This document shows positions 1 to 56,203 of a stretch of DNA of 56,203 nt, piece by piece. The DNA is from Fuscovulum blasticum DSM 2131 (GTDB lineage: Bacteria > Pseudomonadota > Alphaproteobacteria > Rhodobacterales > Rhodobacteraceae): positions 1 to 56,203 of the forward strand of contig NZ_PZKE01000016.1 in NCBI RefSeq assembly GCF_003034965.1. The letters are read 5' to 3'. The translations under genes and the position numbers were made by a program. Below the pieces are notes generated by a model that was not told the DNA's origin, did no database searches, and saw only the letters and a list, made by a program, of their open reading frames with translations. Position 1 is the first letter of the stretch, and each line of letters begins with the position of its first letter.

Positions 1-128
1 AGCGCGTCAGCGGTCAGCGCGGGCATCGGCCAGGGCAGCCGGTTGATTCCGGTGGACAGGTCCACCCAGGGGCCAGTGCCGCCGAACCGCGCCTTGGCCG
101 CATCCAGATTTCCACCGTGATCGCGCAT
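1..128 (-). CDS. cobD: Threonine-phosphate decarboxylase CobD, N-terminal part (cut by window edge)
   Basis: Only the first 42 codons are present; the gene runs off the left edge. The start reads MRDHGGNLDAA, followed after a short gap by WVDLSTGINRLPWP, the usual opening of PLP-dependent CobD/BluF proteins, which decarboxylate L-threonine phosphate to aminopropanol phosphate for the cobalamin nucleotide loop. The ATG at 128-126 shares one base with the TGA of the upstream threonine kinase (TGATG), so the two are translationally coupled. The PLP lysine lies outside the window. The neighbouring kinase supplies its substrate, which strengthens the call. Confidence 0.8.
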   Translation of the reverse strand, partial: MRDHGGNLDAAKARFGGTGPWVDLSTGINRLPWPMPALTADA

Positions 129-946
129 CAGTGCCCCTGTCCGCCAATGGTGAAGCGGGTGATCCCGCCAAAACCGGCCGCGCGCAAGGCCGCCTCGGCC
201 CCTGGCGGCACGCCACGCGGCCCGAACAGAAGCGCCCGCGCCGAGCCGGTATGCGCCGCAGACCAGCCCAAGGCGCCCAATCGCAGGGCCAGCGCCGCCG
301 TCGGATCTTCGGCGGGGCCGCGCAGCGCCAGGCAGCGCGCGGCGGACTGGCTGGCCAACCGTGCCAGCGCGGGCAGATCGCCCGATGCCGCCCCCCAGCC
401 CTGCACCAGATCGGTGATGTCGGGAAACGCCATATCGCGCGGATCAGTGCGGCGGGGCGGGCCGAAGAAGCCGCCGATCACGGCCATGCGCGGCAGGGCT
501 GGCCCCCGCGCCAGCACATGCCCCTCGCGCGAGGCCCAAAGCAGCCGTTCGGGCGCGTCGAACATCAGCGGGTCCGATGCGCCTTCACTGGCAAAGCAGG
601 CCGCCGCGATGCGCAATGGATCGGTTTCGCCCGCCGCCCGCAGCAGCGCGACCCGTACCGCGGTCGAGGCGCCGGCCCCCGCCCCCAGCGGCATCGTGCA
701 GCGCAGAACGTAGCGACCGCGTAACGGACGGCCGACCGAGGCCAGCAGCCGCCGCGCCGCCGACAGCGAAAGCGGCGCGGCGCAGGCGGGCCGGTGCAGG
801 CCGAACGGGCCCGGTCCGCAGGACACCTGCGCAACCAGCACCGGGCATGGCAGCGTGATCAGCGCCACGCGCCCCGCCGGCCCAAGCCGGCCTTGCAGCA
901 GTTCGCCGAAATGTCCGGCAACGGTGATCGGTTCGCGCATGGCCAT
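128..946 (-). CDS. bluE: L-threonine kinase (GHMP family, BluE/PduX type)
   Basis: 272 aa. It makes L-threonine O-3-phosphate from threonine and ATP for cobalamin nucleotide-loop assembly. The N-terminal GHFGELLQGRLG (residues 11-22) is the hallmark of the PduX/BluE branch of the GHMP kinases, and MPLGAGAGAST (85-95) is the glycine-rich ATP-binding motif 2. I start at the ATG at 946 because AGAGG lies about 7 bases before it; a GTG at 967 would add seven residues and has a worse ribosome site. It overlaps the cobD-like decarboxylase by one base, and the pair corresponds to bluE-bluF of Rhodobacter. The symbol bluE is by analogy; pduX would be equally defensible. Confidence 0.8.
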   Translation of the reverse strand: MAMREPITVAGHFGELLQGRLGPAGRVALITLPCPVLVAQVSCGPGPFGLHRPACAAPLSLSAARRLLASVGRPLRGRYVLRCTMPLGAGAGASTAVRVALLRAAGETDPLRIAAACFASEGASDPLMFDAPERLLWASREGHVLARGPALPRMAVIGGFFGPPRRTDPRDMAFPDITDLVQGWGAASGDLPALARLASQSAARCLALRGPAEDPTAALALRLGALGWSAAHTGSARALLFGPRGVPPGAEAALRAAGFGGITRFTIGGQGH

Positions 947-1011
947 GGCCGCGCCTCTTAGGCCCACGGCGCGGCGCGGCCAAGCCCATGCCTGCGCGTC
1001 AGAACGCCCGA

Positions 1012-2178
1012 TCAGGCCGCCGGCATCCGCGCCTCGGCCATGCCCGCATACCAGCTTGCCCCGAACGGAATCGCATTGTCGTCGAAGTTGTAGGCCGGGT
1101 GGTGGACGCTGGCCGTATCGCCGTTGCCAAGGAAGATATAGGCACCCGGCCGCGCGTTCAGCATGAAGCTGAAGTCTTCGGCCCCCATCAGCGGCGGCGT
1201 GTCGGGATCGACCTGCCCCGACACGGCCCGGGCCACCTCGACCGCATAGGCGGTATTCTCGGGGGCGTTGACGGTGACGGGATAGCCCCGGGTATAGGCC
1301 ACCTCGGCCCGTGCGCCCAGGGCCAGCGCCGTGCCTTCGACAATCTGGCCCAGCCGGGTTTCCACGAAATCCTGCACCTTGGGGTCAAGCGTCCGCACCG
1401 TGCCGCGCATCTTCACCGTCTGCGGAATCACGTTATGCGCCGGGCTGTCGGTTTCCACCGTGCAGACCGAGACGACAACCTGCTTCATCGGGTCCACGTT
1501 GCGGCTTGCGATGGTTTGCAGCGCCACCACGATATGGGCGGCAACAACGGTGGAGTCGATACATTCATGCGGCTTGGCGGCATGGCCGCCCTTGCCGGTG
1601 ACGGTGATCTCGAACTGGTCGGCGGCGGCCATGAGCGAGCCGGGGCGAATGGCGAAATGACCGACCGGGATGCCCGGCATGTTGTGCATCCCGTACACCT
1701 CCTGCACGTTCCAGCGGTCCATCATGCCATCTGCCACCATTTCGCGGCCCCCGCCGCCGCCCTCTTCGGCGGGCTGGAAGATGCAGACGACCGTGCCATC
1801 GAAATTGCGTGTCTCGGCCAGATAGCGGGCCGCGCCCAGCAGCATGGCGGTATGGCCGTCATGGCCGCAGGCGTGCATCTTGCCCGGCGTTTTTGAGGCA
1901 TAGGGCAAGCCGGTCTGTTCAATGATCGGCAGCGCGTCCATATCCGCCCGCAGGCCGATGACGCGGCCCTTGCTGTCGGTTTTCCCCTTGATCACCGCCA
2001 CCACGCCGGTGCGCCCCACACCTTCGACCACCTCGTCGCAGCCGAACCCCCGGCACAACTCGGCCACGCGGGCGGCGGTGCGATGCACATCGAACTGAAG
2101 TTCGGGATGTTCGTGAAAGTCGCGGCGCCAGGCGGTGATTTCGGGCAGCAGTTCGGCGAAACGGTTCTTGACGGGCAT
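1012..2178 (-). CDS. M20 family amidohydrolase (hippurate hydrolase / N-acyl-L-amino acid hydrolase type)
   Basis: 388 aa, normal length for the M20D peptidases. It hydrolyses N-acyl amino acids or small amides with two metal ions. Visible metal and catalytic motifs are GLRADMDALP (residues about 75-84), HACGHDGH (102-109), QPAEEGGGGG (about 135-144) and GMHNMPG (about 163-169), in family order. No signal peptide, so it should be cytoplasmic. The ATG at 2178 has AGGAGA 8 bases upstream; longer upstream reading is probably not translated. It lies last in a leftward run behind a flavoprotein oxidoreductase and an ArgE-like deacetylase, opposite a peptide-type ABC importer, so an imported acylated amino acid or peptide is a sensible substrate. 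The exact substrate cannot be read from sequence. Confidence 0.85.
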   Translation of the reverse strand: MPVKNRFAELLPEITAWRRDFHEHPELQFDVHRTAARVAELCRGFGCDEVVEGVGRTGVVAVIKGKTDSKGRVIGLRADMDALPIIEQTGLPYASKTPGKMHACGHDGHTAMLLGAARYLAETRNFDGTVVCIFQPAEEGGGGGREMVADGMMDRWNVQEVYGMHNMPGIPVGHFAIRPGSLMAAADQFEITVTGKGGHAAKPHECIDSTVVAAHIVVALQTIASRNVDPMKQVVVSVCTVETDSPAHNVIPQTVKMRGTVRTLDPKVQDFVETRLGQIVEGTALALGARAEVAYTRGYPVTVNAPENTAYAVEVARAVSGQVDPDTPPLMGAEDFSFMLNARPGAYIFLGNGDTASVHHPAYNFDDNAIPFGASWYAGMAEARMPAA

Positions 2179-2283
2179 GGGGCGTGTCTCCTTTTGCAGG
2201 GCAAGGTTGAACCGGCCACAGCCCCACGGCAAGGGGGGAAGCCGCAAAATCCGGGGCGCGCAGCGGCCCGGGCCACTGCCGTG

Positions 2284-3627
2284 TTACAGACTGGGCCCTG
2301 GTGCCAGCTTCGTACCGTCGGAAAAGCGCGAGAAGCGGAAGCGCGACAGATCGTGGCCGGGGGCATCGCCGGCCACAAGGCTGGCCACCACGCGCCCCAT
2401 GCCGGGGCCGATGCCGAAACCATGCCCGCTCATCCCCGTGGCAACCGTCAGGCCGGGAATGGCGGCGATGTGGTCCACCACCGGCACCACATCGGGCATG
2501 GTGTCGATCATGCCGGCCCAGGCGGCGGTCAGGTCCGGGCGGCCCAGCGCCGGGAAGGTGCGGGCGAAATCGTCACGCAGCCGCTCCACCACGGCGGCAT
2601 TGGGCGCGGGGTTCAAGATCCGCATCCGTTCGAACGGCGAAACCTCGTCGGGCGACCAGCGGCGCGGCGTGCCCCAGGCATCAGGATACCCTTTCGGCGC
2701 GAAGGGGCGGAAGCGGGTGGTGCGGAAATCCTGACGCAGCACCGGAAGGAAGCTGCGCAGGCTGGCAAAGGCATCGCGACCGGGGAAGAAATCATGGTGA
2801 TCCGAGGGCGCGATCGAATAGCCGCCATCGGCCCTGCGGCGGAAGGCAAAGCGGGAATCGCAGGCTGCGCCGTCAAACACCATCGGCAGCGGCGCCGTGG
2901 CGGCAACCGAGGCCAGCACCGCAAGTTGCGGAATCTTCACCCCATGCGCGCCAAGGAACAGCCGCGACCAGGCGCCTGCGGCGACCAGCACCCGGCCCGC
3001 CCGGATACGGCCCCGTTCGGTGACAACCCCCGCCACCCGGCCGGCCGCGATGTCCAGCGCGCGGACGGCGCAGTTTTCCACGATGGTCACGCCCCGCCGC
3101 ACCGCGCCTTCGGCCAGCAGCGGCACCGCCGCCCAAGGCTCGGCCCGGGCGTCCGAGGCCGTCCAGAGTCCGCCCTTCCAGCCTGCCGCCGCCTGCGGGA
3201 TCATCGCGGCCACCTCTTCACGGCTCAGGATGCGGCTGTCCACGTCATGGGCGCGGGCATGGGTCAACCAGCCCTCATACCCGGCCATCTCTTCGGCGGT
3301 GTCGGCAAGATAAAGAACGCCGGTCTGCCGGAAGCCCAAGCCCTGCCCCAGTTCCTGCGCAAGCGATTTCCAGAGGCGCAGCGATTCCACCATGATCGGC
3401 AATTCGCCCGGATCGCGGCCCTGCTGGCGCACCCAGCCCCAGTTGCGGCTGGACTGTTCTCCGGCGATGCGGCCCTTTTCGCACAGCGTCACGCTCAGCC
3501 CGCGCTCGGCCAGGAACCAGGCCGTCATCACCCCCACGACGCCGCCGCCGATGATGACGACATCGGCGGCGGCGGGCAGCGGGCCCGGAAAGCGGACGGG
3601 GCTTGCGTCGTGGATGGGAAAGGTCAT
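2284..3627 (-). CDS. FAD-dependent oxidoreductase, DAO family (amino acid oxidase / dehydrogenase-like)
   Basis: 447 aa. The dinucleotide-binding motif DVVIIGGGVVG (residues 22-32) followed by an acidic residue after the second strand (VTLCEKG) marks a glycine/D-amino-acid oxidase type flavoprotein. The motif EQSSRNWGWVRQQGR just after it is typical of the sarcosine oxidase beta/gamma-glutamylputrescine oxidase-like subgroup, and the C-terminal segment MSGHGFGIGPGMGRVVA closes the FAD site. It probably oxidises the C-N bond of an amino acid or secondary amine. Its ATG overlaps the TGA of the ArgE-like gene by 4 bases (ATGA), so the two are coupled. The specific substrate is unknown; neighbours suggest an amino acid released by the M20 hydrolases. 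Confidence 0.85.
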   Translation of the reverse strand: MTFPIHDASPVRFPGPLPAAADVVIIGGGVVGVMTAWFLAERGLSVTLCEKGRIAGEQSSRNWGWVRQQGRDPGELPIMVESLRLWKSLAQELGQGLGFRQTGVLYLADTAEEMAGYEGWLTHARAHDVDSRILSREEVAAMIPQAAAGWKGGLWTASDARAEPWAAVPLLAEGAVRRGVTIVENCAVRALDIAAGRVAGVVTERGRIRAGRVLVAAGAWSRLFLGAHGVKIPQLAVLASVAATAPLPMVFDGAACDSRFAFRRRADGGYSIAPSDHHDFFPGRDAFASLRSFLPVLRQDFRTTRFRPFAPKGYPDAWGTPRRWSPDEVSPFERMRILNPAPNAAVVERLRDDFARTFPALGRPDLTAAWAGMIDTMPDVVPVVDHIAAIPGLTVATGMSGHGFGIGPGMGRVVASLVAGDAPGHDLSRFRFSRFSDGTKLAPGPSL

Positions 3628-4781
3628 GCGCAGGCCAGAAGCAGGCGGTCCATGAAATCCTTGCCGGCCTCGAACTCGGACAGTTCCAGATATTCATCGG
3701 GCTGGTGGGCCTGGGCAATGTCGCCCGGACCACAGACCACGGCGGAATACCCCTCGGCCTGAAACTGCCCCGCCTCGGTGCCGTAACTGACCACGCCCGT
3801 GGCATTGTCGCCGGTCAGGCTGCGAACAAGCATTTCCGCCTCGCCCCCGTCTTCCGGCTTGAGCGCGGGCACATTGAAAAACCTTTCCACAGAAACGCCG
3901 GCCTCGGGACGGCGGGACTTCAGCGTGGCGTGCAGGTCTTCTGCCCGGTCGGTGAACGCACCAGCATGGGCTTCAAGGTCTTCGTCCGGCACAACGCGCA
4001 TTTCCACCGCGAAGCGGCAATCTGCGGCGGTGATGTTATGCGCCGTGCCGCCGTGGATCTGGCCGATGTGCAGGGTGGTGAAGGGCGGGCGGAACTGGCC
4101 GGCAACCGGGCTGGGCACCGCGGCCTGGATTTCGGCGTTGCGCGCATTGACCCACTGCATCAGATGCGCGCTTTCCATCACCGCGCTGACACCTTCGGGC
4201 AGGAGCGAGGAGTGAACCTCGAAGCCCTTGACATGAACATGGAAGCCGACGCCCCCCTTGTGGCCGGTGATCAGCTTCATCAGGCTGGGTTCGCCGATGA
4301 TGGCCGCGCTGCCTTTCGGCACCACCTCCTGCATGGTGCGGATCATCGGCGGGGCGCCGGTGCAGCCGATCTCCTCATCATAGCTCAGCGCCAGTTGCAG
4401 CGGGCGGAGCGTTCCGTTGCGCGCCGCGCGGGCCACGGCCCAGGCGGCAAGGGCGACAAAGCCCTTCATGTCGCAGGTTCCGCGCCCATAAAGCCGCCCG
4501 TCCCGTTCGGTCACGGTCCAGGGGTCCGAGGTCCAGGGCTGGCCTTCGACGGGCACGACATCGGAATGACCCGACAGCACAACGGCCCCCGGAACCCACG
4601 GTCCGGCGTGCGCGATCAGCGCGGCCTTGGTGTGATCTTCGTTCCAGTGCCGGAAGCAGCGCGCCCCTTGCGCGGTCAGATAGCCTTCCAGCCAGTCGAC
4701 CAGCGCGAGATTCGAGCTTGTGGACACCGTGGGAAACGCAACCAACTGGTCAAGAATCTGACGTGGCGTCAGCTCATCCAT
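3624..4781 (-). CDS. ArgE/DapE-like M20 deacetylase (acetylornithine deacetylase family)
   Basis: 385 aa. Zinc-dependent amide hydrolase of the ArgE/DapE/CPG2 group. GHSDVVPVEGQPW (residues 71-83) carries the first metal histidine and its paired aspartate, YGRGTCDMKG (98-107) the bridging aspartate, and YDEEIGCTGA the general-base glutamate pair. I start at the ATG at 4781, which has GGGAG about 8 bases upstream; a longer reading frame to 4877 lacks homology-like character. It is first in the leftward operon, divergent from the ABC importer. Because it sits in a catabolic setting rather than with arginine genes, I do not call it the biosynthetic argE. A role in hydrolysing an imported N-acyl compound is inferred. 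Confidence 0.85.
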   Translation of the reverse strand: MDELTPRQILDQLVAFPTVSTSSNLALVDWLEGYLTAQGARCFRHWNEDHTKAALIAHAGPWVPGAVVLSGHSDVVPVEGQPWTSDPWTVTERDGRLYGRGTCDMKGFVALAAWAVARAARNGTLRPLQLALSYDEEIGCTGAPPMIRTMQEVVPKGSAAIIGEPSLMKLITGHKGGVGFHVHVKGFEVHSSLLPEGVSAVMESAHLMQWVNARNAEIQAAVPSPVAGQFRPPFTTLHIGQIHGGTAHNITAADCRFAVEMRVVPDEDLEAHAGAFTDRAEDLHATLKSRRPEAGVSVERFFNVPALKPEDGGEAEMLVRSLTGDNATGVVSYGTEAGQFQAEGYSAVVCGPGDIAQAHQPDEYLELSEFEAGKDFMDRLLLACA

Positions 4782-5022
4782 CCTGAGACTCCCATATATG
4801 GTGGTCACCCTCGCCAGCGGGAATGGAAGTGTCAATATCTGGCATTGTGCAGGGCAAACCTTGCAAAACGCCCGCAATCAATGCTGGAAACGTTCCCCGA
4901 AAACGGGATTGATACCAATTCGAAAATCGGGAAAGGTTGGCGGAACGGGCGATGCCCTACCGCATTGCCCTGCCGAAAAACGATATAAAAAACAATAACA
5001 AGACGTGTCTGGGGAGTTGTCC
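4782..5022. promoter_or_regulatory. Divergent intergenic region between the hydrolase operon and the ABC importer operon
   Basis: About 240 bases and visibly richer in A/T than the genes around it, especially at 4900-5001. A perfect TTGACA lies on the minus strand at 4835-4830 in a good place for the -35 box of the leftward operon, but the matching -10 is poor. An AT-only stretch sits just upstream of the rightward genes. GGGGAG precedes the ATG at 5023. No regulator gene is adjacent, and I could not recognise a known operator. Confidence 0.4.
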
Positions 5023-6051
5023 ATGCCCAATGGGGCGAAGCCTGTCCTTCAAGTCAGGGGCCTCAAGACCGTGTTCCGCACCCGGACGGGTGAGGTTCAT
5101 GCGGTAAACAACGTGAGCTTTCACCTTCAACGTGGTGAGCTTTTGGGCGTTGTGGGGGAAAGCGGCTCCGGCAAGTCGGTCACCATGATGTCGCTCCTGC
5201 GTCTTCTGCCGGCGCCGCCTGCCGAAATTCGGGCGGGCGAGGTGCTGCTGAACGGGCGCGACCTCTTGCAGATGGGGGCAGACGAACTGCGCGATGTGCG
5301 TGGCGGCAAGGTGGGGTTCGTCTTTCAAGACCCGATGACCAGCCTGAACCCGGTGTTCACCGTGGGAATGCAGATCACCGAGGCCCTGCGCAAGCATATG
5401 GGCCTGAGCAAGGCAGCAGCCGAAACGCGGGCGGTGGAACTGCTGCAACTGGTGGGTATCCCCGATGCCCGCAAGCGGCTGAAGGCCTTTCCCCATCAGT
5501 TTTCCGGCGGGATGCGGCAGCGGGTGATGATCGCCATCGCGCTGGCCTGCGACCCGGATGTTCTGATCGCGGACGAACCGACCACGGCGCTGGATGTCAC
5601 GATCCAGGCGCAGATTCTGGAACTGGTCAAGGAACTGCGCGCCAAGCTGGGCATGGCCATCATCTGGATCACCCATGATCTGGGCGTGATCGCCGGCATC
5701 GCGGACCGGGTGATGGTGATGTATGGCGGGCAGGTGGTGGAACAGGCGCCTGTGCGTGAGCTGTTCGCCAACCCGCAGCACCCCTATACCCGCGCGCTGC
5801 TGAAGACGATTCCCAAGATCAGCGGCGAACGCGAGGCCCGGCTGAAGGTGATCGAGGGGCAGCCGCCCATGCTGTCGGCCGCACCTTCGGCCTGCCCGTT
5901 CCGCGAACGCTGCGAATACCGGCACGACCGCTGCAATGCCGAAAACCCGCTGCGCCGCGCGGTGGACGGGCGCGAGGTGGGTCAGGGCCATGACGTGGCC
6001 TGTCACTGGCAGGCCCCTGCCCCCGCTGCACGGGAGACCGCCCATGCTTGA
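5023..6051 (+). CDS. Peptide-type ABC transporter ATP-binding protein (OppD/DppD family)
   Basis: 342 aa. One of two ATPases energising the importer. Walker A GESGSGKS is at residues 45-52; the signature FSGGMRQR, Walker [13 protein letters not shown] and switch histidine WITHDLG follow in order. The C-terminal oligopeptide/dipeptide transporter extension is present, with cysteines in [14 protein letters not shown] and a later VACHW, a conserved four-cysteine cluster of OppD/DppD proteins. Start chosen at ATG 5023 with GGGGAG 6 bases before it, rather than the GTG at 5005. It overlaps the next ATPase by 8 bases. Gene order ATPase-ATPase-binding protein-permease-permease is less common than the binding-protein-first order of opp/dpp. 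Confidence 0.9.
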
Positions 6052-7108
6052 CGCATCCCGGCAACCTGAACCGCTGGTGCGGGTGGAAGGGCTGAAAATG
6101 CACTTCCCGATCTACACCGGCCTGTTCCGCAGCCATACCGGCGACGTGAAGGCGGTGGACGGGGTGAGCTTCGACATCCTTCCTGGCGAAACGCTGGGGC
6201 TGGTGGGCGAATCCGGTTGCGGAAAATCGACCGTGGGCCGCGCGCTGCTGCGGCTGTACGAGCCGACCGCCGGCCGCGTCATCATCGACGGTGAGGATGT
6301 GGCGCATCTGTCGGCCGAAAAGCTGCGCCAGAAGCGGCCGACCATGCAGATGGTGTTCCAGGACCCGCAGGCCAGCCTGAACCCGCGGATGACACTGGCC
6401 GGCATCATAGGTGAGCCGCTTGACGAACACACCAGCATGAGCCGCGCCGAAAAGACCCAGCGGATCTATGAGCTGATGGATCAGGTCGGGCTGAACCGCC
6501 GCTTCGCCAACCGCTATCCGCACGAATTCAGCGGTGGACAACGGCAGCGCATCGGCATTGCCCGCGCGCTGGCGCTGAACCCCAAGTTCATTGTCTGCGA
6601 CGAACCCATTGCCGCGCTGGACGTGTCGATCCAGGCGCAGGTGGTGAACCTGCTGGAAGACCTGCAGGAACGGCTGGGGCTGACCTATCTGTTCATCAGC
6701 CATGACCTGTCGATGGTGCGCCACCTGGCCGACCGCGTGGCGGTCATGTATCTGGGCCGCATCGCCGAGCTGTCGCCTTCGAAAGACCTGTATTCCCGTC
6801 CGCTGCACCCCTATGCCGAGGCGCTGCTTTCGGCGGTGAACGAGCCTGATCCCGAACTGGCCGCGCGGCGCAACCGCATCATTCTCAAGGGCGATGTGCC
6901 ATCGCCCGCCAATCCGCCGCAAGGCTGCAATTTCTGCACCCGCTGCCCCAGGGTCTTTGACCTGTGCCGGCAAGTGAAGCCCGATCTGCAAGAGGTGGAG
7001 CCCGGGCGTTTCGTCGCCTGCCACCTGTTCAGCGACAAGACGACCGCTGGGACAACCGGCGTGCCCGAGGCAAGAATCGAGCACAACCAACAAGGAGCTT
7101 CGAAATGA
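6044..7108 (+). CDS. Peptide-type ABC transporter ATP-binding protein (OppF/DppF family)
   Basis: 354 aa. Partner ATPase. Walker [10 protein letters not shown] is at residues 55-63; [12 protein letters not shown] signature, [12 protein letters not shown] Walker B and FISHDLS switch follow. The C-terminal extension has the cysteine-rich [14 protein letters not shown] segment and a final ACHLF, as in OppF/DppF. The ATG at 6044 is preceded by GGGAGA and lies inside the end of the OppD gene, so translation is probably coupled. Its TGA overlaps the ATG of the substrate-binding protein gene by 4 bases (ATGA). Confidence 0.9.
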
Positions 7109-8808
7109 AGATGAGAACCGCCCTTCTGGGCGCTGCCGCACTTGTGGCCTTTGCGCCCGCCGCCTTTGCGGAGCGCGGTGCCGATGGCCATGTGAACGTG
7201 CTCTATTGGCAGGCGCCTTCGACCCTGAACGCCTATCTTTCGTCCGGCACCAAGGACGTTGAAGTCGGCTCGCTGGTGCTGGAAGGCCTGGCTGGCTTCA
7301 ACGAGAAGGGCGAAGTCATTCCCCGTCTCGTGGAAAGCATCCCGACCGTCGAAAACGGCGGCGTGTCCGCAGACCTGAAGCAGATCACCTGGAAGCTGAA
7401 GCCGGGCCTGCTGTGGTCGGACGGCACCGCCGTCACCTCGAAGGATGCCAAGTTCACCTACGAATACTGCACCCATCCCGACGGTGGCTGCGCCCAGGCT
7501 GCGCGCTATGAAGGCATCGCCTCGATCGAGACGCCCGATGACCTGACCGTGGTCATCAACTTCACCGATCCGAAGCCCAATCCCTATACCGCCTTTGTCG
7601 GCGCCACCTCGCCCATCCTGCAGGCCGCGCAATTCGCCAACTGCCTTGGCGCCGCCGCGTCGACCTGCACCGAGCAGAACTTCAAGCCCATCGGCACCGG
7701 CCCGTTCAAGGTTGTTGACTTCAAGGTCAACGACGTTGTGCAACTGGAAGCCAACCCGAACTACCGCGATCCGGCCAAGCCCGCCTTCGCCACGATGACG
7801 GTGAAGGGTGGCGGCGATGCGCAGGCCGCGGCCCGCGCCGTGATGGAAACCGGCGAGTTCGACTATGCCTGGAACACCCAGATCAACCCCGAGCAGCAGG
7901 AACAGATGGCTGCCGGCGGCAAGGGCGTGTTCCTGAACGGCTATGGCACGCTGGTCGAGCGGGTCGAGATGAACCTGACCGACCCCTCGCCCGACCTGGC
8001 CGAGGGTGAGCGTTCGACCACCAAGCATCCGCACCCGTTCCTGACCGACATCCGCGTCCGCAAGGCGCTGTCGATGGCGATTGACCGGCAAACGCTGGTG
8101 GACATCGGCTATGGCAAGGCCGGCCGCGCCACCTGCAACCTGGTGCCCGCGCCCGAGCTTTATGCCAGCGCCAACACCGACTGCATCGCGCAGGACATCG
8201 AAGGCGCCAAGGCGCTGCTGGATGAAGCCGGCTGGAAGGACACCGACGGCGACGGCATCCGCGACAAGGATGGCAAGAAGCTGCACATCCTGTATCAGAC
8301 CTCGGTCAACCCGGTCCGTCAGGACTTCCAGGCCGTGATCAAGTCCTGGTGGGAATCCATCGGCGTGGAAGTCGAGCTGAAACAGGTTGACGCTTCGGTC
8401 TTCTTCGGCGGCGATGCGGGTTCGCCCGATACCTTCCAGAAGTTCTATGCCGACGTGGAAATGTACGCCAACAACTTCGACGGCACCGATCCCGAGCCCT
8501 ATCTGGCGCAATACCTGTGCGACAAGATCCCGGGCCCGGACAACCAGTGGCAGGGCGAAAACATCAACCGCTTCTGCGACCCGGCCTATGACGCGCTGGT
8601 GAAGGAACTGTCGGTGACCGCCGACATGGCCAAGCGCGGCGAGATCGCCAAGAAGCTGAACGAGATGTTGACCAAGGACAGCTATGTCGTGGTTCCGCTG
8701 GTGGACCGTGGCCGTCTGTCGGCGGCGTCCAACACGCTGGGCGGCGCGGTGCTGAACACCTGGGATTCCGAGCTGTGGAATGCCTCGGACTGGTATCGCA
8801 TCAAGTGA
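7105..8808 (+). CDS. Periplasmic substrate-binding protein of peptide-type ABC transporter (SBP_bac_5 family)
   Basis: 567 aa. The first 22 residues are a clean Sec signal peptide ([22 protein letters not shown], cut before EKG-like mature start reading ERGADG). The body matches family 5 binding proteins: VLEGLAGFNEKGEVIPRLVE near the start, TWKLKPGLLWSDGTAVTSKD, then PIGTGPFKVVDF and VRKALSMAIDR. Such proteins bind peptides, opines, nickel or other amino-acid-like ligands; the ligand cannot be deduced here. AAGGAG sits 8 bases before the ATG. The neighbouring M20 hydrolases and DAO oxidoreductase suggest an N-acyl amino acid or peptide-like ligand. Confidence 0.88.
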   Translation: MKMRTALLGAAALVAFAPAAFAERGADGHVNVLYWQAPSTLNAYLSSGTKDVEVGSLVLEGLAGFNEKGEVIPRLVESIPTVENGGVSADLKQITWKLKPGLLWSDGTAVTSKDAKFTYEYCTHPDGGCAQAARYEGIASIETPDDLTVVINFTDPKPNPYTAFVGATSPILQAAQFANCLGAAASTCTEQNFKPIGTGPFKVVDFKVNDVVQLEANPNYRDPAKPAFATMTVKGGGDAQAAARAVMETGEFDYAWNTQINPEQQEQMAAGGKGVFLNGYGTLVERVEMNLTDPSPDLAEGERSTTKHPHPFLTDIRVRKALSMAIDRQTLVDIGYGKAGRATCNLVPAPELYASANTDCIAQDIEGAKALLDEAGWKDTDGDGIRDKDGKKLHILYQTSVNPVRQDFQAVIKSWWESIGVEVELKQVDASVFFGGDAGSPDTFQKFYADVEMYANNFDGTDPEPYLAQYLCDKIPGPDNQWQGENINRFCDPAYDALVKELSVTADMAKRGEIAKKLNEMLTKDSYVVVPLVDRGRLSAASNTLGGAVLNTWDSELWNASDWYRIK

Positions 8809-8825
8809 TCTGACCTGATCTCCTG

Positions 8826-8855
8826 CGGGGTGCGGGGGAAATCCTCCGCACCCCG
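8826..8855 (+). terminator. Strong hairpin after the binding-protein gene
   Basis: CGGGGTGCGG (8826-8835) pairs perfectly with CCGCACCCCG (8846-8855); three further pairs close it to a four-base AAAT loop. GTGTTTCATCCTTTTCC follows, which is only moderately T-rich. Located between the abundant binding-protein message and the two permease genes, it more likely acts as a partial attenuator or 3' stabiliser than as a full stop, so that binding protein is made in excess. Confidence 0.65.
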
Positions 8856-8904
8856 TGTTTCATCCTTTTCCGGCCATCCAGACTGCTGACCAGAGGCGCC
8901 GCCC

Positions 8905-9912
8905 ATGCTGACTTATGTGCTCAGACGGCTATTCATCGCGATCCCGACGCTTCTGTTGATCAGTGTGGTGATCTTCTTTCTCGTCGATCTGGCGCCGGGC
9001 TCGCCCGCGTCGGAAATTCCTCTGACCGTGCCCCCCGAGGTGCGCGCGAAGATCCTGGAATCGCTGGGCGTGAACGCCCCCTTCCATGTGCGCTACCTGC
9101 TCTGGCTCAAGCAGTTCTTCTGGGTCGAGCCGATGTATGCCATCGACTACCTTTTCGGCACCGATTACGCACAAGGCGCGCAGCGGATCATCAGCTATTC
9201 GTCGCGCTCGCCCGTGTTCAACATCATCATCGAGCGGTTGCCGCAGACACTGACGGTGATCGGCACGGCCTATGCGGTGGCGATCCTGATCGCCCTGCCC
9301 ATCGGCATCTATTCGGCCTATCGGCAATATTCCTGGGTTGACCAGCTTGGCACCTTCGTCTCGATGGTGGGCTATTCGGTACCCACCTTCTTTACCGGGG
9401 TGGTGCTGATCGTGATCTTCGCGGTCAAGCTGCAATGGTTCCCTTCGATCTATGACACAACCTTGCGCATCACCGACTGGGGCAGCCTGTGGAAGCAGAT
9501 TCACCAGATGATCCTGCCGGTGGCGGTTCTCGGCCTTTACAACGCCGCCGAGATCAGCCGCTATACCCGGTCGTCGATGCTGGAAAACCTGAGCCAGGAT
9601 TATGTGCGCACCGCGCGGGCCAAGGGGATGAGCGAGCGGGTGGTGGTGCTGAAACACGTCGCCCGCAACTCGATGATCCCCGTCGTGACGATCATCGCGC
9701 TGGGGCTGCCTGGCGTCTTCGGCGGCGCCATCGTGACCGAGCAGGTGTTCAAGATCAACGGCATCGGGGCGGCGCTGATCGGCGCGATCCATGCCAATGA
9801 TCTGCCGATGGTGCAAACCATCACCTTCATCACCGCGATCCTGATCGTGACCTTCAACCTGATCGCCGACATCCTGTATGGCGTCCTTGACCCGCGGATC
9901 CGCTATGACTGA
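8905..9912 (+). CDS. ABC transporter permease (OppB/DppB family)
   Basis: 335 aa. Inner-membrane permease with an N-terminal membrane segment (RLFIAIPTLLLISVVIFF) and five further hydrophobic segments. The cytoplasmic coupling loop carries DYVRTARAKGMSERVVVLKH, the EAA-type motif that contacts the ATPases. A roughly 45-residue periplasmic insertion after the first helix (containing VNAPFHVRYLLWLKQFFW) is usual for this branch. Its end overlaps the start of the second permease gene by 8 bases. Confidence 0.9.
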   Translation: MLTYVLRRLFIAIPTLLLISVVIFFLVDLAPGSPASEIPLTVPPEVRAKILESLGVNAPFHVRYLLWLKQFFWVEPMYAIDYLFGTDYAQGAQRIISYSSRSPVFNIIIERLPQTLTVIGTAYAVAILIALPIGIYSAYRQYSWVDQLGTFVSMVGYSVPTFFTGVVLIVIFAVKLQWFPSIYDTTLRITDWGSLWKQIHQMILPVAVLGLYNAAEISRYTRSSMLENLSQDYVRTARAKGMSERVVVLKHVARNSMIPVVTIIALGLPGVFGGAIVTEQVFKINGIGAALIGAIHANDLPMVQTITFITAILIVTFNLIADILYGVLDPRIRYD

Positions 9913-10828
9913 CGCGACGCAAGTGATCGAGGCCCCGCGCAGCCAATGGCGCGATGTCTGGGACCAGTTCCGCCACCACAAGGGGGCGATGGCCGGTCTG
10001 TGCGTGCTGTTGCTGATCGTGGCCTTCGTGGTGATCGGCCCCTTCGTCTGGCGCGTCGATGGCACCTACATTGACCCGGACGCCGCCAAGATGATCCTGG
10101 GCCGCAACAAGCCGCCAAGCTGGGCGCACCCGCTGGGCACCGATCAGGTGGGCCGGGACATGCTGGCCCGCATGATGCTGGGCGGCAAGGTCAGCCTGGC
10201 GGTGGGGCTGGTGGCCATGCTGGTGTCGATCTTCATCGGCACCACGGTGGGCGTACTGTCAGGCTATTTCCGCCGGCTGGACGGGCTGCTGATGCGGATG
10301 ACAGACCTTTTCCTGTCGCTGCCGCTGCTGCCGCTGCTGCTGGTGCTGATGTTCCTTTACGGCAATCTGGTGAAGCGCGCCTTCGGGCCCGAGCTGGGCA
10401 CCTTCCTTCTGGTGGTGCTGGGGATCGGGCTGACAAGCTGGATGCATTCGGCCCGGATCGTGCGCGGCAGCGTGCTGGCGCTGAAGGAACGCGAATTCGT
10501 GCTGGCGGCGCGGTCGATCGGCACGCCCGCACGGCGGATCATCCTGCGCCACATCCTGCCGAACGTGGTTTCGGCGGTGATGGTGGCGGCAACGCTGGGC
10601 ATTGCCGGCGCGATCATCACCGAATCCGTGCTGTCCTTCCTGGGGCTGGGCTTCCCGCCCGACTTTCCCACCTGGGGCGGCCTGCTGAACGAAGGCTACG
10701 TCAGCCTGACCACCTATCCCAGCCGGGTGATCTGGCCGGGCATCGCGATCTCGCTGACGGTGCTCAGTGTGAACTACATCGGTGACGGTCTGCGCGACGC
10801 GCTGGACCCGCGAATCCGGGGGCGCTGA
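9905..10828 (+). CDS. ABC transporter permease (OppC/DppC family)
   Basis: 307 aa. Second permease of the importer. The N-terminal OppC-type cap (WRDVWDQFRHHKGAMAG leading into the first membrane helix) is followed by the periplasmic segment with HPLGTDQVGRDMLARM, typical of the family, then several helices. The coupling motif is REFVLAARSIGTPARRIILRH. I start at ATG 9905 within the preceding gene; an upstream in-frame ATG at 9878 is less likely. It ends the operon, only 35 bases before the convergent DUF3422 gene. Confidence 0.9.
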   Translation: MTDATQVIEAPRSQWRDVWDQFRHHKGAMAGLCVLLLIVAFVVIGPFVWRVDGTYIDPDAAKMILGRNKPPSWAHPLGTDQVGRDMLARMMLGGKVSLAVGLVAMLVSIFIGTTVGVLSGYFRRLDGLLMRMTDLFLSLPLLPLLLVLMFLYGNLVKRAFGPELGTFLLVVLGIGLTSWMHSARIVRGSVLALKEREFVLAARSIGTPARRIILRHILPNVVSAVMVAATLGIAGAIITESVLSFLGLGFPPDFPTWGGLLNEGYVSLTTYPSRVIWPGIAISLTVLSVNYIGDGLRDALDPRIRGR

Positions 10829-10863
10829 GGCGCGCCCCCCCTTTCGGCCCCTGCCCCGCCGGT

Positions 10864-12156
10864 TCAGTCGTCGTCGTGCAGGTGGTCGCGGATGCGGCGC
10901 ACCATCAGCCAGACGCCCAGGATCACCGGCAGCACCAGAAGCGCCGTCAGCATTTCCTTCGACAGCCCAGCCAGCTTGCCCAGCGGATAGGCGGCATAGG
11001 CAAGCAGGCTGACCGCGTAATAGCTGATCGCCACCACCGACAGGCCTTCGACCGTGCGTTGCAGCCGCAGTTGCAGGTCGGACCGGCGGTCCATGCTTTT
11101 CAGCAGTTGCTGGCTGCGGGCGCTGCGTTCCACATCCACCCGCGTCCGCAGCAGTTCCGCCGCCCGCTGCGCCCGTTCCGCCATCGCGCCAAGGCGGCGT
11201 TCGGTGGCGCGCACGGTGCGCATAGCCGGATCATAGCGGCGCATCATGAATTCGGCGAAGGTCTGCTTGCCTTCGATCCGCTCTTCGCGAAGGGCCTGAA
11301 TCCGCTGGGTCAGGATCGCCTCATAGGCCGCCGTCCCGGCGAAGCGGAAGGTGTATTTCACCGCAAGGCTTTCCAGTTCCGCGGAAATACCCAGCAGATC
11401 ATGCAACGCCGCCTCAGGAGAGGGTTCGGCGTGATCCAGCCCCAGCACCAGACCCGACAGCTTGGGATCAAGCGCGTTCAGCGATGAGGTCAGGCTGCGG
11501 GCCTGCAAGAGACCCAGCATCGACACCGCGCGATAGGTTTCAATCTCGCACAGGCGCTGGACGATGCGGCCGACGCGGCGGCCGCTGGTGCCCGGCCGCA
11601 CGAAGACGGCAAAGCGGATCTGGCCTGCGGCATCAATGCGGAAATCGCCCGCCACCACGGCGGTCCGATCCACCACCCAGGCCATGGCCAGGCTTTCGGG
11701 CACGAACCAGGCCTCGGCCTGACGCACCATCTCATGTTCGTCCTCGGGCATCTGTTCGACGCGGATCACCGCCGAAGTCAGCCGCTTGCCGGGGGCCTGG
11801 GCCAGCCAGTCCTCGGGGAAGACATCAACTTCGGCAGGGTCGAAGGGGCGGGCCGAAACGCCGGGGCTGAAGGCGGTATAGGTGACGAACTCGGTATGGC
11901 TTTCCCATTTCATCGAGGCGCGGCCAAGCGTGCCGAAGAAATGCGTCGCCTCGGGCGCCGGCTGCGGGCTGCCTTCGCGGGCAAGCAGGTCCAGAAGATG
12001 TATCCGGTCCAGCGCCCGGTCACGCCCGGCGGCATTGCCCGGCTGCTTGATCGCCAGCAGCACCGCCGTGCAGGGCACGGTCAGCGACGGGAACGGCCGC
12101 GCGTGCAACTCGTTCACGGTGGCATAGCGTTGCGGGTGATCCTCGATCGGAGGCAT
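10864..12156 (-). CDS. DUF3422 family membrane-anchored protein
   Basis: 430 aa. I recognise the DUF3422 pattern: an N-terminal HPQRYATVNELHARPFPSL, a central soluble region, and near the C-terminus an arginine-rich helical stretch (LRTRVDVERSARSQQLLKSM) followed by two hydrophobic helices (SVVAISYYAVSLLAYAAYPLG and LTALLVLPVILGVWLMV). The function of the family is not known; it may be a membrane-tethered cytoplasmic protein. The ATG at 12156 is preceded by AAGGAAG. It is monocistronic and convergent with the ABC importer. Confidence 0.85.
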   Translation of the reverse strand: MPPIEDHPQRYATVNELHARPFPSLTVPCTAVLLAIKQPGNAAGRDRALDRIHLLDLLAREGSPQPAPEATHFFGTLGRASMKWESHTEFVTYTAFSPGVSARPFDPAEVDVFPEDWLAQAPGKRLTSAVIRVEQMPEDEHEMVRQAEAWFVPESLAMAWVVDRTAVVAGDFRIDAAGQIRFAVFVRPGTSGRRVGRIVQRLCEIETYRAVSMLGLLQARSLTSSLNALDPKLSGLVLGLDHAEPSPEAALHDLLGISAELESLAVKYTFRFAGTAAYEAILTQRIQALREERIEGKQTFAEFMMRRYDPAMRTVRATERRLGAMAERAQRAAELLRTRVDVERSARSQQLLKSMDRRSDLQLRLQRTVEGLSVVAISYYAVSLLAYAAYPLGKLAGLSKEMLTALLVLPVILGVWLMVRRIRDHLHDDD

Positions 12157-12326
12157 GTCGGTCTTCCTTGCGGCTGTGCAGCATGAGGTAGGGGCGCACC
12201 CGCACGGGGACCAGAGCTTTCTTGGAATACAAGGGTATGCAGCAACGGTGTTGCCGGTTTGCCCCGCCCTGGCGGGTGGGAAGTGCCGTGAAATCAGGCG
12301 GCCATAAAACCGCGCCGATGCCTTGC

Positions 12327-13586
12327 CTAGCTGCGAATGGTGCCGTTGCCGGTGACCAGATACTTGAAGCTGCACAGTTGTTCGGCCCCCACCGGGCCGC
12401 GCGCATGAAGTTTGCCGGTGGCGATGCCAATCTCGGCCCCCATGCCGAATTCGCCGCCATCGGCGAACTGGGTGCTGGCGTTGCGCATCAGGATGGCGCT
12501 GTCCAACCGTTCGAAGAACCGCGCGGCGGTGGCGTCGTTCTCGGTCAGGATCGCCTCGGTGTGCTGGCTGCCGTATTTGCGGATATGGGCAATCGCCTCA
12601 TCCACGCCATCCACCAGTTTCGCGGCGATGATCATGTCCAGGAATTCGCGGCCAAAATCGTCGGGCGCGGCCTTGACGGTGCCGGGGATCTTGAGCAGTT
12701 CGCCCTCGGTCCGCACTTCGACCCCGGCTTTGAGCAGATCTTCGATCAGCACGGAGCCATGCTGGGTGTAGAACCGCCAGTCGATCAGCAGACATTCTGC
12801 CGAGCCGCAGATGCCGGTGCGGCGCGTCTTGGCGTTCAGCACCACGCGGCGGGCTTTTTCCAGATCGGCGTCCTTGTCGGCATAGACATGGCAGATGCCT
12901 TCCAGATGCGCGAACACGGGGACCCGCGCCTCGCGCTGCACCAGCCCGACCAGACCCTTGCCGCCCCGGGGAACTATCACGTCGATATAGTCCGTGGCGC
13001 GCAGCATCGCGGTCACCATCTCGCGGTCGCGGGTGGGAACAAGCTGGATCGCCGCTTCGGGCAGGCCGGCTTCGCGCAGGCCCTGTTGCAGGCAATCATG
13101 GATCGCCTCGGACGAATGGAAGCTTTCGCTGCCGCCGCGCAGGATGACGACATTGCCCGATTGCAGGCACAGGGCGCCTGCGTCGGCGGTCACGTTGGGC
13201 CGGCTTTCGTAAATCACGCCAACCACCCCCAGTGGCGTGGCGACACGCTGGATATGCAGGCCGTTGGGCCGGTCCCATTCGGCCAGAACGCGGCCGACCG
13301 GGTCTTTCTGCGCCGCGACGGCCAGAAGCCCGTCCACGATGCCGCGCAGGCGGTGCGAATCCAGCTTCAGCCGGTCCATCATCGCGGGCGACAGACCCTT
13401 GTCGCGGCCATAGTCCAGATCAAGGCAGTTGGCGTCCAGGATTTCCTGTTCGCGGTCGCGCACCGCGGCGGCCGCCGAAACCAGCGCCGCCGACTTGCGT
13501 TCGGACGAGGCAAAGGCCAGTTCGGCCGCCGCTGCACGCGCCTTGGCGCCGATTTCCGCCATCAGGTCTGCGAATTGCCCGTCCAT
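12327..13586 (-). CDS. proA: Glutamate-5-semialdehyde dehydrogenase (gamma-glutamyl phosphate reductase)
   Basis: 419 aa, standard length. ProA reduces gamma-glutamyl phosphate with NADPH in proline synthesis. The catalytic cysteine lies in [16 protein letters not shown], and EDFSRREFLD-like cofactor and C-terminal segments such as [21 protein letters not shown] (read in parts) match the family. ATG at 13586 with GGGGAG 8 bases before. It follows proB on the same strand across a 79-base gap that contains two perfect palindromes. ProB and ProA act consecutively and normally form a complex. Confidence 0.95.
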
Positions 13587-13616
13587 CGCCGCACTCCCCG
13601 GCCTGATCGTCTGGCC

Positions 13617-13662
13617 GCAAAAATCTTCGAAGATTTTTGCAAATTCCTTCGAAGGAATTTGC
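13617..13662. repeat. Two tandem perfect palindromes with TTCGAA cores
   Basis: Bases 13617-13640 and 13639-13662 are each perfect 24-base palindromes; they share the GC dinucleotide at 13639-13640. The first has half-site GCAAAAATCTTC, the second GCAAATTCCTTC, each followed by its reverse complement. They lie in the 79 bases between proB and proA. As RNA they would form two adjacent stable hairpins with little or no loop. They resemble small dispersed intergenic palindromes; a protein-binding or RNA-processing role is possible but unproven. Confidence 0.85.
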
Positions 13663-13665
13663 CCT

Positions 13666-15824
<2,159 letters not shown>

Positions 15825-15971
15825 TCAGGGCTTTCGGGTGTGATCGCTGCGGCGATACAGGAACAGGGGCAAAGTCTCAAGCGGTGCCGCATTTCGCACA
15901 AGAGGCGCGCGGGTCGGGAATGGTGCCGATTTCGCCATGGAAATCGGGCACGCCCGGCCCCGCGCGCGGCC

Positions 15972-16529
15972 TTAGTCCAGTTTGCGGACATAGGTCCAGG
16001 TTGGCACCAGGGCATTGCGGGCCACCGAAAACGCCTCGGCATCGCCAAGATACTGGAAGCCTGCGTTGGTCAGCACGCGGGCGCTGCCGGGGTTGTCCTG
16101 AAAAACCTCGGCGAAATAGGTGCAGTCGGCCAGCGGGTTGGCCGCGACCAGCGCGCGCACCGCCTCGGATGCGATGCCGGTGTTCCAGAAGGCCGGCGCC
16201 ACCCAATAGGCCACCTCGCTTTGCCCGGCCTTGCCACGGGCAGGCTCCATCGGCTTGAGGCTGATCACCCCCAGAAGCTCGCTCAGCCCGGTTTTCGACC
16301 CGTCCATCACCCAGACGGACCCGGGGCGTTCATGGGTGATGGCACGGGCGACAAAAGCCTCGGCCGCACCGGGGGGAAAGGGATGCGGAATGTTCTGCGT
16401 CGCCTCGGCAACGCGGCGGTCAGCGGCATGATGGGCAATCAGCCCCGCATCCGATGTCCGCATCGGGCGCAGGATGAAACGACCCGCGGCGATCTGCCCT
16501 TCGGAACCCGAAACCGTATCAACAACCAT
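15972..16529 (-). CDS. GNAT family N-acetyltransferase (RimJ/RimL-like)
   Basis: 185 aa. The RFILRPMRTSDAGLIAHHAADRR start (in parts) and the C-terminal NPGSARVLTNAGFQYLG segment are typical of the GNAT_3 subgroup that includes RimJ/RimL and other acyl-CoA dependent acetyltransferases; SEVAYWVAPAFWNTGIASEA contains the acetyl-CoA binding loop. The ATG at 16529 has GGAGG 6 bases upstream. It is inserted between rpmA and obgE, as in other Rhodobacterales, suggesting but not proving a ribosome-related target. Confidence 0.85.
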   Translation of the reverse strand: MVVDTVSGSEGQIAAGRFILRPMRTSDAGLIAHHAADRRVAEATQNIPHPFPPGAAEAFVARAITHERPGSVWVMDGSKTGLSELLGVISLKPMEPARGKAGQSEVAYWVAPAFWNTGIASEAVRALVAANPLADCTYFAEVFQDNPGSARVLTNAGFQYLGDAEAFSVARNALVPTWTYVRKLD

Positions 16530-16599
16530 GACGTCCCTCCTTGGCAGCACATGTGGGGTTCCTGTCCCCGCTGTGCCAGAGCGTTCGGGCAGAATGACC

Positions 16600-16629
16600 G
16601 GGGGGACCGGCCTTGCAGCCGATCCCCCC
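16600..16629. other. GC-rich hairpin between rpmA and the GNAT gene
   Basis: Bases 16600-16611 and 16618-16629 form a 12-base stem with one mismatch around a six-base loop. No T-run follows on the minus strand, so it is not a standard terminator; it may be a processing or stabilising stem at the end of the rplU-rpmA message. Confidence 0.5.
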
Positions 16630-16656
16630 GATACATTCCGAATGTAAAGGTTCGGC

Positions 16657-16926
16657 TTACTCGGCAGCCTCCGCAACCGGGAGAACCGAAATGAAGGTGC
16701 GGCCCTTGAGGCCCTTCTTGAAGGTCACCTTGCCCTCGACGACGGCAAAGATGGTATGGTCGGTGCCCATGCCCACGCCTTGCCCCGGGAAGAAGGTGGT
16801 GCCGCGCTGACGCACGATGATGTTGCCCGGAATGGCAGCCTGACCGCCATAGAGCTTGACGCCCAGGCGACGACCGGCGCTGTCACGACCGTTGCGGGAT
16901 GAACCGCCTGCTTTCTTGTGTGCCAT
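16657..16926 (-). CDS. rpmA: Ribosomal protein bL27
   Basis: 89 aa. The sequence begins [20 protein letters not shown] and continues with [20 protein letters not shown] and [20 protein letters not shown], which is diagnostic of bL27. The N-terminal tail reaches the peptidyl-transferase centre of the 50S subunit. It starts directly with MAHKK, so no N-terminal leader needs removal. Six bases separate it from the stop of rplU, with GGAG just upstream. Confidence 0.98.
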
Positions 16927-16932
16927 GGGAGA

Positions 16933-17445
16933 TTACTCCTTCGCTTCCGCGGCCTTGCGGGCGCGCTTCGGTTTCTCGGCGGGCGCCTCGACGGCCACGG
17001 CCTCGACAGCAGCCTCGGCCTTCGGGGCCTTGGCGGCCTTGGCCGGTTTCGCGGCGGCCTTGGCGGCGCCGGGGGCTTCGTGCGCGGTGCGGCGCGCGTC
17101 GGCGGTGCCGGTCGCAACCTTGACGCCCGACTTGTCGGCGCCGGTTTCCAGCACGTCGGTCACGCGGACCAGCGTCAGGTGCTGGCGGTGGCCCTTGGTG
17201 CGCTGCGACGAATGCTTCCGGCGGCGCTTGACGTAGTGGATGGTCTTCTCGCCCTTGATCTGGTCGATCACTTCGGCCTGAACCGCAGCGCCGGCCACGA
17301 AGGGCACGCCGACGGTGGAGCCCACCATCAGAATATCGTTGAACTGGATCTTGTCGCCAGCGGCAGCGTCAAGCTTTTCCACGCGCAGAACGTCACCCGC
17401 CTGCACCTTGTATTGCTTGCCGCCGGTCTTGAGGACCGCAAACAT
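16933..17445 (-). CDS. rplU: Ribosomal protein bL21 with alanine/lysine-rich C-terminal extension
   Basis: 170 aa. The first ~103 residues are bL21: MFAVLKTGGKQYKVQAGD, then KRRRKHSSQRTKGHRQHLT, which bind 23S rRNA. The remaining ~65 residues are a low-complexity tail rich in Ala, Lys, Glu and Pro (AAAKPAKAAKAPKAEAAVEA), seen in other alphaproteobacterial L21 proteins and probably disordered. Start at ATG 17445 with AAGGA 8 bases before it. First gene of the rplU-rpmA-GNAT-obgE-proB-proA run; a 115-base leader separates it from the terminator of the upstream gene. Confidence 0.96.
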   Translation of the reverse strand: MFAVLKTGGKQYKVQAGDVLRVEKLDAAAGDKIQFNDILMVGSTVGVPFVAGAAVQAEVIDQIKGEKTIHYVKRRRKHSSQRTKGHRQHLTLVRVTDVLETGADKSGVKVATGTADARRTAHEAPGAAKAAAKPAKAAKAPKAEAAVEAVAVEAPAEKPKRARKAAEAKE

Positions 17446-17560
17446 GGGTCGTATCCTTTCCTTCGTCCGCGTCCTTCGGCCCCGTTTCCGGCGTTCCGGG
17501 GGCCTGCCTTTGCAGCCGGCCCCGCCTTCGGACAGCGCGCCCCGGTCCGGGGCGAGTGTC

Positions 17561-17594
17561 AAAACAAAATCCGCCCGGGATTCGCACCCCGGGC
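17561..17594 (-). terminator. Rho-independent terminator downstream of the DUF2059-like gene
   Basis: On the minus strand GCCCGGG pairs with CCCGGGC (positions 17594-17588 and 17579-17573) around an 8-base loop, followed by GGATTTTGTTTT. It lies 87 bases past the stop of the exported protein gene and 116 bases before the rplU start, so it separates the two units. Confidence 0.75.
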
Positions 17595-17680
17595 AAGATG
17601 CGCGCTTATCGGGTCGGGGGGCGGCGAAGTCAAGCAGGCATTGCACGGGCGCGCCGCCCTGCCGCGCCCCCTCCGCAGGG

Positions 17681-18559
17681 TCAGATCTGCTGGCTGATTG
17701 CGAACCGCGCCGTCAGCCGCCCCATCGCCTCGGACACCGGGGTCATGGTTTCGGTCATGGCGGCGTTGATCGCGGCCGTCACCGCGCGGCCTTCCGGCGT
17801 TTCGCTGAAGGTCAGGTAGCGTTTCAGTTCCTCATCGCTAAGGGGCGTATAGGCCAGCACCAGGAACCGCACCAGCCAGGCCCCCACCTCGCCGCGGATC
17901 GACGGCTCTTCCGCCCAGACCTGCCGCATCCGTTCGTCCCGCGGCGGCGGCACCCCGGCGGGGCTGCCGGCGGCCATCCCGTCGGAAAACGCCAGTTCGG
18001 CACTCAGCGCACCGGCAACGCCGCTTTCCAGCAGATCGCCCGCGGTGATCAGGTCGCGGATCAGCCGCAGGCGCGGGCTGCGCGCGTCGCGCATGTCCTG
18101 TGCCGCGACCTCAGCCGCCTCGTCTGCGGCCACATCCAGCATGGCGCGCCGCGCCGCGATTTCCTGCGTCAGGATGCGCTGGCCAAGATCCGAACCGTAG
18201 AAGGCCAGCGCGGCAGGAATCACATCCCCCTGCCCGGCCAGGGCTTGGGCAAAGGCCGCGTCGAAGCGCGGCCGCAGCACCGCCGGATCGTAAAGGGCTG
18301 CCACCTCGGCGGCCCAGGCCGCCCCGCCGCGCCCGGGAAAGAACTGTTCTTCCAGGGCATCGGCCTGCGGCCGCGCCTCTTCGGCCAGAAGGGCAAAGGT
18401 CGGATCAAGCTGCAAGACAGCAGCCAGAGCCGCCGCATCCGCCTTCCCGGTTTCGGCCGTTGGGGCGGGCAAGGCGGCACCGGGCGCCGTGCCTTCGGCC
18501 GCCAGAGGCAGCGGCGCGGTCAGAGCCAACAGGGTCAGAAGGGTAACAGATCGGCGCAT
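17681..18559 (-). CDS. Exported protein with DUF2059-like C-terminal domain
   Basis: 292 aa. The N-terminus MRRSVTLLTLLALTAPLPLAAEG is a Sec signal peptide, so the protein is periplasmic. The C-terminal part (YLTFSETPEGRAVTAAINAA and AMGRLTARF) resembles DUF2059, a domain of unknown function with an F-x-S-P-x-G-like motif; an earlier related helical segment (LYDPAVLRPRFDAAFAQAL) may be a second copy. ATG 18559 has GGAGA 8 bases upstream. Monocistronic, closed by its own terminator. No function can be assigned. Confidence 0.7.
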   Translation of the reverse strand: MRRSVTLLTLLALTAPLPLAAEGTAPGAALPAPTAETGKADAAALAAVLQLDPTFALLAEEARPQADALEEQFFPGRGGAAWAAEVAALYDPAVLRPRFDAAFAQALAGQGDVIPAALAFYGSDLGQRILTQEIAARRAMLDVAADEAAEVAAQDMRDARSPRLRLIRDLITAGDLLESGVAGALSAELAFSDGMAAGSPAGVPPPRDERMRQVWAEEPSIRGEVGAWLVRFLVLAYTPLSDEELKRYLTFSETPEGRAVTAAINAAMTETMTPVSEAMGRLTARFAISQQI

Positions 18560-18776
18560 CGCGGGTCTCCACCGGGGCCGGCCACGCACCCGCGCCGGCG
18601 GGCCGGAACACCAGCCTTCGCCGCAGCCTAGGACGCCGCGCGCCCGCCGCCAAGCCCCGCCCCCGTCACGGCTGCGTGGGGCCGGAAACGCACCGCAGCA
18701 AATCCGGATGAGAAACGGGGTTGCGCTTGCCCCCAAGGGCCGCTAAATCCCCGCCACGACGACCCCCAGAAAGCGC

Positions 18777-18866
<90 letters not shown>

Positions 18867-19037
18867 TTCCTTCCCATCGTTGACGGTCGAATAACAGCTT
18901 GCTTGCCGGCAATAGGTTTGTCCTGCGTGCGGATTGTCGGGCGCTGCCTTCCTTCGTGTTGTTTCGATTGGGCACGGTTCTGTTCCTTGCGGGATACGCG
19001 CGATGAGACGACAGGGCGTCGTCCATCCCCCGCTGTG

Positions 19038-19466
19038 TCAGAATAGGCGCCTGCCCTCGGCGTCGATGATCAGTTGTCCGTCCTCTTTTGCCAGTGGACC
19101 GGGCGGAGTCCGGTCCAGCAGGTCCAGCACCACCTCCGAGGGGCGGCACAACCGCACGCCCTTTGGTGTGCAGACGATGGGGCGGTTCACCAGGATCGGG
19201 TGCGCCACCATGGCGGCCAGAAGCTGGTCGTCGGTTACGCCTGCCGCAGTCAGGCCCATCTCCTCGGCCGGGGTGCGTGAGATGCGCAATGCCTCGCGCG
19301 GTGTGACATTGGCGGCGGCAAACAGCGCCAGAAGCTGCGGCCGGGTCCAGCCCTCTTTCAGGTAGTCGATGACGACCGGCGTATATCCGGCGGCCTGAAG
19401 AATCCCGAGGACATTGCGCGATGTGCCGCAATCGGGGTTGTGGTGGATGACAACGGGAAAGCTCAT
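19038..19466 (-). CDS. arsC: Arsenate reductase ArsC (glutaredoxin/Spx-like family)
   Basis: 142 aa. It reduces arsenate to arsenite. The N-terminal [16 protein letters not shown] carries the catalytic cysteine (Cys12 in the usual numbering), and [10 protein letters not shown] near the C-terminus together with [20 protein letters not shown] holds the arginines typical of the E. coli plasmid-type ArsC. Its start overlaps the stop of acr3 by 4 bases (ATGA). Arsenite made here is exported by Acr3. Confidence 0.95.
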
Positions 19467-20482
19467 GCTGGAAACCTGTTCCGTGTGCGGTTGACAAAAG
19501 CGACCAGCGACAACATGACCGGCACCTCGACCAGCACACCGACAACGGTGGCCAGTGCAGCACCGGAGTTGAGGCCGAAAAGGCCGATGGCCACGGCCAC
19601 CGCGAGTTCGAAGAAGTTCGAAGTCCCGATCAGCGCGCAAGGGCCCGCCACCTTGTGCGGCAGTTTCCAGGCAAAGGCCCAGGCATAGCCAAGCGCGAAG
19701 ATGCCATAGGACTGCAGGATGATCGGCACGGCGAGCAGCGCGATCAGAAGCGGCTGCGCAAGGATGATCGGCCCCTGAAAGCCGAAAAGCAGCACCACCG
19801 TCAGCAAGAGGCCAAGGACTGAGCCGGGCTTGATCCGCGCCGTGAAACCCGACACCGCCGCCGTGCCGCCGCGCGCCATCAGGGCCCGGCGTGTCAGCGC
19901 TCCGGCGATCAGCGGGATGACGATGTAAAGGACAACCGACAGGATCAGCGTTTCCCAGGGCACTGTGATGTCGGTGACACCCAGCAGGAAGGCAACGATC
20001 GGCGCGAAGGCCACGACCATGACCAGATCATTCACCGAGACCTGCACCAGCGTGTAGTTCGGATCGCCCTTCGTCAGTTGTGACCAGACAAAGACCATGG
20101 CCGTGCAGGGCGCCGCGCCCAGCAGGATCAGGCCCGCAATGTATTCCGGGGCCTTCGCCGGGTCGATCAGGCCGGCGAAGATATGGTTGAAGAAAAGCAC
20201 GGCCAAGGCCGCCATGGTGAAGGGCTTGATCAGCCAGTTGATGACCAGCGTGATCACCAGCCCCTTCGGCCGCCGCCCGACATCCTTGAGCGAGCCGAAG
20301 TCGATGGCGATCATCATCGGATAGACCATCGCCCAGATCAGCACGGCAACGACCAGATTGACCGAGGCGTACTCAAGGCTGGCCAGGGACACGAAAAGGC
20401 CGGGCATCAGATTGCCGAGCAACAGCCCCGCAAGGATGCAGAGCGCGACCCATAGGGTCAGCCAGCGTTCGAACAGGCTCAT
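19463..20482 (-). CDS. acr3: Arsenite efflux permease, ACR3 type
   Basis: 339 aa, about ten membrane helices. The family-conserved segment [19 protein letters not shown] holds the essential cysteine of Acr3 proteins, and the following [17 protein letters not shown] is characteristic. It starts [21 protein letters not shown] (read in parts). It exports As(III) using the proton gradient. Overlaps arsR upstream and arsC downstream by 4 bases each, so the three genes form one tightly coupled operon. Confidence 0.95.
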
Positions 20483-20802
20483 GTGGTTTCCTTTTGCCCG
20501 GGCACACAGCAGGCATCGCCAGGGGGGGATTTCAGGGTGGCAACGAATGTTGTCAGAGGAATCAGCGAGGACGGGTTCAGCGCGTAACAGACGCGGGGTC
20601 CGTCGATCTCGCCGGTGATGATCCCCGCGGCCCTGAGGATACGCAGGTGTTCCGACACCGTGGACTGCGCCAGACCGACGGCATCCACGATGTCCCCTCC
20701 CATGCAGCCGGGTGTCGACAGCAGCAGGCGAAGGATGCGCAGACGCGCCGGATGCGCCAGCGCCTTCGCCAGTTCCGCGATTTCATTGTCACTATACGGC
20801 AT
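20479..20802 (-). CDS. arsR: ArsR family metalloregulator
   Basis: 107 aa. Winged-helix repressor: [14 protein letters not shown], then [20 protein letters not shown] as the recognition region and [13 protein letters not shown] as the wing. Cysteines are at 33, 72, 98 and 99. The C-terminal Cys98-Cys99 pair recalls the ArsR type that binds As(III) near the C-terminus, rather than the ELCVCDL type; which third cysteine completes the site is inference. The start has AAGGA upstream, and an inverted repeat lies 14 bases before the ATG, as expected for autoregulation. Confidence 0.93.
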
Positions 20803-20815
20803 GGTTCGTCCTTTT

Positions 20816-20833
20816 TATCGTAAATCGACGATA
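20816..20833. promoter_or_regulatory. arsO: Probable ArsR operator
   Basis: TATCGT (20816-20821) and ACGATA (20828-20833) form a perfect inverted repeat with a six-base spacer, 14 bases upstream of the arsR ATG in an A/T-rich stretch. ACGAT recurs at 20835-20839. Position and symmetry fit an ArsR dimer site that blocks the arsR-acr3-arsC promoter until arsenite binds. Confidence 0.65.
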
Positions 20834-21026
20834 GACGATTATTTGCACTTGAGCAACAGCTTTCCCGGCAGACGGTCACAAGCGGATGAACCCGCAGGGC
20901 GCCTTTCGGTGCCATGACAAAACATGAGCAGCGGCAGAGAAGGCCCACCCTCTCTGCCGTTCGCCCCGAAGCGCCCTGCACGGAAACTTTCTGCTTCCGC
21001 ACGACCGATGAATTGCCGTCCGCTCT

Positions 21027-21881
21027 TCAGCGCGCGGGCGGCAGGATCACCCGATGTTCGGTCTGCCCCCTGGCGATGCCCTTCGCCATGAAGGTCTGCC
21101 CTGCCGCCGGGTAAGTGGCGCGGGCGGGGGCGTCCATGTCCTGCAAGGCGGTGGTGCAATAAAGCGTGTCGCCGCCGAAGGCCGGGCAACTGGTGTGCGG
21201 CGCGTCAAAGCCCACGCTGCGCAGGCGGCTACCGTCCGGCGCATAGGCCGAGACGCGGGCCGCGCCCCATTCGGCCAGCCACATCACCCCGGAGGCGTCG
21301 ATGACCGCGCCATCGGGGTTCAGCCCCTCGGCGGTCAGGTCCAGAAACAGCTCTGGCCGGCCCGAGGGCCAGCCCTCGGCATCCAGCGCCACGCGCATGA
21401 CCTGTCCGGTCACCGTATCGGCAAAGCGGGCGCTACGGCCGTCGGGGGCAAAGCAGATCGCGTTCGGGATGGTGATCCGCGGGAACAGGCAGCGCAGTTC
21501 GCCGCGAAACCAGCGCCAGATCGCCCCTGCCCCGGCTTCCGCCCGTTTGCCCATGGTGCCGATCCAGAAGCCGCCCTGCGGATCGGCCCGGCCATCGTTC
21601 GAGCGGGTCTTGGCATTGCCCGCGTCCAGATCCACCACGGGCTGGCTGTCGCCGCTGACAAGATCGAAGCGGAAGAGCGCCCGTTCACTGGCGATCAGCA
21701 GGTTGTCACGGTCCAGCCAGCCGGCGGCGGACACCAGGTCGGGAAAGACCCAGTCGCGCGGGCCATCGGCATCGCGCGTCAGCAGGCGGCGGCCCAGAAT
21801 GTCGAACCAGAACAACTGGCCGCGCAAGGGGTGCCAGAGCGGGCCTTCGCCCAGTTCGCAAGGACGGGAATCGAAGATCAT
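21027..21881 (-). CDS. SMP-30/gluconolactonase family sugar lactonase
   Basis: 284 aa six-bladed beta-propeller. [10 protein letters not shown] (residues 9-18) supplies the metal-binding glutamate; [29 protein letters not shown] and [12 protein letters not shown] hold the other metal ligands of regucalcin-like lactonases. In this operon it most likely opens D-galactono-lactone to galactonate. Its start overlaps the dgoA stop by 4 bases. Last gene of the galactose operon. Confidence 0.88.
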
Positions 21882-22483
21882 CGCAGGGCCTCGTCATAAG
21901 CGGCGACCAGGGCGCGGGCGCGCTGGCCCACTTCGGCGGCAGACAGTCCGGGGGTGTAAAGCGCGGTGCCGATGCCGAAGCCGTCGGCCCCGGCCTGAAG
22001 CCACAGGCCCAGATTTCCGGCCCCTGCCCCGCCCACGGCATAAAGCGGGGTGGCCGGCGGCAGCACGGCGCGCAGTGCCTTCAACCCCTCGGGGCCGATC
22101 AGGTTGCCGGGAAACAGCTTCAGCCCGGTTGCCCCGGCGGCCAGCGCCGCAAAAGCCTCGGTCGGGGTCATCACGCCGGGCCAGCTTTGCAGGCCCAGAC
22201 GGCGGGTTTCCGCGATCACCGCCGCATCGGTATTGGGTGAGACGATGATCCGCCCGCCTGCCGCCGCCACCTCGGCCACCTGGGCGGGCGTCAGCACCGT
22301 GCCCGCGCCGATCAGCGCAACCTCGCCAAAGGCCCGCGCCATGGCGGCGATGGACGACACCGGCTGCGGCGAATTCAGCGGCACCTCGATCGTGGCGATC
22401 CCGGCCTCGATCAGCGCACTGGCCACCGGAAGGGCATCTTCGGGCGGCAGGCCGCGCAGGATGGCGATGATCGGGCGGGTCAT
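21878..22483 (-). CDS. dgoA: 2-dehydro-3-deoxy-6-phosphogalactonate aldolase
   Basis: 201 aa, class I aldolase of the KDPG/KHG/KDPGal group. [20 protein letters not shown] at the start is typical of Dgo[23 protein letters not shown] contains the Schiff-base loop region and [21 protein letters not shown] the lysine-containing KLFP motif. It splits 2-keto-3-deoxy-6-phosphogalactonate into pyruvate and glyceraldehyde 3-phosphate. ATG 22483 overlaps the dgoK stop by 4 bases. The choice of galactonate over gluconate substrate rests on the DgoK neighbour. Confidence 0.9.
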
Positions 22484-23379
22484 GCGGCTGCTCCTTTCAA
22501 CGCGCCGGAGGCCAGCGCCAGCCCGGCAAGGGTGCAATCGGTGGCCGGCAGCACCCGCGCCGTGGCGCCCTGTGCCGCCAGCCCGCGCGCGTAAAGCCCG
22601 CACAGCCGGTCAGCCCCGATCAGCAGGATCGGCAGGCCCAGCCACCAAGGCCGTGCCGCCGCAAGTTCGGCGCCGATCAGCAGCCCGGACAGCCGCGACC
22701 GCGCCGCCGCACCGGACAGCCCGGACAGCAACCCTTCGGCCCGCAGCCGGAACAGCAGCGCCATCAGCCGCTCGGGGCGGCTGGCGCCTTCGGCAAGGCC
22801 GGCATCAAAGGCGCTGTCGTCCCAACCTTCGGAAAGGCCATGGCGAAGCACCGACTGTTCGCTGAGCAGCGCGAACAGCTCGCCCGTCAGGAAGGTCTGG
22901 AAGCTGACCACCTCGCCCGCACTGACCTGCGCCCATTTGGAATGCGTGCCCGGCAGGCAGACCGCGCCGTCGAACCCCGGATGCAGCGTCAGCGCCCCGG
23001 CGATCTGGGTTTCCTCGCCGCGCATCACATCGGCCGGCACGGACTGCGCCAGCCCCGGCACGATCTGGACAGCGATCCGCCGGTCCTGCACCGGCACCGC
23101 CGCCAGCGCCCCTGCCGCCACCGGCGCACAGGGCACCTGCCGATAGGGCACCTCGTGCCAGCCCTGCCGGCTGCCCACCATGCCACAGGCCAGCACTGGC
23201 GTGACACCGGACCCCAGCCAGCCCCCGATCAGCCGCAGCAGGGCCGGTTCGAACCCGGCCCGGTCCAGCCGCCCCATGCCTTCGTCCGAGGCGGCTTCGG
23301 CGCGCACGCCGTCCGGCCCCATGGCCCAGGCGCGCAACCGCGTGGTGCCCCAGTCAACCGCGATCCAGTCTGCTTTCAT
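22480..23379 (-). CDS. dgoK: 2-dehydro-3-deoxygalactonokinase
   Basis: 299 aa, ASKHA-fold sugar kinase. [18 protein letters not shown] is the DgoK N-terminal phosphate motif; [28 protein letters not shown] and [13 protein letters not shown] are family landmarks, and [20 protein letters not shown] (in parts) forms the C-terminal adenosine site. It phosphorylates 2-keto-3-deoxygalactonate, feeding DgoA. Start at ATG 23379; the stop of the SDR gene overlaps it by 4 bases. Upstream reading beyond this start is the SDR gene in another frame. Confidence 0.92.
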
Positions 23380-24140
23380 CCGGTCACCACCACGCCGCCG
23401 TCGATCACCAGCGCCTGCCCCGTCATCGCCTTCGAGGCGGAAGACGAAAGGAACAGGCAGCCGCCGACCATATCCTCGGGCTCCAGCGCATCGGGCAGAC
23501 ATTGCCGCGCCAGATGCGCCGCCAGCCCTTCGGGCGTGACCCAAAGATCCTTCTGCTTCTGCGTCAGCACCCAGCCGGGGGCCAGCGCATTGACGCGAAT
23601 CCGGTCGGGGCCGAATTCGCGGGCAAGGCTGCGGGTCAGGCCGTTGATGGCGGAATTCGCCGCCGTATAGACCGGATAACCCGCGTTCCCCATCATGTAG
23701 CTGATCGAGGAGAAGTTGATGATCGCCCCGCCCCCGGCTGCCTGCATAGCGGGAATCACCGCCTGCGCGGCAAAGAAATAGGCCTTCAGATTGATGGCGA
23801 TGGACCAATCGAAGAACGCCTCGTCGGTCTCAAGCGTCTTGTGGCGCTGGTCATTGGCGGCGTTGTTCACCAGCACGGTGATCGGGCCATGGGCGGCGGC
23901 GGCCTGATCCAGCGCCCCGCGCAAGGCCGCCAGATGGGTGATGTCGCAGGGCAGGAACAGGGGGCGGTTGCCGGTTTCCTGCGCCATCCGATCACAAAAC
24001 GCCGCGCCGTCGCGACGCTGGCAGAAGGCCACCCGGGCGCCCTGCCGCAGGAAGCCCTCGGTCAGCGCCGCCCCGATGCCGGACCCGCCGCCGGTGACAA
24101 AGACCGAAGCGCCGCTCAGGTCGGGGTAGATCGGGGTCAT
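23376..24140 (-). CDS. SDR family oxidoreductase, probable sugar (galactose) dehydrogenase with altered active site
   Basis: 254 aa. Short-chain dehydrogenase: TGGGSGIG (residues 16-23) binds NAD(P), VNNAAN is at 91-96, and the catalytic serine is near 145. The expected YxxxK motif reads Y158-T-A-A-N162, so the catalytic lysine is replaced by asparagine; the codon is AAT. The C-terminal LSSSASKAMTGQALVIDGGV is intact. As first gene of the operon with DgoK, DgoA and a lactonase, it would oxidise D-galactose to galactonolactone in the De Ley-Doudoroff route. ATG 24140 is preceded by GGGAG. Activity is uncertain because of the Lys-to-Asn change. Confidence 0.8.
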   Translation of the reverse strand: MTPIYPDLSGASVFVTGGGSGIGAALTEGFLRQGARVAFCQRRDGAAFCDRMAQETGNRPLFLPCDITHLAALRGALDQAAAAHGPITVLVNNAANDQRHKTLETDEAFFDWSIAINLKAYFFAAQAVIPAMQAAGGGAIINFSSISYMMGNAGYPVYTAANSAINGLTRSLAREFGPDRIRVNALAPGWVLTQKQKDLWVTPEGLAAHLARQCLPDALEPEDMVGGCLFLSSSASKAMTGQALVIDGGVVVTG

Positions 24141-24212
24141 CGCTGGCTCTCCCATGTCAGCAGGCGGCATCGGGTCTGGGGCGCATCCGGCCCCGGTCCG
24201 AAGTTCCATTAT

Positions 24213-24239
24213 TTGAAACTAATTCTTGAATATTGAAAC
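24213..24239. promoter_or_regulatory. A/T-rich operator-promoter region with TTGAAWM repeats
   Basis: In the 147 bases between the SDR gene and the IclR gene there is a conspicuous A/T-rich island. TTGAAAC occurs at 24213-24219 and 24233-24239, with TTGAATA at 24226-24232 between them. The direct repeats in a divergent promoter region next to an IclR gene make it the best candidate for the regulator's binding site. No exact consensus is claimed. Confidence 0.4.
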
Positions 24240-24287
24240 CATGCCGCACAGACTTGGCCCTGTCAACGGGCCAGGGGGAACAGGGCG

Positions 24288-25073
24288 ATGGCAAGCGGCG
24301 CAGGGGCGGATGGAACGGTCGGCAAGGCGCTTGAGGTGCTGGACAGGGTTGCCGCCCATGGCCGCCCGGTGCGGTTTTCGGACCTGCTGGCCGAAAGCGC
24401 CTATCCCAAGGCCACGCTTTACCGCCTGCTGCAGACGCTGGTGCATCAGGGGCTGCTGACGCAGGACGATGCCACCGGCAGCTACCGCCCCGGCCTGCGC
24501 CTGCTGCGGCTGGCCCATGCGGCCTGGGCAACCGCATCCCTTGCGCCGATTGCCCGGCCCTGGCTGGACACGCTGGCCATGGAAACCGGCGAGACGGTCC
24601 ATCTGGCGCAGCTTGATCAGGGACAGGTGCTGTATGTGGACAAGCGCAATGCCGCGCGCCCGGTCGAGATGTATTCCTCGGCAGGCAAGGTTGGCCCGGC
24701 CTATTGCACCGGGGTTGGCAAGGCGATGCTGGCCTTCCTGCCGCCCGCCGCCCTGCCCGGCGTGCTGGCGCGGCAAAGTTTCCACCGCTTCACGCCGGCC
24801 ACGCTGGACAGCGCCGAGAAGCTGACCGCCGAACTGGCGGAAATCCGGACCCGCGGCCACGCCTTCGACCGCGAAGAGCATGAGCCCGGCATCATCTGCT
24901 GCGCGGTACCGATCCTGACGCGCGGCGGGCGGGTGATCGGGGCGCTGTCCGTCACCTCGACCACCGCGCGCAGCACGCTGGAAACCCTTGCCGCCGGGGC
25001 CGGCCGGTTGCGCGAGGTGGCGGCGCAGATCGCCGCCGCCGCCGAAGACTGGCAGTTCCCCGAAGCCGGCTGA
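24288..25073 (+). CDS. IclR family transcriptional regulator
   Basis: 261 aa. N-terminal winged helix: VGKALEVLDRVAAHGRPVRF, then LLAESAYPKATLYRLLQTLV as recognition helix region. The C-terminal effector domain shows GETVHLAQLDQGQVLYVDKR, YCTGVGKAMLAFLPP and HEPGIICCAVPIL, all typical of IclR proteins. It is divergent from the galactose/galactonate operon and is the obvious local regulator; the effector is probably galactose, galactonate or a 2-keto-3-deoxy intermediate (inference). GGGGGAACAGGG lies upstream of the ATG. Confidence 0.9.
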   Translation: MASGAGADGTVGKALEVLDRVAAHGRPVRFSDLLAESAYPKATLYRLLQTLVHQGLLTQDDATGSYRPGLRLLRLAHAAWATASLAPIARPWLDTLAMETGETVHLAQLDQGQVLYVDKRNAARPVEMYSSAGKVGPAYCTGVGKAMLAFLPPAALPGVLARQSFHRFTPATLDSAEKLTAELAEIRTRGHAFDREEHEPGIICCAVPILTRGGRVIGALSVTSTTARSTLETLAAGAGRLREVAAQIAAAAEDWQFPEAG

Positions 25074-25077
25074 CCCG

Positions 25078-25587
25078 TCAGCCCCCGGCCAGAAGCCGCG
25101 CCTCCAGCGCGTCGAAGGCGGCAATCTGGGCCGGGATCAACTGGCGCTGCGCATCGCGGCCCAGATAGACCTTGAACAGGCAGGCCCCATCCTGGCCATA
25201 GACCTGCACCGACCGCGTTTCCGACGCGAACAGCCGGCGCCGGACAAAGGCCACATGGGCCGCCGTCGCCAGGTGCAGATGGCCGCTCGTGGGCTTGCCC
25301 CTGAAGTTGTACATGCCCTGCGCAACCGTGCCGCCGCCCAAGGGCGCCTTGACCTCAAGGATCACCGGCCCGGTGTTGACGATGAAGGTCACCTCGCCCC
25401 AAGCGGCGATGTCATCCAGCGCGGCCACCATATGGCGGCCCGGCAGCAGCGTCACCTCGCCTGGCGGCAGGGCTTTCAACACGTCCAGCGGGGTGACCCC
25501 GGCACTGCGGGCAATATCTTCCAGCGCGGCCATCGGCTGGGCGGCAAGGGCCTCGGCCAGGGTGGGACGGGTGTCGATCAGTGTCAT
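25078..25587 (-). CDS. hutX: Heme utilisation protein HutX/ChuX family
   Basis: 169 aa. Cytoplasmic heme-binding carrier that hands heme to degradation enzymes. Recognisable segments are DVLKALPPGEVTLLPGRHM, WGEVTFIVNTGPVILEVKAPL, GMYNFRGKPTSGHLHL and GQDGACLFKVYLGRD, matching HutX/ChuX. The ATG at 25587 has AAGGAGACC upstream, and only two bases separate it from the hutW stop, so the genes are co-transcribed. The end lies 4 bases from the convergent IclR gene. No hutZ is present in the window. Confidence 0.88.
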   Translation of the reverse strand: MTLIDTRPTLAEALAAQPMAALEDIARSAGVTPLDVLKALPPGEVTLLPGRHMVAALDDIAAWGEVTFIVNTGPVILEVKAPLGGGTVAQGMYNFRGKPTSGHLHLATAAHVAFVRRRLFASETRSVQVYGQDGACLFKVYLGRDAQRQLIPAQIAAFDALEARLLAGG

Positions 25588-25589
25588 TT

Positions 25590-26987
25590 TCAGGTCTCCT
25601 TCAGATCGGGGTGCTGGCCCAGGCAGCCGGTCAGGCGTGCGGTCATCGGCACCTGCCAGAACCGCCCGGCCCGCGTCAGCCGCCAGGCGCCATGTTCGGG
25701 TTGCAACAGCCCGGCTTCGGCCCATTGCGTCAGAAGCGGGGCCAGATGGGCCTCAATCGTGCGGGAGGGCGCCCCGCAAAGCCGCCGCAAGGCCGCCTCG
25801 ACCGGGCGCAGGTCCAGCCGCCCACGCTCCATCCCCGCCTTGACCGCATTGACCACCGGCGCCGACCGCGCGTGCCGCATCAGGCCGCGCACCAGCCCGG
25901 CCCCGTGGGCGGTGGCGAATTCGGTCAGGACCGGCGTGTTGCGGTAGCTGAGGCCCCGCAGCGACCCGCCGCCCCCCGCACCGAAGGCCAGACATTCCGC
26001 CCCGGTCTTCACCGCCAGATTGTAGACATTGCGTTCACGCAGCCCGCCCTGCCAGTGACTGGTCGAGATCGGCGTCCAGCCCTCTGCCTCGGCGGCCTCT
26101 TCTCCGGCCGCGAAGAACCGGCCCAGATCGGATGGCCCGGCGGGCGTCATCTTGCCCTTCTCCATCGCCGTCAGCAGCGGTGTGCCGGGGATCAGGTTCA
26201 GCGAATACAGATCCAGCCCGTGCAGCCCGATCTGCGCGCACATCGCGACATCGGCCGCCACATCCGCCGGCGTCTGCCGGGGCAGGCCATAGATAAGGTC
26301 AACCACAATGGCGGCGCTGTCCAGCGCAACCAGCCCCTCCAGCGTGGCAATCAGCTCGGCCCGGCTTGCCTTGCGGCCCAGCGGGCGGCGGATTGCCTCG
26401 GAAAAACTTTGCACCCCCAGCGACACCCGGTTCACCCCGGCCCCGAAAGCCGCCCGCGCCTTGTCCAGACCGAAGGAATGGACCCGCCCTTCCAGCGTGA
26501 TCTCGCAATCGGGGGCCAGCGGCAGGTGGCGGCGGATCGCCTCGACCAGCCGGGCCAGATCGCGTGCGGCCAGGGCGGTTGGCGTGCCGCCCCCCAGATA
26601 GACCGCCTGCAGGGGCGGCCCGTCCCGGGCGGGAGTTTCGGCAAAGGCAGCCATCTGCGCGATCACCGCATCGACATAGGCCGGCCCCTCGGTCGGCCGC
26701 CAGGCGTTCTGGTAGAAGCCGCAGAACAGGCAGTGGTTTTCGCAGAACGGGATATGCACATAGCCGACCGCCCGCGCCTCTCGCGGGCGGGAATGGATCT
26801 GGCGCCACAGGTCCGGCACATGGGCATCGGGCACCGCCGTCATGGCCGCCGCCGGATGCGCCCCGCGCTTGGGCGGAAAGGCCGAGGTCAGGGGATCGCC
26901 GCCAATCGCCGCGAAGAAGGCCTCAAAGGTGGGGGTGGCCTGATCACGGATCGCGGCACCCGGCAGATTGCGCAAGACCTGCGTCAT
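25590..26987 (-). CDS. hutW: Radical SAM heme-degrading methyltransferase HutW/ChuW
   Basis: 465 aa. GYVHIPFCENHCLFCGFYQN carries the CxxxCxxC cluster (Cys82, Cys86, Cys89) for the radical SAM [4Fe-4S]; YLGGGTPTAL, RVSLGVQSFSEAIRR and VDLIYGLPRQT are HemN-like landmarks. The N-terminal DPLTSAFPPKRGAHPAA stretch and the C-terminal winged region (EAGLLQPEHGAWRLTRAGRFW) mark the ChuW/HutW branch, which opens heme anaerobically to release iron, instead of HemN. ATG 26987 has a G-rich site before it; a TTG at 27008 is possible but less likely. A perfect FNR box about 183 bases upstream fits the anaerobic chemistry. Confidence 0.9.
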   Translation of the reverse strand: MTQVLRNLPGAAIRDQATPTFEAFFAAIGGDPLTSAFPPKRGAHPAAAMTAVPDAHVPDLWRQIHSRPREARAVGYVHIPFCENHCLFCGFYQNAWRPTEGPAYVDAVIAQMAAFAETPARDGPPLQAVYLGGGTPTALAARDLARLVEAIRRHLPLAPDCEITLEGRVHSFGLDKARAAFGAGVNRVSLGVQSFSEAIRRPLGRKASRAELIATLEGLVALDSAAIVVDLIYGLPRQTPADVAADVAMCAQIGLHGLDLYSLNLIPGTPLLTAMEKGKMTPAGPSDLGRFFAAGEEAAEAEGWTPISTSHWQGGLRERNVYNLAVKTGAECLAFGAGGGGSLRGLSYRNTPVLTEFATAHGAGLVRGLMRHARSAPVVNAVKAGMERGRLDLRPVEAALRRLCGAPSRTIEAHLAPLLTQWAEAGLLQPEHGAWRLTRAGRFWQVPMTARLTGCLGQHPDLKET

Positions 26988-27067
26988 TGCCCGCCCCCCG
27001 CTGCCCAAAAGGCGCCGGTCGCGGCCCCTTCCTTCCGCCCGCCGGGAAGGTGTGCCAAGAACGTCAT
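26984..27067 (-). CDS. Possible 27-residue leader ORF coupled to hutW
   Basis: Between the FNR box and hutW there is an ATG (27067-27065) with AAGGGAAG six bases before it, opening a frame of 27 codons beginning MTFLAHLPGGRKEG. Its TGA overlaps the hutW ATG by 4 bases (ATGA), as the real gene pairs of this window do. It does not resemble HemP. It may only set hutW translation. Short length and G-rich composition keep confidence low. Confidence 0.3.
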   Translation of the reverse strand: MTFLAHLPGGRKEGAATGAFWAAGGGQ

Positions 27068-27169
27068 GCAGAACTTCCCTTGCCAGTTCGTAGAAAGGGT
27101 CCGCGACCTGGCAAAGGCTGGGTAAGTGGAACGCCTGCCGGTGTTAGGGCAACCGGGCGGACGGAGGAT

Positions 27170-27183
27170 TTGATTCAGATCAA
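27170..27183. promoter_or_regulatory. FNR/FnrL binding site upstream of hutWX
   Basis: TTGATTCAGATCAA is an exact match to the FNR consensus TTGAT-N4-ATCAA. If centred at -41.5 (class II activation) it predicts a leftward start near 27135, and TAACAC at 27146-27141 is a fair -10 box in the right place. The only leftward gene in reach is hutW, and no rightward gene follows, so the target is clear. FnrL control of an oxygen-sensitive radical SAM heme-degradation system makes biological sense. Confidence 0.75.
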
Positions 27184-27288
27184 TTTCCGATAAAAATAAT
27201 CAACAACATGGCTGTGCAAGAGTCTGGCAGGCAGGCAGACGCTTCGCGCCGCGGCTTTTGAAGCCCTCCGCACCAGACGCCCAAACGA

Positions 27289-27317
27289 AAACCCCGGCGC
27301 CTTGCGGGCCGGGGTTT
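27289..27317 (-). terminator. Rho-independent terminator of the opg operon
   Basis: AAACCCCGGC (minus strand, 27317-27308) pairs perfectly with GCCGGGGTTT (27298-27289), followed by TCGTTTGGG. It lies 53 bases past the opgH stop and closes the opgC-opgG-opgH transcript before the hutW promoter. Confidence 0.8.
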
Positions 27318-27369
27318 GCCATGTCGTGTAAGTGCCAGGTTGTGCCCGCGCGTCAGCGCGTCAGCGCCT

Positions 27370-29109
27370 TCAGCGCAGCCGGCCGGTCGAGGCGACGGGA
27401 ATCCAGTGCCCGTCCGATGCCGCCAGCTTGGACACCGGCACCGACAGCACCAACCCCACCGCCACCGGCAGCGCCCAGAGGCTGAGCCCCCCGGCAATGA
27501 TCGCCGCCAGCAGGATCAGCCCAAGAACCGTTTCCACCGCATGGAACCGGATGAGGTCGCGCCACGGAATCGGGCCGTGGCCATGCTGCGGCCAGCCGGT
27601 ATCCACCCCGGTCAGCGCGCGCAGGATGATCTTGAGGTGCTGCACCATCATCACCGGCGCCACCAGCGCCGAAACCAGCGTCTCGGTCAGCACCGCACCG
27701 GCAAAGGCCAGACGGCGCCCGCGCGGCAGGCCGACACGCAGGATATGGTCGGCAATCCCCATCAGCTTGGGCGCGAACAGCAGCGCCAGCACGGTGACCA
27801 TCAGCCAGCCCGCACCGTTGCCGGTGCCTGGCGTCAGGAAATACACTTCTTCCGACCCGGCCGAGGCCCAGAGGATCAGGATCGCGGCCCAGACCACGGC
27901 GCCAAGATAGGCCATGGCGCCCGAGAACAGGTGGAACCGGGAAATCGGGTTCAGCCCCGCCGCGCCGAACAGCAGGCGGACGTGTTGAAGGTTGCCCTGG
28001 CACCAGCGGGCGTCGCGCTTGATATGGCCCACCAGCGACGACGGCGCCTCTTCATGGCTGTCTGCCGCTTCGGGCAGGATACGCACACCCCAGCCGGCAC
28101 GGCGCAACAGCGCGGCTTCCACGAAATCGTGGCTCAGGATCACGCCGCCCAGCGGGCGCGGGCCCGACAGTTGCGGCAGCCCGGCGCAGGTGGCGAAGGC
28201 CTTGACCCGCACCATGGCATTGTGGCCCATGAAGTTGCCGTCCGACCCGGTCCAGCTTGCATAGCCACGGCCCAGCGGCCCGCCATACACCCGGTTGGCA
28301 AAACTTTGCAGACGCTGCCAGACCGTCTCGCCGGCATCGACCAGCGGCAAGGATTGCACCAGCGCGCAGCCCGGATCGGCCACCAGCGCATCGGCCAGCG
28401 TCAGAACGGTGCGGCGGCCCATGCGGCTGTCGGCGTCCAGGATCAGCGCCGCGTCATAGGCCGAGCCCTGACGGGTAATCCAGTCGCGGATATTGCCCTG
28501 CTTGTAGTCACGGTTCTTCAGCCGGTGGCGATAGCGGATCACCAGGTTGGGCCGCGCCTCGCTGATGGCGGCAACGGTCGCGGTTTCCGTCAGCACCGCA
28601 CGCGGATCGCGGGTGTCGGACAGGACATGCAGCGAAAATCGGTGGGCGTGTCCCGGCCCCTTCAGGGCTGCCAGCAGGTCGGCGGCGCGACCGATGGTTT
28701 CCTGCGGGTCTTCGCCATACATCGGCAGCAGGATGGCAATCCGCAGCCCCGGCGCCGCGGCATGGGCCTGCGGGCGCGGACGGCGGAAGAACCCGATCGC
28801 CGAGGTGACGGTGGACAGCGCCAGCCAGTAGATGGCAAAGCCCGACAGCACCGCCAGGGCGGTTTCGGCCGGGCCAAGCCGGCCATCCACCGTCAGCACC
28901 TGCGCCGTGGCCAGCCCGAAGGCCAGCGCCACCAGCGGCGGCAGCCCCAGCACCGCCAGCCGCACCCGCCGCGCGTGCGTCCGGCGCGGGCCGGTCGCCG
29001 GCGCTGCCGGGTCATGGAACGGCAGTTTCAGGTTCTGATCCGGCATAAGAAGGCTTGCCGGCAAGCCAACGGGCTGGAAGCCCGTCAACGGACGAAGAAG
29101 CTGCGTCAT
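27370..29109 (-). CDS. opgH: Glucans biosynthesis glucosyltransferase H
   Basis: 579 aa, inner membrane family 2 glycosyltransferase that polymerises the beta-1,2-glucan backbone of osmoregulated periplasmic glucans from UDP-glucose. YDAALILDADSRMG holds the DxD metal motif; SHDFVEAALLRRAG and DARWCQGNLQHVRLL contain the acceptor aspartate and the arginine-tryptophan motif that is characteristic of OpgH. Membrane helices flank the catalytic region on both sides. It is much shorter than the enterobacterial protein (about 850 aa), lacking most of the long N-terminal region, as in other alphaproteobacteria. ATG 29109 overlaps the opgG stop by 4 bases. Confidence 0.93.
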   Translation of the reverse strand: MTQLLRPLTGFQPVGLPASLLMPDQNLKLPFHDPAAPATGPRRTHARRVRLAVLGLPPLVALAFGLATAQVLTVDGRLGPAETALAVLSGFAIYWLALSTVTSAIGFFRRPRPQAHAAAPGLRIAILLPMYGEDPQETIGRAADLLAALKGPGHAHRFSLHVLSDTRDPRAVLTETATVAAISEARPNLVIRYRHRLKNRDYKQGNIRDWITRQGSAYDAALILDADSRMGRRTVLTLADALVADPGCALVQSLPLVDAGETVWQRLQSFANRVYGGPLGRGYASWTGSDGNFMGHNAMVRVKAFATCAGLPQLSGPRPLGGVILSHDFVEAALLRRAGWGVRILPEAADSHEEAPSSLVGHIKRDARWCQGNLQHVRLLFGAAGLNPISRFHLFSGAMAYLGAVVWAAILILWASAGSEEVYFLTPGTGNGAGWLMVTVLALLFAPKLMGIADHILRVGLPRGRRLAFAGAVLTETLVSALVAPVMMVQHLKIILRALTGVDTGWPQHGHGPIPWRDLIRFHAVETVLGLILLAAIIAGGLSLWALPVAVGLVLSVPVSKLAASDGHWIPVASTGRLR

Positions 29110-30695
29110 GCGCCAAACCACCTGTAAAGCCAAACTTCCCCTACCCGGACCGCATCACGCCACAACTCGACGCGCAATTCGGCCGGAATGCCCTCGGGCA
29201 TCAGAAAAGTTGCCGCAACCCGGACGCCTCCCGTCGCGGGGTTGGGTTTCACTTGCACGCCCTTCACCTCACCGGACGATGTGGACACCCGCGCCTCCAA
29301 CGCAGAGATGTCCTCGCCCAGCGCCGGATGGGGCGCGTAGTCAATCGTGAAGATGCGGCCTTCTTCAAAGACCCGCTCGCCGGTGCGGCTGCCCTGCACC
29401 CGCGCCACCAGACCGTCCACCGGGGCATCCTCGCCCCAGTAAAGACGATAGCTGAATTTCTGTTCGCTGCCCGCCGCCATTGGCGCATCCGGCTGCCAGT
29501 AGGCCACGATGTTGTCGTAGATTTCCTTGTCAGCCGGAATTTCCATCAGCATGACCCGGCCCTTGCCCCAGTCGCCCAGGGGTTCCACCCACAGGCTGGG
29601 GCGGCGTTCATACTTGGCTTCGAAATCCAGATAGGACTCGGGATCGCGCGCGCGCTGCATCAGGCCAAAGCCGCGCAGGCCGGTGTCGCCAAAGCCGCTC
29701 ATCTCCACCCGCTCGGGGTTGCGCAGCGGCCGCCACAGGATTTCGCCCGCGCCATTGGCGATCTGCAACCCGTCGCTGTCATGCACGCCTTCGCGGAAAT
29801 CGTCGAACTTGATGCGGTTCAGATCGTTGAACAGGAACATCGATGTTTCCGGCGCGATGCCGAAATCCGTCAGTTCGACGCGCGGGTACACCGTCGCCTC
29901 GACCTCGATCACCGTGGGCAGGCCCTTGCGGATGCGGAAGGTATAGGCCCCGGTCGCCGAAGGGCCGTCCATCAGGGCATGAACCACCGCCTCGGCAGAG
30001 CCGGCGGCGGCCGCTTCCACCCAATAGGCGCGGAACAGCGGGAATTCCTCGGGGCCGTTCGCCCCGGTGGTGCCGATGGCCAGCCCACGCGCCGACAGAC
30101 CGTAGATCTGCTCTTTGCCGATGGCACGGAAATAGGTCGCGCCCTGGAACACCGCATATTCCTGGAACACCGTCGGTTCGACCAGTTCGCCCAAAAGGCG
30201 GATACCGGAAAAGCCGGTTCCGGCCGGATCAAGCTGCGGGAAACGGTCGGTTGTGTCGTACAGCCCCAGATCGAAGGCCACGCGCCGCGCCATCCCGTCC
30301 TTGACCGCATTCACCTCGACCTCATGGGTCTGATAGAGGCCGGCGATGAACAGGTCGGCCCGGACGGCGCTGTCGCTGTCGCGGAACAGGCCGTTGCGGG
30401 TATCGAACCAGATCTCGCGGAACTGGTCATAGGTCAGGTCGCGCCATTCGGACGACACTTCCGGCGGCGGCACATAATCCGCCGCGGCCAGCGCCTTGGC
30501 CTCGGCCTCAAGCGTGGCGCGGCTGAAGGGCAGCGGGTCGCCCAGTTTCACCCCGAAGGTCTTGGGTTCGATCACCGTGGCGCCTTCGGCGGCGGCGGTC
30601 GCGGCTTCCCCCTCGGCCCGCACCAGTTGCGGCATCAGCCCAAGGGCCGACAGGGTGCCCAGAAGCGCCCGGCGTGACATCACGGAACCGCTCAT
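29106..30695 (-). CDS. opgG: Periplasmic glucans biosynthesis protein OpgG/OpgD (MdoG family)
   Basis: 529 aa. Starts MSGSVMSRRALLGTLSALGL with a twin-arginine pair and hydrophobic stretch ending at LVRA, so export by Tat is plausible, as for OpgD. The mature part shows the MdoG fold: FGVKLGDPLPFSRA, YDQFREIWFDTRNGLFRD, FRAYWVEAA, TSMFLFNDLNRIKFDDFR and HDSDGLQIANGAGEILWRPL (in parts). It shapes or branches the glucan in the periplasm. The ATG at 30695 has GGAGG 8 bases upstream and overlaps the opgC stop by 4 bases. Calling it G or D is uncertain; the operon context favours the G role with a Tat-type leader. Confidence 0.9.
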   Translation of the reverse strand: MSGSVMSRRALLGTLSALGLMPQLVRAEGEAATAAAEGATVIEPKTFGVKLGDPLPFSRATLEAEAKALAAADYVPPPEVSSEWRDLTYDQFREIWFDTRNGLFRDSDSAVRADLFIAGLYQTHEVEVNAVKDGMARRVAFDLGLYDTTDRFPQLDPAGTGFSGIRLLGELVEPTVFQEYAVFQGATYFRAIGKEQIYGLSARGLAIGTTGANGPEEFPLFRAYWVEAAAAGSAEAVVHALMDGPSATGAYTFRIRKGLPTVIEVEATVYPRVELTDFGIAPETSMFLFNDLNRIKFDDFREGVHDSDGLQIANGAGEILWRPLRNPERVEMSGFGDTGLRGFGLMQRARDPESYLDFEAKYERRPSLWVEPLGDWGKGRVMLMEIPADKEIYDNIVAYWQPDAPMAAGSEQKFSYRLYWGEDAPVDGLVARVQGSRTGERVFEEGRIFTIDYAPHPALGEDISALEARVSTSSGEVKGVQVKPNPATGGVRVAATFLMPEGIPAELRVELWRDAVRVGEVWLYRWFGA

Positions 30696-31960
30696 CCCCG
30701 CACCTCCGGCCCGGAAACAGGCATTGCCGACACAGGGCCTTCGGGCATCGCACGACCGGCGCGCGGCACCGAGGCCACACCGGCCGGCCGCACCGGCGCC
30801 TTCCACGGGCTGGACTTGAACCATGTGACCACGACGGCGGTCGCATAAAGCAGCCCCAGCCCCAGCAGGTTGACCGCCACGGTTGCCGCGAAATCGCGTC
30901 CGAACAGATCCAGCAGCGCGCCAAGACCGCGGGCGATCACCATCGACACCGCGAAGACCGCCAGCGACTGCCGACCAACCAGCGACACCGCCTGCACCAC
31001 CGGCACCCGACGCGTGCCCTGGGTCAGCCAGGCACCCTTGGGGCCAACGGCAACCCAGGCCAGATAGGCCAGCGCCAGGAAATGCACATAGCGCAGCGCG
31101 CCCTGCGTGGTCTTTTCGAACAGGAACCACCAGTCACCCCGCAGCGAGCGCAGCCCCTCAAAGGCGCCCAGCGTCACATGCCAGGCGAAAGGCACCGTCA
31201 CCAGAACAATCGCCAAGGCAAGCACCACCAGCCCGCGCCGCACCGGCGGCACCGGCAGCCAGCCCGCCATCAGCGCATAGCCGGTCATGAACACCAGTTG
31301 CCAGGCAAAGGGATTGAAGAACCAGGCCCGGGTCGATCCACGCTCGAACCACAGCTCGGCCGGCAGGTTCAGCAGGCCGAACTGCGCCAACGTCCACAGG
31401 GCCACGCTGACCGCCATTGCAAGCCTGCGGTCAACCCGCGCCAGCAGCAGGAACAGCGGCAGCATCGCCAGCAGCACGATATACATCGGCAGGATGTCGA
31501 AATAGTTCGGCACATAGGTCAGCGTCAGCAGGCCCAGCAGGTTCGGCCCGGTTTCATTCAGGAACGGCTTGAGGTTCAGCCCCGACACCACGTCGCGCGG
31601 GAACAGCCCGGTGGCATTTATCGCCACCATCAGCGCCAGCGTCAGCAGGAAGATACCGATATGCACCCAGTAGACCTGCCAGATCCGGTGCGCGATGCGC
31701 GCCGTGCCCAGCAGCCAGCCCGCGCGGGCGAACAGCGTGCCGAAGGCCAGCGCCGAAGCCATGCCCGAGCAGAACACGAAAATCTCGGCCGAATCCGAAA
31801 ACCCGAAACGGCCGGGCATGAACAGCGCCCAGGGGTTGTCGGTGATATGGGCGACAAGGATGACAATCATCGCAACGCCGCGGAAGAAATCCAGCCGCAG
31901 ATCACGCGGCCGCGGGGCCGGGGTCATCGTGGTTGCGGGGCCTGCATACACTTCAGCCAC
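30692..31960 (-). CDS. opgC: OpgC membrane protein, glucan succinyltransferase
   Basis: 422 aa with about ten hydrophobic segments. RDLRLDFFRGVAMIVILVAH followed by NPWALFMPGRFGFSDSAEIF is the classic OpgC/acyltransferase-3-like opening; LNLKPFLNETGPNLLGLLTL and VPNYFDILPMYIVLLAMLPL are further OpgC landmarks. It adds succinyl groups to periplasmic glucans. I keep the GTG at 31960 because AGGA lies 7-8 bases before it; the ATG at 31927 has no visible ribosome site. First gene of the operon, with opgG and opgH coupled behind it. In R. sphaeroides opgC lies in one operon with opgG-opgI-opgH; no opgI is seen here. Confidence 0.92.
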   Translation of the reverse strand: MAEVYAGPATTMTPAPRPRDLRLDFFRGVAMIVILVAHITDNPWALFMPGRFGFSDSAEIFVFCSGMASALAFGTLFARAGWLLGTARIAHRIWQVYWVHIGIFLLTLALMVAINATGLFPRDVVSGLNLKPFLNETGPNLLGLLTLTYVPNYFDILPMYIVLLAMLPLFLLLARVDRRLAMAVSVALWTLAQFGLLNLPAELWFERGSTRAWFFNPFAWQLVFMTGYALMAGWLPVPPVRRGLVVLALAIVLVTVPFAWHVTLGAFEGLRSLRGDWWFLFEKTTQGALRYVHFLALAYLAWVAVGPKGAWLTQGTRRVPVVQAVSLVGRQSLAVFAVSMVIARGLGALLDLFGRDFAATVAVNLLGLGLLYATAVVVTWFKSSPWKAPVRPAGVASVPRAGRAMPEGPVSAMPVSGPEVRG

Positions 31961-32382
31961 CCGTCATTCCTGTCTCGCCCGACCGGTGGAAGAACCCGGC
32001 TCTGTCAGGCATCTGTTGCGTTCGTCTGCCTTGCCAGCGATTCTGCAGGCGCAGCATCATTCCAAGCCGCCCGGATACCTCTATGCAGCTTTGGCTTCAA
32101 TCCGGGCACGACTGAAAAGATCGTGATTTTGGCGGGTTAGCGCAGGCGTGCCGGCAGCTATCCGCCGATACGCTCAAAAAACAGGCAAATAGCGGATGAA
32201 ATTCCACCGTCGCGCCCCGTTCCCGCAGGTGGATGCCGCTTGCGCAAACAGAACGCCCCTGCCCTGCCCGGCAAGAGATGCGGCATCGGCCTTGATGCCC
32301 TTTGCCACCGGGGGCCTTCGTGGACCACTTGCCCCGTTGTCTGGCGGCCCCATATGCTGCGCAGGGCAAAGGGGGACCGGCC
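31961..32382. other. Divergent non-coding spacer between opgC and selO
   Basis: 422 bases without a supported gene. It should hold the promoters of the opg operon (leftward) and selO (rightward). A TTGAAG with a weak TATCCG 17 bases later is on the minus strand around 32098-32070. ATCCGC at 32160-32165 and GCGGAT at 32192-32197 form a long-spaced inverted repeat around an A-run. I see no tRNA, riboswitch or conserved small ORF here. Confidence 0.5.
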
Positions 32383-33813
32383 ATGACCTTCCGTTTTGAC
32401 AATACCTGGGCCCGCGACCTGCCGGGCACCTTCCTGCGGCTTGCCCCTGACGCGGCTCCTGCGCCGGAACTGGTCTTCCTGAATCGCCCGCTTGCGGCCG
32501 ATCTGGGCCTCGACGCTGATGATCTGGCCGCGCAAGGGGCCGCCTGGTTCTCGGGTGCCGCCCTGCCGCCCGGCGCCGATCCGGTCGCGCTGGCCTATGC
32601 CGGCCACCAGTTCGGCGGCTTCTCGCCCGTTCTGGGCGACGGCCGGGCGCATCTGTTGGGGGAACACCTTGCCCCGGACGGCCGCCGCTATGACCTGCAA
32701 CTGAAAGGTTCGGGGAAAACGCCGTTCTCGCGCGGCGGCGACGGCAAGGCCGTGCTTGGCCCCATGCTGCGCGAGGCGCTGGTGTCCGAAGCGATGGCCG
32801 CGCTTGGCGTGCCCACCACCCGCGCGCTGGCCGTGGCCACCACGGGCGAAGGCATCTGGCGCGACAGCGGCCGCCAGCCCGGCGCGGTGCTGGCCCGGAT
32901 TGCCGCCAGCCACATCCGGGTTGGCAGCTTCCAGTTCCTGTCTGCCCGGGGCGAGACCGACAAGCTGCAGGCGCTGACCACCTACACGCTGGCCCGCCAC
33001 TACCCCGATGCCCCGGCAGCGGAAACGCCCGCACTGGCGCTGTTCGATGCCGCCGCCGCCCGCCAGTGCCGGCTGATCGCGCAATGGATGGGCCTTGGCT
33101 TCCTGCATGGGGTGATGAACACCGACAATATGGCACTGTCGGGGGAAACCATCGACTATGGCCCCTGCGCTTTTCTCGATGCCTTCGACCCCGACACGGT
33201 GTTTTCCTCGATCGACCGGCAGGGGCGCTATTCCTGGGCCAATCAGCCGCGCATCCTGCTGTGGAACCTGGCCCGTCTGGCCGAGGCGCTGCTGCCGCTG
33301 ATCGACCCGAACGGCGACACGGCGGTCGCGGCGGCGAATGACCGGCTGGACCGGGTTGCCGCGCTTTACCGCAGCGAATGGCTGGCCGTGATGCGGGCCA
33401 AGCTGGGGCTTGCGGGCGAGGATGCGACGGACGGCGCCCTGATCGACGAACTGCTGGCCGCGATGCAGGGGGCTGACTGGACGCTGACCTTCCGCCGCCT
33501 TGCCGGGGCCGCCGCAGGCGACACAGCCGCCCTGCGCCCGCTGTTTCCCGATTTCACCCTTATGCAGGGCTGGCTGCCGCGCTGGCAGGCCCGGCTTGCC
33601 CCCGACGCCGCCGCCCGGATGCTGGCGGTGAACCCCGCCGTGATCCCGCGCAACCACCGGGTGGAAGAGGCGCTGACCGCCGCCACAGGTGGCGACATGG
33701 CCCCCTTCGACGCCCTGCTGCAGGCCCTGCGCGAACCGTTTGTCGAGCGCGAGGCGTACATGCTGCCACCACCTTCGGGCTTTGGCCCCTATGTCACCTT
33801 CTGCGGCACCTGA
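32383..33813 (+). CDS. selO: Protein adenylyltransferase SelO (YdiU family)
   Basis: 476 aa, full length. A pseudokinase-fold enzyme that transfers AMP to Ser/Thr/Tyr of proteins. Visible landmarks: AYAGHQFGGFSPVLGDGRAH, LQLKGSGKTPFSRGGDGKAV (in parts), LREALVSEAMAALGVPTTRA, GFLHGVMNTDNMALSGETID and DYGPCAFLDAF. The protein ends FCGT, with Cys474 at the place where animal SelO carries selenocysteine. Start at ATG 32383. Stand-alone gene; the XRE-cupin gene follows after 56 bases. Confidence 0.95.
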   Translation: MTFRFDNTWARDLPGTFLRLAPDAAPAPELVFLNRPLAADLGLDADDLAAQGAAWFSGAALPPGADPVALAYAGHQFGGFSPVLGDGRAHLLGEHLAPDGRRYDLQLKGSGKTPFSRGGDGKAVLGPMLREALVSEAMAALGVPTTRALAVATTGEGIWRDSGRQPGAVLARIAASHIRVGSFQFLSARGETDKLQALTTYTLARHYPDAPAAETPALALFDAAAARQCRLIAQWMGLGFLHGVMNTDNMALSGETIDYGPCAFLDAFDPDTVFSSIDRQGRYSWANQPRILLWNLARLAEALLPLIDPNGDTAVAAANDRLDRVAALYRSEWLAVMRAKLGLAGEDATDGALIDELLAAMQGADWTLTFRRLAGAAAGDTAALRPLFPDFTLMQGWLPRWQARLAPDAAARMLAVNPAVIPRNHRVEEALTAATGGDMAPFDALLQALREPFVEREAYMLPPPSGFGPYVTFCGT

Positions 33814-33869
33814 CCCGGCGTTCTGCGACAGGCGTTGACGCCGCGCATCGGGCGGGGTTTGCTGCGCGC

Positions 33870-34427
33870 ATGTCAAACCGCTCCGACATTCATGACCGCC
33901 TGGCCTCTTCCCTGCGCGAAGCCCGCCGCGCCCGCGGGCTGAGCCTTGATGCCGTGGCCAAGCTGTCGGGCGTGTCGCGCAGCATGGTCAGCCAGATCGA
34001 ACGGGGCGAATCCTCGCCCACGGTGGCCACGCTGTGGAACCTGACCCAGGCCTTGCAGGTGGATTTCGCCGGGTTGCTGGAAGGCAAGCCACGGCCGGGG
34101 ATCGAGATCACCCGCGCCGATGCGGCCCCGGTGATCGACCGGGGCGGCGTGCGCATCCGCATCCTGTCGCCGCCCGAGGCCGTGGGCGAAAACGAGGTCT
34201 ATGATCTTGAATTCAGCCCCGGCGCGCGGCTGCTGTCCGAGCCCCATTCGCCGGGCTGCCGAGAACATCTGACGGTGATCGACGGTCAGCTTCGGGTGCG
34301 TTCAGGCGACGAGGACGAACGGCTGGGGGCCGGCGACGTGGCCCGCTATGCCGCGGACCGCGACCATGAGATCGGCGCCGAAGGGTCCGCCCCGGCGCGC
34401 GCCATTCTGATCGTTCAGGGAAGCTGA
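33870..34427 (+). CDS. XRE family regulator with C-terminal cupin domain
   Basis: 185 aa. The N-terminal helix-turn-helix reads SLREARRARGLSLDAVAKLS, GVSRSMVSQIERGESSPTVA, and LWNLTQALQVDFAGLL. The C-terminal cupin (residues about 105-180) has HSPGCREHLTVIDGQLRV and GAGDVARYAADRDHEI, a small-ligand sensing barrel. Such proteins often regulate amino acid catabolism. It lies directly upstream of and parallel to kbl-tdh, and two near-identical palindromes in the 138-base gap make control of threonine breakdown likely. The ligand is unknown. Confidence 0.9.
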   Translation: MSNRSDIHDRLASSLREARRARGLSLDAVAKLSGVSRSMVSQIERGESSPTVATLWNLTQALQVDFAGLLEGKPRPGIEITRADAAPVIDRGGVRIRILSPPEAVGENEVYDLEFSPGARLLSEPHSPGCREHLTVIDGQLRVRSGDEDERLGAGDVARYAADRDHEIGAEGSAPARAILIVQGS

Positions 34428-34483
34428 AGCCGGAGGCCGGACCGCCGGCGCCGAAGGTGATTTGCGGAAGGAAGACCCCGGAA

Positions 34484-34497
34484 TCCGTCTTGACGGA
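34484..34497. promoter_or_regulatory. Palindromic operator candidate, upstream site
   Basis: TCCGTC-TT-GACGGA is a perfect 6+2+6 inverted repeat located just upstream of the likely -35 box of kbl. It matches the second site at 34541 in TCCGTY-N2-RACGGA form. The centres are 57 bases apart. Confidence 0.6.
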
Positions 34498-34512
34498 CAC
34501 ATATCCGCCATA

Positions 34513-34541
34513 TTGACAGATCCGGCAGCGATGCGGTAATT
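34513..34541 (+). promoter_or_regulatory. Likely promoter of kbl-tdh
   Basis: TTGACA (34513-34518) is a perfect -35 box; 17 bases later GTAATT (34536-34541) is an acceptable -10. It is bracketed by two matching palindromes, the second of which overlaps the -10 edge and start region, so repression by the upstream XRE-cupin protein is plausible. Confidence 0.5.
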
Positions 34542-34554
34542 CCGTTAAAACGGA
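34541..34554. promoter_or_regulatory. Palindromic operator candidate, downstream site
   Basis: TCCGTT-AA-AACGGA, a perfect 6+2+6 inverted repeat, sits between the -10 box and the GGAGGAA ribosome site of kbl. It shares eight identical outer-half bases per symmetric unit with the site at 34484. A dimer bound here would block transcription start. Confidence 0.6.
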
Positions 34555-34565
34555 GGAAATCTTTC

Positions 34566-35762
34566 ATGACGGATACGGGTGGGGCGGCGTTTCTGGGGCA
34601 CCTGGCCGGGGTGCTTGACGGCATCCGGGGCGAAGGTCTGTGGAAGTCCGAGCGGGCGATCGAAGGGCCGCAGGGTGCCTGGGTCACCATGGACGGCCGG
34701 CGGATGCTGAACCTTTGCGCCAACAACTATCTGGGTCTTGCCGATGACCCGCGGCTGGTGGCGGCGGCCAAGGCGGCAATGGACGAGGCGGGCTATGGCA
34801 TGGCCTCGGTCCGGTTCATCTGCGGCACGCAGGAAATGCACCGCAAGCTGGAAACCCGGCTGGCCGGGTTTCTGGGCATGGAGGATTCGATCCTGTTCGC
34901 CGCCTGTTTCGATGCCAATGGCGCGGTGTTCGAACCGCTGCTTGGCCCCGAGGATGCGGTGGTGTCCGACAGCCTGAACCACGCCAGCATCATCGACGGC
35001 ATCCGCCTGTCGAAGGCGCGTCGCTATCGTTACGCCAATGGCGACATGTCCGACCTTGAGGCGCAGCTCAAGGCGGCGCGGGCCGAAGGGGCGCGGCATA
35101 TCCTTGTGGCGACCGACGGCGTGTTCTCGATGGACGGCTATTTCGCGCCGCTGGCCGAGGTGCGGCGGCTGGCCGATGCCTATGGCGCGCTGGTGATGGT
35201 GGACGACTGCCACGCCACCGGCTTTGTCGGGGCGAAGGGTTCGGGCACGCCGTCGCGCGCCGGGGTTGCGGTGGACATCCTGACCGGCACGCTGGGCAAG
35301 GCGCTTGGCGGGGCTTTGGGCGGCTATGTCGCCGGGCCGAAGGTGGTGATCGACCTGCTGCGCCAGCGCGGGCGGCCGTACCTGTTCTCGAACGCGCTGC
35401 CGCCGGCCGTGGTGGGCGCCGGGCTGGCCGCGCTGGACATCATCGAGGCGGCCGATGACCTGCGCGCGCAGCTTTTCGAGAACGCCGCCTATTGGCGGGC
35501 CGGCCTGACGGCCGCCGGGTTCCGGCTGCTGCCGGGCGAACACCCCATCGTGCCGGTCATGCTGGGCGATGCGGTGCTGGCGCAGCGGATGGCGGCGGCC
35601 CTGGCCGAGCGGGGGGTGCATGTCGCGGGCTTCTTCTTCCCCGTGGTGCCCAAGGGGCAGGCGCGCATCCGCACGCAGATGAATGCGCGGTTGACGCGAG
35701 GGGATCTGGATTTCGCGCTGTCGGCCTTTGCCGAAGCGGGCCGTGACGTGGGGGTGATCTGA
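34566..35762 (+). CDS. kbl: Glycine C-acetyltransferase (2-amino-3-ketobutyrate CoA ligase)
   Basis: 398 aa, family-typical. PLP enzyme that splits 2-amino-3-ketobutyrate with CoA into glycine and acetyl-CoA. [46 protein letters not shown] and [18 protein letters not shown] (with the PLP lysine) are all present. GGAGGAA precedes the ATG. Its last base is the first base of the tdh ATG (TGATG), so the two are coupled. Together with Tdh it degrades threonine to glycine. Confidence 0.96.
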
Positions 35763-36787
35763 TGCGCTGTCTGGTAAAGGCGAAGGCGGAGCCGGGGCTT
35801 TGGGCCGAAGAGCGGCCGGTGCCTGCGATAGGTGCAGACGACGTGCTGATAAAGGTACGCAAGACAGGCATATGTGGTACCGACGTTCACATCTGGAACT
35901 GGGACGACTGGGCACAGAAAACCGTGCCGGTCGGGCTGGTGACGGGCCACGAATTCGCGGGCGAGATCGTGGAACTGGGCCGCAACGTGACCGACCTTGC
36001 CATCGGCCAGCGGTGCAGTGGCGAGGGGCATCTGATCGGCACCCACAGCCGGCAGTCGCGGTCGGGGCGGTTCCATCTGGACCCGGAAACCCGTGGCATC
36101 GGCGTGAACGAACCCGGGGCCTTTGCCGAATACCTGCGGCTGCCCGCCTTCAACGTGGTGCCGCTGCCCGACACGATTCCCGACGAGATCGGGGCGATCC
36201 TCGATCCGCTGGGCAATGCAGTTCATACCGCGCTGTCCTTCGATCTGGTGGGCGAGGACGTGCTGATCACCGGCGCGGGGCCGATCGGCATCATGGCGGG
36301 GGCCGTGGCGCGGCATGTGGGGGCGCGGCATGTGGTCATTACCGACGTGAACCCGGACCGGCTGCGGCTGGCGGCCGAGGTGGCCGACATCGTGCCGGTC
36401 AACGTGGCGACGGAAGACCTGCGCGAGGTGATGGGCCGGCTGAAACTGGTGCAGGGCTTCGACGTGGGGATGGAGATGTCGGGCAGCCCGGCCGCGTTCG
36501 ACCAGATGGTCGAGGCCATGGTGATGGGGGGCCGCATCGCGATGCTGGGCATCCCGCCGGGCCGGTCGGCGGTGGACTGGAGCCGGATCGTGTTCAAGGC
36601 GATCACGATCAAGGGCGTCTATGGCCGCGAGATCTTTGAAACCTGGTACAAGATGATTGCCATGCTGGAAAACGGGCTGGACATCGGCAAGGTCATTACC
36701 CACCGCTTCCCCGCCGACAGGTTCGAAGAGGGCTTCGCCGCCATGCGGTCGGGCACCAGCGGCAAGGTGGTGCTGGACTGGGGCTGA
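35762..36787 (+). CDS. tdh: L-threonine 3-dehydrogenase lacking structural-zinc cysteines
   Basis: 341 aa, same length as the E. coli enzyme. It oxidises threonine to 2-amino-3-ketobutyrate with NAD. The catalytic zinc ligands Cys38 (GICGTD) and His63-Glu64 (TGHEF) are intact, as are the Rossmann GAGPIGIMA and the Tdh-specific [14 protein letters not shown]. In the structural-zinc lobe, the positions of Cys93, 96, 99 and 107 of E. coli are Gly93, Ser96, Ser99 and Asp107 here ([18 protein letters not shown]). The enzyme may therefore have no structural zinc. Codons ATA, GTA, TGT and GTT, rare in this window, cluster at residues 23-42. Confidence 0.93.
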
Positions 36788-36798
36788 CGCCGCCCCCC

Positions 36799-36828
36799 GG
36801 CAGGGCGCGGCCTGTGCAGCGCCCTGCC
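36799..36828. terminator. Hairpin between convergent tdh and DUF3883 gene
   Basis: GGCAGGGCGC (36799-36808) pairs perfectly with GCGCCCTGCC (36819-36828) around a ten-base loop, in the 48 bases between two converging genes. There is no T-run on either side, so it may be a Rho-assisted or bidirectional end rather than a classical terminator. Confidence 0.5.
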
Positions 36829-36835
36829 CCGCCGT

Positions 36836-37672
36836 TCAGCCGAAATCGGCGCGGAAACTGGTGGCGGTCAGCGCCACATGGGCCGAAAGCGGCGGGCGCA
36901 GTTCGAAGGCGCGGGGGCTGCGGGCGAAGTTGAACACCCGCACCAGCCGCCAGTCGGCGCGGCGTTCGTCGGCCACGCGCAATTCGTTGGCCGAAATGTG
37001 GAAGGGCGTCCGGTCCCAGGCGCCGTTGGTGGTTTTCACCTCGATCAGCCGCTCGGCCCCTTCGGGGGTGAAACTGGCAATGTCATAGCCTGCCCCATCG
37101 CCGCGTTCCTGCGAGACCCAGACGATGCGGCGGGCCAGATCGTGCCGGCCCGCCCGGCGCAGCGTTTCGCGTTCATGCGCCAGCACCCGTTCTTCACCGG
37201 CCCGGCCAAGGCTGCGGTTGCGGTCATCGCGCGCCGCCACATCAAAGCGCAGGGCGATGGCGCGCAGCTTTTCGGCAAAGGCCGGGGCGGGTTCGTTGCG
37301 CAGGGTTGGCGGCGTGTCGAACGGCAGCGGGGCCACTTCGGAAACGCCTGCCGCCGCCGTGCCGGTTGCTGGTGCGGCAAAGTCCGGGTGGCGTTCCAGC
37401 CAGTGGTTCACCGGGCCGGCCAGCGCGGCCTGAAAGTTCTGCGCCGGCAGGTAGCCGGCAATGCGCGGGGCACCCAGCCCCATCAGCACGGCGCTGATGT
37501 TCTGGTGCTTGAATTCGATGGCGGCTTCGCTGCGCCCGGCCAGAAGCGGCTGCAAGGCGCGGCGGTGGGCGGCCTTGCTGTAGGGCCGGTCGGCAAGTTC
37601 AGCCGCCAGCATCGCGAAGTAATCCGCGACGATGGCTTCGTTTTCCAAGTCTGACCATGCCTCTTGCGCCAT
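36836..37672 (-). CDS. DUF3883 domain protein, putative PD-(D/E)xK-type nuclease
   Basis: 278 aa. Two parts: an N-terminal conserved region (DLENEAIVADYFAMLAAEL, then EFKHQNISAVLMGLGAPRIAGY in parts) and a C-terminal DUF3883 domain with GYDIASFTPEGAERLIEVKT. The Asp ... Glu-x-Lys spacing in that segment matches the restriction-endonuclease-like fold, so DNA cleavage or binding is plausible. DUF3883 domains often occur in DNA-defence proteins, but no helicase, methyltransferase or other partner gene is adjacent. The ATG at 37672 has a weak ribosome site. Function is inferred from fold only. Confidence 0.75.
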   Translation of the reverse strand: MAQEAWSDLENEAIVADYFAMLAAELADRPYSKAAHRRALQPLLAGRSEAAIEFKHQNISAVLMGLGAPRIAGYLPAQNFQAALAGPVNHWLERHPDFAAPATGTAAAGVSEVAPLPFDTPPTLRNEPAPAFAEKLRAIALRFDVAARDDRNRSLGRAGEERVLAHERETLRRAGRHDLARRIVWVSQERGDGAGYDIASFTPEGAERLIEVKTTNGAWDRTPFHISANELRVADERRADWRLVRVFNFARSPRAFELRPPLSAHVALTATSFRADFG

Positions 37673-37788
37673 GGCGGCACAGTGCCAGGCCCGGCCACGC
37701 CTGTCACCCCTGCCGAATGTCCGAGGCCGCAGCATAACGCGGCGGCGGCCCCGCAGGGCGCAACATGGCTGGACCTGTCTTGCAAGAT

Positions 37789-37865
37789 TGGTCGGGGCGA
37801 GAAGATTCGAACTTCCGACCTACGGTACCCAAAACCGTCGCGCTACCAGACTGCGCTACGCCCCG
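37789..37865 (-). tRNA. tRNA-Pro (anticodon TGG)
   Basis: 77 bases on the minus strand including encoded CCA. Acceptor CGGGGCG pairs with CGCCCCG; the D arm GCGCAGTCTGGTAGCGC is standard; the anticodon arm is ACGGT-TTTGGGT-ACCGT, giving anticodon TGG; the T arm contains AGTTCGAATCT. Confidence 0.97.
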
Positions 37866-37943
37866 ACGCGCGACCAGATAGCGCGGATTGGCGGGAAGGG
37901 AAAGCCGTTTGGGGCGCAGGCTGGCAAAAGGCTGGCAGCGCCG

Positions 37944-38444
37944 TCAGTTGCAGGGCCAGGCGGCATCCGGGGTGATGGCCGGGTGGCGCAGAACCGTGCC
38001 GGGCGCGATGCCCAGCCGGCGGGCCAGACCACCGTTGATTTCCAGAACAAACCGCGCGGTGCCGCCCGGGATGGGCGTCAGATCCAGCGGGACCGCGTTT
38101 TCATGCACCCGCGTCACCACCCCCGCCGCATCGGCAAAGATCATGTCCAGCGGGATCAGCGTGTTCTTCATCCAGAACTGCACCGGGCGCGCGGTGTCAT
38201 AGACGAACAGCATACCGGCATCCGGCGCAAGGGTCTTGCGGTTCATCAGACCCTGCGCCCGCTCGGCGGCATCATCGGCGACTTCAACCGCGAAGGTTTT
38301 CTTGCCGTCCGGGGTGCGCAGGTCGATCCGCGATGCAGAACAGGCCGCTTCGGCGCGTGCGGCGCCGAACGGAAGAATGGCCACAAGAACAGCCGCCGCC
38401 AGAAGGGCTGGCAGGCGCTGCTCGCTTGTGGACTTCGCCGTCAT
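37944..38444 (-). CDS. Exported DUF192 family protein
   Basis: 166 aa. A hydrophobic stretch LPALLAAAVLVAILPFGAARA after a short polar start is a signal peptide or anchor. The mature part is DUF192: FAVEVADDAAERAQGLMNRK, LAPDAGMLFVYDTARPVQFW, MKNTLIPLDMIFAD and FVLEINGGLARRLGI. DUF192 proteins are small beta-rich proteins of unknown function. Its ATG overlaps the stop of the cold-shock gene by 4 bases, so the two are made together. Confidence 0.88.
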   Translation of the reverse strand: MTAKSTSEQRLPALLAAAVLVAILPFGAARAEAACSASRIDLRTPDGKKTFAVEVADDAAERAQGLMNRKTLAPDAGMLFVYDTARPVQFWMKNTLIPLDMIFADAAGVVTRVHENAVPLDLTPIPGGTARFVLEINGGLARRLGIAPGTVLRHPAITPDAAWPCN

Positions 38445-39010
38445 TCGTCGTCGCCTGCCCCGTTTTCATCGCCGCCATGGGCATGGCTGCGCAGAGCCGA
38501 TTCCCAGCTTTGCACCTGAACGGCCATCCGGCCACGGCGCCCTTCGACGACCCGCAGCGACACCGCCTCGCCCGAGGCGAGATCGGCAAAGCCCGAGACG
38601 CGAAGCACCTCGACATGGATGAACACATCCTCGGGGCGGCCAAACACGTTGGCGAACCCGAAACCCTTGGCCTTGTCGAACCACTTGACCCTTGCGGGTT
38701 CCAGCGGCAACGCCAGCAGTTCTTCCGGCGAATGAACACCGGCATCTTCCCCCAGAGGGATGATGCTGCCTTCCGGCGGTTCGATCTTTACGACCTCAAT
38801 GGCCTGCACACCGCGTTGCGTGGTCTGTATCCGGACCGTGATCCCCGTCCCGTCTGCCACCGAGCTTTGCCCAAAATTGCGCAGCACGTTGGCATGAAGG
38901 AGGATGTCGGCGGTCGTACTGTCAGAGACGATAAAACCAAATCCCTTTGCCGGATCAAACCATTTCACCCGGCCCTGCACAACCTGCACGGCCTTGTCTT
39001 CTTCTGTCAT
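38441..39010 (-). CDS. Double cold-shock domain protein
   Basis: 189 aa with two CSD repeats. The first (residues about 10-75) has GRVKWFDPAKGFGFIVSD and ILLHANVLRNFG; the second (about 103-170) has ARVKWFDKAKGFGFANVF and DVFIHVEVLRVSGF. Both keep the RNP1-type KGFGF aromatic surface for single-stranded nucleic acid. An acidic linker joins them, and the C-terminus is acidic. Such two-domain CspA-like proteins are common in alphaproteobacteria. ATG 39010 is chosen over one at 39061. It is co-transcribed with the DUF192 gene. Confidence 0.92.
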   Translation of the reverse strand: MTEEDKAVQVVQGRVKWFDPAKGFGFIVSDSTTADILLHANVLRNFGQSSVADGTGITVRIQTTQRGVQAIEVVKIEPPEGSIIPLGEDAGVHSPEELLALPLEPARVKWFDKAKGFGFANVFGRPEDVFIHVEVLRVSGFADLASGEAVSLRVVEGRRGRMAVQVQSWESALRSHAHGGDENGAGDDE

Positions 39011-39080
39011 TCCCAGAGCCAGCTCCCCAGCAATTAGCCCGGCGCTACACATGCAGCTCAAGCGGGCGCGGATTCAAGCG

Positions 39081-39120
39081 GAATCGTTACTATGCGAACT
39101 GAATCGTTTACAGTTGATAC
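39081..39120. promoter_or_regulatory. A/T-rich upstream region of the cold-shock gene
   Basis: GAATCGTT occurs at 39081-39088 and again at 39101-39108, exactly 20 bases apart, and ACAGT-TGAT-ACTGT (39110-39123) is a small perfect inverted repeat. The block lies between pdxH and the cold-shock gene, both leftward, so it is the probable promoter region of the cold-shock gene. No known operator is recognised. Confidence 0.35.
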
Positions 39121-39123
39121 TGT

Positions 39124-39741
39124 CTAAGGGTTGAGACGCACAGAGGTCCAGCCCGTCTGAGGGGAACCTCGGGTAAAGCGGAAGCGGTCATGAAGCCGGA
39201 ACGCGCCATCGGCCCAGAACTCGATCTCGACCGGATGAATGCGGATTCCGCCCCAAAAGGGCGGGCGTTTCGGCACAGGCCCCTGCTGCAGCGTGACTTT
39301 TGCCACCTCGGCCATCAGGGCTTCCCGCGACGACAGCGGTTCGGACTGCTTGCTGGCCCAGGCCCCCAGGCGCGACTTCAGGCTGCGGCTGGCATAGTAG
39401 GCATCGGCCTGCGGACCCTCTTCGCGCGACGTCACGCCGCGGACGCGGATCTGCCGGCGCAGCGACTTCCAGTGCAGCACGAAGGCGGCCTTGCCGGTGG
39501 CGGCGATCTCGCGCCCCTTGGCCGAACCGTAGTTCGTGTAAAAGACGAACGCCCCGTCACCATTGCCGGACGATTCGATTTCCTTCAGCAGCACCATGCG
39601 GGCATTGGGCAGGCCGTCGGCATCGACGGTGGCCAGCGCGATGGCGTTGGGATCGTTCGGCTCCAGCGGCTCGGCCTCGGCCAGCCAGCGGCGCGCGATC
39701 ACGAACGGGTCGTCGCCCGCAAAGATGCCGGTCCGGTCCAT
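39124..39741 (-). CDS. pdxH: Pyridoxamine 5'-phosphate oxidase
   Basis: 205 aa. FMN enzyme that makes pyridoxal 5'-phosphate from PNP or PMP. Landmarks: [56 protein letters not shown], and the C-terminal [20 protein letters not shown], which is the PdxH signature end. Start at ATG 39741 with GGGAGAG upstream. Divergent from fabI across 128 bases. Confidence 0.96.
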
Positions 39742-39869
39742 CGCCCGCTCTCCCAAATCCTGCGCCCTCTGATCACCTGCCGGAGTGGCTGCTGCTGCCC
39801 TTGCGGCAAAGCTGCTTTCGCCCTACACGTCTTTCGCAAAGAACCGCAAGAGTGTGCAAGGAACTGCGT

Positions 39870-40700
39870 ATGTCAACCGGACTGATGGCAGGAAAACGGG
39901 GCCTGATCATGGGCCTTGCCAATGACAAGTCGATTGCCTGGGGCATTGCCCAGGCGGTTGCGGCGCAGGGGGCAGAGCTTGCGTTTTCCTATCAGGGCGA
40001 GGCGCTGAAGAAGCGGGTCGAACCGCTGGCGGCCAGCCTGGGCAAGCCCGTGCTGTTCGAATGCGACGTGGCCAGCGAGGAAAGCCTGGATGCGCTGTTC
40101 GCAAGCCTGAAGGCGGAATGGGGCCAGCTTGATTTCGTGGTCCATGCCATCGGCTTTTCCGACAAGAACGAATTGCGCGGGCGCTATGTGGACACCAGCC
40201 GCAGCAACTTCCTGATGTCGATGGACATCTCGGTCTACAGCTTCACCGCGGTCTGCCAGCGCGCGGCGGCGATGATGGGGCCGGGCGGCAGCCTGCTGAC
40301 GCTGACCTATTACGGCGCCGAAAAGGTGATGCCGCATTACAATGTGATGGGCCTGTGCAAGGCCGCGCTGGAGGCATCGGTGAAATACATCGCCGAGGAT
40401 CTGGGCCGCGACGGGATTCGCGTGAACGCGATCTCGGCCGGGCCGATCAAGACGCTGGCGGCCAGCGGCATTGGCGATTTCCGCTACATCATGCGCTGGA
40501 ACGAGCTGAACAGCCCGCTGCGCCGCAATGTGACGCAGGAGGAGGTGGGCAAGGCCGCGCTTTACCTGCTGAGTGATCTGGGCAGCGGCACCACGGGCGA
40601 GAACCTGCATGTCGATGCGGGCTACCATGTGGTCGGCATGAAGGCGATCGACGCGCCCGACATCGACATCGTGACCGGCAAGAAGGACGCCGGCCAGTGA
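39870..40700 (+). CDS. fabI: Enoyl-[acyl-carrier-protein] reductase (NADH)
   Basis: 276 aa. Last reductive step of fatty-acid elongation. The opening MSTGLMAGKRGLIMGLANDK with SIAWGIAQ is the FabI NAD site; the active site is Y157-x6-K164 (HYNVMGLCKAALE), the spacing that separates FabI from ordinary YxxxK SDRs. AAGGA lies 8 bases upstream of the ATG. The stop overlaps the GTG start of the LysE gene by 4 bases (GTGA). Confidence 0.95.
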   Translation: MSTGLMAGKRGLIMGLANDKSIAWGIAQAVAAQGAELAFSYQGEALKKRVEPLAASLGKPVLFECDVASEESLDALFASLKAEWGQLDFVVHAIGFSDKNELRGRYVDTSRSNFLMSMDISVYSFTAVCQRAAAMMGPGGSLLTLTYYGAEKVMPHYNVMGLCKAALEASVKYIAEDLGRDGIRVNAISAGPIKTLAASGIGDFRYIMRWNELNSPLRRNVTQEEVGKAALYLLSDLGSGTTGENLHVDAGYHVVGMKAIDAPDIDIVTGKKDAGQ

Positions 40701-41311
40701 CCCTTGCCGCCTTCCTTGCAGTGGCCCTGCTGCATCTGATGGCGGCGATAAGCCCCGGCCCGGCCGTGCTGATGGCGGCGCGCACCGGCGTGACCGAGGG
40801 GCTGCGGACGGGCTTCTTTCTGGCCTGCGGCATTGGCCTGGGCGGGGTGATCTGGGCCATGGCGGCGCTGTTCGGGCTGAACCTGGTGTTTCAGGCCGCC
40901 CCTGCCCTGCTGTGGACGCTGAAGATCGTCGGCGGGCTGTATCTGTTGTGGATGGGCTGGAAGATGTGGCGCCACGCGGCCGAGCCGCTGGACCTGTCGG
41001 CCTCTGGCCGGCCGCCGCGGTCGGCGGCTTCGGCCTTCCGGCTGGGCGTGATGACGCAACTGGCCAACCCCAAGCCGGCCGTGCTGTTTTCCGCCATCTT
41101 TGTTGGCACCGTGCCGCAGGGCACGCCGGTCTGGGTCTATGCCGCGCTGCTGACGGTTGTCTTCCTGAACGAGACCGTCTGGAACACCGCCGTCGCGCGC
41201 GTCTTCTCGCTTGACCGGACTCGCAGCGCCTATATCAGCCTGAAAACCGTTCTCGACCGCGCCTTCGGGGGGTGCCTGGCACTTCTCGGGGTGAAGATCG
41301 CCGTCCCCTGA
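40697..41311 (+). CDS. LysE/RhtB family amino acid exporter
   Basis: 204 aa, six hydrophobic segments. [20 protein letters not shown] after the first helix is the LysE-family signature, and [19 protein letters not shown] in the middle is typical of RhtB/RhtC. It starts with GTG at 40697 inside the fabI stop. It exports small neutral or basic amino acids or related compounds; the substrate is unknown. Confidence 0.9.
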
Positions 41312-41322
41312 GAGGAGCGCCC

Positions 41323-41847
41323 ATGTCCGCCGAACGCCTGCCGCACGAAAAGGGTTTTCACGTCAGTTGGGACCAGATTCACCGCGACGCCCGCGCCCTG
41401 GCCTGGCGGCTGGATGGCAAGGGACCGGGCGAAGGCGGCACATGGAAGGCGGTGGTCGGCATCACCCGTGGCGGGCTGGTTCCCGCGATGATCGTCAGCC
41501 GCGAGCTGGACATCCGCATGGTCGATTCCATCAGCGTGAAGTCCTACCATTCGGGCGGCGGCAAGGCGGACCAGCGGCGCGAGGCACAGGTCATCAAGGC
41601 GCCGAACCCCGAGCTGATGGGCGATGGCACCGGCATCCTGATCGTTGATGACCTGGTGGATTCGGGCAAGACGCTGGAACTGATCCGCGGCCTTTACCCC
41701 AAGGCGCATTTCGCCTGCGTCTATGCCAAGCCCGAGGGCGAGAAACAGGCCGATACCTATATCACCAGCGTCAGCCAGGACACCTGGATCTTCTTCCCCT
41801 GGGACATGGCGCTGCAATACGTCCAGCCCTTCCGCGGCGCGGACTGA
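41323..41847 (+). CDS. gpt: Xanthine-guanine phosphoribosyltransferase
   Basis: 174 aa. Type I phosphoribosyltransferase. [20 protein letters not shown] is the PRPP-binding loop, and [20 protein letters not shown] the preceding PRT strand-turn; the C-terminal DTWIFFPWD contacts the purine as in E. coli Gpt. Salvages xanthine and guanine. ATG 41323 has GAGGAG upstream, 11 bases after the LysE gene. Confidence 0.93.
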
Positions 41848-41922
41848 CCGCTTCCTGTCGCCTGTCGGGCGCCCGTCGCGGGCGCAGACCCCAGGACAAG
41901 ACGCGCAGCGCACGAGGAGTGC

Positions 41923-43104
41923 ATGATGTCCCTGCCCCTGAATCCCGCCTTTGCTGCCACGGAACCCCCGCCGGTGATGGAGGCGCGGCGCTGGATCGCC
42001 GGCAAGAGCTTTGCGCCCGACCGCCCGCTGATCAATGTCAGCCAGGCGGCGCCGGTGGACAGCCCACCCCTGCCCCTGCGGCAGGCGATTGCCGAGGCGG
42101 CGCTGAACGACCCTGCCGCGCATCTGTATGGCCCGGTTCTGGGCCTGCCCGCGCTGCGCGAGGAAATCGCGGCGCAATGGTCGGCAGCCTATGGCGGCAC
42201 GATCCGCGCCGATCAGGTGGCGATCACCCAAGGCTGCAACCAGGCCTTCACCGCCGTCATGGCCACGCTGGCCGGTCCGGGCGATGAGGTGATCCTGCCG
42301 ACGCCGTGGTATTTCAACCACAAGATGTGGCTGGACATGGCATCCGTAACCACGGTGCCGCTGGACACCGGCGCGACGCTGATCCCCGAGGCCGCGGCGG
42401 CAGAGGCGCTGATCACGCCGCGCACCCGCGCCATCGTGCTGGTCAGCCCGAACAACCCCGGCGGCGTGGAATATCCGGCCGAAACGCTGGCCGCCTTCCG
42501 CGATCTGGCCCGCGCACGCGGTCTGGCGCTGATCGTGGACGAAACCTATCGCGATTTCGACAGCCGCAGCGGCCGCCCGCATGACCTGTTCACCGCGCCG
42601 GACTGGGATGAGGATTTCATCCAGCTTTACAGCTTTTCCAAAGCCTACCGCCTGACCGGGCACCGGGTCGGCGCCGTGGTTGCCGGCACGGCGCGGCTGG
42701 CCGAGGTGGAGAAGTTCCTGGACACCGTGGCGATCTGCCCCAGCCAGTTGGGCCAGATCGGAGCGCTTTGGGGGATGCGGAACCTGTCGCAATGGGTGGC
42801 GGGCGAGCGAGACGAGATTCTGGCCCGCCGCAAGGCGATGGTCGAAGGGTTCCATGCGCTGTCCGGCTGGAAACTTCTGGGCTGCGGCGCCTATTTCGCC
42901 TATGTCGAACACCCGTTCGACATGGCCAGCGATGCGCTGTGCAAGCGCCTGGTGGATGACTGCGCGCTGCTGATGCTGCCGGGCACCATGTTCCAGCCCG
43001 AGGGCAGCGCGGCGGGGCGGCGGCAGATCCGCATTGCCTTTGCCAATGTCGATGCCGCCGGCATTGCCGAGATGTTCCGCCGTCTGGCCGCGTTCCGCGC
43101 CTGA
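41923..43104 (+). CDS. Class I/II pyridoxal phosphate aminotransferase
   Basis: 393 aa fold-type I aminotransferase. LINVSQAAPVDSPPLPLRQA, YGPVLGLPALREEIA, TQGCNQAFTAVMATL, LVSPNNPGGVEYP, DETYRDF and YSFSKAYRLTGHRVG (with the PLP lysine) follow the aspartate/tyrosine aminotransferase plan. The start may be at either of the two adjacent ATGs (41923 or 41926); GAGGAG precedes them. The amino acid used is not apparent. It is separated from gpt by 75 bases and may be in the same transcript. Confidence 0.9.
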   Translation: MMSLPLNPAFAATEPPPVMEARRWIAGKSFAPDRPLINVSQAAPVDSPPLPLRQAIAEAALNDPAAHLYGPVLGLPALREEIAAQWSAAYGGTIRADQVAITQGCNQAFTAVMATLAGPGDEVILPTPWYFNHKMWLDMASVTTVPLDTGATLIPEAAAAEALITPRTRAIVLVSPNNPGGVEYPAETLAAFRDLARARGLALIVDETYRDFDSRSGRPHDLFTAPDWDEDFIQLYSFSKAYRLTGHRVGAVVAGTARLAEVEKFLDTVAICPSQLGQIGALWGMRNLSQWVAGERDEILARRKAMVEGFHALSGWKLLGCGAYFAYVEHPFDMASDALCKRLVDDCALLMLPGTMFQPEGSAAGRRQIRIAFANVDAAGIAEMFRRLAAFRA

Positions 43105-43215
43105 CGGCGGCGCACCACCGGGTCACGGGGCCGGGATTGCGCCGCCCGGCCATCTTGCCCCGCGCCCCCCTTCCCTCTAGACAGGCGGGCAAAGTTTCCC
43201 GCACAGGCGCATCCC

Positions 43216-45084
43216 ATGGCCAAGACCACCGACGACGAAGCCAAGAAACCCGTCAGCCGCGGCCAGAAAACGGCGGCCTGGCTGATGACCGGGATGCTGA
43301 TCCTGGGCCTTGGCGGCTTTGGCGTGACGAATTTCGGCGGCAATGTCAGCTCGATCGGGTCGGTCGGGGACATCACGCTGTCGGTCGATGACTATGCCCG
43401 CGCGGTGCGGCAGGAAGTGGCGGCCTTCTCGGCCCAGCTTGGCAGTCAGATTCCGGTGTCCGAGGCCATCGGCTTTGGCTTGGACCGCAAGGCGTTGCAG
43501 GGGCTGGTGACACGGGCCGCGCTGGATGACGCGGCGCTGAAGATGGGGCTGTCGGTTGGCGACCAGACGGTTGCGGCCGAAGTGCTGAAGATCAGCGCCT
43601 TTCAGGGCACGAGCGGCACCTTCGACCGTGCCGCCTATCGCCAGGTGTTGCAGCGCGAAGGTCTGACTGAGGCGGCTTTCGAGGAAAGCGTGCGGCGCGA
43701 CGTGGCGCGCAGCCTGTTGCAGGGCGCGGTCGCCGGCGGCTTTGCCGCGCCCGAGGCGCTGACCGAAACGCTGTACAAATGGATTGCCGAACGGCGCGGC
43801 TTCGCGATGATCCGCCTGACCGAGGCGGATCTGGCCGCCCCGGTCCCGGCGCCGACGGATGACCAGCTCAAGGCCTATTACGACGCCAATATCGCGGCCT
43901 TCACCCACCCCGAGGCCAAGCGCATTGCCTATGCCGCGCTGCTGCCCGAGATGATCGCCAAGGATCAGCCGGTGGACGAGGCCGCGGTGCGCAAGATGTA
44001 TGACCAGCGGATTTCGGAATTCGTGGTCCCCGAGCGGCGGCTGGTGGAACGGCTGGTCTATCCCGATCAGGCGGCGGCCGATGCGGCCAAGGCCAAGCTG
44101 GATGGCGGCGCCACCTTCGACTCGCTGGTGGCCGAGCGCGGGCTGACGATGGATGCGGTCGACATGGGCGATGTGTCGAAGCCGGACCTTGGCGCGGCGG
44201 GCGACGCGGTGTTTGCCGCGGCCGTGGGCAGCGTGGTGCCGGCGACAAGCGACCTTGGCCCGGCGCTTTTCCGGGTGAACGGGGTGCTGGACGGCGAAGA
44301 GACCAGCTTTGACGAGGCCAAGGACGGCCTGTCGGAAGAGCTGCGGATGGATGCGGCGCGGCGGGCGATTTCGGACAAGGTGGAAGAGATCGACGACCTT
44401 CTGGCCGGCGGCACCTCGCTGGAAGACCTCGCCCGCGAGACGGGCATGGAATATTCGACGCTGGACCATGTGGTCGGACAGCAGGGCGAGGCCCCGCTGG
44501 AGGGGTATCAGGCGTTCCGGGCGGCGGCCGACAAGGTGAAGGACGGCGATTTCGCCGAGGCCGTGGTTCTGGAAGACGGCGGCGTCGTGGCGCTGGAATT
44601 CCTGGAAACCGTGCCGGCGGCGCCGATTCCGTTTGACGAGGCGAAAGAGAAGGTTGCCGAAAGCTGGCGCGAGGCCGAGGTGAAGAAGGCCCTATCGGCA
44701 CAGGCCATTGCCTTCAAGGCGGCGGTGGAAGGCGGTGCCAGCCTGGGCAGCTTGGGGATTGTCGACCAGACGCCGGAAATTTCGCGTGATGGCTTTGTCG
44801 AAGGCGCGCCGCAATCGCTGCTGCCGGCGGTTTTCACCATGGCCGAAGGCGAGGTACGGGTGATCGAAGAGGGCGATTTCATCGCGCTGCTGCGGCTGGA
44901 AACCGTGAAACCGGCCGAGGCCACCGGCGAAGAGGCCGATGCCCTGCGCGCAGCACTGCGGGCGCAGATCGAACAGGCGATCTCGCAGGATGCCTTTTCC
45001 GCCTTTGCCACGGCTGTTTCGGCAGAGGCCGGCATTACCCTTGACCAGACCGCCATCAACGCCGTGAATGCGAGATTGCAATGA
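43216..45084 (+). CDS. ppiD: PpiD-like periplasmic peptidyl-prolyl isomerase/chaperone (SurA N-terminal domain)
   Basis: 622 aa. A single membrane helix at about residues 20-40 (TAAWLMTGMLILGLGGFGV) anchors it in the inner membrane. It is followed by a SurA_N-type region (DDYARAVRQEVAAFSAQLG, VSEAIGFGLDRKALQGLVTR) and a degenerate parvulin domain (FVVPERRLVERLVYPDQAAA to LGPALFRVNG). It helps fold exported proteins. Its stop overlaps the trpE ATG by 4 bases, so a folding factor is translationally coupled to a tryptophan enzyme. Confidence 0.88.
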   Translation: MAKTTDDEAKKPVSRGQKTAAWLMTGMLILGLGGFGVTNFGGNVSSIGSVGDITLSVDDYARAVRQEVAAFSAQLGSQIPVSEAIGFGLDRKALQGLVTRAALDDAALKMGLSVGDQTVAAEVLKISAFQGTSGTFDRAAYRQVLQREGLTEAAFEESVRRDVARSLLQGAVAGGFAAPEALTETLYKWIAERRGFAMIRLTEADLAAPVPAPTDDQLKAYYDANIAAFTHPEAKRIAYAALLPEMIAKDQPVDEAAVRKMYDQRISEFVVPERRLVERLVYPDQAAADAAKAKLDGGATFDSLVAERGLTMDAVDMGDVSKPDLGAAGDAVFAAAVGSVVPATSDLGPALFRVNGVLDGEETSFDEAKDGLSEELRMDAARRAISDKVEEIDDLLAGGTSLEDLARETGMEYSTLDHVVGQQGEAPLEGYQAFRAAADKVKDGDFAEAVVLEDGGVVALEFLETVPAAPIPFDEAKEKVAESWREAEVKKALSAQAIAFKAAVEGGASLGSLGIVDQTPEISRDGFVEGAPQSLLPAVFTMAEGEVRVIEEGDFIALLRLETVKPAEATGEEADALRAALRAQIEQAISQDAFSAFATAVSAEAGITLDQTAINAVNARLQ

Positions 45085-46592
45085 CGATGCTGCCCTCCTT
45101 CGACGCCTTTGAAAAAGCCTGGGCCGAAGGAAAGAACCAGTTGGTCTGGACCCGGCTGGCAGCCGATCTGGATACGCCGGTCAGCCTGATGCTGAAACTG
45201 GGCGAAGCGCGGGCCGATACTTTCGTGCTGGAATCCGTCACCGGCGGCGAGGTGCGGGGGCGTTATTCGATCATCGGCATGAAGCCCGACCTGATCTGGC
45301 GCTGCAACGGCACGCAAAGCGAGATCAACCGCGAGGCGCGGTTCGATTCCGGCGCCTTCCGCCCGCTGGACGGTCACCCGCTGGACACGCTGCGCGCGCT
45401 GATTGCCGAAAGCCGGATCGACATGCCCGAGGGGCTGCCGGCGGTATCGGCGGGGCTGTTCGGCTATCTGGGCTATGACATGATCCGGCTGGTGGAACAC
45501 CTGCCCGATGTGAACCCCGATCCGGTCGGCCTGCCCGATGCGGTGCTGATGCGGCCTTCGGTCATTGCGGTGCTGGACGGGGTGAAGGGCGACGTGACGC
45601 TGGTCGCCCCGGCCTGGGCCGGGTCGGGCCTGTCGGCGCGGGCGGCCTATGCGCAGGCGGCGGAACGGGTGATGGACGCGCTGCGCGATCTGGACCGCGC
45701 CCCTGCGGCCGCCAGCCGCGATCTGGGCGAATCGTCGCGCGTGGGCAACCTGCGGTCGAACTTCACGCATGACGGCTACAAGGCCGCGGTCGAGAAGGCG
45801 AAGGATTACATCCGCGCCGGCGATATCTTCCAGGTGGTGCCCAGCCAACGCTGGGCGATGGATTTCGCCCTGCCGCCGTTTGCGCTCTATCGTTCGCTGC
45901 GGCGGACCAACCCTTCGCCCTTCATGTTCTTCTTCAACTTCGGCGGCTTTCAGGTGGTGGGCGCCAGCCCGGAAATCCTGGTGCGTCTGCGCGACGGGCA
46001 AGTGACGATCCGCCCCATTGCCGGCACCCGCAAACGCGGCGCGACCGAGGAAGAGGACCGCGCACTGGAGGCCGATCTGCTGGCCGACCAGAAGGAGCTG
46101 GCCGAACATCTGATGCTGCTGGACCTGGGCCGCAACGATGTGGGCCGGGTGGCGAAGATGGGCACGGTGCGGCCGACCGAGAAATTCATCATCGAACGCT
46201 ACAGCCACGTCATGCACATCGTATCGAACGTGGTGGGCGAGATCCGCGAGGGCGAGGACGCGCTATCGGCCCTGCTGGCGGGCCTGCCCGCGGGCACCGT
46301 CTCGGGCGCGCCCAAGGTGCGGGCGATGGAGATCATCGACGAGTTGGAGCCGGAAAAGCGCGGCGTCTATGGCGGCGGCGTGGGCTATTTCGCGGCGAAT
46401 GGCGAGATGGACTTCTGCATCGCGCTGCGGACGGCGGTGCTGAAGGACGAGACGCTGTATATCCAGGCCGGCGGCGGCGTGGTCTATGACAGCGACCCGG
46501 AAGCCGAGTATCAGGAATCTGTCAACAAATCCAACGCCCTGCGCCGCGCTGCCGAGGATGCGGGCCTGTTCGTCCGCCGCGGCAACGCCTGA
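45081..46592 (+). CDS. trpE: Anthranilate synthase component I
   Basis: 503 aa. Makes anthranilate from chorismate with component II. The N-terminal Trp-binding site is visible (LESVTGGEVRGRYSIIGM, of the LLES type) and catalytic motifs PSPFMFFFNF, GASPEILVRL, PIAGTRKRGATEEED, RNDVGRVA, SHVMHIVSNVVGEI and LPAGTVSGAPKVRAMEII are all present. Starts within ppiD. No trpG follows; instead the next 200 bases are repeat-rich and the next gene is on the other strand, so component II must be elsewhere. Confidence 0.97.
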   Translation: MTMLPSFDAFEKAWAEGKNQLVWTRLAADLDTPVSLMLKLGEARADTFVLESVTGGEVRGRYSIIGMKPDLIWRCNGTQSEINREARFDSGAFRPLDGHPLDTLRALIAESRIDMPEGLPAVSAGLFGYLGYDMIRLVEHLPDVNPDPVGLPDAVLMRPSVIAVLDGVKGDVTLVAPAWAGSGLSARAAYAQAAERVMDALRDLDRAPAAASRDLGESSRVGNLRSNFTHDGYKAAVEKAKDYIRAGDIFQVVPSQRWAMDFALPPFALYRSLRRTNPSPFMFFFNFGGFQVVGASPEILVRLRDGQVTIRPIAGTRKRGATEEEDRALEADLLADQKELAEHLMLLDLGRNDVGRVAKMGTVRPTEKFIIERYSHVMHIVSNVVGEIREGEDALSALLAGLPAGTVSGAPKVRAMEIIDELEPEKRGVYGGGVGYFAANGEMDFCIALRTAVLKDETLYIQAGGGVVYDSDPEAEYQESVNKSNALRRAAEDAGLFVRRGNA

Positions 46593-46697
46593 CCCGTGAT
46601 CCTTGATGCGCGGCCGCAGTAGGCCGCAGTCCTTTCATCTCGCCTCTGCGCGCAAGCGCGCAACCGGCTCGGGCCTGCCTACGGCGGGGATGTTTTC

Positions 46698-46743
46698 GGA
46701 CAGATGAAAGACCGGGGCGCGCACCATCCCCTTTCATCTGTCC
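46698..46743. repeat. 13-bp perfect inverted repeat downstream of trpE
   Basis: GGACAGATGAAAG (46698-46710) and CTTTCATCTGTCC (46731-46743) are perfect reverse complements around a 20-base GC-rich loop. A third copy of CCTTTCATCT is at 46631-46640. The set lies between trpE and the convergent deacetylase gene. It could end trpE transcription or be a dispersed element; T-runs are lacking. Confidence 0.75.
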
Positions 46744-46744
46744 T

Positions 46745-46780
46745 TAAATATCCCGGGGGTGCGGGGGCAGCGCCCCCCGC
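46745..46780. repeat. TAAATATCCCGGGGGT element with GC hairpin
   Basis: TAAATATCCCGGGGG is followed by a GCGGGGGC / GCCCCCCGC hairpin (46761-46780, one bulged C). I recall similar AAATATCCCGGGG elements as frequent intergenic features of Rhodobacteraceae genomes; that is memory, not a search. It would end transcripts from both converging genes. Confidence 0.5.
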
Positions 46781-46819
46781 GAAGGCCAGCCAGATGCGCC
46801 GCCCCGCAGGATCAGCCCG

Positions 46820-48139
46820 TCAGTCGACCGTCAGAACGGCCGTGACCGGGGCCAGCGCCACCGTGGCGGCGCGGCCTTCCACCGCCCATTCCAGCAGCGC
46901 GGCCACGGTTTCGGGACGCGTGTGGCCGACGACCGTGACCCGCCCCTCTTGCGCGGCCTTGAAGGCGGCGCGGTCAAGGGCGCGGCGGATGGCCGGGGTG
47001 GGTTCCCCGGCGGCATCGAGGCTGCGGAAGATCACCGCCGCCGGCACATCCTCGCGCCGGGCCACCTGATCCGCGGCGTTCAGCCCTTCGTCCCAGGTCA
47101 CAAGGCCCCTGCCCTGCGCGCCCAGCACCGGCACCACGGCGGCGGCCAGGGTGCGGTCAGACTGGAAGCTGCGGCCCGGCAGGTCCATCACCGCCACCGC
47201 TTCGGGCAGCGTCTGCCCCATCACCTGGAACGCCTGTTCGACATCGCTTGGCACGGCGCCCTTGGGCAAGGCAGTGGCCAGAAGGATCACCTCTTGCCCG
47301 GCGGCGCGGTAGGTTGCGGCGCGGTCGGCGGCGCCTTCGGCCATCGGGTCCAGCGCGAAGGTCACCGGGAAAGGCAGCGCGGCCAGCGCGGCGCGGTCAA
47401 GGCCGGGTTCGCCCGTGTCGATCAGGATGATGGCCAGCGCGGGCTTGCCGGCGGGGTTGTCGAAGGGCCGGGCAAAGGCGCGGACCGGCGGCTGCGGCCC
47501 GTCCGCCAGCGCGGCGGCTGCGGAAGGCGCGGGATCGCCAATGCGTGGCAGGCGGTCGGTCGCGATGCCCTCGGCGCCGGGCAAGGCTGGTGCCGGGGCC
47601 AGGGTGCCCTGCCCGACAGGGGCGGTGTCGGCGGGCGTGTCGGTTGCGGCGGGTGCCGGTTCAGGCGCCGGTTCGGGGGCGGTTTCGGGGGCCGCACCAT
47701 CGGCCAGCATCTTCTCTTCCTCGGGCGTCAGGGGCGGCGGGGCCGGAAGATCGGGCGCGGGCGGCGCGACTTCGGCCTGCGGCGACGCCGGACCGGCGGG
47801 CGGCGTGGCGGCAATGGAACCGGGATCGGCGGGGTCGGGAACCGGAACGCCGGGGTCAGCGGCGGCGGGAGGCACGGGCGCGGCCGGAAGATCGGCAGGC
47901 GGGGCCGGTTGCGCTGCGGGCTGCGATGAAGGCTGCGGCGGCGTTGCGGGGGGCGTCGCCGCGGGGGCTTCGGCGGGGCTTTCGGTCAGGGCGGCCGTAT
48001 CGGGCAGCGGGGGGGCCGGCGGGGTGGTCGCGGTCGCGGACCCGCCTGCCGGACGGGGCGAGGTCAGCGAAGCGGTCGCCAGAAGCGCCGCACCCAGCAG
48101 GCCACCAAGCGCTGCGCCCTGAAGAAACCGTCCGATCAC
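46820..48139 (-). CDS. Divergent polysaccharide deacetylase family protein with long Pro/Ala-rich linker
   Basis: 439 aa from a GTG at 48139, which has GGAGG 5-6 bases upstream. An N-terminal membrane anchor (RFLQGAALGGLLGAALLATA) is followed by about 170 residues of proline/alanine-rich, low-complexity linker, then a C-terminal domain of divergent polysaccharide deacetylase type: PALAIILIDTGEPGLDRAAL, LPFPVTFALDPMAEGA, LLATALPKGAVPSDVEQAF and GLVTWDEGLNAADQVA. These proteins are periplasmic and probably act on cell-envelope glycans. The catalytic metal residues are hard to recognise, as is usual for the divergent group. Confidence 0.78.
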   Translation of the reverse strand: MIGRFLQGAALGGLLGAALLATASLTSPRPAGGSATATTPPAPPLPDTAALTESPAEAPAATPPATPPQPSSQPAAQPAPPADLPAAPVPPAAADPGVPVPDPADPGSIAATPPAGPASPQAEVAPPAPDLPAPPPLTPEEEKMLADGAAPETAPEPAPEPAPAATDTPADTAPVGQGTLAPAPALPGAEGIATDRLPRIGDPAPSAAAALADGPQPPVRAFARPFDNPAGKPALAIILIDTGEPGLDRAALAALPFPVTFALDPMAEGAADRAATYRAAGQEVILLATALPKGAVPSDVEQAFQVMGQTLPEAVAVMDLPGRSFQSDRTLAAAVVPVLGAQGRGLVTWDEGLNAADQVARREDVPAAVIFRSLDAAGEPTPAIRRALDRAAFKAAQEGRVTVVGHTRPETVAALLEWAVEGRAATVALAPVTAVLTVD

Positions 48140-48477
48140 CCCTGCCTCCGTTCCTGCCTGATGCGCCTGCCCCGGCGCCGGACACTTGTTACCGCGATCC
48201 TGCCTGACCCGCGGGCTGGCCCCGCCGAATCGGCTTTGGTCCGTTCCGGGCCTGCGTTGCCGGGTTGTGCCGCAGGCATCGCAAGACCGACAGCCCCTTA
48301 TAGCCTGCGCCGGGCGCCGCTTCACCCACTTTCCCACCCTGCGACACCCCGGACGGTGCGGTTCCGCCGAGGTGTTGCATTCGCCGCCCTGTGCCGTGCC
48401 CGCACGGGCGATTGACGCCGGGGGTGGAAGCGGGTCAGGCTGACGGCGCATTCCGGTTGCAGACAGGTCATTTCGCC
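48140..48477. other. Non-coding spacer between divergent deacetylase and adenylate-forming enzyme
   Basis: 338 bases of GC-rich sequence. It must contain the divergent promoters, but I can find no clear -35/-10 pair, inverted repeat with known match, RNA gene or convincing small ORF. Frames that remain open here are extensions of the flanking genes before their best starts. Confidence 0.5.
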
Positions 48478-49965
48478 ATGCCGCTTTCGCCCCGCTTCAA
48501 TGTCGGCCTGCATTATCTGCGCGCCGTTGCGGCGGCCCCCGAGACACCCGCCGTTCTGGGGGGCGAGGCGACGGTCAGCCATGGCCAGTTGGCCGAGGCG
48601 GCGCTGGCGGTGGCGCTGGGGCTGCAGGAGCGCGGCCTTGGCGCGCGCGCCACGCTGGCGGTGCGGACCGCCGATCCCGCTGTGGCGCTGGCCACGCTGC
48701 TGGCCACCGCCATGCTGGGGGCCCGCTGGGTGTTTGCGCAGGGCGATCTGGTCACAAGCGGGCGGTTGCCGATCAACATGGTGCTGGATGACGGCAGTCT
48801 GGAGGGCGCAGCGCCGAAGGGTGCGGTGATGCTGGAGGCGGGCTGGTTCGCGCCCCGGACGGGCGGCGGCGGGCGGTTGCCGTTCGACGGCTTCCGCGAC
48901 CCCGAGGACATCTGGATGATCAGCCAGACCTCGGGCACCACGGGCACGCCCAAGCTGGTGGGGTTGCCGAACCGGGTGCTGGTCGCGCGGATCGAGGCCA
49001 ATGCCGCGCGGCTGGACTGGCGCGGGCTGCGGCTGGCCAGCCTGTTTCCGGTCGCCGCGCCGATCTGGCTGACCTATGCGCTGACCACGCTGCTGCACGG
49101 CGGATCGGTGCTGGCCGCCACGCCGCCCGAGGGCTGGGCCGCGGCGGGGGTGGGGTTTGCGCTGGCCTCGCCCGCGCAGGCGCAGCGGATGCTGGCGGGG
49201 CTGACGCTGCCGCGACGGCTGCCGAAGGTGCAGCTTTCGGGCGGGCCTGCCCCCGAGGCATTGGTGCTGGCGCTGCTGCGGTCGTTCGAGGAGGTCTGGG
49301 TCGGCTATGGGTCGACCGAGGCGTTCAATGCGCTGTCGAACATCAAGACGCTGGGGCCGGACGGGCAGATCGCAAGCCGCACCGAGCTTGCGCCGGGGGT
49401 GCGGATCGAGGTGGTCGATGCCGCGGGCCAGCCGCTGCCCGACGGGCAGGAAGGCCAGATCCGGGTGCGCAATCCCTTTCTGGCGCCGGGCTATCTGAAC
49501 GCGCCCGAAGCCACGGCCGCCAGTTTCCGCGATGGCTGGTTCCATCCGGGCGATCTGGGGCTGTGGGATGCGGCGGGCGGGTTCCACATTTCGGGGCGGG
49601 TGAACGAACAGTTCAACCTTGGCGGTCAGAAGCTGAACGCGCCGCTGATGGACTTTGCGCTGATGGCGGTGCCGGGGGTGCGCGATGCGATCTGCTTCAT
49701 GCTGCCGGGCCATGAAGGGACAGAGGCCCTGCGCGCCTTCCTCAGCCTCGACCCGGCGGCGGATGTGACCGAGGTTCTGGCCGGGGCGCGGCTGGCGCTG
49801 ATGAAGCTGGGCGGGCTGCCGGCGGTGCCCAAGCGGTTCCTGTTTGCCGAAACGCTGCCGCGCAATGCCAATGGCAAGGCCGACCGCCGCGCCTGCGTGG
49901 CAATGGTGGAAAGCGGGCGCGCGCTGCGGCAGGCCCGGGCCGGCAGACCGGAGGCCGGAGTTTGA
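48478..49965 (+). CDS. Stand-alone class I adenylate-forming enzyme (AMP-binding), no. 1 of 3
   Basis: 495 aa. Adenylate-forming motifs in order: A3 TSGTTGTPKLV, A5 VGYGSTEA, A7 GWFHPGDLG, A8 hinge SGRVNEQFNLGGQKLN and A10 LPRNANGKAD with the catalytic lysine. It should activate a carboxylic acid as acyl-AMP, then probably pass it to CoA, but no carrier protein, reductase or synthase domain is attached. The N-terminal domain is short. Start at ATG 48478. Two similar enzymes lie at 50823 and 52411. Substrate unknown. Confidence 0.85.
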   Translation: MPLSPRFNVGLHYLRAVAAAPETPAVLGGEATVSHGQLAEAALAVALGLQERGLGARATLAVRTADPAVALATLLATAMLGARWVFAQGDLVTSGRLPINMVLDDGSLEGAAPKGAVMLEAGWFAPRTGGGGRLPFDGFRDPEDIWMISQTSGTTGTPKLVGLPNRVLVARIEANAARLDWRGLRLASLFPVAAPIWLTYALTTLLHGGSVLAATPPEGWAAAGVGFALASPAQAQRMLAGLTLPRRLPKVQLSGGPAPEALVLALLRSFEEVWVGYGSTEAFNALSNIKTLGPDGQIASRTELAPGVRIEVVDAAGQPLPDGQEGQIRVRNPFLAPGYLNAPEATAASFRDGWFHPGDLGLWDAAGGFHISGRVNEQFNLGGQKLNAPLMDFALMAVPGVRDAICFMLPGHEGTEALRAFLSLDPAADVTEVLAGARLALMKLGGLPAVPKRFLFAETLPRNANGKADRRACVAMVESGRALRQARAGRPEAGV

Positions 49966-50069
49966 TCCGTGAAATCAAAGCTGATTCCGGTGTGAAATTT
50001 GGCCGGAAAAGCGCTGTTGCACATGGGTCGCGTGGGGCGATCTTGTCGCAACCCTGACGGTATTTTCCT

Positions 50070-50097
50070 TTGCAGAACCGGATTCGCGGTCTAGGCT
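50070..50097 (+). promoter_or_regulatory. Possible promoter of the outer-membrane protein gene
   Basis: TTGCAG (50070-50075) and TAGGCT (50092-50097) are spaced by 16 bases and followed by an A/T-rich leader (AATATATTTTTAG) to the ATG at 50132. A moderate match only. Confidence 0.4.
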
Positions 50098-50131
50098 GCC
50101 AATATATTTTTAGAAACAAAGGGGTTTGAGG

Positions 50132-50746
50132 ATGTCAAAGAGTGAAATGACACTGCGCCTTGTCACCAGTGGCGCGGCAGTGATTGCAGGTTCTGCCGGT
50201 CTGGCGCAGGCGCAGGATGTGGGTGGCTTTTACGGCGGTGTGGGCATTTCCATGCCCTCGGGCGACGGCACGTTCTACGGCGGCAGCGATACCTATTCCA
50301 TCGACAATGGCGCGCTGGGGTCGATTTTCGGCGGCTACAATGTGGTGACCGGCAGCGGTCTGGTCTATGGCGGCGAACTGGCGCTGACCCAGGGCGGCAC
50401 CATTGGCGGCGACAGCTATTACAGCGACACGTTCAAGCTGGGCACCACGATCGACCTGAAGGCCCGTGTCGGCAAGGTGTTCGGCACCACGCTGGTCTAT
50501 GGCGCGCTTGGCTATTCGAAAACCTCGATCGAGGACGAATACGGCTATGACTATGGCGATGTCGATGGCGTCAGCATCGGGGCCGGCTTTGAAATGCCGA
50601 TCAGCGACAACGGGTTCATCGGCGGCGATGTGACCAAGCGCAACCTGAACCCGACCGGGTCCGGTCAATACGGAATCCCGACTTCGGAATATGTCGATGG
50701 CGTTGACCTGACCACCGTCTCGGTTCGTCTGGGCTTCCGCTTCTGA
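50132..50746 (+). CDS. Outer-membrane beta-barrel protein (porin-like, OmpX/OmpA-barrel type)
   Basis: 204 aa. Signal peptide ending AQAQD after LVTSGAAVIAGSAGLAQA. The mature part has alternating aromatic/glycine strands: GGFYGGVGISM, GSIFGGYNVV, GLVYGGELAL, LKARVGKVFGTTLVYGALGY, VDGVSIGAGFEMPI and the C-terminal VSVRLGFRF, ending in Phe as required for BAM insertion. Eight strands are plausible. It has its own promoter and terminator. It sits between the first and second adenylate-forming enzyme genes; a functional link is not shown. Confidence 0.85.
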   Translation: MSKSEMTLRLVTSGAAVIAGSAGLAQAQDVGGFYGGVGISMPSGDGTFYGGSDTYSIDNGALGSIFGGYNVVTGSGLVYGGELALTQGGTIGGDSYYSDTFKLGTTIDLKARVGKVFGTTLVYGALGYSKTSIEDEYGYDYGDVDGVSIGAGFEMPISDNGFIGGDVTKRNLNPTGSGQYGIPTSEYVDGVDLTTVSVRLGFRF

Positions 50747-50778
50747 CCTGCCCCACAAGCGGGCGGTATGACATCGAA

Positions 50779-50803
50779 GGGCTGCGCGGGGTTCGCGCGG
50801 CCC
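50779..50803 (+). terminator. Rho-independent terminator of the outer-membrane protein gene
   Basis: GGGCTGCGCG (50779-50788) pairs with CGCGCGGCCC (50794-50803), one G-U pair, five-base loop, followed by TTTTCCTT. It lies 33 bases past the stop and before the convergent second adenylate-forming enzyme gene. Confidence 0.85.
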
Positions 50804-50822
50804 TTTTCCTTGCGCGTCGCGC

Positions 50823-52262
50823 CTAGGCTTGCAGGAACAGCCGCCGCAGCCGGGCGCTGTCGATCTTGCCGGTATCGGTCAGCGGAAATTCCTGCAGGCG
50901 CAGCGCACGGGTGACGCGCAGGCCCTTGAAGGGGGCCAGGGCGGCAGTCAGCTCGGCCTCGGACACCGGGCGCGGCGCGCGATAGGCCACGCCAAGACGT
51001 TCCAGACCGCCGGCATCGGCCAGCACCACAGGCTCTGGCGTCATGCCGGGAAAGGCCTGCGCCAGCACCTGCCGCACGGCGGCCAGCGAGAACTTGTTGC
51101 CGCCGAAATTCACGATGTCCTTGGTGCGGCCGATGATGAAATAGGCGTCGCCTTCCCGCCGCAGAATATCGCCCGGGAAGAACCAGCCGTCGATGAAGCC
51201 GCTGCGGCGGTCGTCGCTGTCGGCGAGATACTGGCGCGGCAGGCTGCCCGAGACCGGACGAAACCCGACAACGCCTTCGCTGGCCTGCGGCAAGGGGGTA
51301 AGGTCATGGTCGAAGAAGCCGATCTGCAGATCGGGGCGGCGGAATTCGCCCAGATAGTTGTCGGGGCGCGGGGTGGCGGGATCGTAGATCCAGCGGAAAC
51401 AGGGGCCCAGCTCTGCCGAGCCATAGCCCAGATGCAGCCGGGCGGGGCAGATCGCGGCAAAGGCGGCCAGAAGCTGCGCACCGGCCTGCGCCCCGCCGAC
51501 GCGGATGTCGCGCAGGCCGCGCAGGTATTGGCCGACCTGCGGCTGTTCCAGCATCATCTGCAACACGGCGGGCGAGGTTCCCAGTGTATCGACATGGTAA
51601 AGGTCGATCCAGGGCAGCGCATTGCCCGAACCTTCGGTCAGCGCCACGACCGAGCCGCCCGAAAGAAGCGTCTGCAAGATCAGCGACATCGACCAGCCCG
51701 AATGGCAAGTCAGGGTGGACAGCACCCGGCGCGAGGACAGGTCCACCGCCCCCCAGAAGGCGCTGCGGTCGGCATCGGCCAGCCGGTCGGCCTCGGTCGA
51801 GCGGATGAACTTGGGCGTGCCGGTGGTGCCGGACGAGCGGTAAACGAACATGCCCCCGCCCCCGCTGGCAGCGGTGAAATCGGGCAAGGGCAGCGTGCCC
51901 ATGTCGGAAAACCAGTCCGGCCCGATCACGAACTGCCGGTCTTCGGGCAGGCCGGGGATGGGGTCGGTGGTCAGCACCCGGTCGAAGGCCAGACCGGCGG
52001 CCCGCACGGGTTCGGGCACGGAAAAGATCACGGTCAGATCACGCAGCGACAGCAGCAGGCACAGGGCAAGGCACAGTTCGGGCCGGCGGCTGGCCATGAC
52101 AAGCGTCTGCCCGGGCCGCAGCCCGCGGGTGGTCAGTTGAACGTCCAAAAGATGCACCAGTTGCAGGATGTCATCATAGGACATCTGGCTTTTCTCGGTC
52201 AGCAGCGCGATCTTCTGCGGGTTGTCGCGCGCCCTGCGGGCAAAGGCGGACATCAGGGTCAT
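50823..52262 (-). CDS. Stand-alone class I adenylate-forming enzyme (AMP-binding), no. 2 of 3
   Basis: 479 aa from ATG 52262 (GGAG about 10 bases before); a TTG at 52373 would add 37 residues of unlikely character. Motifs: A3 SSGTTGTPKFI, A5 LGYGSAELG, A7 GWFFPGDIL, A8 IGRTKDIVNFGGNKFS and A10 FPLTDTGKID with lysine. The N-terminal opening SAFARRARDNPQKIALLTEK is typical of acyl-CoA synthetases. It is divergent from enzyme no. 3. It should form an acyl-adenylate; partner and product unknown. Confidence 0.85.
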   Translation of the reverse strand: MTLMSAFARRARDNPQKIALLTEKSQMSYDDILQLVHLLDVQLTTRGLRPGQTLVMASRRPELCLALCLLLSLRDLTVIFSVPEPVRAAGLAFDRVLTTDPIPGLPEDRQFVIGPDWFSDMGTLPLPDFTAASGGGGMFVYRSSGTTGTPKFIRSTEADRLADADRSAFWGAVDLSSRRVLSTLTCHSGWSMSLILQTLLSGGSVVALTEGSGNALPWIDLYHVDTLGTSPAVLQMMLEQPQVGQYLRGLRDIRVGGAQAGAQLLAAFAAICPARLHLGYGSAELGPCFRWIYDPATPRPDNYLGEFRRPDLQIGFFDHDLTPLPQASEGVVGFRPVSGSLPRQYLADSDDRRSGFIDGWFFPGDILRREGDAYFIIGRTKDIVNFGGNKFSLAAVRQVLAQAFPGMTPEPVVLADAGGLERLGVAYRAPRPVSEAELTAALAPFKGLRVTRALRLQEFPLTDTGKIDSARLRRLFLQA

Positions 52263-52410
52263 CACGGTTGCGCTCCGGCAGGGGACATGCAGGCACAGGT
52301 TGCCTGACAGGGCACAGGCGTCAACCCCTGCGGGGGCCGCCGATGCACCCGCAGAAAGTGTTGTTTCGTGCAAGAGACACGCCTAAGCTGCCGCGCGAGG
52401 CAAGAGGCAT

Positions 52411-53847
52411 ATGACCGCCAGTTTTTCCACGGCCTTTGAAGAGAGCAGCCGCGCCCATGCGGGCCGTGTCGCCACGCTGGACGCGGCAGGGGGTCCGGTC
52501 AGCTTCGAAAACCTGTTCTACACCATGATGGCCTTTGCCGAAGCCTTGCAGGACCGGGGTGTCGGGCCGGGCGATCTGGTGGCGGTGCATGTGACCGATG
52601 CCATTGCCGGATCGGCGCTGCGGCTGGCCTTGCTGCGGATCGGCGCCACCGCGATGGGGCGCTGCGCCCCCGAAGGCGGCGAAGGCTATCGCCCCGACTG
52701 GCACCTGATCACCGAAGGCACGGCCGCCACCGGCGGGCGCGACATCGCGGTCGGGCGAAGCTGGGTCCGGTCGCCGCGGCGATGGGTGCCGGCGACGGCG
52801 GGCGGCGCGATGATCCGCAGCACCTCGGGCACGACCGGGGTGCCGAAGCTGCGGCGGATCACCGATGAAGGGCTGCTGGCCCGCATCACGCGCGGGTCAG
52901 ACTGGCGCGGTCGCCCGGAAGGCGCGGTCTTCATCGGCTATGCCACGCCATCAGGCCCGTTCTTCAACCACATGGGGCGGGCGCTGCTGGGCGGGGTGAT
53001 GCAGGTGCATCCGCGCGACGATGACGCGGCCTCGCTGGCGCTGATGGAGGCGGCGGGGGTGACGGCGGCGTTCCTGTCACCCTGGAACTTCCGCCGGATG
53101 GTGGCGGCGGCCGAGGCGGGGGCGATGCGGCCCCGCAGCCTGCGGCGGATCATGGTGGGCGGCGGCGAGGTGGCGCCCGATCTGGCGGCGCGGGCCGAGG
53201 CGCTGTTCGGGGCCGAGGTGGTGCTGGGCTATGGCAGCAGCGAGACCGGGTCGATCGCGCATACCCGCCCTGCCCTGCATCGTGATGTGCCCGGCTATGT
53301 GGGCCCGGTTTACGACGACATGGCGTTCCGCCTGTGCGCCGAGGACGGCAGTCCGGCCGATCCGGCGACAGGGGGCGAGCTGTGGTTGCAGGTGCCCGAG
53401 CCGATCCGGCTGCACGATTTCCCCTCGGGCCGGCCGCTGGCCGATGCCGAAGGCTGGGTGGCCACCGGGGATCTGTGCCGCATCCTGCCCGATGGCGGGC
53501 TGCAATTTCTGGGCCGCCGGTCAGAGCTGCTGAACATCGGCGGCACCAAGCGCGCGCCGCATCTGTTCGAGGCGCTGGCGCGCGGCTTTCCCGGCGTGGC
53601 CGATGTGGCGGCGTTCCGGCTGCCCGAACCGGGCGGCGGTGACCGGCTGGGGCTGGCGGTGGTGCCGGGCCCGGGCTTTGATGCCACGGCGCTGGCCGCG
53701 CATCTGACCGTCCATCTGGGCGCCCGCTGCCCGTTCGACATGGTGGTGCGGGACGCCATTCCCGTCACCCCCGCCGGCAAGACCGACCGGCGACGATTGA
53801 GCGACGAGCATGTTTCACAAAGCCCGGAGAGTGTTGCGCCGGGCTGA
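52411..53847 (+). CDS. Stand-alone class I adenylate-forming enzyme (AMP-binding), no. 3 of 3
   Basis: 478 aa. Motifs: A3 TSGTTGVPKLR, A5 LGYGSSETG, A7 GWVATGDLC, A8 LGRRSELLNIGGTKRAP and A10 IPVTPAGKTD with lysine. Immediately downstream, after only 24 bases, begins tctC of a tripartite tricarboxylate transporter, so this gene probably belongs to the same transcript. That context suggests the enzyme activates a carboxylic acid brought in by the transporter. Intergenic distance to the divergent enzyme no. 2 is 148 bases. No carrier protein or release domain is attached. Confidence 0.85.
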   Translation: MTASFSTAFEESSRAHAGRVATLDAAGGPVSFENLFYTMMAFAEALQDRGVGPGDLVAVHVTDAIAGSALRLALLRIGATAMGRCAPEGGEGYRPDWHLITEGTAATGGRDIAVGRSWVRSPRRWVPATAGGAMIRSTSGTTGVPKLRRITDEGLLARITRGSDWRGRPEGAVFIGYATPSGPFFNHMGRALLGGVMQVHPRDDDAASLALMEAAGVTAAFLSPWNFRRMVAAAEAGAMRPRSLRRIMVGGGEVAPDLAARAEALFGAEVVLGYGSSETGSIAHTRPALHRDVPGYVGPVYDDMAFRLCAEDGSPADPATGGELWLQVPEPIRLHDFPSGRPLADAEGWVATGDLCRILPDGGLQFLGRRSELLNIGGTKRAPHLFEALARGFPGVADVAAFRLPEPGGGDRLGLAVVPGPGFDATALAAHLTVHLGARCPFDMVVRDAIPVTPAGKTDRRRLSDEHVSQSPESVAPG

Positions 53848-53871
53848 TTTTCAAACCGATGAGGAACGACC

Positions 53872-54864
53872 ATGCCGATTGGCCCCAAGGTTCTTGCCAG
53901 TGTCCTCTGCCTTGCCCTGCCCTCAATTACATTGCCCACCCTTGCCGCTGCCGAGACGCTGACCCTTCAGGTTGGCTATGGGCCCGGCGGATCTTATGAC
54001 GAAGCGGCGCGGCTGCTGGCCGACCATATCGGGCGCCACCTGCCGGGCACGCTGACGGCGGTGGTCGAGAATGTGCCCGGTGCGGGCAGTCTGAAGCTGG
54101 CGAAGATGATCATGCAAAGCCCGGTGACGGATGGCAGCACGATTGCCACCGTCAGCTCGGCGCTGGCGCTGCTGCCGGTGTTCGACCCCGACAATACCGC
54201 CTTTGATCCGCGGGTGGTGCCCTATCTGGTCAGCATGACCAATTCGGCGTCCTACTGCATCACGCCCAAGGCTTCGGGTATCGACACGCTGGACAAGTTC
54301 CTGACCGAAAGTTTCAAGGTGGGCGCCACAGGCAAGGACAGCACGACCTATACCTATCCGGCCGCGATCAGGAACGGGCTGGGCGCGAAGTTCGATATCG
54401 TGACCGGGTTCGAAAGCGCGACCGAGGTTGATCTGGCGATGGAACGCGGCGATGTGCAGGCGCGCTGCGGCATTGGCACGACAACGCTGTTCAAGGGCGA
54501 CATGATGCAGCGTTACAACGTGATCGTCGAACTGGCGACCGAACCGAAGCATGAGATCGAGGGCGTGCCCTTCCTGCTGGACCGCGCCCCGGATGCGGCG
54601 ACGCGGGCGGCACTGACGCTGGTGCTGTCTTCGGGCACGATCCACATTCCCTTCATCGCCCCGCCCGCCACCAGCCCCGAGGCGCTGGCCAATCTGCGCG
54701 CGGCCTTTGCGGCACTGGCCGGCGACGCCGCGTTCATCGCCGCCGCCAAGGCGCAGGGCTTCACGCTGATGATGACGCAAGGCCCCGAGGTCGAGGCGAT
54801 GATCCGCGACTTGCTGGCAACCGATCCGGCGGTGCAGGACAGGGCGCGGGCGCTGGTGCAGTAG
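53872..54864 (+). CDS. tctC: Tripartite tricarboxylate transporter substrate-binding protein (TctC/Bug family)
   Basis: 330 aa. Signal peptide LASVLCLALPSITLPTLAAA. The mature start LTLQVGYGPGGSYDEAARLL corresponds to the conserved PxxPGG-like ligand loop of Bug proteins, here YGPGGSYD; NVPGAGSLKLAKMIMQSPVTDG and the dicarboxylate-contacting second domain follow. It captures a carboxylate in the periplasm for TctA. ATG 53872 is 24 bases after the adenylate-forming enzyme. The ligand is not evident. Confidence 0.88.
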   Translation: MPIGPKVLASVLCLALPSITLPTLAAAETLTLQVGYGPGGSYDEAARLLADHIGRHLPGTLTAVVENVPGAGSLKLAKMIMQSPVTDGSTIATVSSALALLPVFDPDNTAFDPRVVPYLVSMTNSASYCITPKASGIDTLDKFLTESFKVGATGKDSTTYTYPAAIRNGLGAKFDIVTGFESATEVDLAMERGDVQARCGIGTTTLFKGDMMQRYNVIVELATEPKHEIEGVPFLLDRAPDAATRAALTLVLSSGTIHIPFIAPPATSPEALANLRAAFAALAGDAAFIAAAKAQGFTLMMTQGPEVEAMIRDLLATDPAVQDRARALVQ

Positions 54865-54884
54865 CGCCGGGCCGCGCGGGGCCG

Positions 54885-56203
54885 ATGATGGACGCGCTGC
54901 TGATCGCCCTTGGCGCGTTGATGGAGCCGGCACGGCTGCTGTTGCTGGTGGCCGGGGTGGTGTTCGGTCTGGTGATCGGGGTCATTCCGGGCATCGGCGG
55001 GCTGTTCGGGCTGACCATCCTGATTCCGCTGACCTATACGCTGGACCCGGTGGCGGCGTTTGCGCTGCTTCTGGGCATGGCCTCTGTCACCACCACGTCA
55101 GACACGATTCCGGCGGTGCTGATCGGGGTGCCGGGCACGGTGGGGGCGGCGGCCACGGTGGTGGACGGGCATCAACTGGCCAAACAGGGGCAGGCCGCGC
55201 GGGCGCTGGGGGCGGCCTATTCGGCCTCGCTCATCGGGGGGCTGTTCGGGGCGCTGCTGCTGGCGCTGGCGCTGCCGGTGATGCGGCCGCTGGTGCTGTT
55301 GCTGAACTTTGCCGACCTGTTCGCCATCACCGCCTTCGGCCTGACGCTGGTGGCGATGCTGGCCGGGCGTGACCCGCTGAAGGGGATGGTGGCGGCGCTG
55401 GTCGGGGCGCTGGTCGCCTTTGCGGGGCTGGACCCCTATGAAGGCGTGGCGCGCTGGACCTTTGGCGAGGTCTATCTGTGGGACGGGGTGCCGACGGCGA
55501 TTGTGTTTCTGGGCCTGTTCGCGGTGCCGGAACTGGCCGGGCTGCTGGCACAGGGCCGGATTCAGGCGGCAGGAGCGCCGACAGACCCCGGCGGGTTGCG
55601 GCGCGGCATCGGCGACACGTTGCGCAACCTGCCGCTGGTCTTGCGCAGCGGAGGCTTGGGCGCCTTGCTGGGCGCGGTGCCGGGGATTGGCGTGACCGTG
55701 ATCGAATGGGTGGCCTATGGCGATGCCGCCCGCCGCCCCGGCAAGGGGCCGGCCTTTGGCGAAGGCAATATCCGGGGCGTGATCGCCCCCGAAAGTGCCA
55801 ACAATGCCAAGGAAGGCGGATCGCTGTTGCCGACGCTGGCCTTCGGTATTCCCGGATCGGCCCCGATGGCGCTGCTTCTGGGGGCGTTCACCCTGCACGG
55901 GCTGGTGCCGGGGCCTGACCTGCTGCGCGACGAGGCGCCTTTTGTGGTATCGCTGGTGCTGACGATTGCGCTGGCGAACCTGATCGGCGCGGGCCTGTGC
56001 CTGATGCTGACACGGCCGCTGGCGCGGCTGGCGCTGGTGCCGGCGCCGGTTCTGGTGCCGGTGGCGCTGGCCTTCGTGGTGCTGGGGGCGTTCCAGACCA
56101 CCCGCGACCCGCGCGATTTCGCGGTGCTGCTGGTGTTCTCGGCGCTGGGGCTGGCGATGAAACGCTACGGCTGGTCACGGCCCGCGCTGACGCTGGGGCT
56201 GGT
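54885..56203 (+). CDS. tctA: Tripartite tricarboxylate transporter large membrane subunit TctA (cut by right edge)
   Basis: At least 439 aa; the gene continues past the window. It begins MMDALLIALGALMEPARLLL; the first VIGVIPGIGGLFGLTILIPL and the second GALLGAVPGIGVTVIEWVAY loops are the paired PGIG signatures of TctA, and GVIAPESANNAKEGGSLLPT with LAFGIPGSAPMALLLGAF is the conserved central region. It starts 20 bases after tctC. The small subunit TctB, often between or beside these genes, is not found between them; it may follow outside the window. Confidence 0.9.
   Translation, partial: MMDALLIALGALMEPARLLLLVAGVVFGLVIGVIPGIGGLFGLTILIPLTYTLDPVAAFALLLGMASVTTTSDTIPAVLIGVPGTVGAAATVVDGHQLAKQGQAARALGAAYSASLIGGLFGALLLALALPVMRPLVLLLNFADLFAITAFGLTLVAMLAGRDPLKGMVAALVGALVAFAGLDPYEGVARWTFGEVYLWDGVPTAIVFLGLFAVPELAGLLAQGRIQAAGAPTDPGGLRRGIGDTLRNLPLVLRSGGLGALLGAVPGIGVTVIEWVAYGDAARRPGKGPAFGEGNIRGVIAPESANNAKEGGSLLPTLAFGIPGSAPMALLLGAFTLHGLVPGPDLLRDEAPFVVSLVLTIALANLIGAGLCLMLTRPLARLALVPAPVLVPVALAFVVLGAFQTTRDPRDFAVLLVFSALGLAMKRYGWSRPALTLGL

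Follow-up and report, generated by a model that had tools for sequence, protein, structure and literature searches.

We report here a short patch within tdh, the L-threonine 3-dehydrogenase gene of Fuscovulum blasticum, in which synonymous codons that are rare in this genome are gathered together. The patch was analysed in a window of 56,203 nucleotides, the whole stretch of contig NZ_PZKE01000016.1 of strain DSM 2131 under study (Table 1). The rare-codon cluster in tdh is real and non-random, and by comparison of the available genes it appears to be specific to one lineage among the sequences compared. Our preferred reading, to which we give about even credence, is that the patch arose in place, through a lineage-specific series of synonymous substitutions in an ordinary, vertically inherited tdh. 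The main rival to in-place change is conversion from an unsampled near relative.

Table 1. Coordinates of the codon patch in tdh and of associated features, given as positions in the window.
Feature	Position	Strand	Basis
Rare/uniform synonymous codon patch, tdh codons 21-53	35822..35920	+	Uniform-vs-genome maximal segment, shuffle tests, likelihood models
Patch core: ATA at codons 23, 30 and 37, with GTA32 and ACA35	35828..35872	+	
tdh, L-threonine 3-dehydrogenase, 341 aa	35762..36787	+	NCBIfam NF003808 equivalog, 529.7 bits vs cut-off 380
kbl, glycine C-acetyltransferase	34566..35762	+	NCBIfam NF005394 and TIGR01822, both above cut-off
TGT codon of Cys38	35873..35875	+	Read from sequence

The gene itself is an ordinary enzyme gene of a kbl-tdh operon and was probably inherited vertically. 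The NF003808 match passes its curated cut-off and spans residues 1-340, that is, the full length, and with the older model TIGR00692 the score (434.4) falls under the cut-off of 458.35. The stop codon of kbl and the start codon of tdh share one base (TGATG). Catalytic-zinc motifs are found in the tdh frame as CGTDVH at residues 38-43 and GHEF at 62-65; we take Cys38 to be the first catalytic-zinc ligand, as in E. coli Tdh, and presume that Cys38 and the GHE motif downstream make up the catalytic zinc site. Adjoining tdh is a gene on the minus strand (36836-37735) that encodes a C-terminal NOV_C domain (PF13020), and just upstream of the latter lies a tRNA-Pro(tgg) gene (about 37789-37865, minus strand). 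Close tdh genes have a patchy distribution, being found in six of 13 genomes of the genus, F. blasticum included (E up to 1e-120).

A preliminary description made from the window had listed uncommon codons at about codons 23-42 of tdh. That list is correct on reading the sequence, in which codons 23-42 are ATA GGT GCA GAC GAC GTG CTG ATA AAG GTA CGC AAG ACA GGC ATA TGT GGT ACC GAC GTT. The segment delimited by the likelihood of uniform versus genome codon usage, codons 21-53, is a little longer; here ATA encodes three of the four Ile residues, and the other codons of note are GTA, ACA, GCA (twice), GGT (twice), TGT, CCT, GTT and AAA. Asp is always GAC in the patch (codons 26, 27, 41, 48 and 49), despite GAT making up 37% of Asp codons.

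To what extent these codons are rare depends on the codon. In a table compiled from 388 genes besides tdh, called in 456 kb or about 13% of the genome, the shares within the respective amino-acid families are 0.8% for ATA, 1.1% for GTA, 3.7% for ACA, 4.2% for CCT, 4.8% for GCA, 7.4% for GGT, 9.4% for GTT and 15.1% for TGT. Thus ATA and GTA are truly rare, as the preliminary description had it, whereas TGT and GTT, which it also called uncommon, are merely moderately so. A larger sample of 1109 genes was drawn from 1.26 Mb including the studied stretch, about 35% of the 3.59 Mb genome, and in the 1108 genes other than tdh, which was left out of the table, ATA represents 0.83% of Ile codons. The concern that genome codon tables might show the codons not to be rare is therefore unfounded for the core codons. 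Because of the patch, the gene caller placed the tdh start at 35924, and the full tdh was added manually in later counts.

The clustering of these codons exceeds chance. Among 20,000 synonymous shuffles of the gene, and among 20,000 resamplings at genome frequencies, none matched the 22-codon clustering observed. With a shuffle z of 7.6, tdh ranks first of 389 genes (the next has 5.7), it also leads the 389 in absolute 22-codon score if the starts of the other genes are trimmed, and it is alone among 1109 genes in carrying three ATA within 15 codons. When starts were extended upstream, 10 of the 388 other genes beat tdh on the 22-codon score; the maxima of all ten begin no later than codon 60 of the lengthened frames, and we take them for over-extended starts. 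The uniform-vs-genome log-likelihood ratio of the tdh segment is 16.6, and ten other trimmed genes score higher; in eight of these the segment is longer than that of tdh, and in two it is shorter (26 and 30 codons). With extended starts at least 12 genes lie above tdh. Some of the trimmed genes that outscore tdh are probably foreign genes or gene-caller errors. Elsewhere, a gene on the minus strand of L185 (5141-6091, equivalent to G000:C3:245141-246091) shows near-uniform codon use over 310 of its 316 codons, has three ATA, and looks recently acquired.

A rare-codon cluster is conventionally recognised by a negative %MinMax window. By this type of measure, in 18-codon windows, the patch is positive throughout, with a minimum of 8.5, and so does not rank as a cluster; 141 of 1108 genes are equal or lower. 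The anomaly thus lies in a handful of very rare codons within a gene whose codon bias is otherwise strong.

We then compared the patch with its counterparts in relatives. From 142 loci, 13 without the tdh motif in reach were removed, and the remaining 129 gave 120 that were distinct, long enough and stop-free, F. blasticum included, hence 119 relatives. Across these 119 the protein segment is nearly unchanged and is mostly written in ordinary GC-rich codons. The GC3 of codons 21-44 minus that of the rest of tdh is -0.35 in F. blasticum, the lowest of the 120; the 119 relatives average 0.007 (sd 0.073). Lesser dips occur at the same place in L015 (-0.26), L132 (-0.23), L111 (-0.20) and L047 (-0.16), which may be accidental in genes of lower GC3 or may reflect some recurrent cause. 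One or two ATA are present in codons 21-44 in seven of the 119 relatives; the tdh of L047 (G207) has two there and none in its counted remainder. Among the 114 relatives at 75% identity or more, codons used by fewer than 5% of those keeping the residue account for 6 of 28 testable codons in the patch and 3 of 270 elsewhere. Conservation of the same codons across the family, which would have told against the preliminary description, was thus not found among the 119 relatives, and because the dip in F. blasticum exceeds that of any of them the patch is not a conserved pause site. The 5' end of the gene stands out in a further respect. Codons 1-33 hold 16 bases present in fewer than 15% of the 119 relatives, for which the mean is 6.5, and since seven of the 16 lie off third positions (nine lie at them) this end of tdh is unusual beyond synonymous sites. 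The excess is partly common to Rhodobacter sp. Har01, whose gene also begins ATG CGC TGT.

The sister Har01 (L063) was particularly informative as to origin. It is the nearest relative over the first 56 residues (0.911 identity) and is level with L038 over residues 57-339 (260 of 283 each); being closest at the start and tied for closest after it, Har01 indicates no break in relationship along tdh. Twelve positions in residues 21-60 vary within the family, and at 11 of them, all but position 49, F. blasticum agrees with Har01. Seven hand-picked positions of these 12, a pick that leaves out position 49 where the two differ, are all matched by Har01 alone of the 119, the next best relative matching five. 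The two proteins differ in the patch at residues 22, 25 and 49 only. In nucleotides, 19 of 99 differ over the patch, a number reached by 28 of the 254 same-length windows clear of it.

The direction of change sets the patch apart. Synonymous differences from Har01 run from G/C to A/T in 11 of 14 cases in codons 21-53, as opposed to 23 of the 80 found elsewhere (Fisher p 0.0006), and with six other relatives all 11 patch changes are placed on the F. blasticum branch. The synonymous changes resolved to that branch number 11 in the 33 patch codons versus 12 in the other 306 (p 8e-7). This count is biased, in that 3 of the 14 patch differences and 49 of the 80 outside it stay unresolved and rare codons are the easiest to resolve; the patch boundaries, too, were picked after inspection of the data. 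Of four models for codons 21-53, uniform choice has the best log likelihood (-32.9), followed by a shift to A at third positions (A3, -38.1), a shift to A or T (AT3, -44.0) and genome usage (-50.1). Simple AT enrichment was therefore rejected, as it fits worse than uniform choice and Asp stays GAC.

Taken as in-place change, the history of the patch may have been as follows. After the split from a Har01-like sister, some 11 synonymous changes from G/C- to A/T-ending codons would have gathered in codons 21-53, with the constraint on the protein largely kept. Codon choice there would then have been freed from the strong preference of the genome, as if that preference had been turned off locally. 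From the run of substitutions and its uniform codons we infer relaxed, or weakly reversed, codon selection, the most likely consequence of which would be small, namely slightly slower translation, or slightly less structure, over the part of the message that lies about 60-160 nt in. A difficulty for in-place origin is that independent drift does not readily yield a dense, nearly all-synonymous run amid little-changed surroundings.

Such a dense run between quiet flanks is, indeed, the classical mark of a conversion tract. A possible, if distinctly tentative, explanation is a homologous tract of about 100-160 bp whose donor, an unsampled tdh, encoded a near-identical protein but had weaker codon bias. 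The changes are clustered and mostly synonymous, codon usage is normal on both sides of the patch, and the bases of A22 and A25 occur in 4 and 5 of the 119 relatives, respectively. However, the 11 family-variable residues are shared with a sister whose own codons at the patch are GC-rich. Moreover, no relative of the 119 has more than five of the 13 minority bases, the one with five being a low-GC3 gene (L123), and the best other match in the family (L034) is 85% identical with none of the 13. Searches for a donor covered collections that are samples, mostly with one genome per species. None was found in the family (198 genomes, 95 with a match); there was no match at E up to 1e-18 in 397 other genomes of the phylum, the three-ATA pattern occurred in none of 384 other genomes of the class, plasmids and phages gave no match above 90% identity over most of the query, and viral contigs gave none to one exact degenerate pattern. 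A second copy in the F. blasticum genome was rejected as a source, the further matches there being just three, of 14-27 bases and with E above 2, and repeats were rejected as a cause, as only short matches exist and do not explain the patch. Recombination of the segment from a divergent donor is disfavoured by the agreement with Har01, the unexceptional total divergence and the absence of a donor from the searched samples, and the segment is not kin to a lineage other than that of its flanks.

Another explanation is selection in this lineage for rare codons, which by slowing ribosomes would allow proper formation of the N-terminal catalytic domain or the zinc site. The position of the patch, just before and over Cys38, would suit this, as would a choice of codons that is uniform and not AT-shifted, with the rarest Ile codon used three times and the rarest Val codon once. 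Nevertheless we consider it unlikely, as the dip is not conserved in the 119 relatives despite their nearly unchanged protein segment, %MinMax is positive and not unusual, and genes for the tRNAs decoding GTA (tac) and ACA (tgt) exist. These tRNA-Val and tRNA-Thr genes, together with tRNA-Gly(tcc), were found on scanning 30 of the 43 tRNA loci. Given how many genes match or exceed tdh on %MinMax, a strong translational pause is doubtful, and with conservation absent as well, an important role in pausing or zinc insertion seems unlikely from the sequences. It is rather improbable, too, that the patch is a selected 'codon-neutral' island over the catalytic-zinc segment, gained by in-place substitution and tuning translation in F. 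blasticum only. Were the patch selected, nature would here have provided a clean example of synonymous recoding of an active-site segment in one lineage, with the close sister Har01 as a control.

That the patch acts as a nucleic-acid signal, be it an internal or antisense promoter, an RNA structure or a protein-binding site, is very unlikely. It is the AT-richest part of the scanned stretch (0.50-0.53 GC per 60-base window), and only 6 of 500 genome-typical recodings fold as weakly or more weakly, but synonymous versions matched for GC do not fold differently (z -0.52), and folding is as weak at 26 of 127 loci of relatives, duplicates kept. We found no promoter of the sigma-70-like type in 35600-36100 and no terminator. 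A search of 34400-37000 gave no match to Rfam at E up to 1, and codons 21-55 contain no 8- or 10-base palindrome. A sequence artefact or deliberate recoding is the least credible reading of all: random recoding would yield uniform codon choice over a bounded segment, but the reference assembly is identical to the studied stretch, albeit not an independent test of it, and we know of no sequencing error pattern that produces clustered, mostly synonymous errors.

To conclude, the patch changes little in the protein, gives no sign of a new element and is a small curiosity of one lineage. Its main lesson is that even a conspicuous codon patch that is real may lack conservation and probably matter little. 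In housekeeping genes, tracts of mosaicism or gene conversion are characterised by clustered substitutions with clean edges. The tdh patch resembles them in both respects but differs in keeping the amino-acid signature of its sister lineage and the overall divergence, and in having no donor in the samples. It is likewise comparable to the synonymous rare-codon clusters of Chaney et al. (2017, PMC5438181), in being a local run of genome-rare codons inside a coding sequence. The clusters that paper emphasises keep their position across homologs, and such positional conservation is taken there as a sign of function, whereas the rarity in tdh does not recur at the same position, and is unmatched in size, in 119 relatives. 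Compared with other kbl-tdh operons, finally, the F. blasticum gene is like them a full-length NF003808 equivalog adjoining kbl, and it departs from them in its codon choice at codons 21-53 and in residues A22 and A25.
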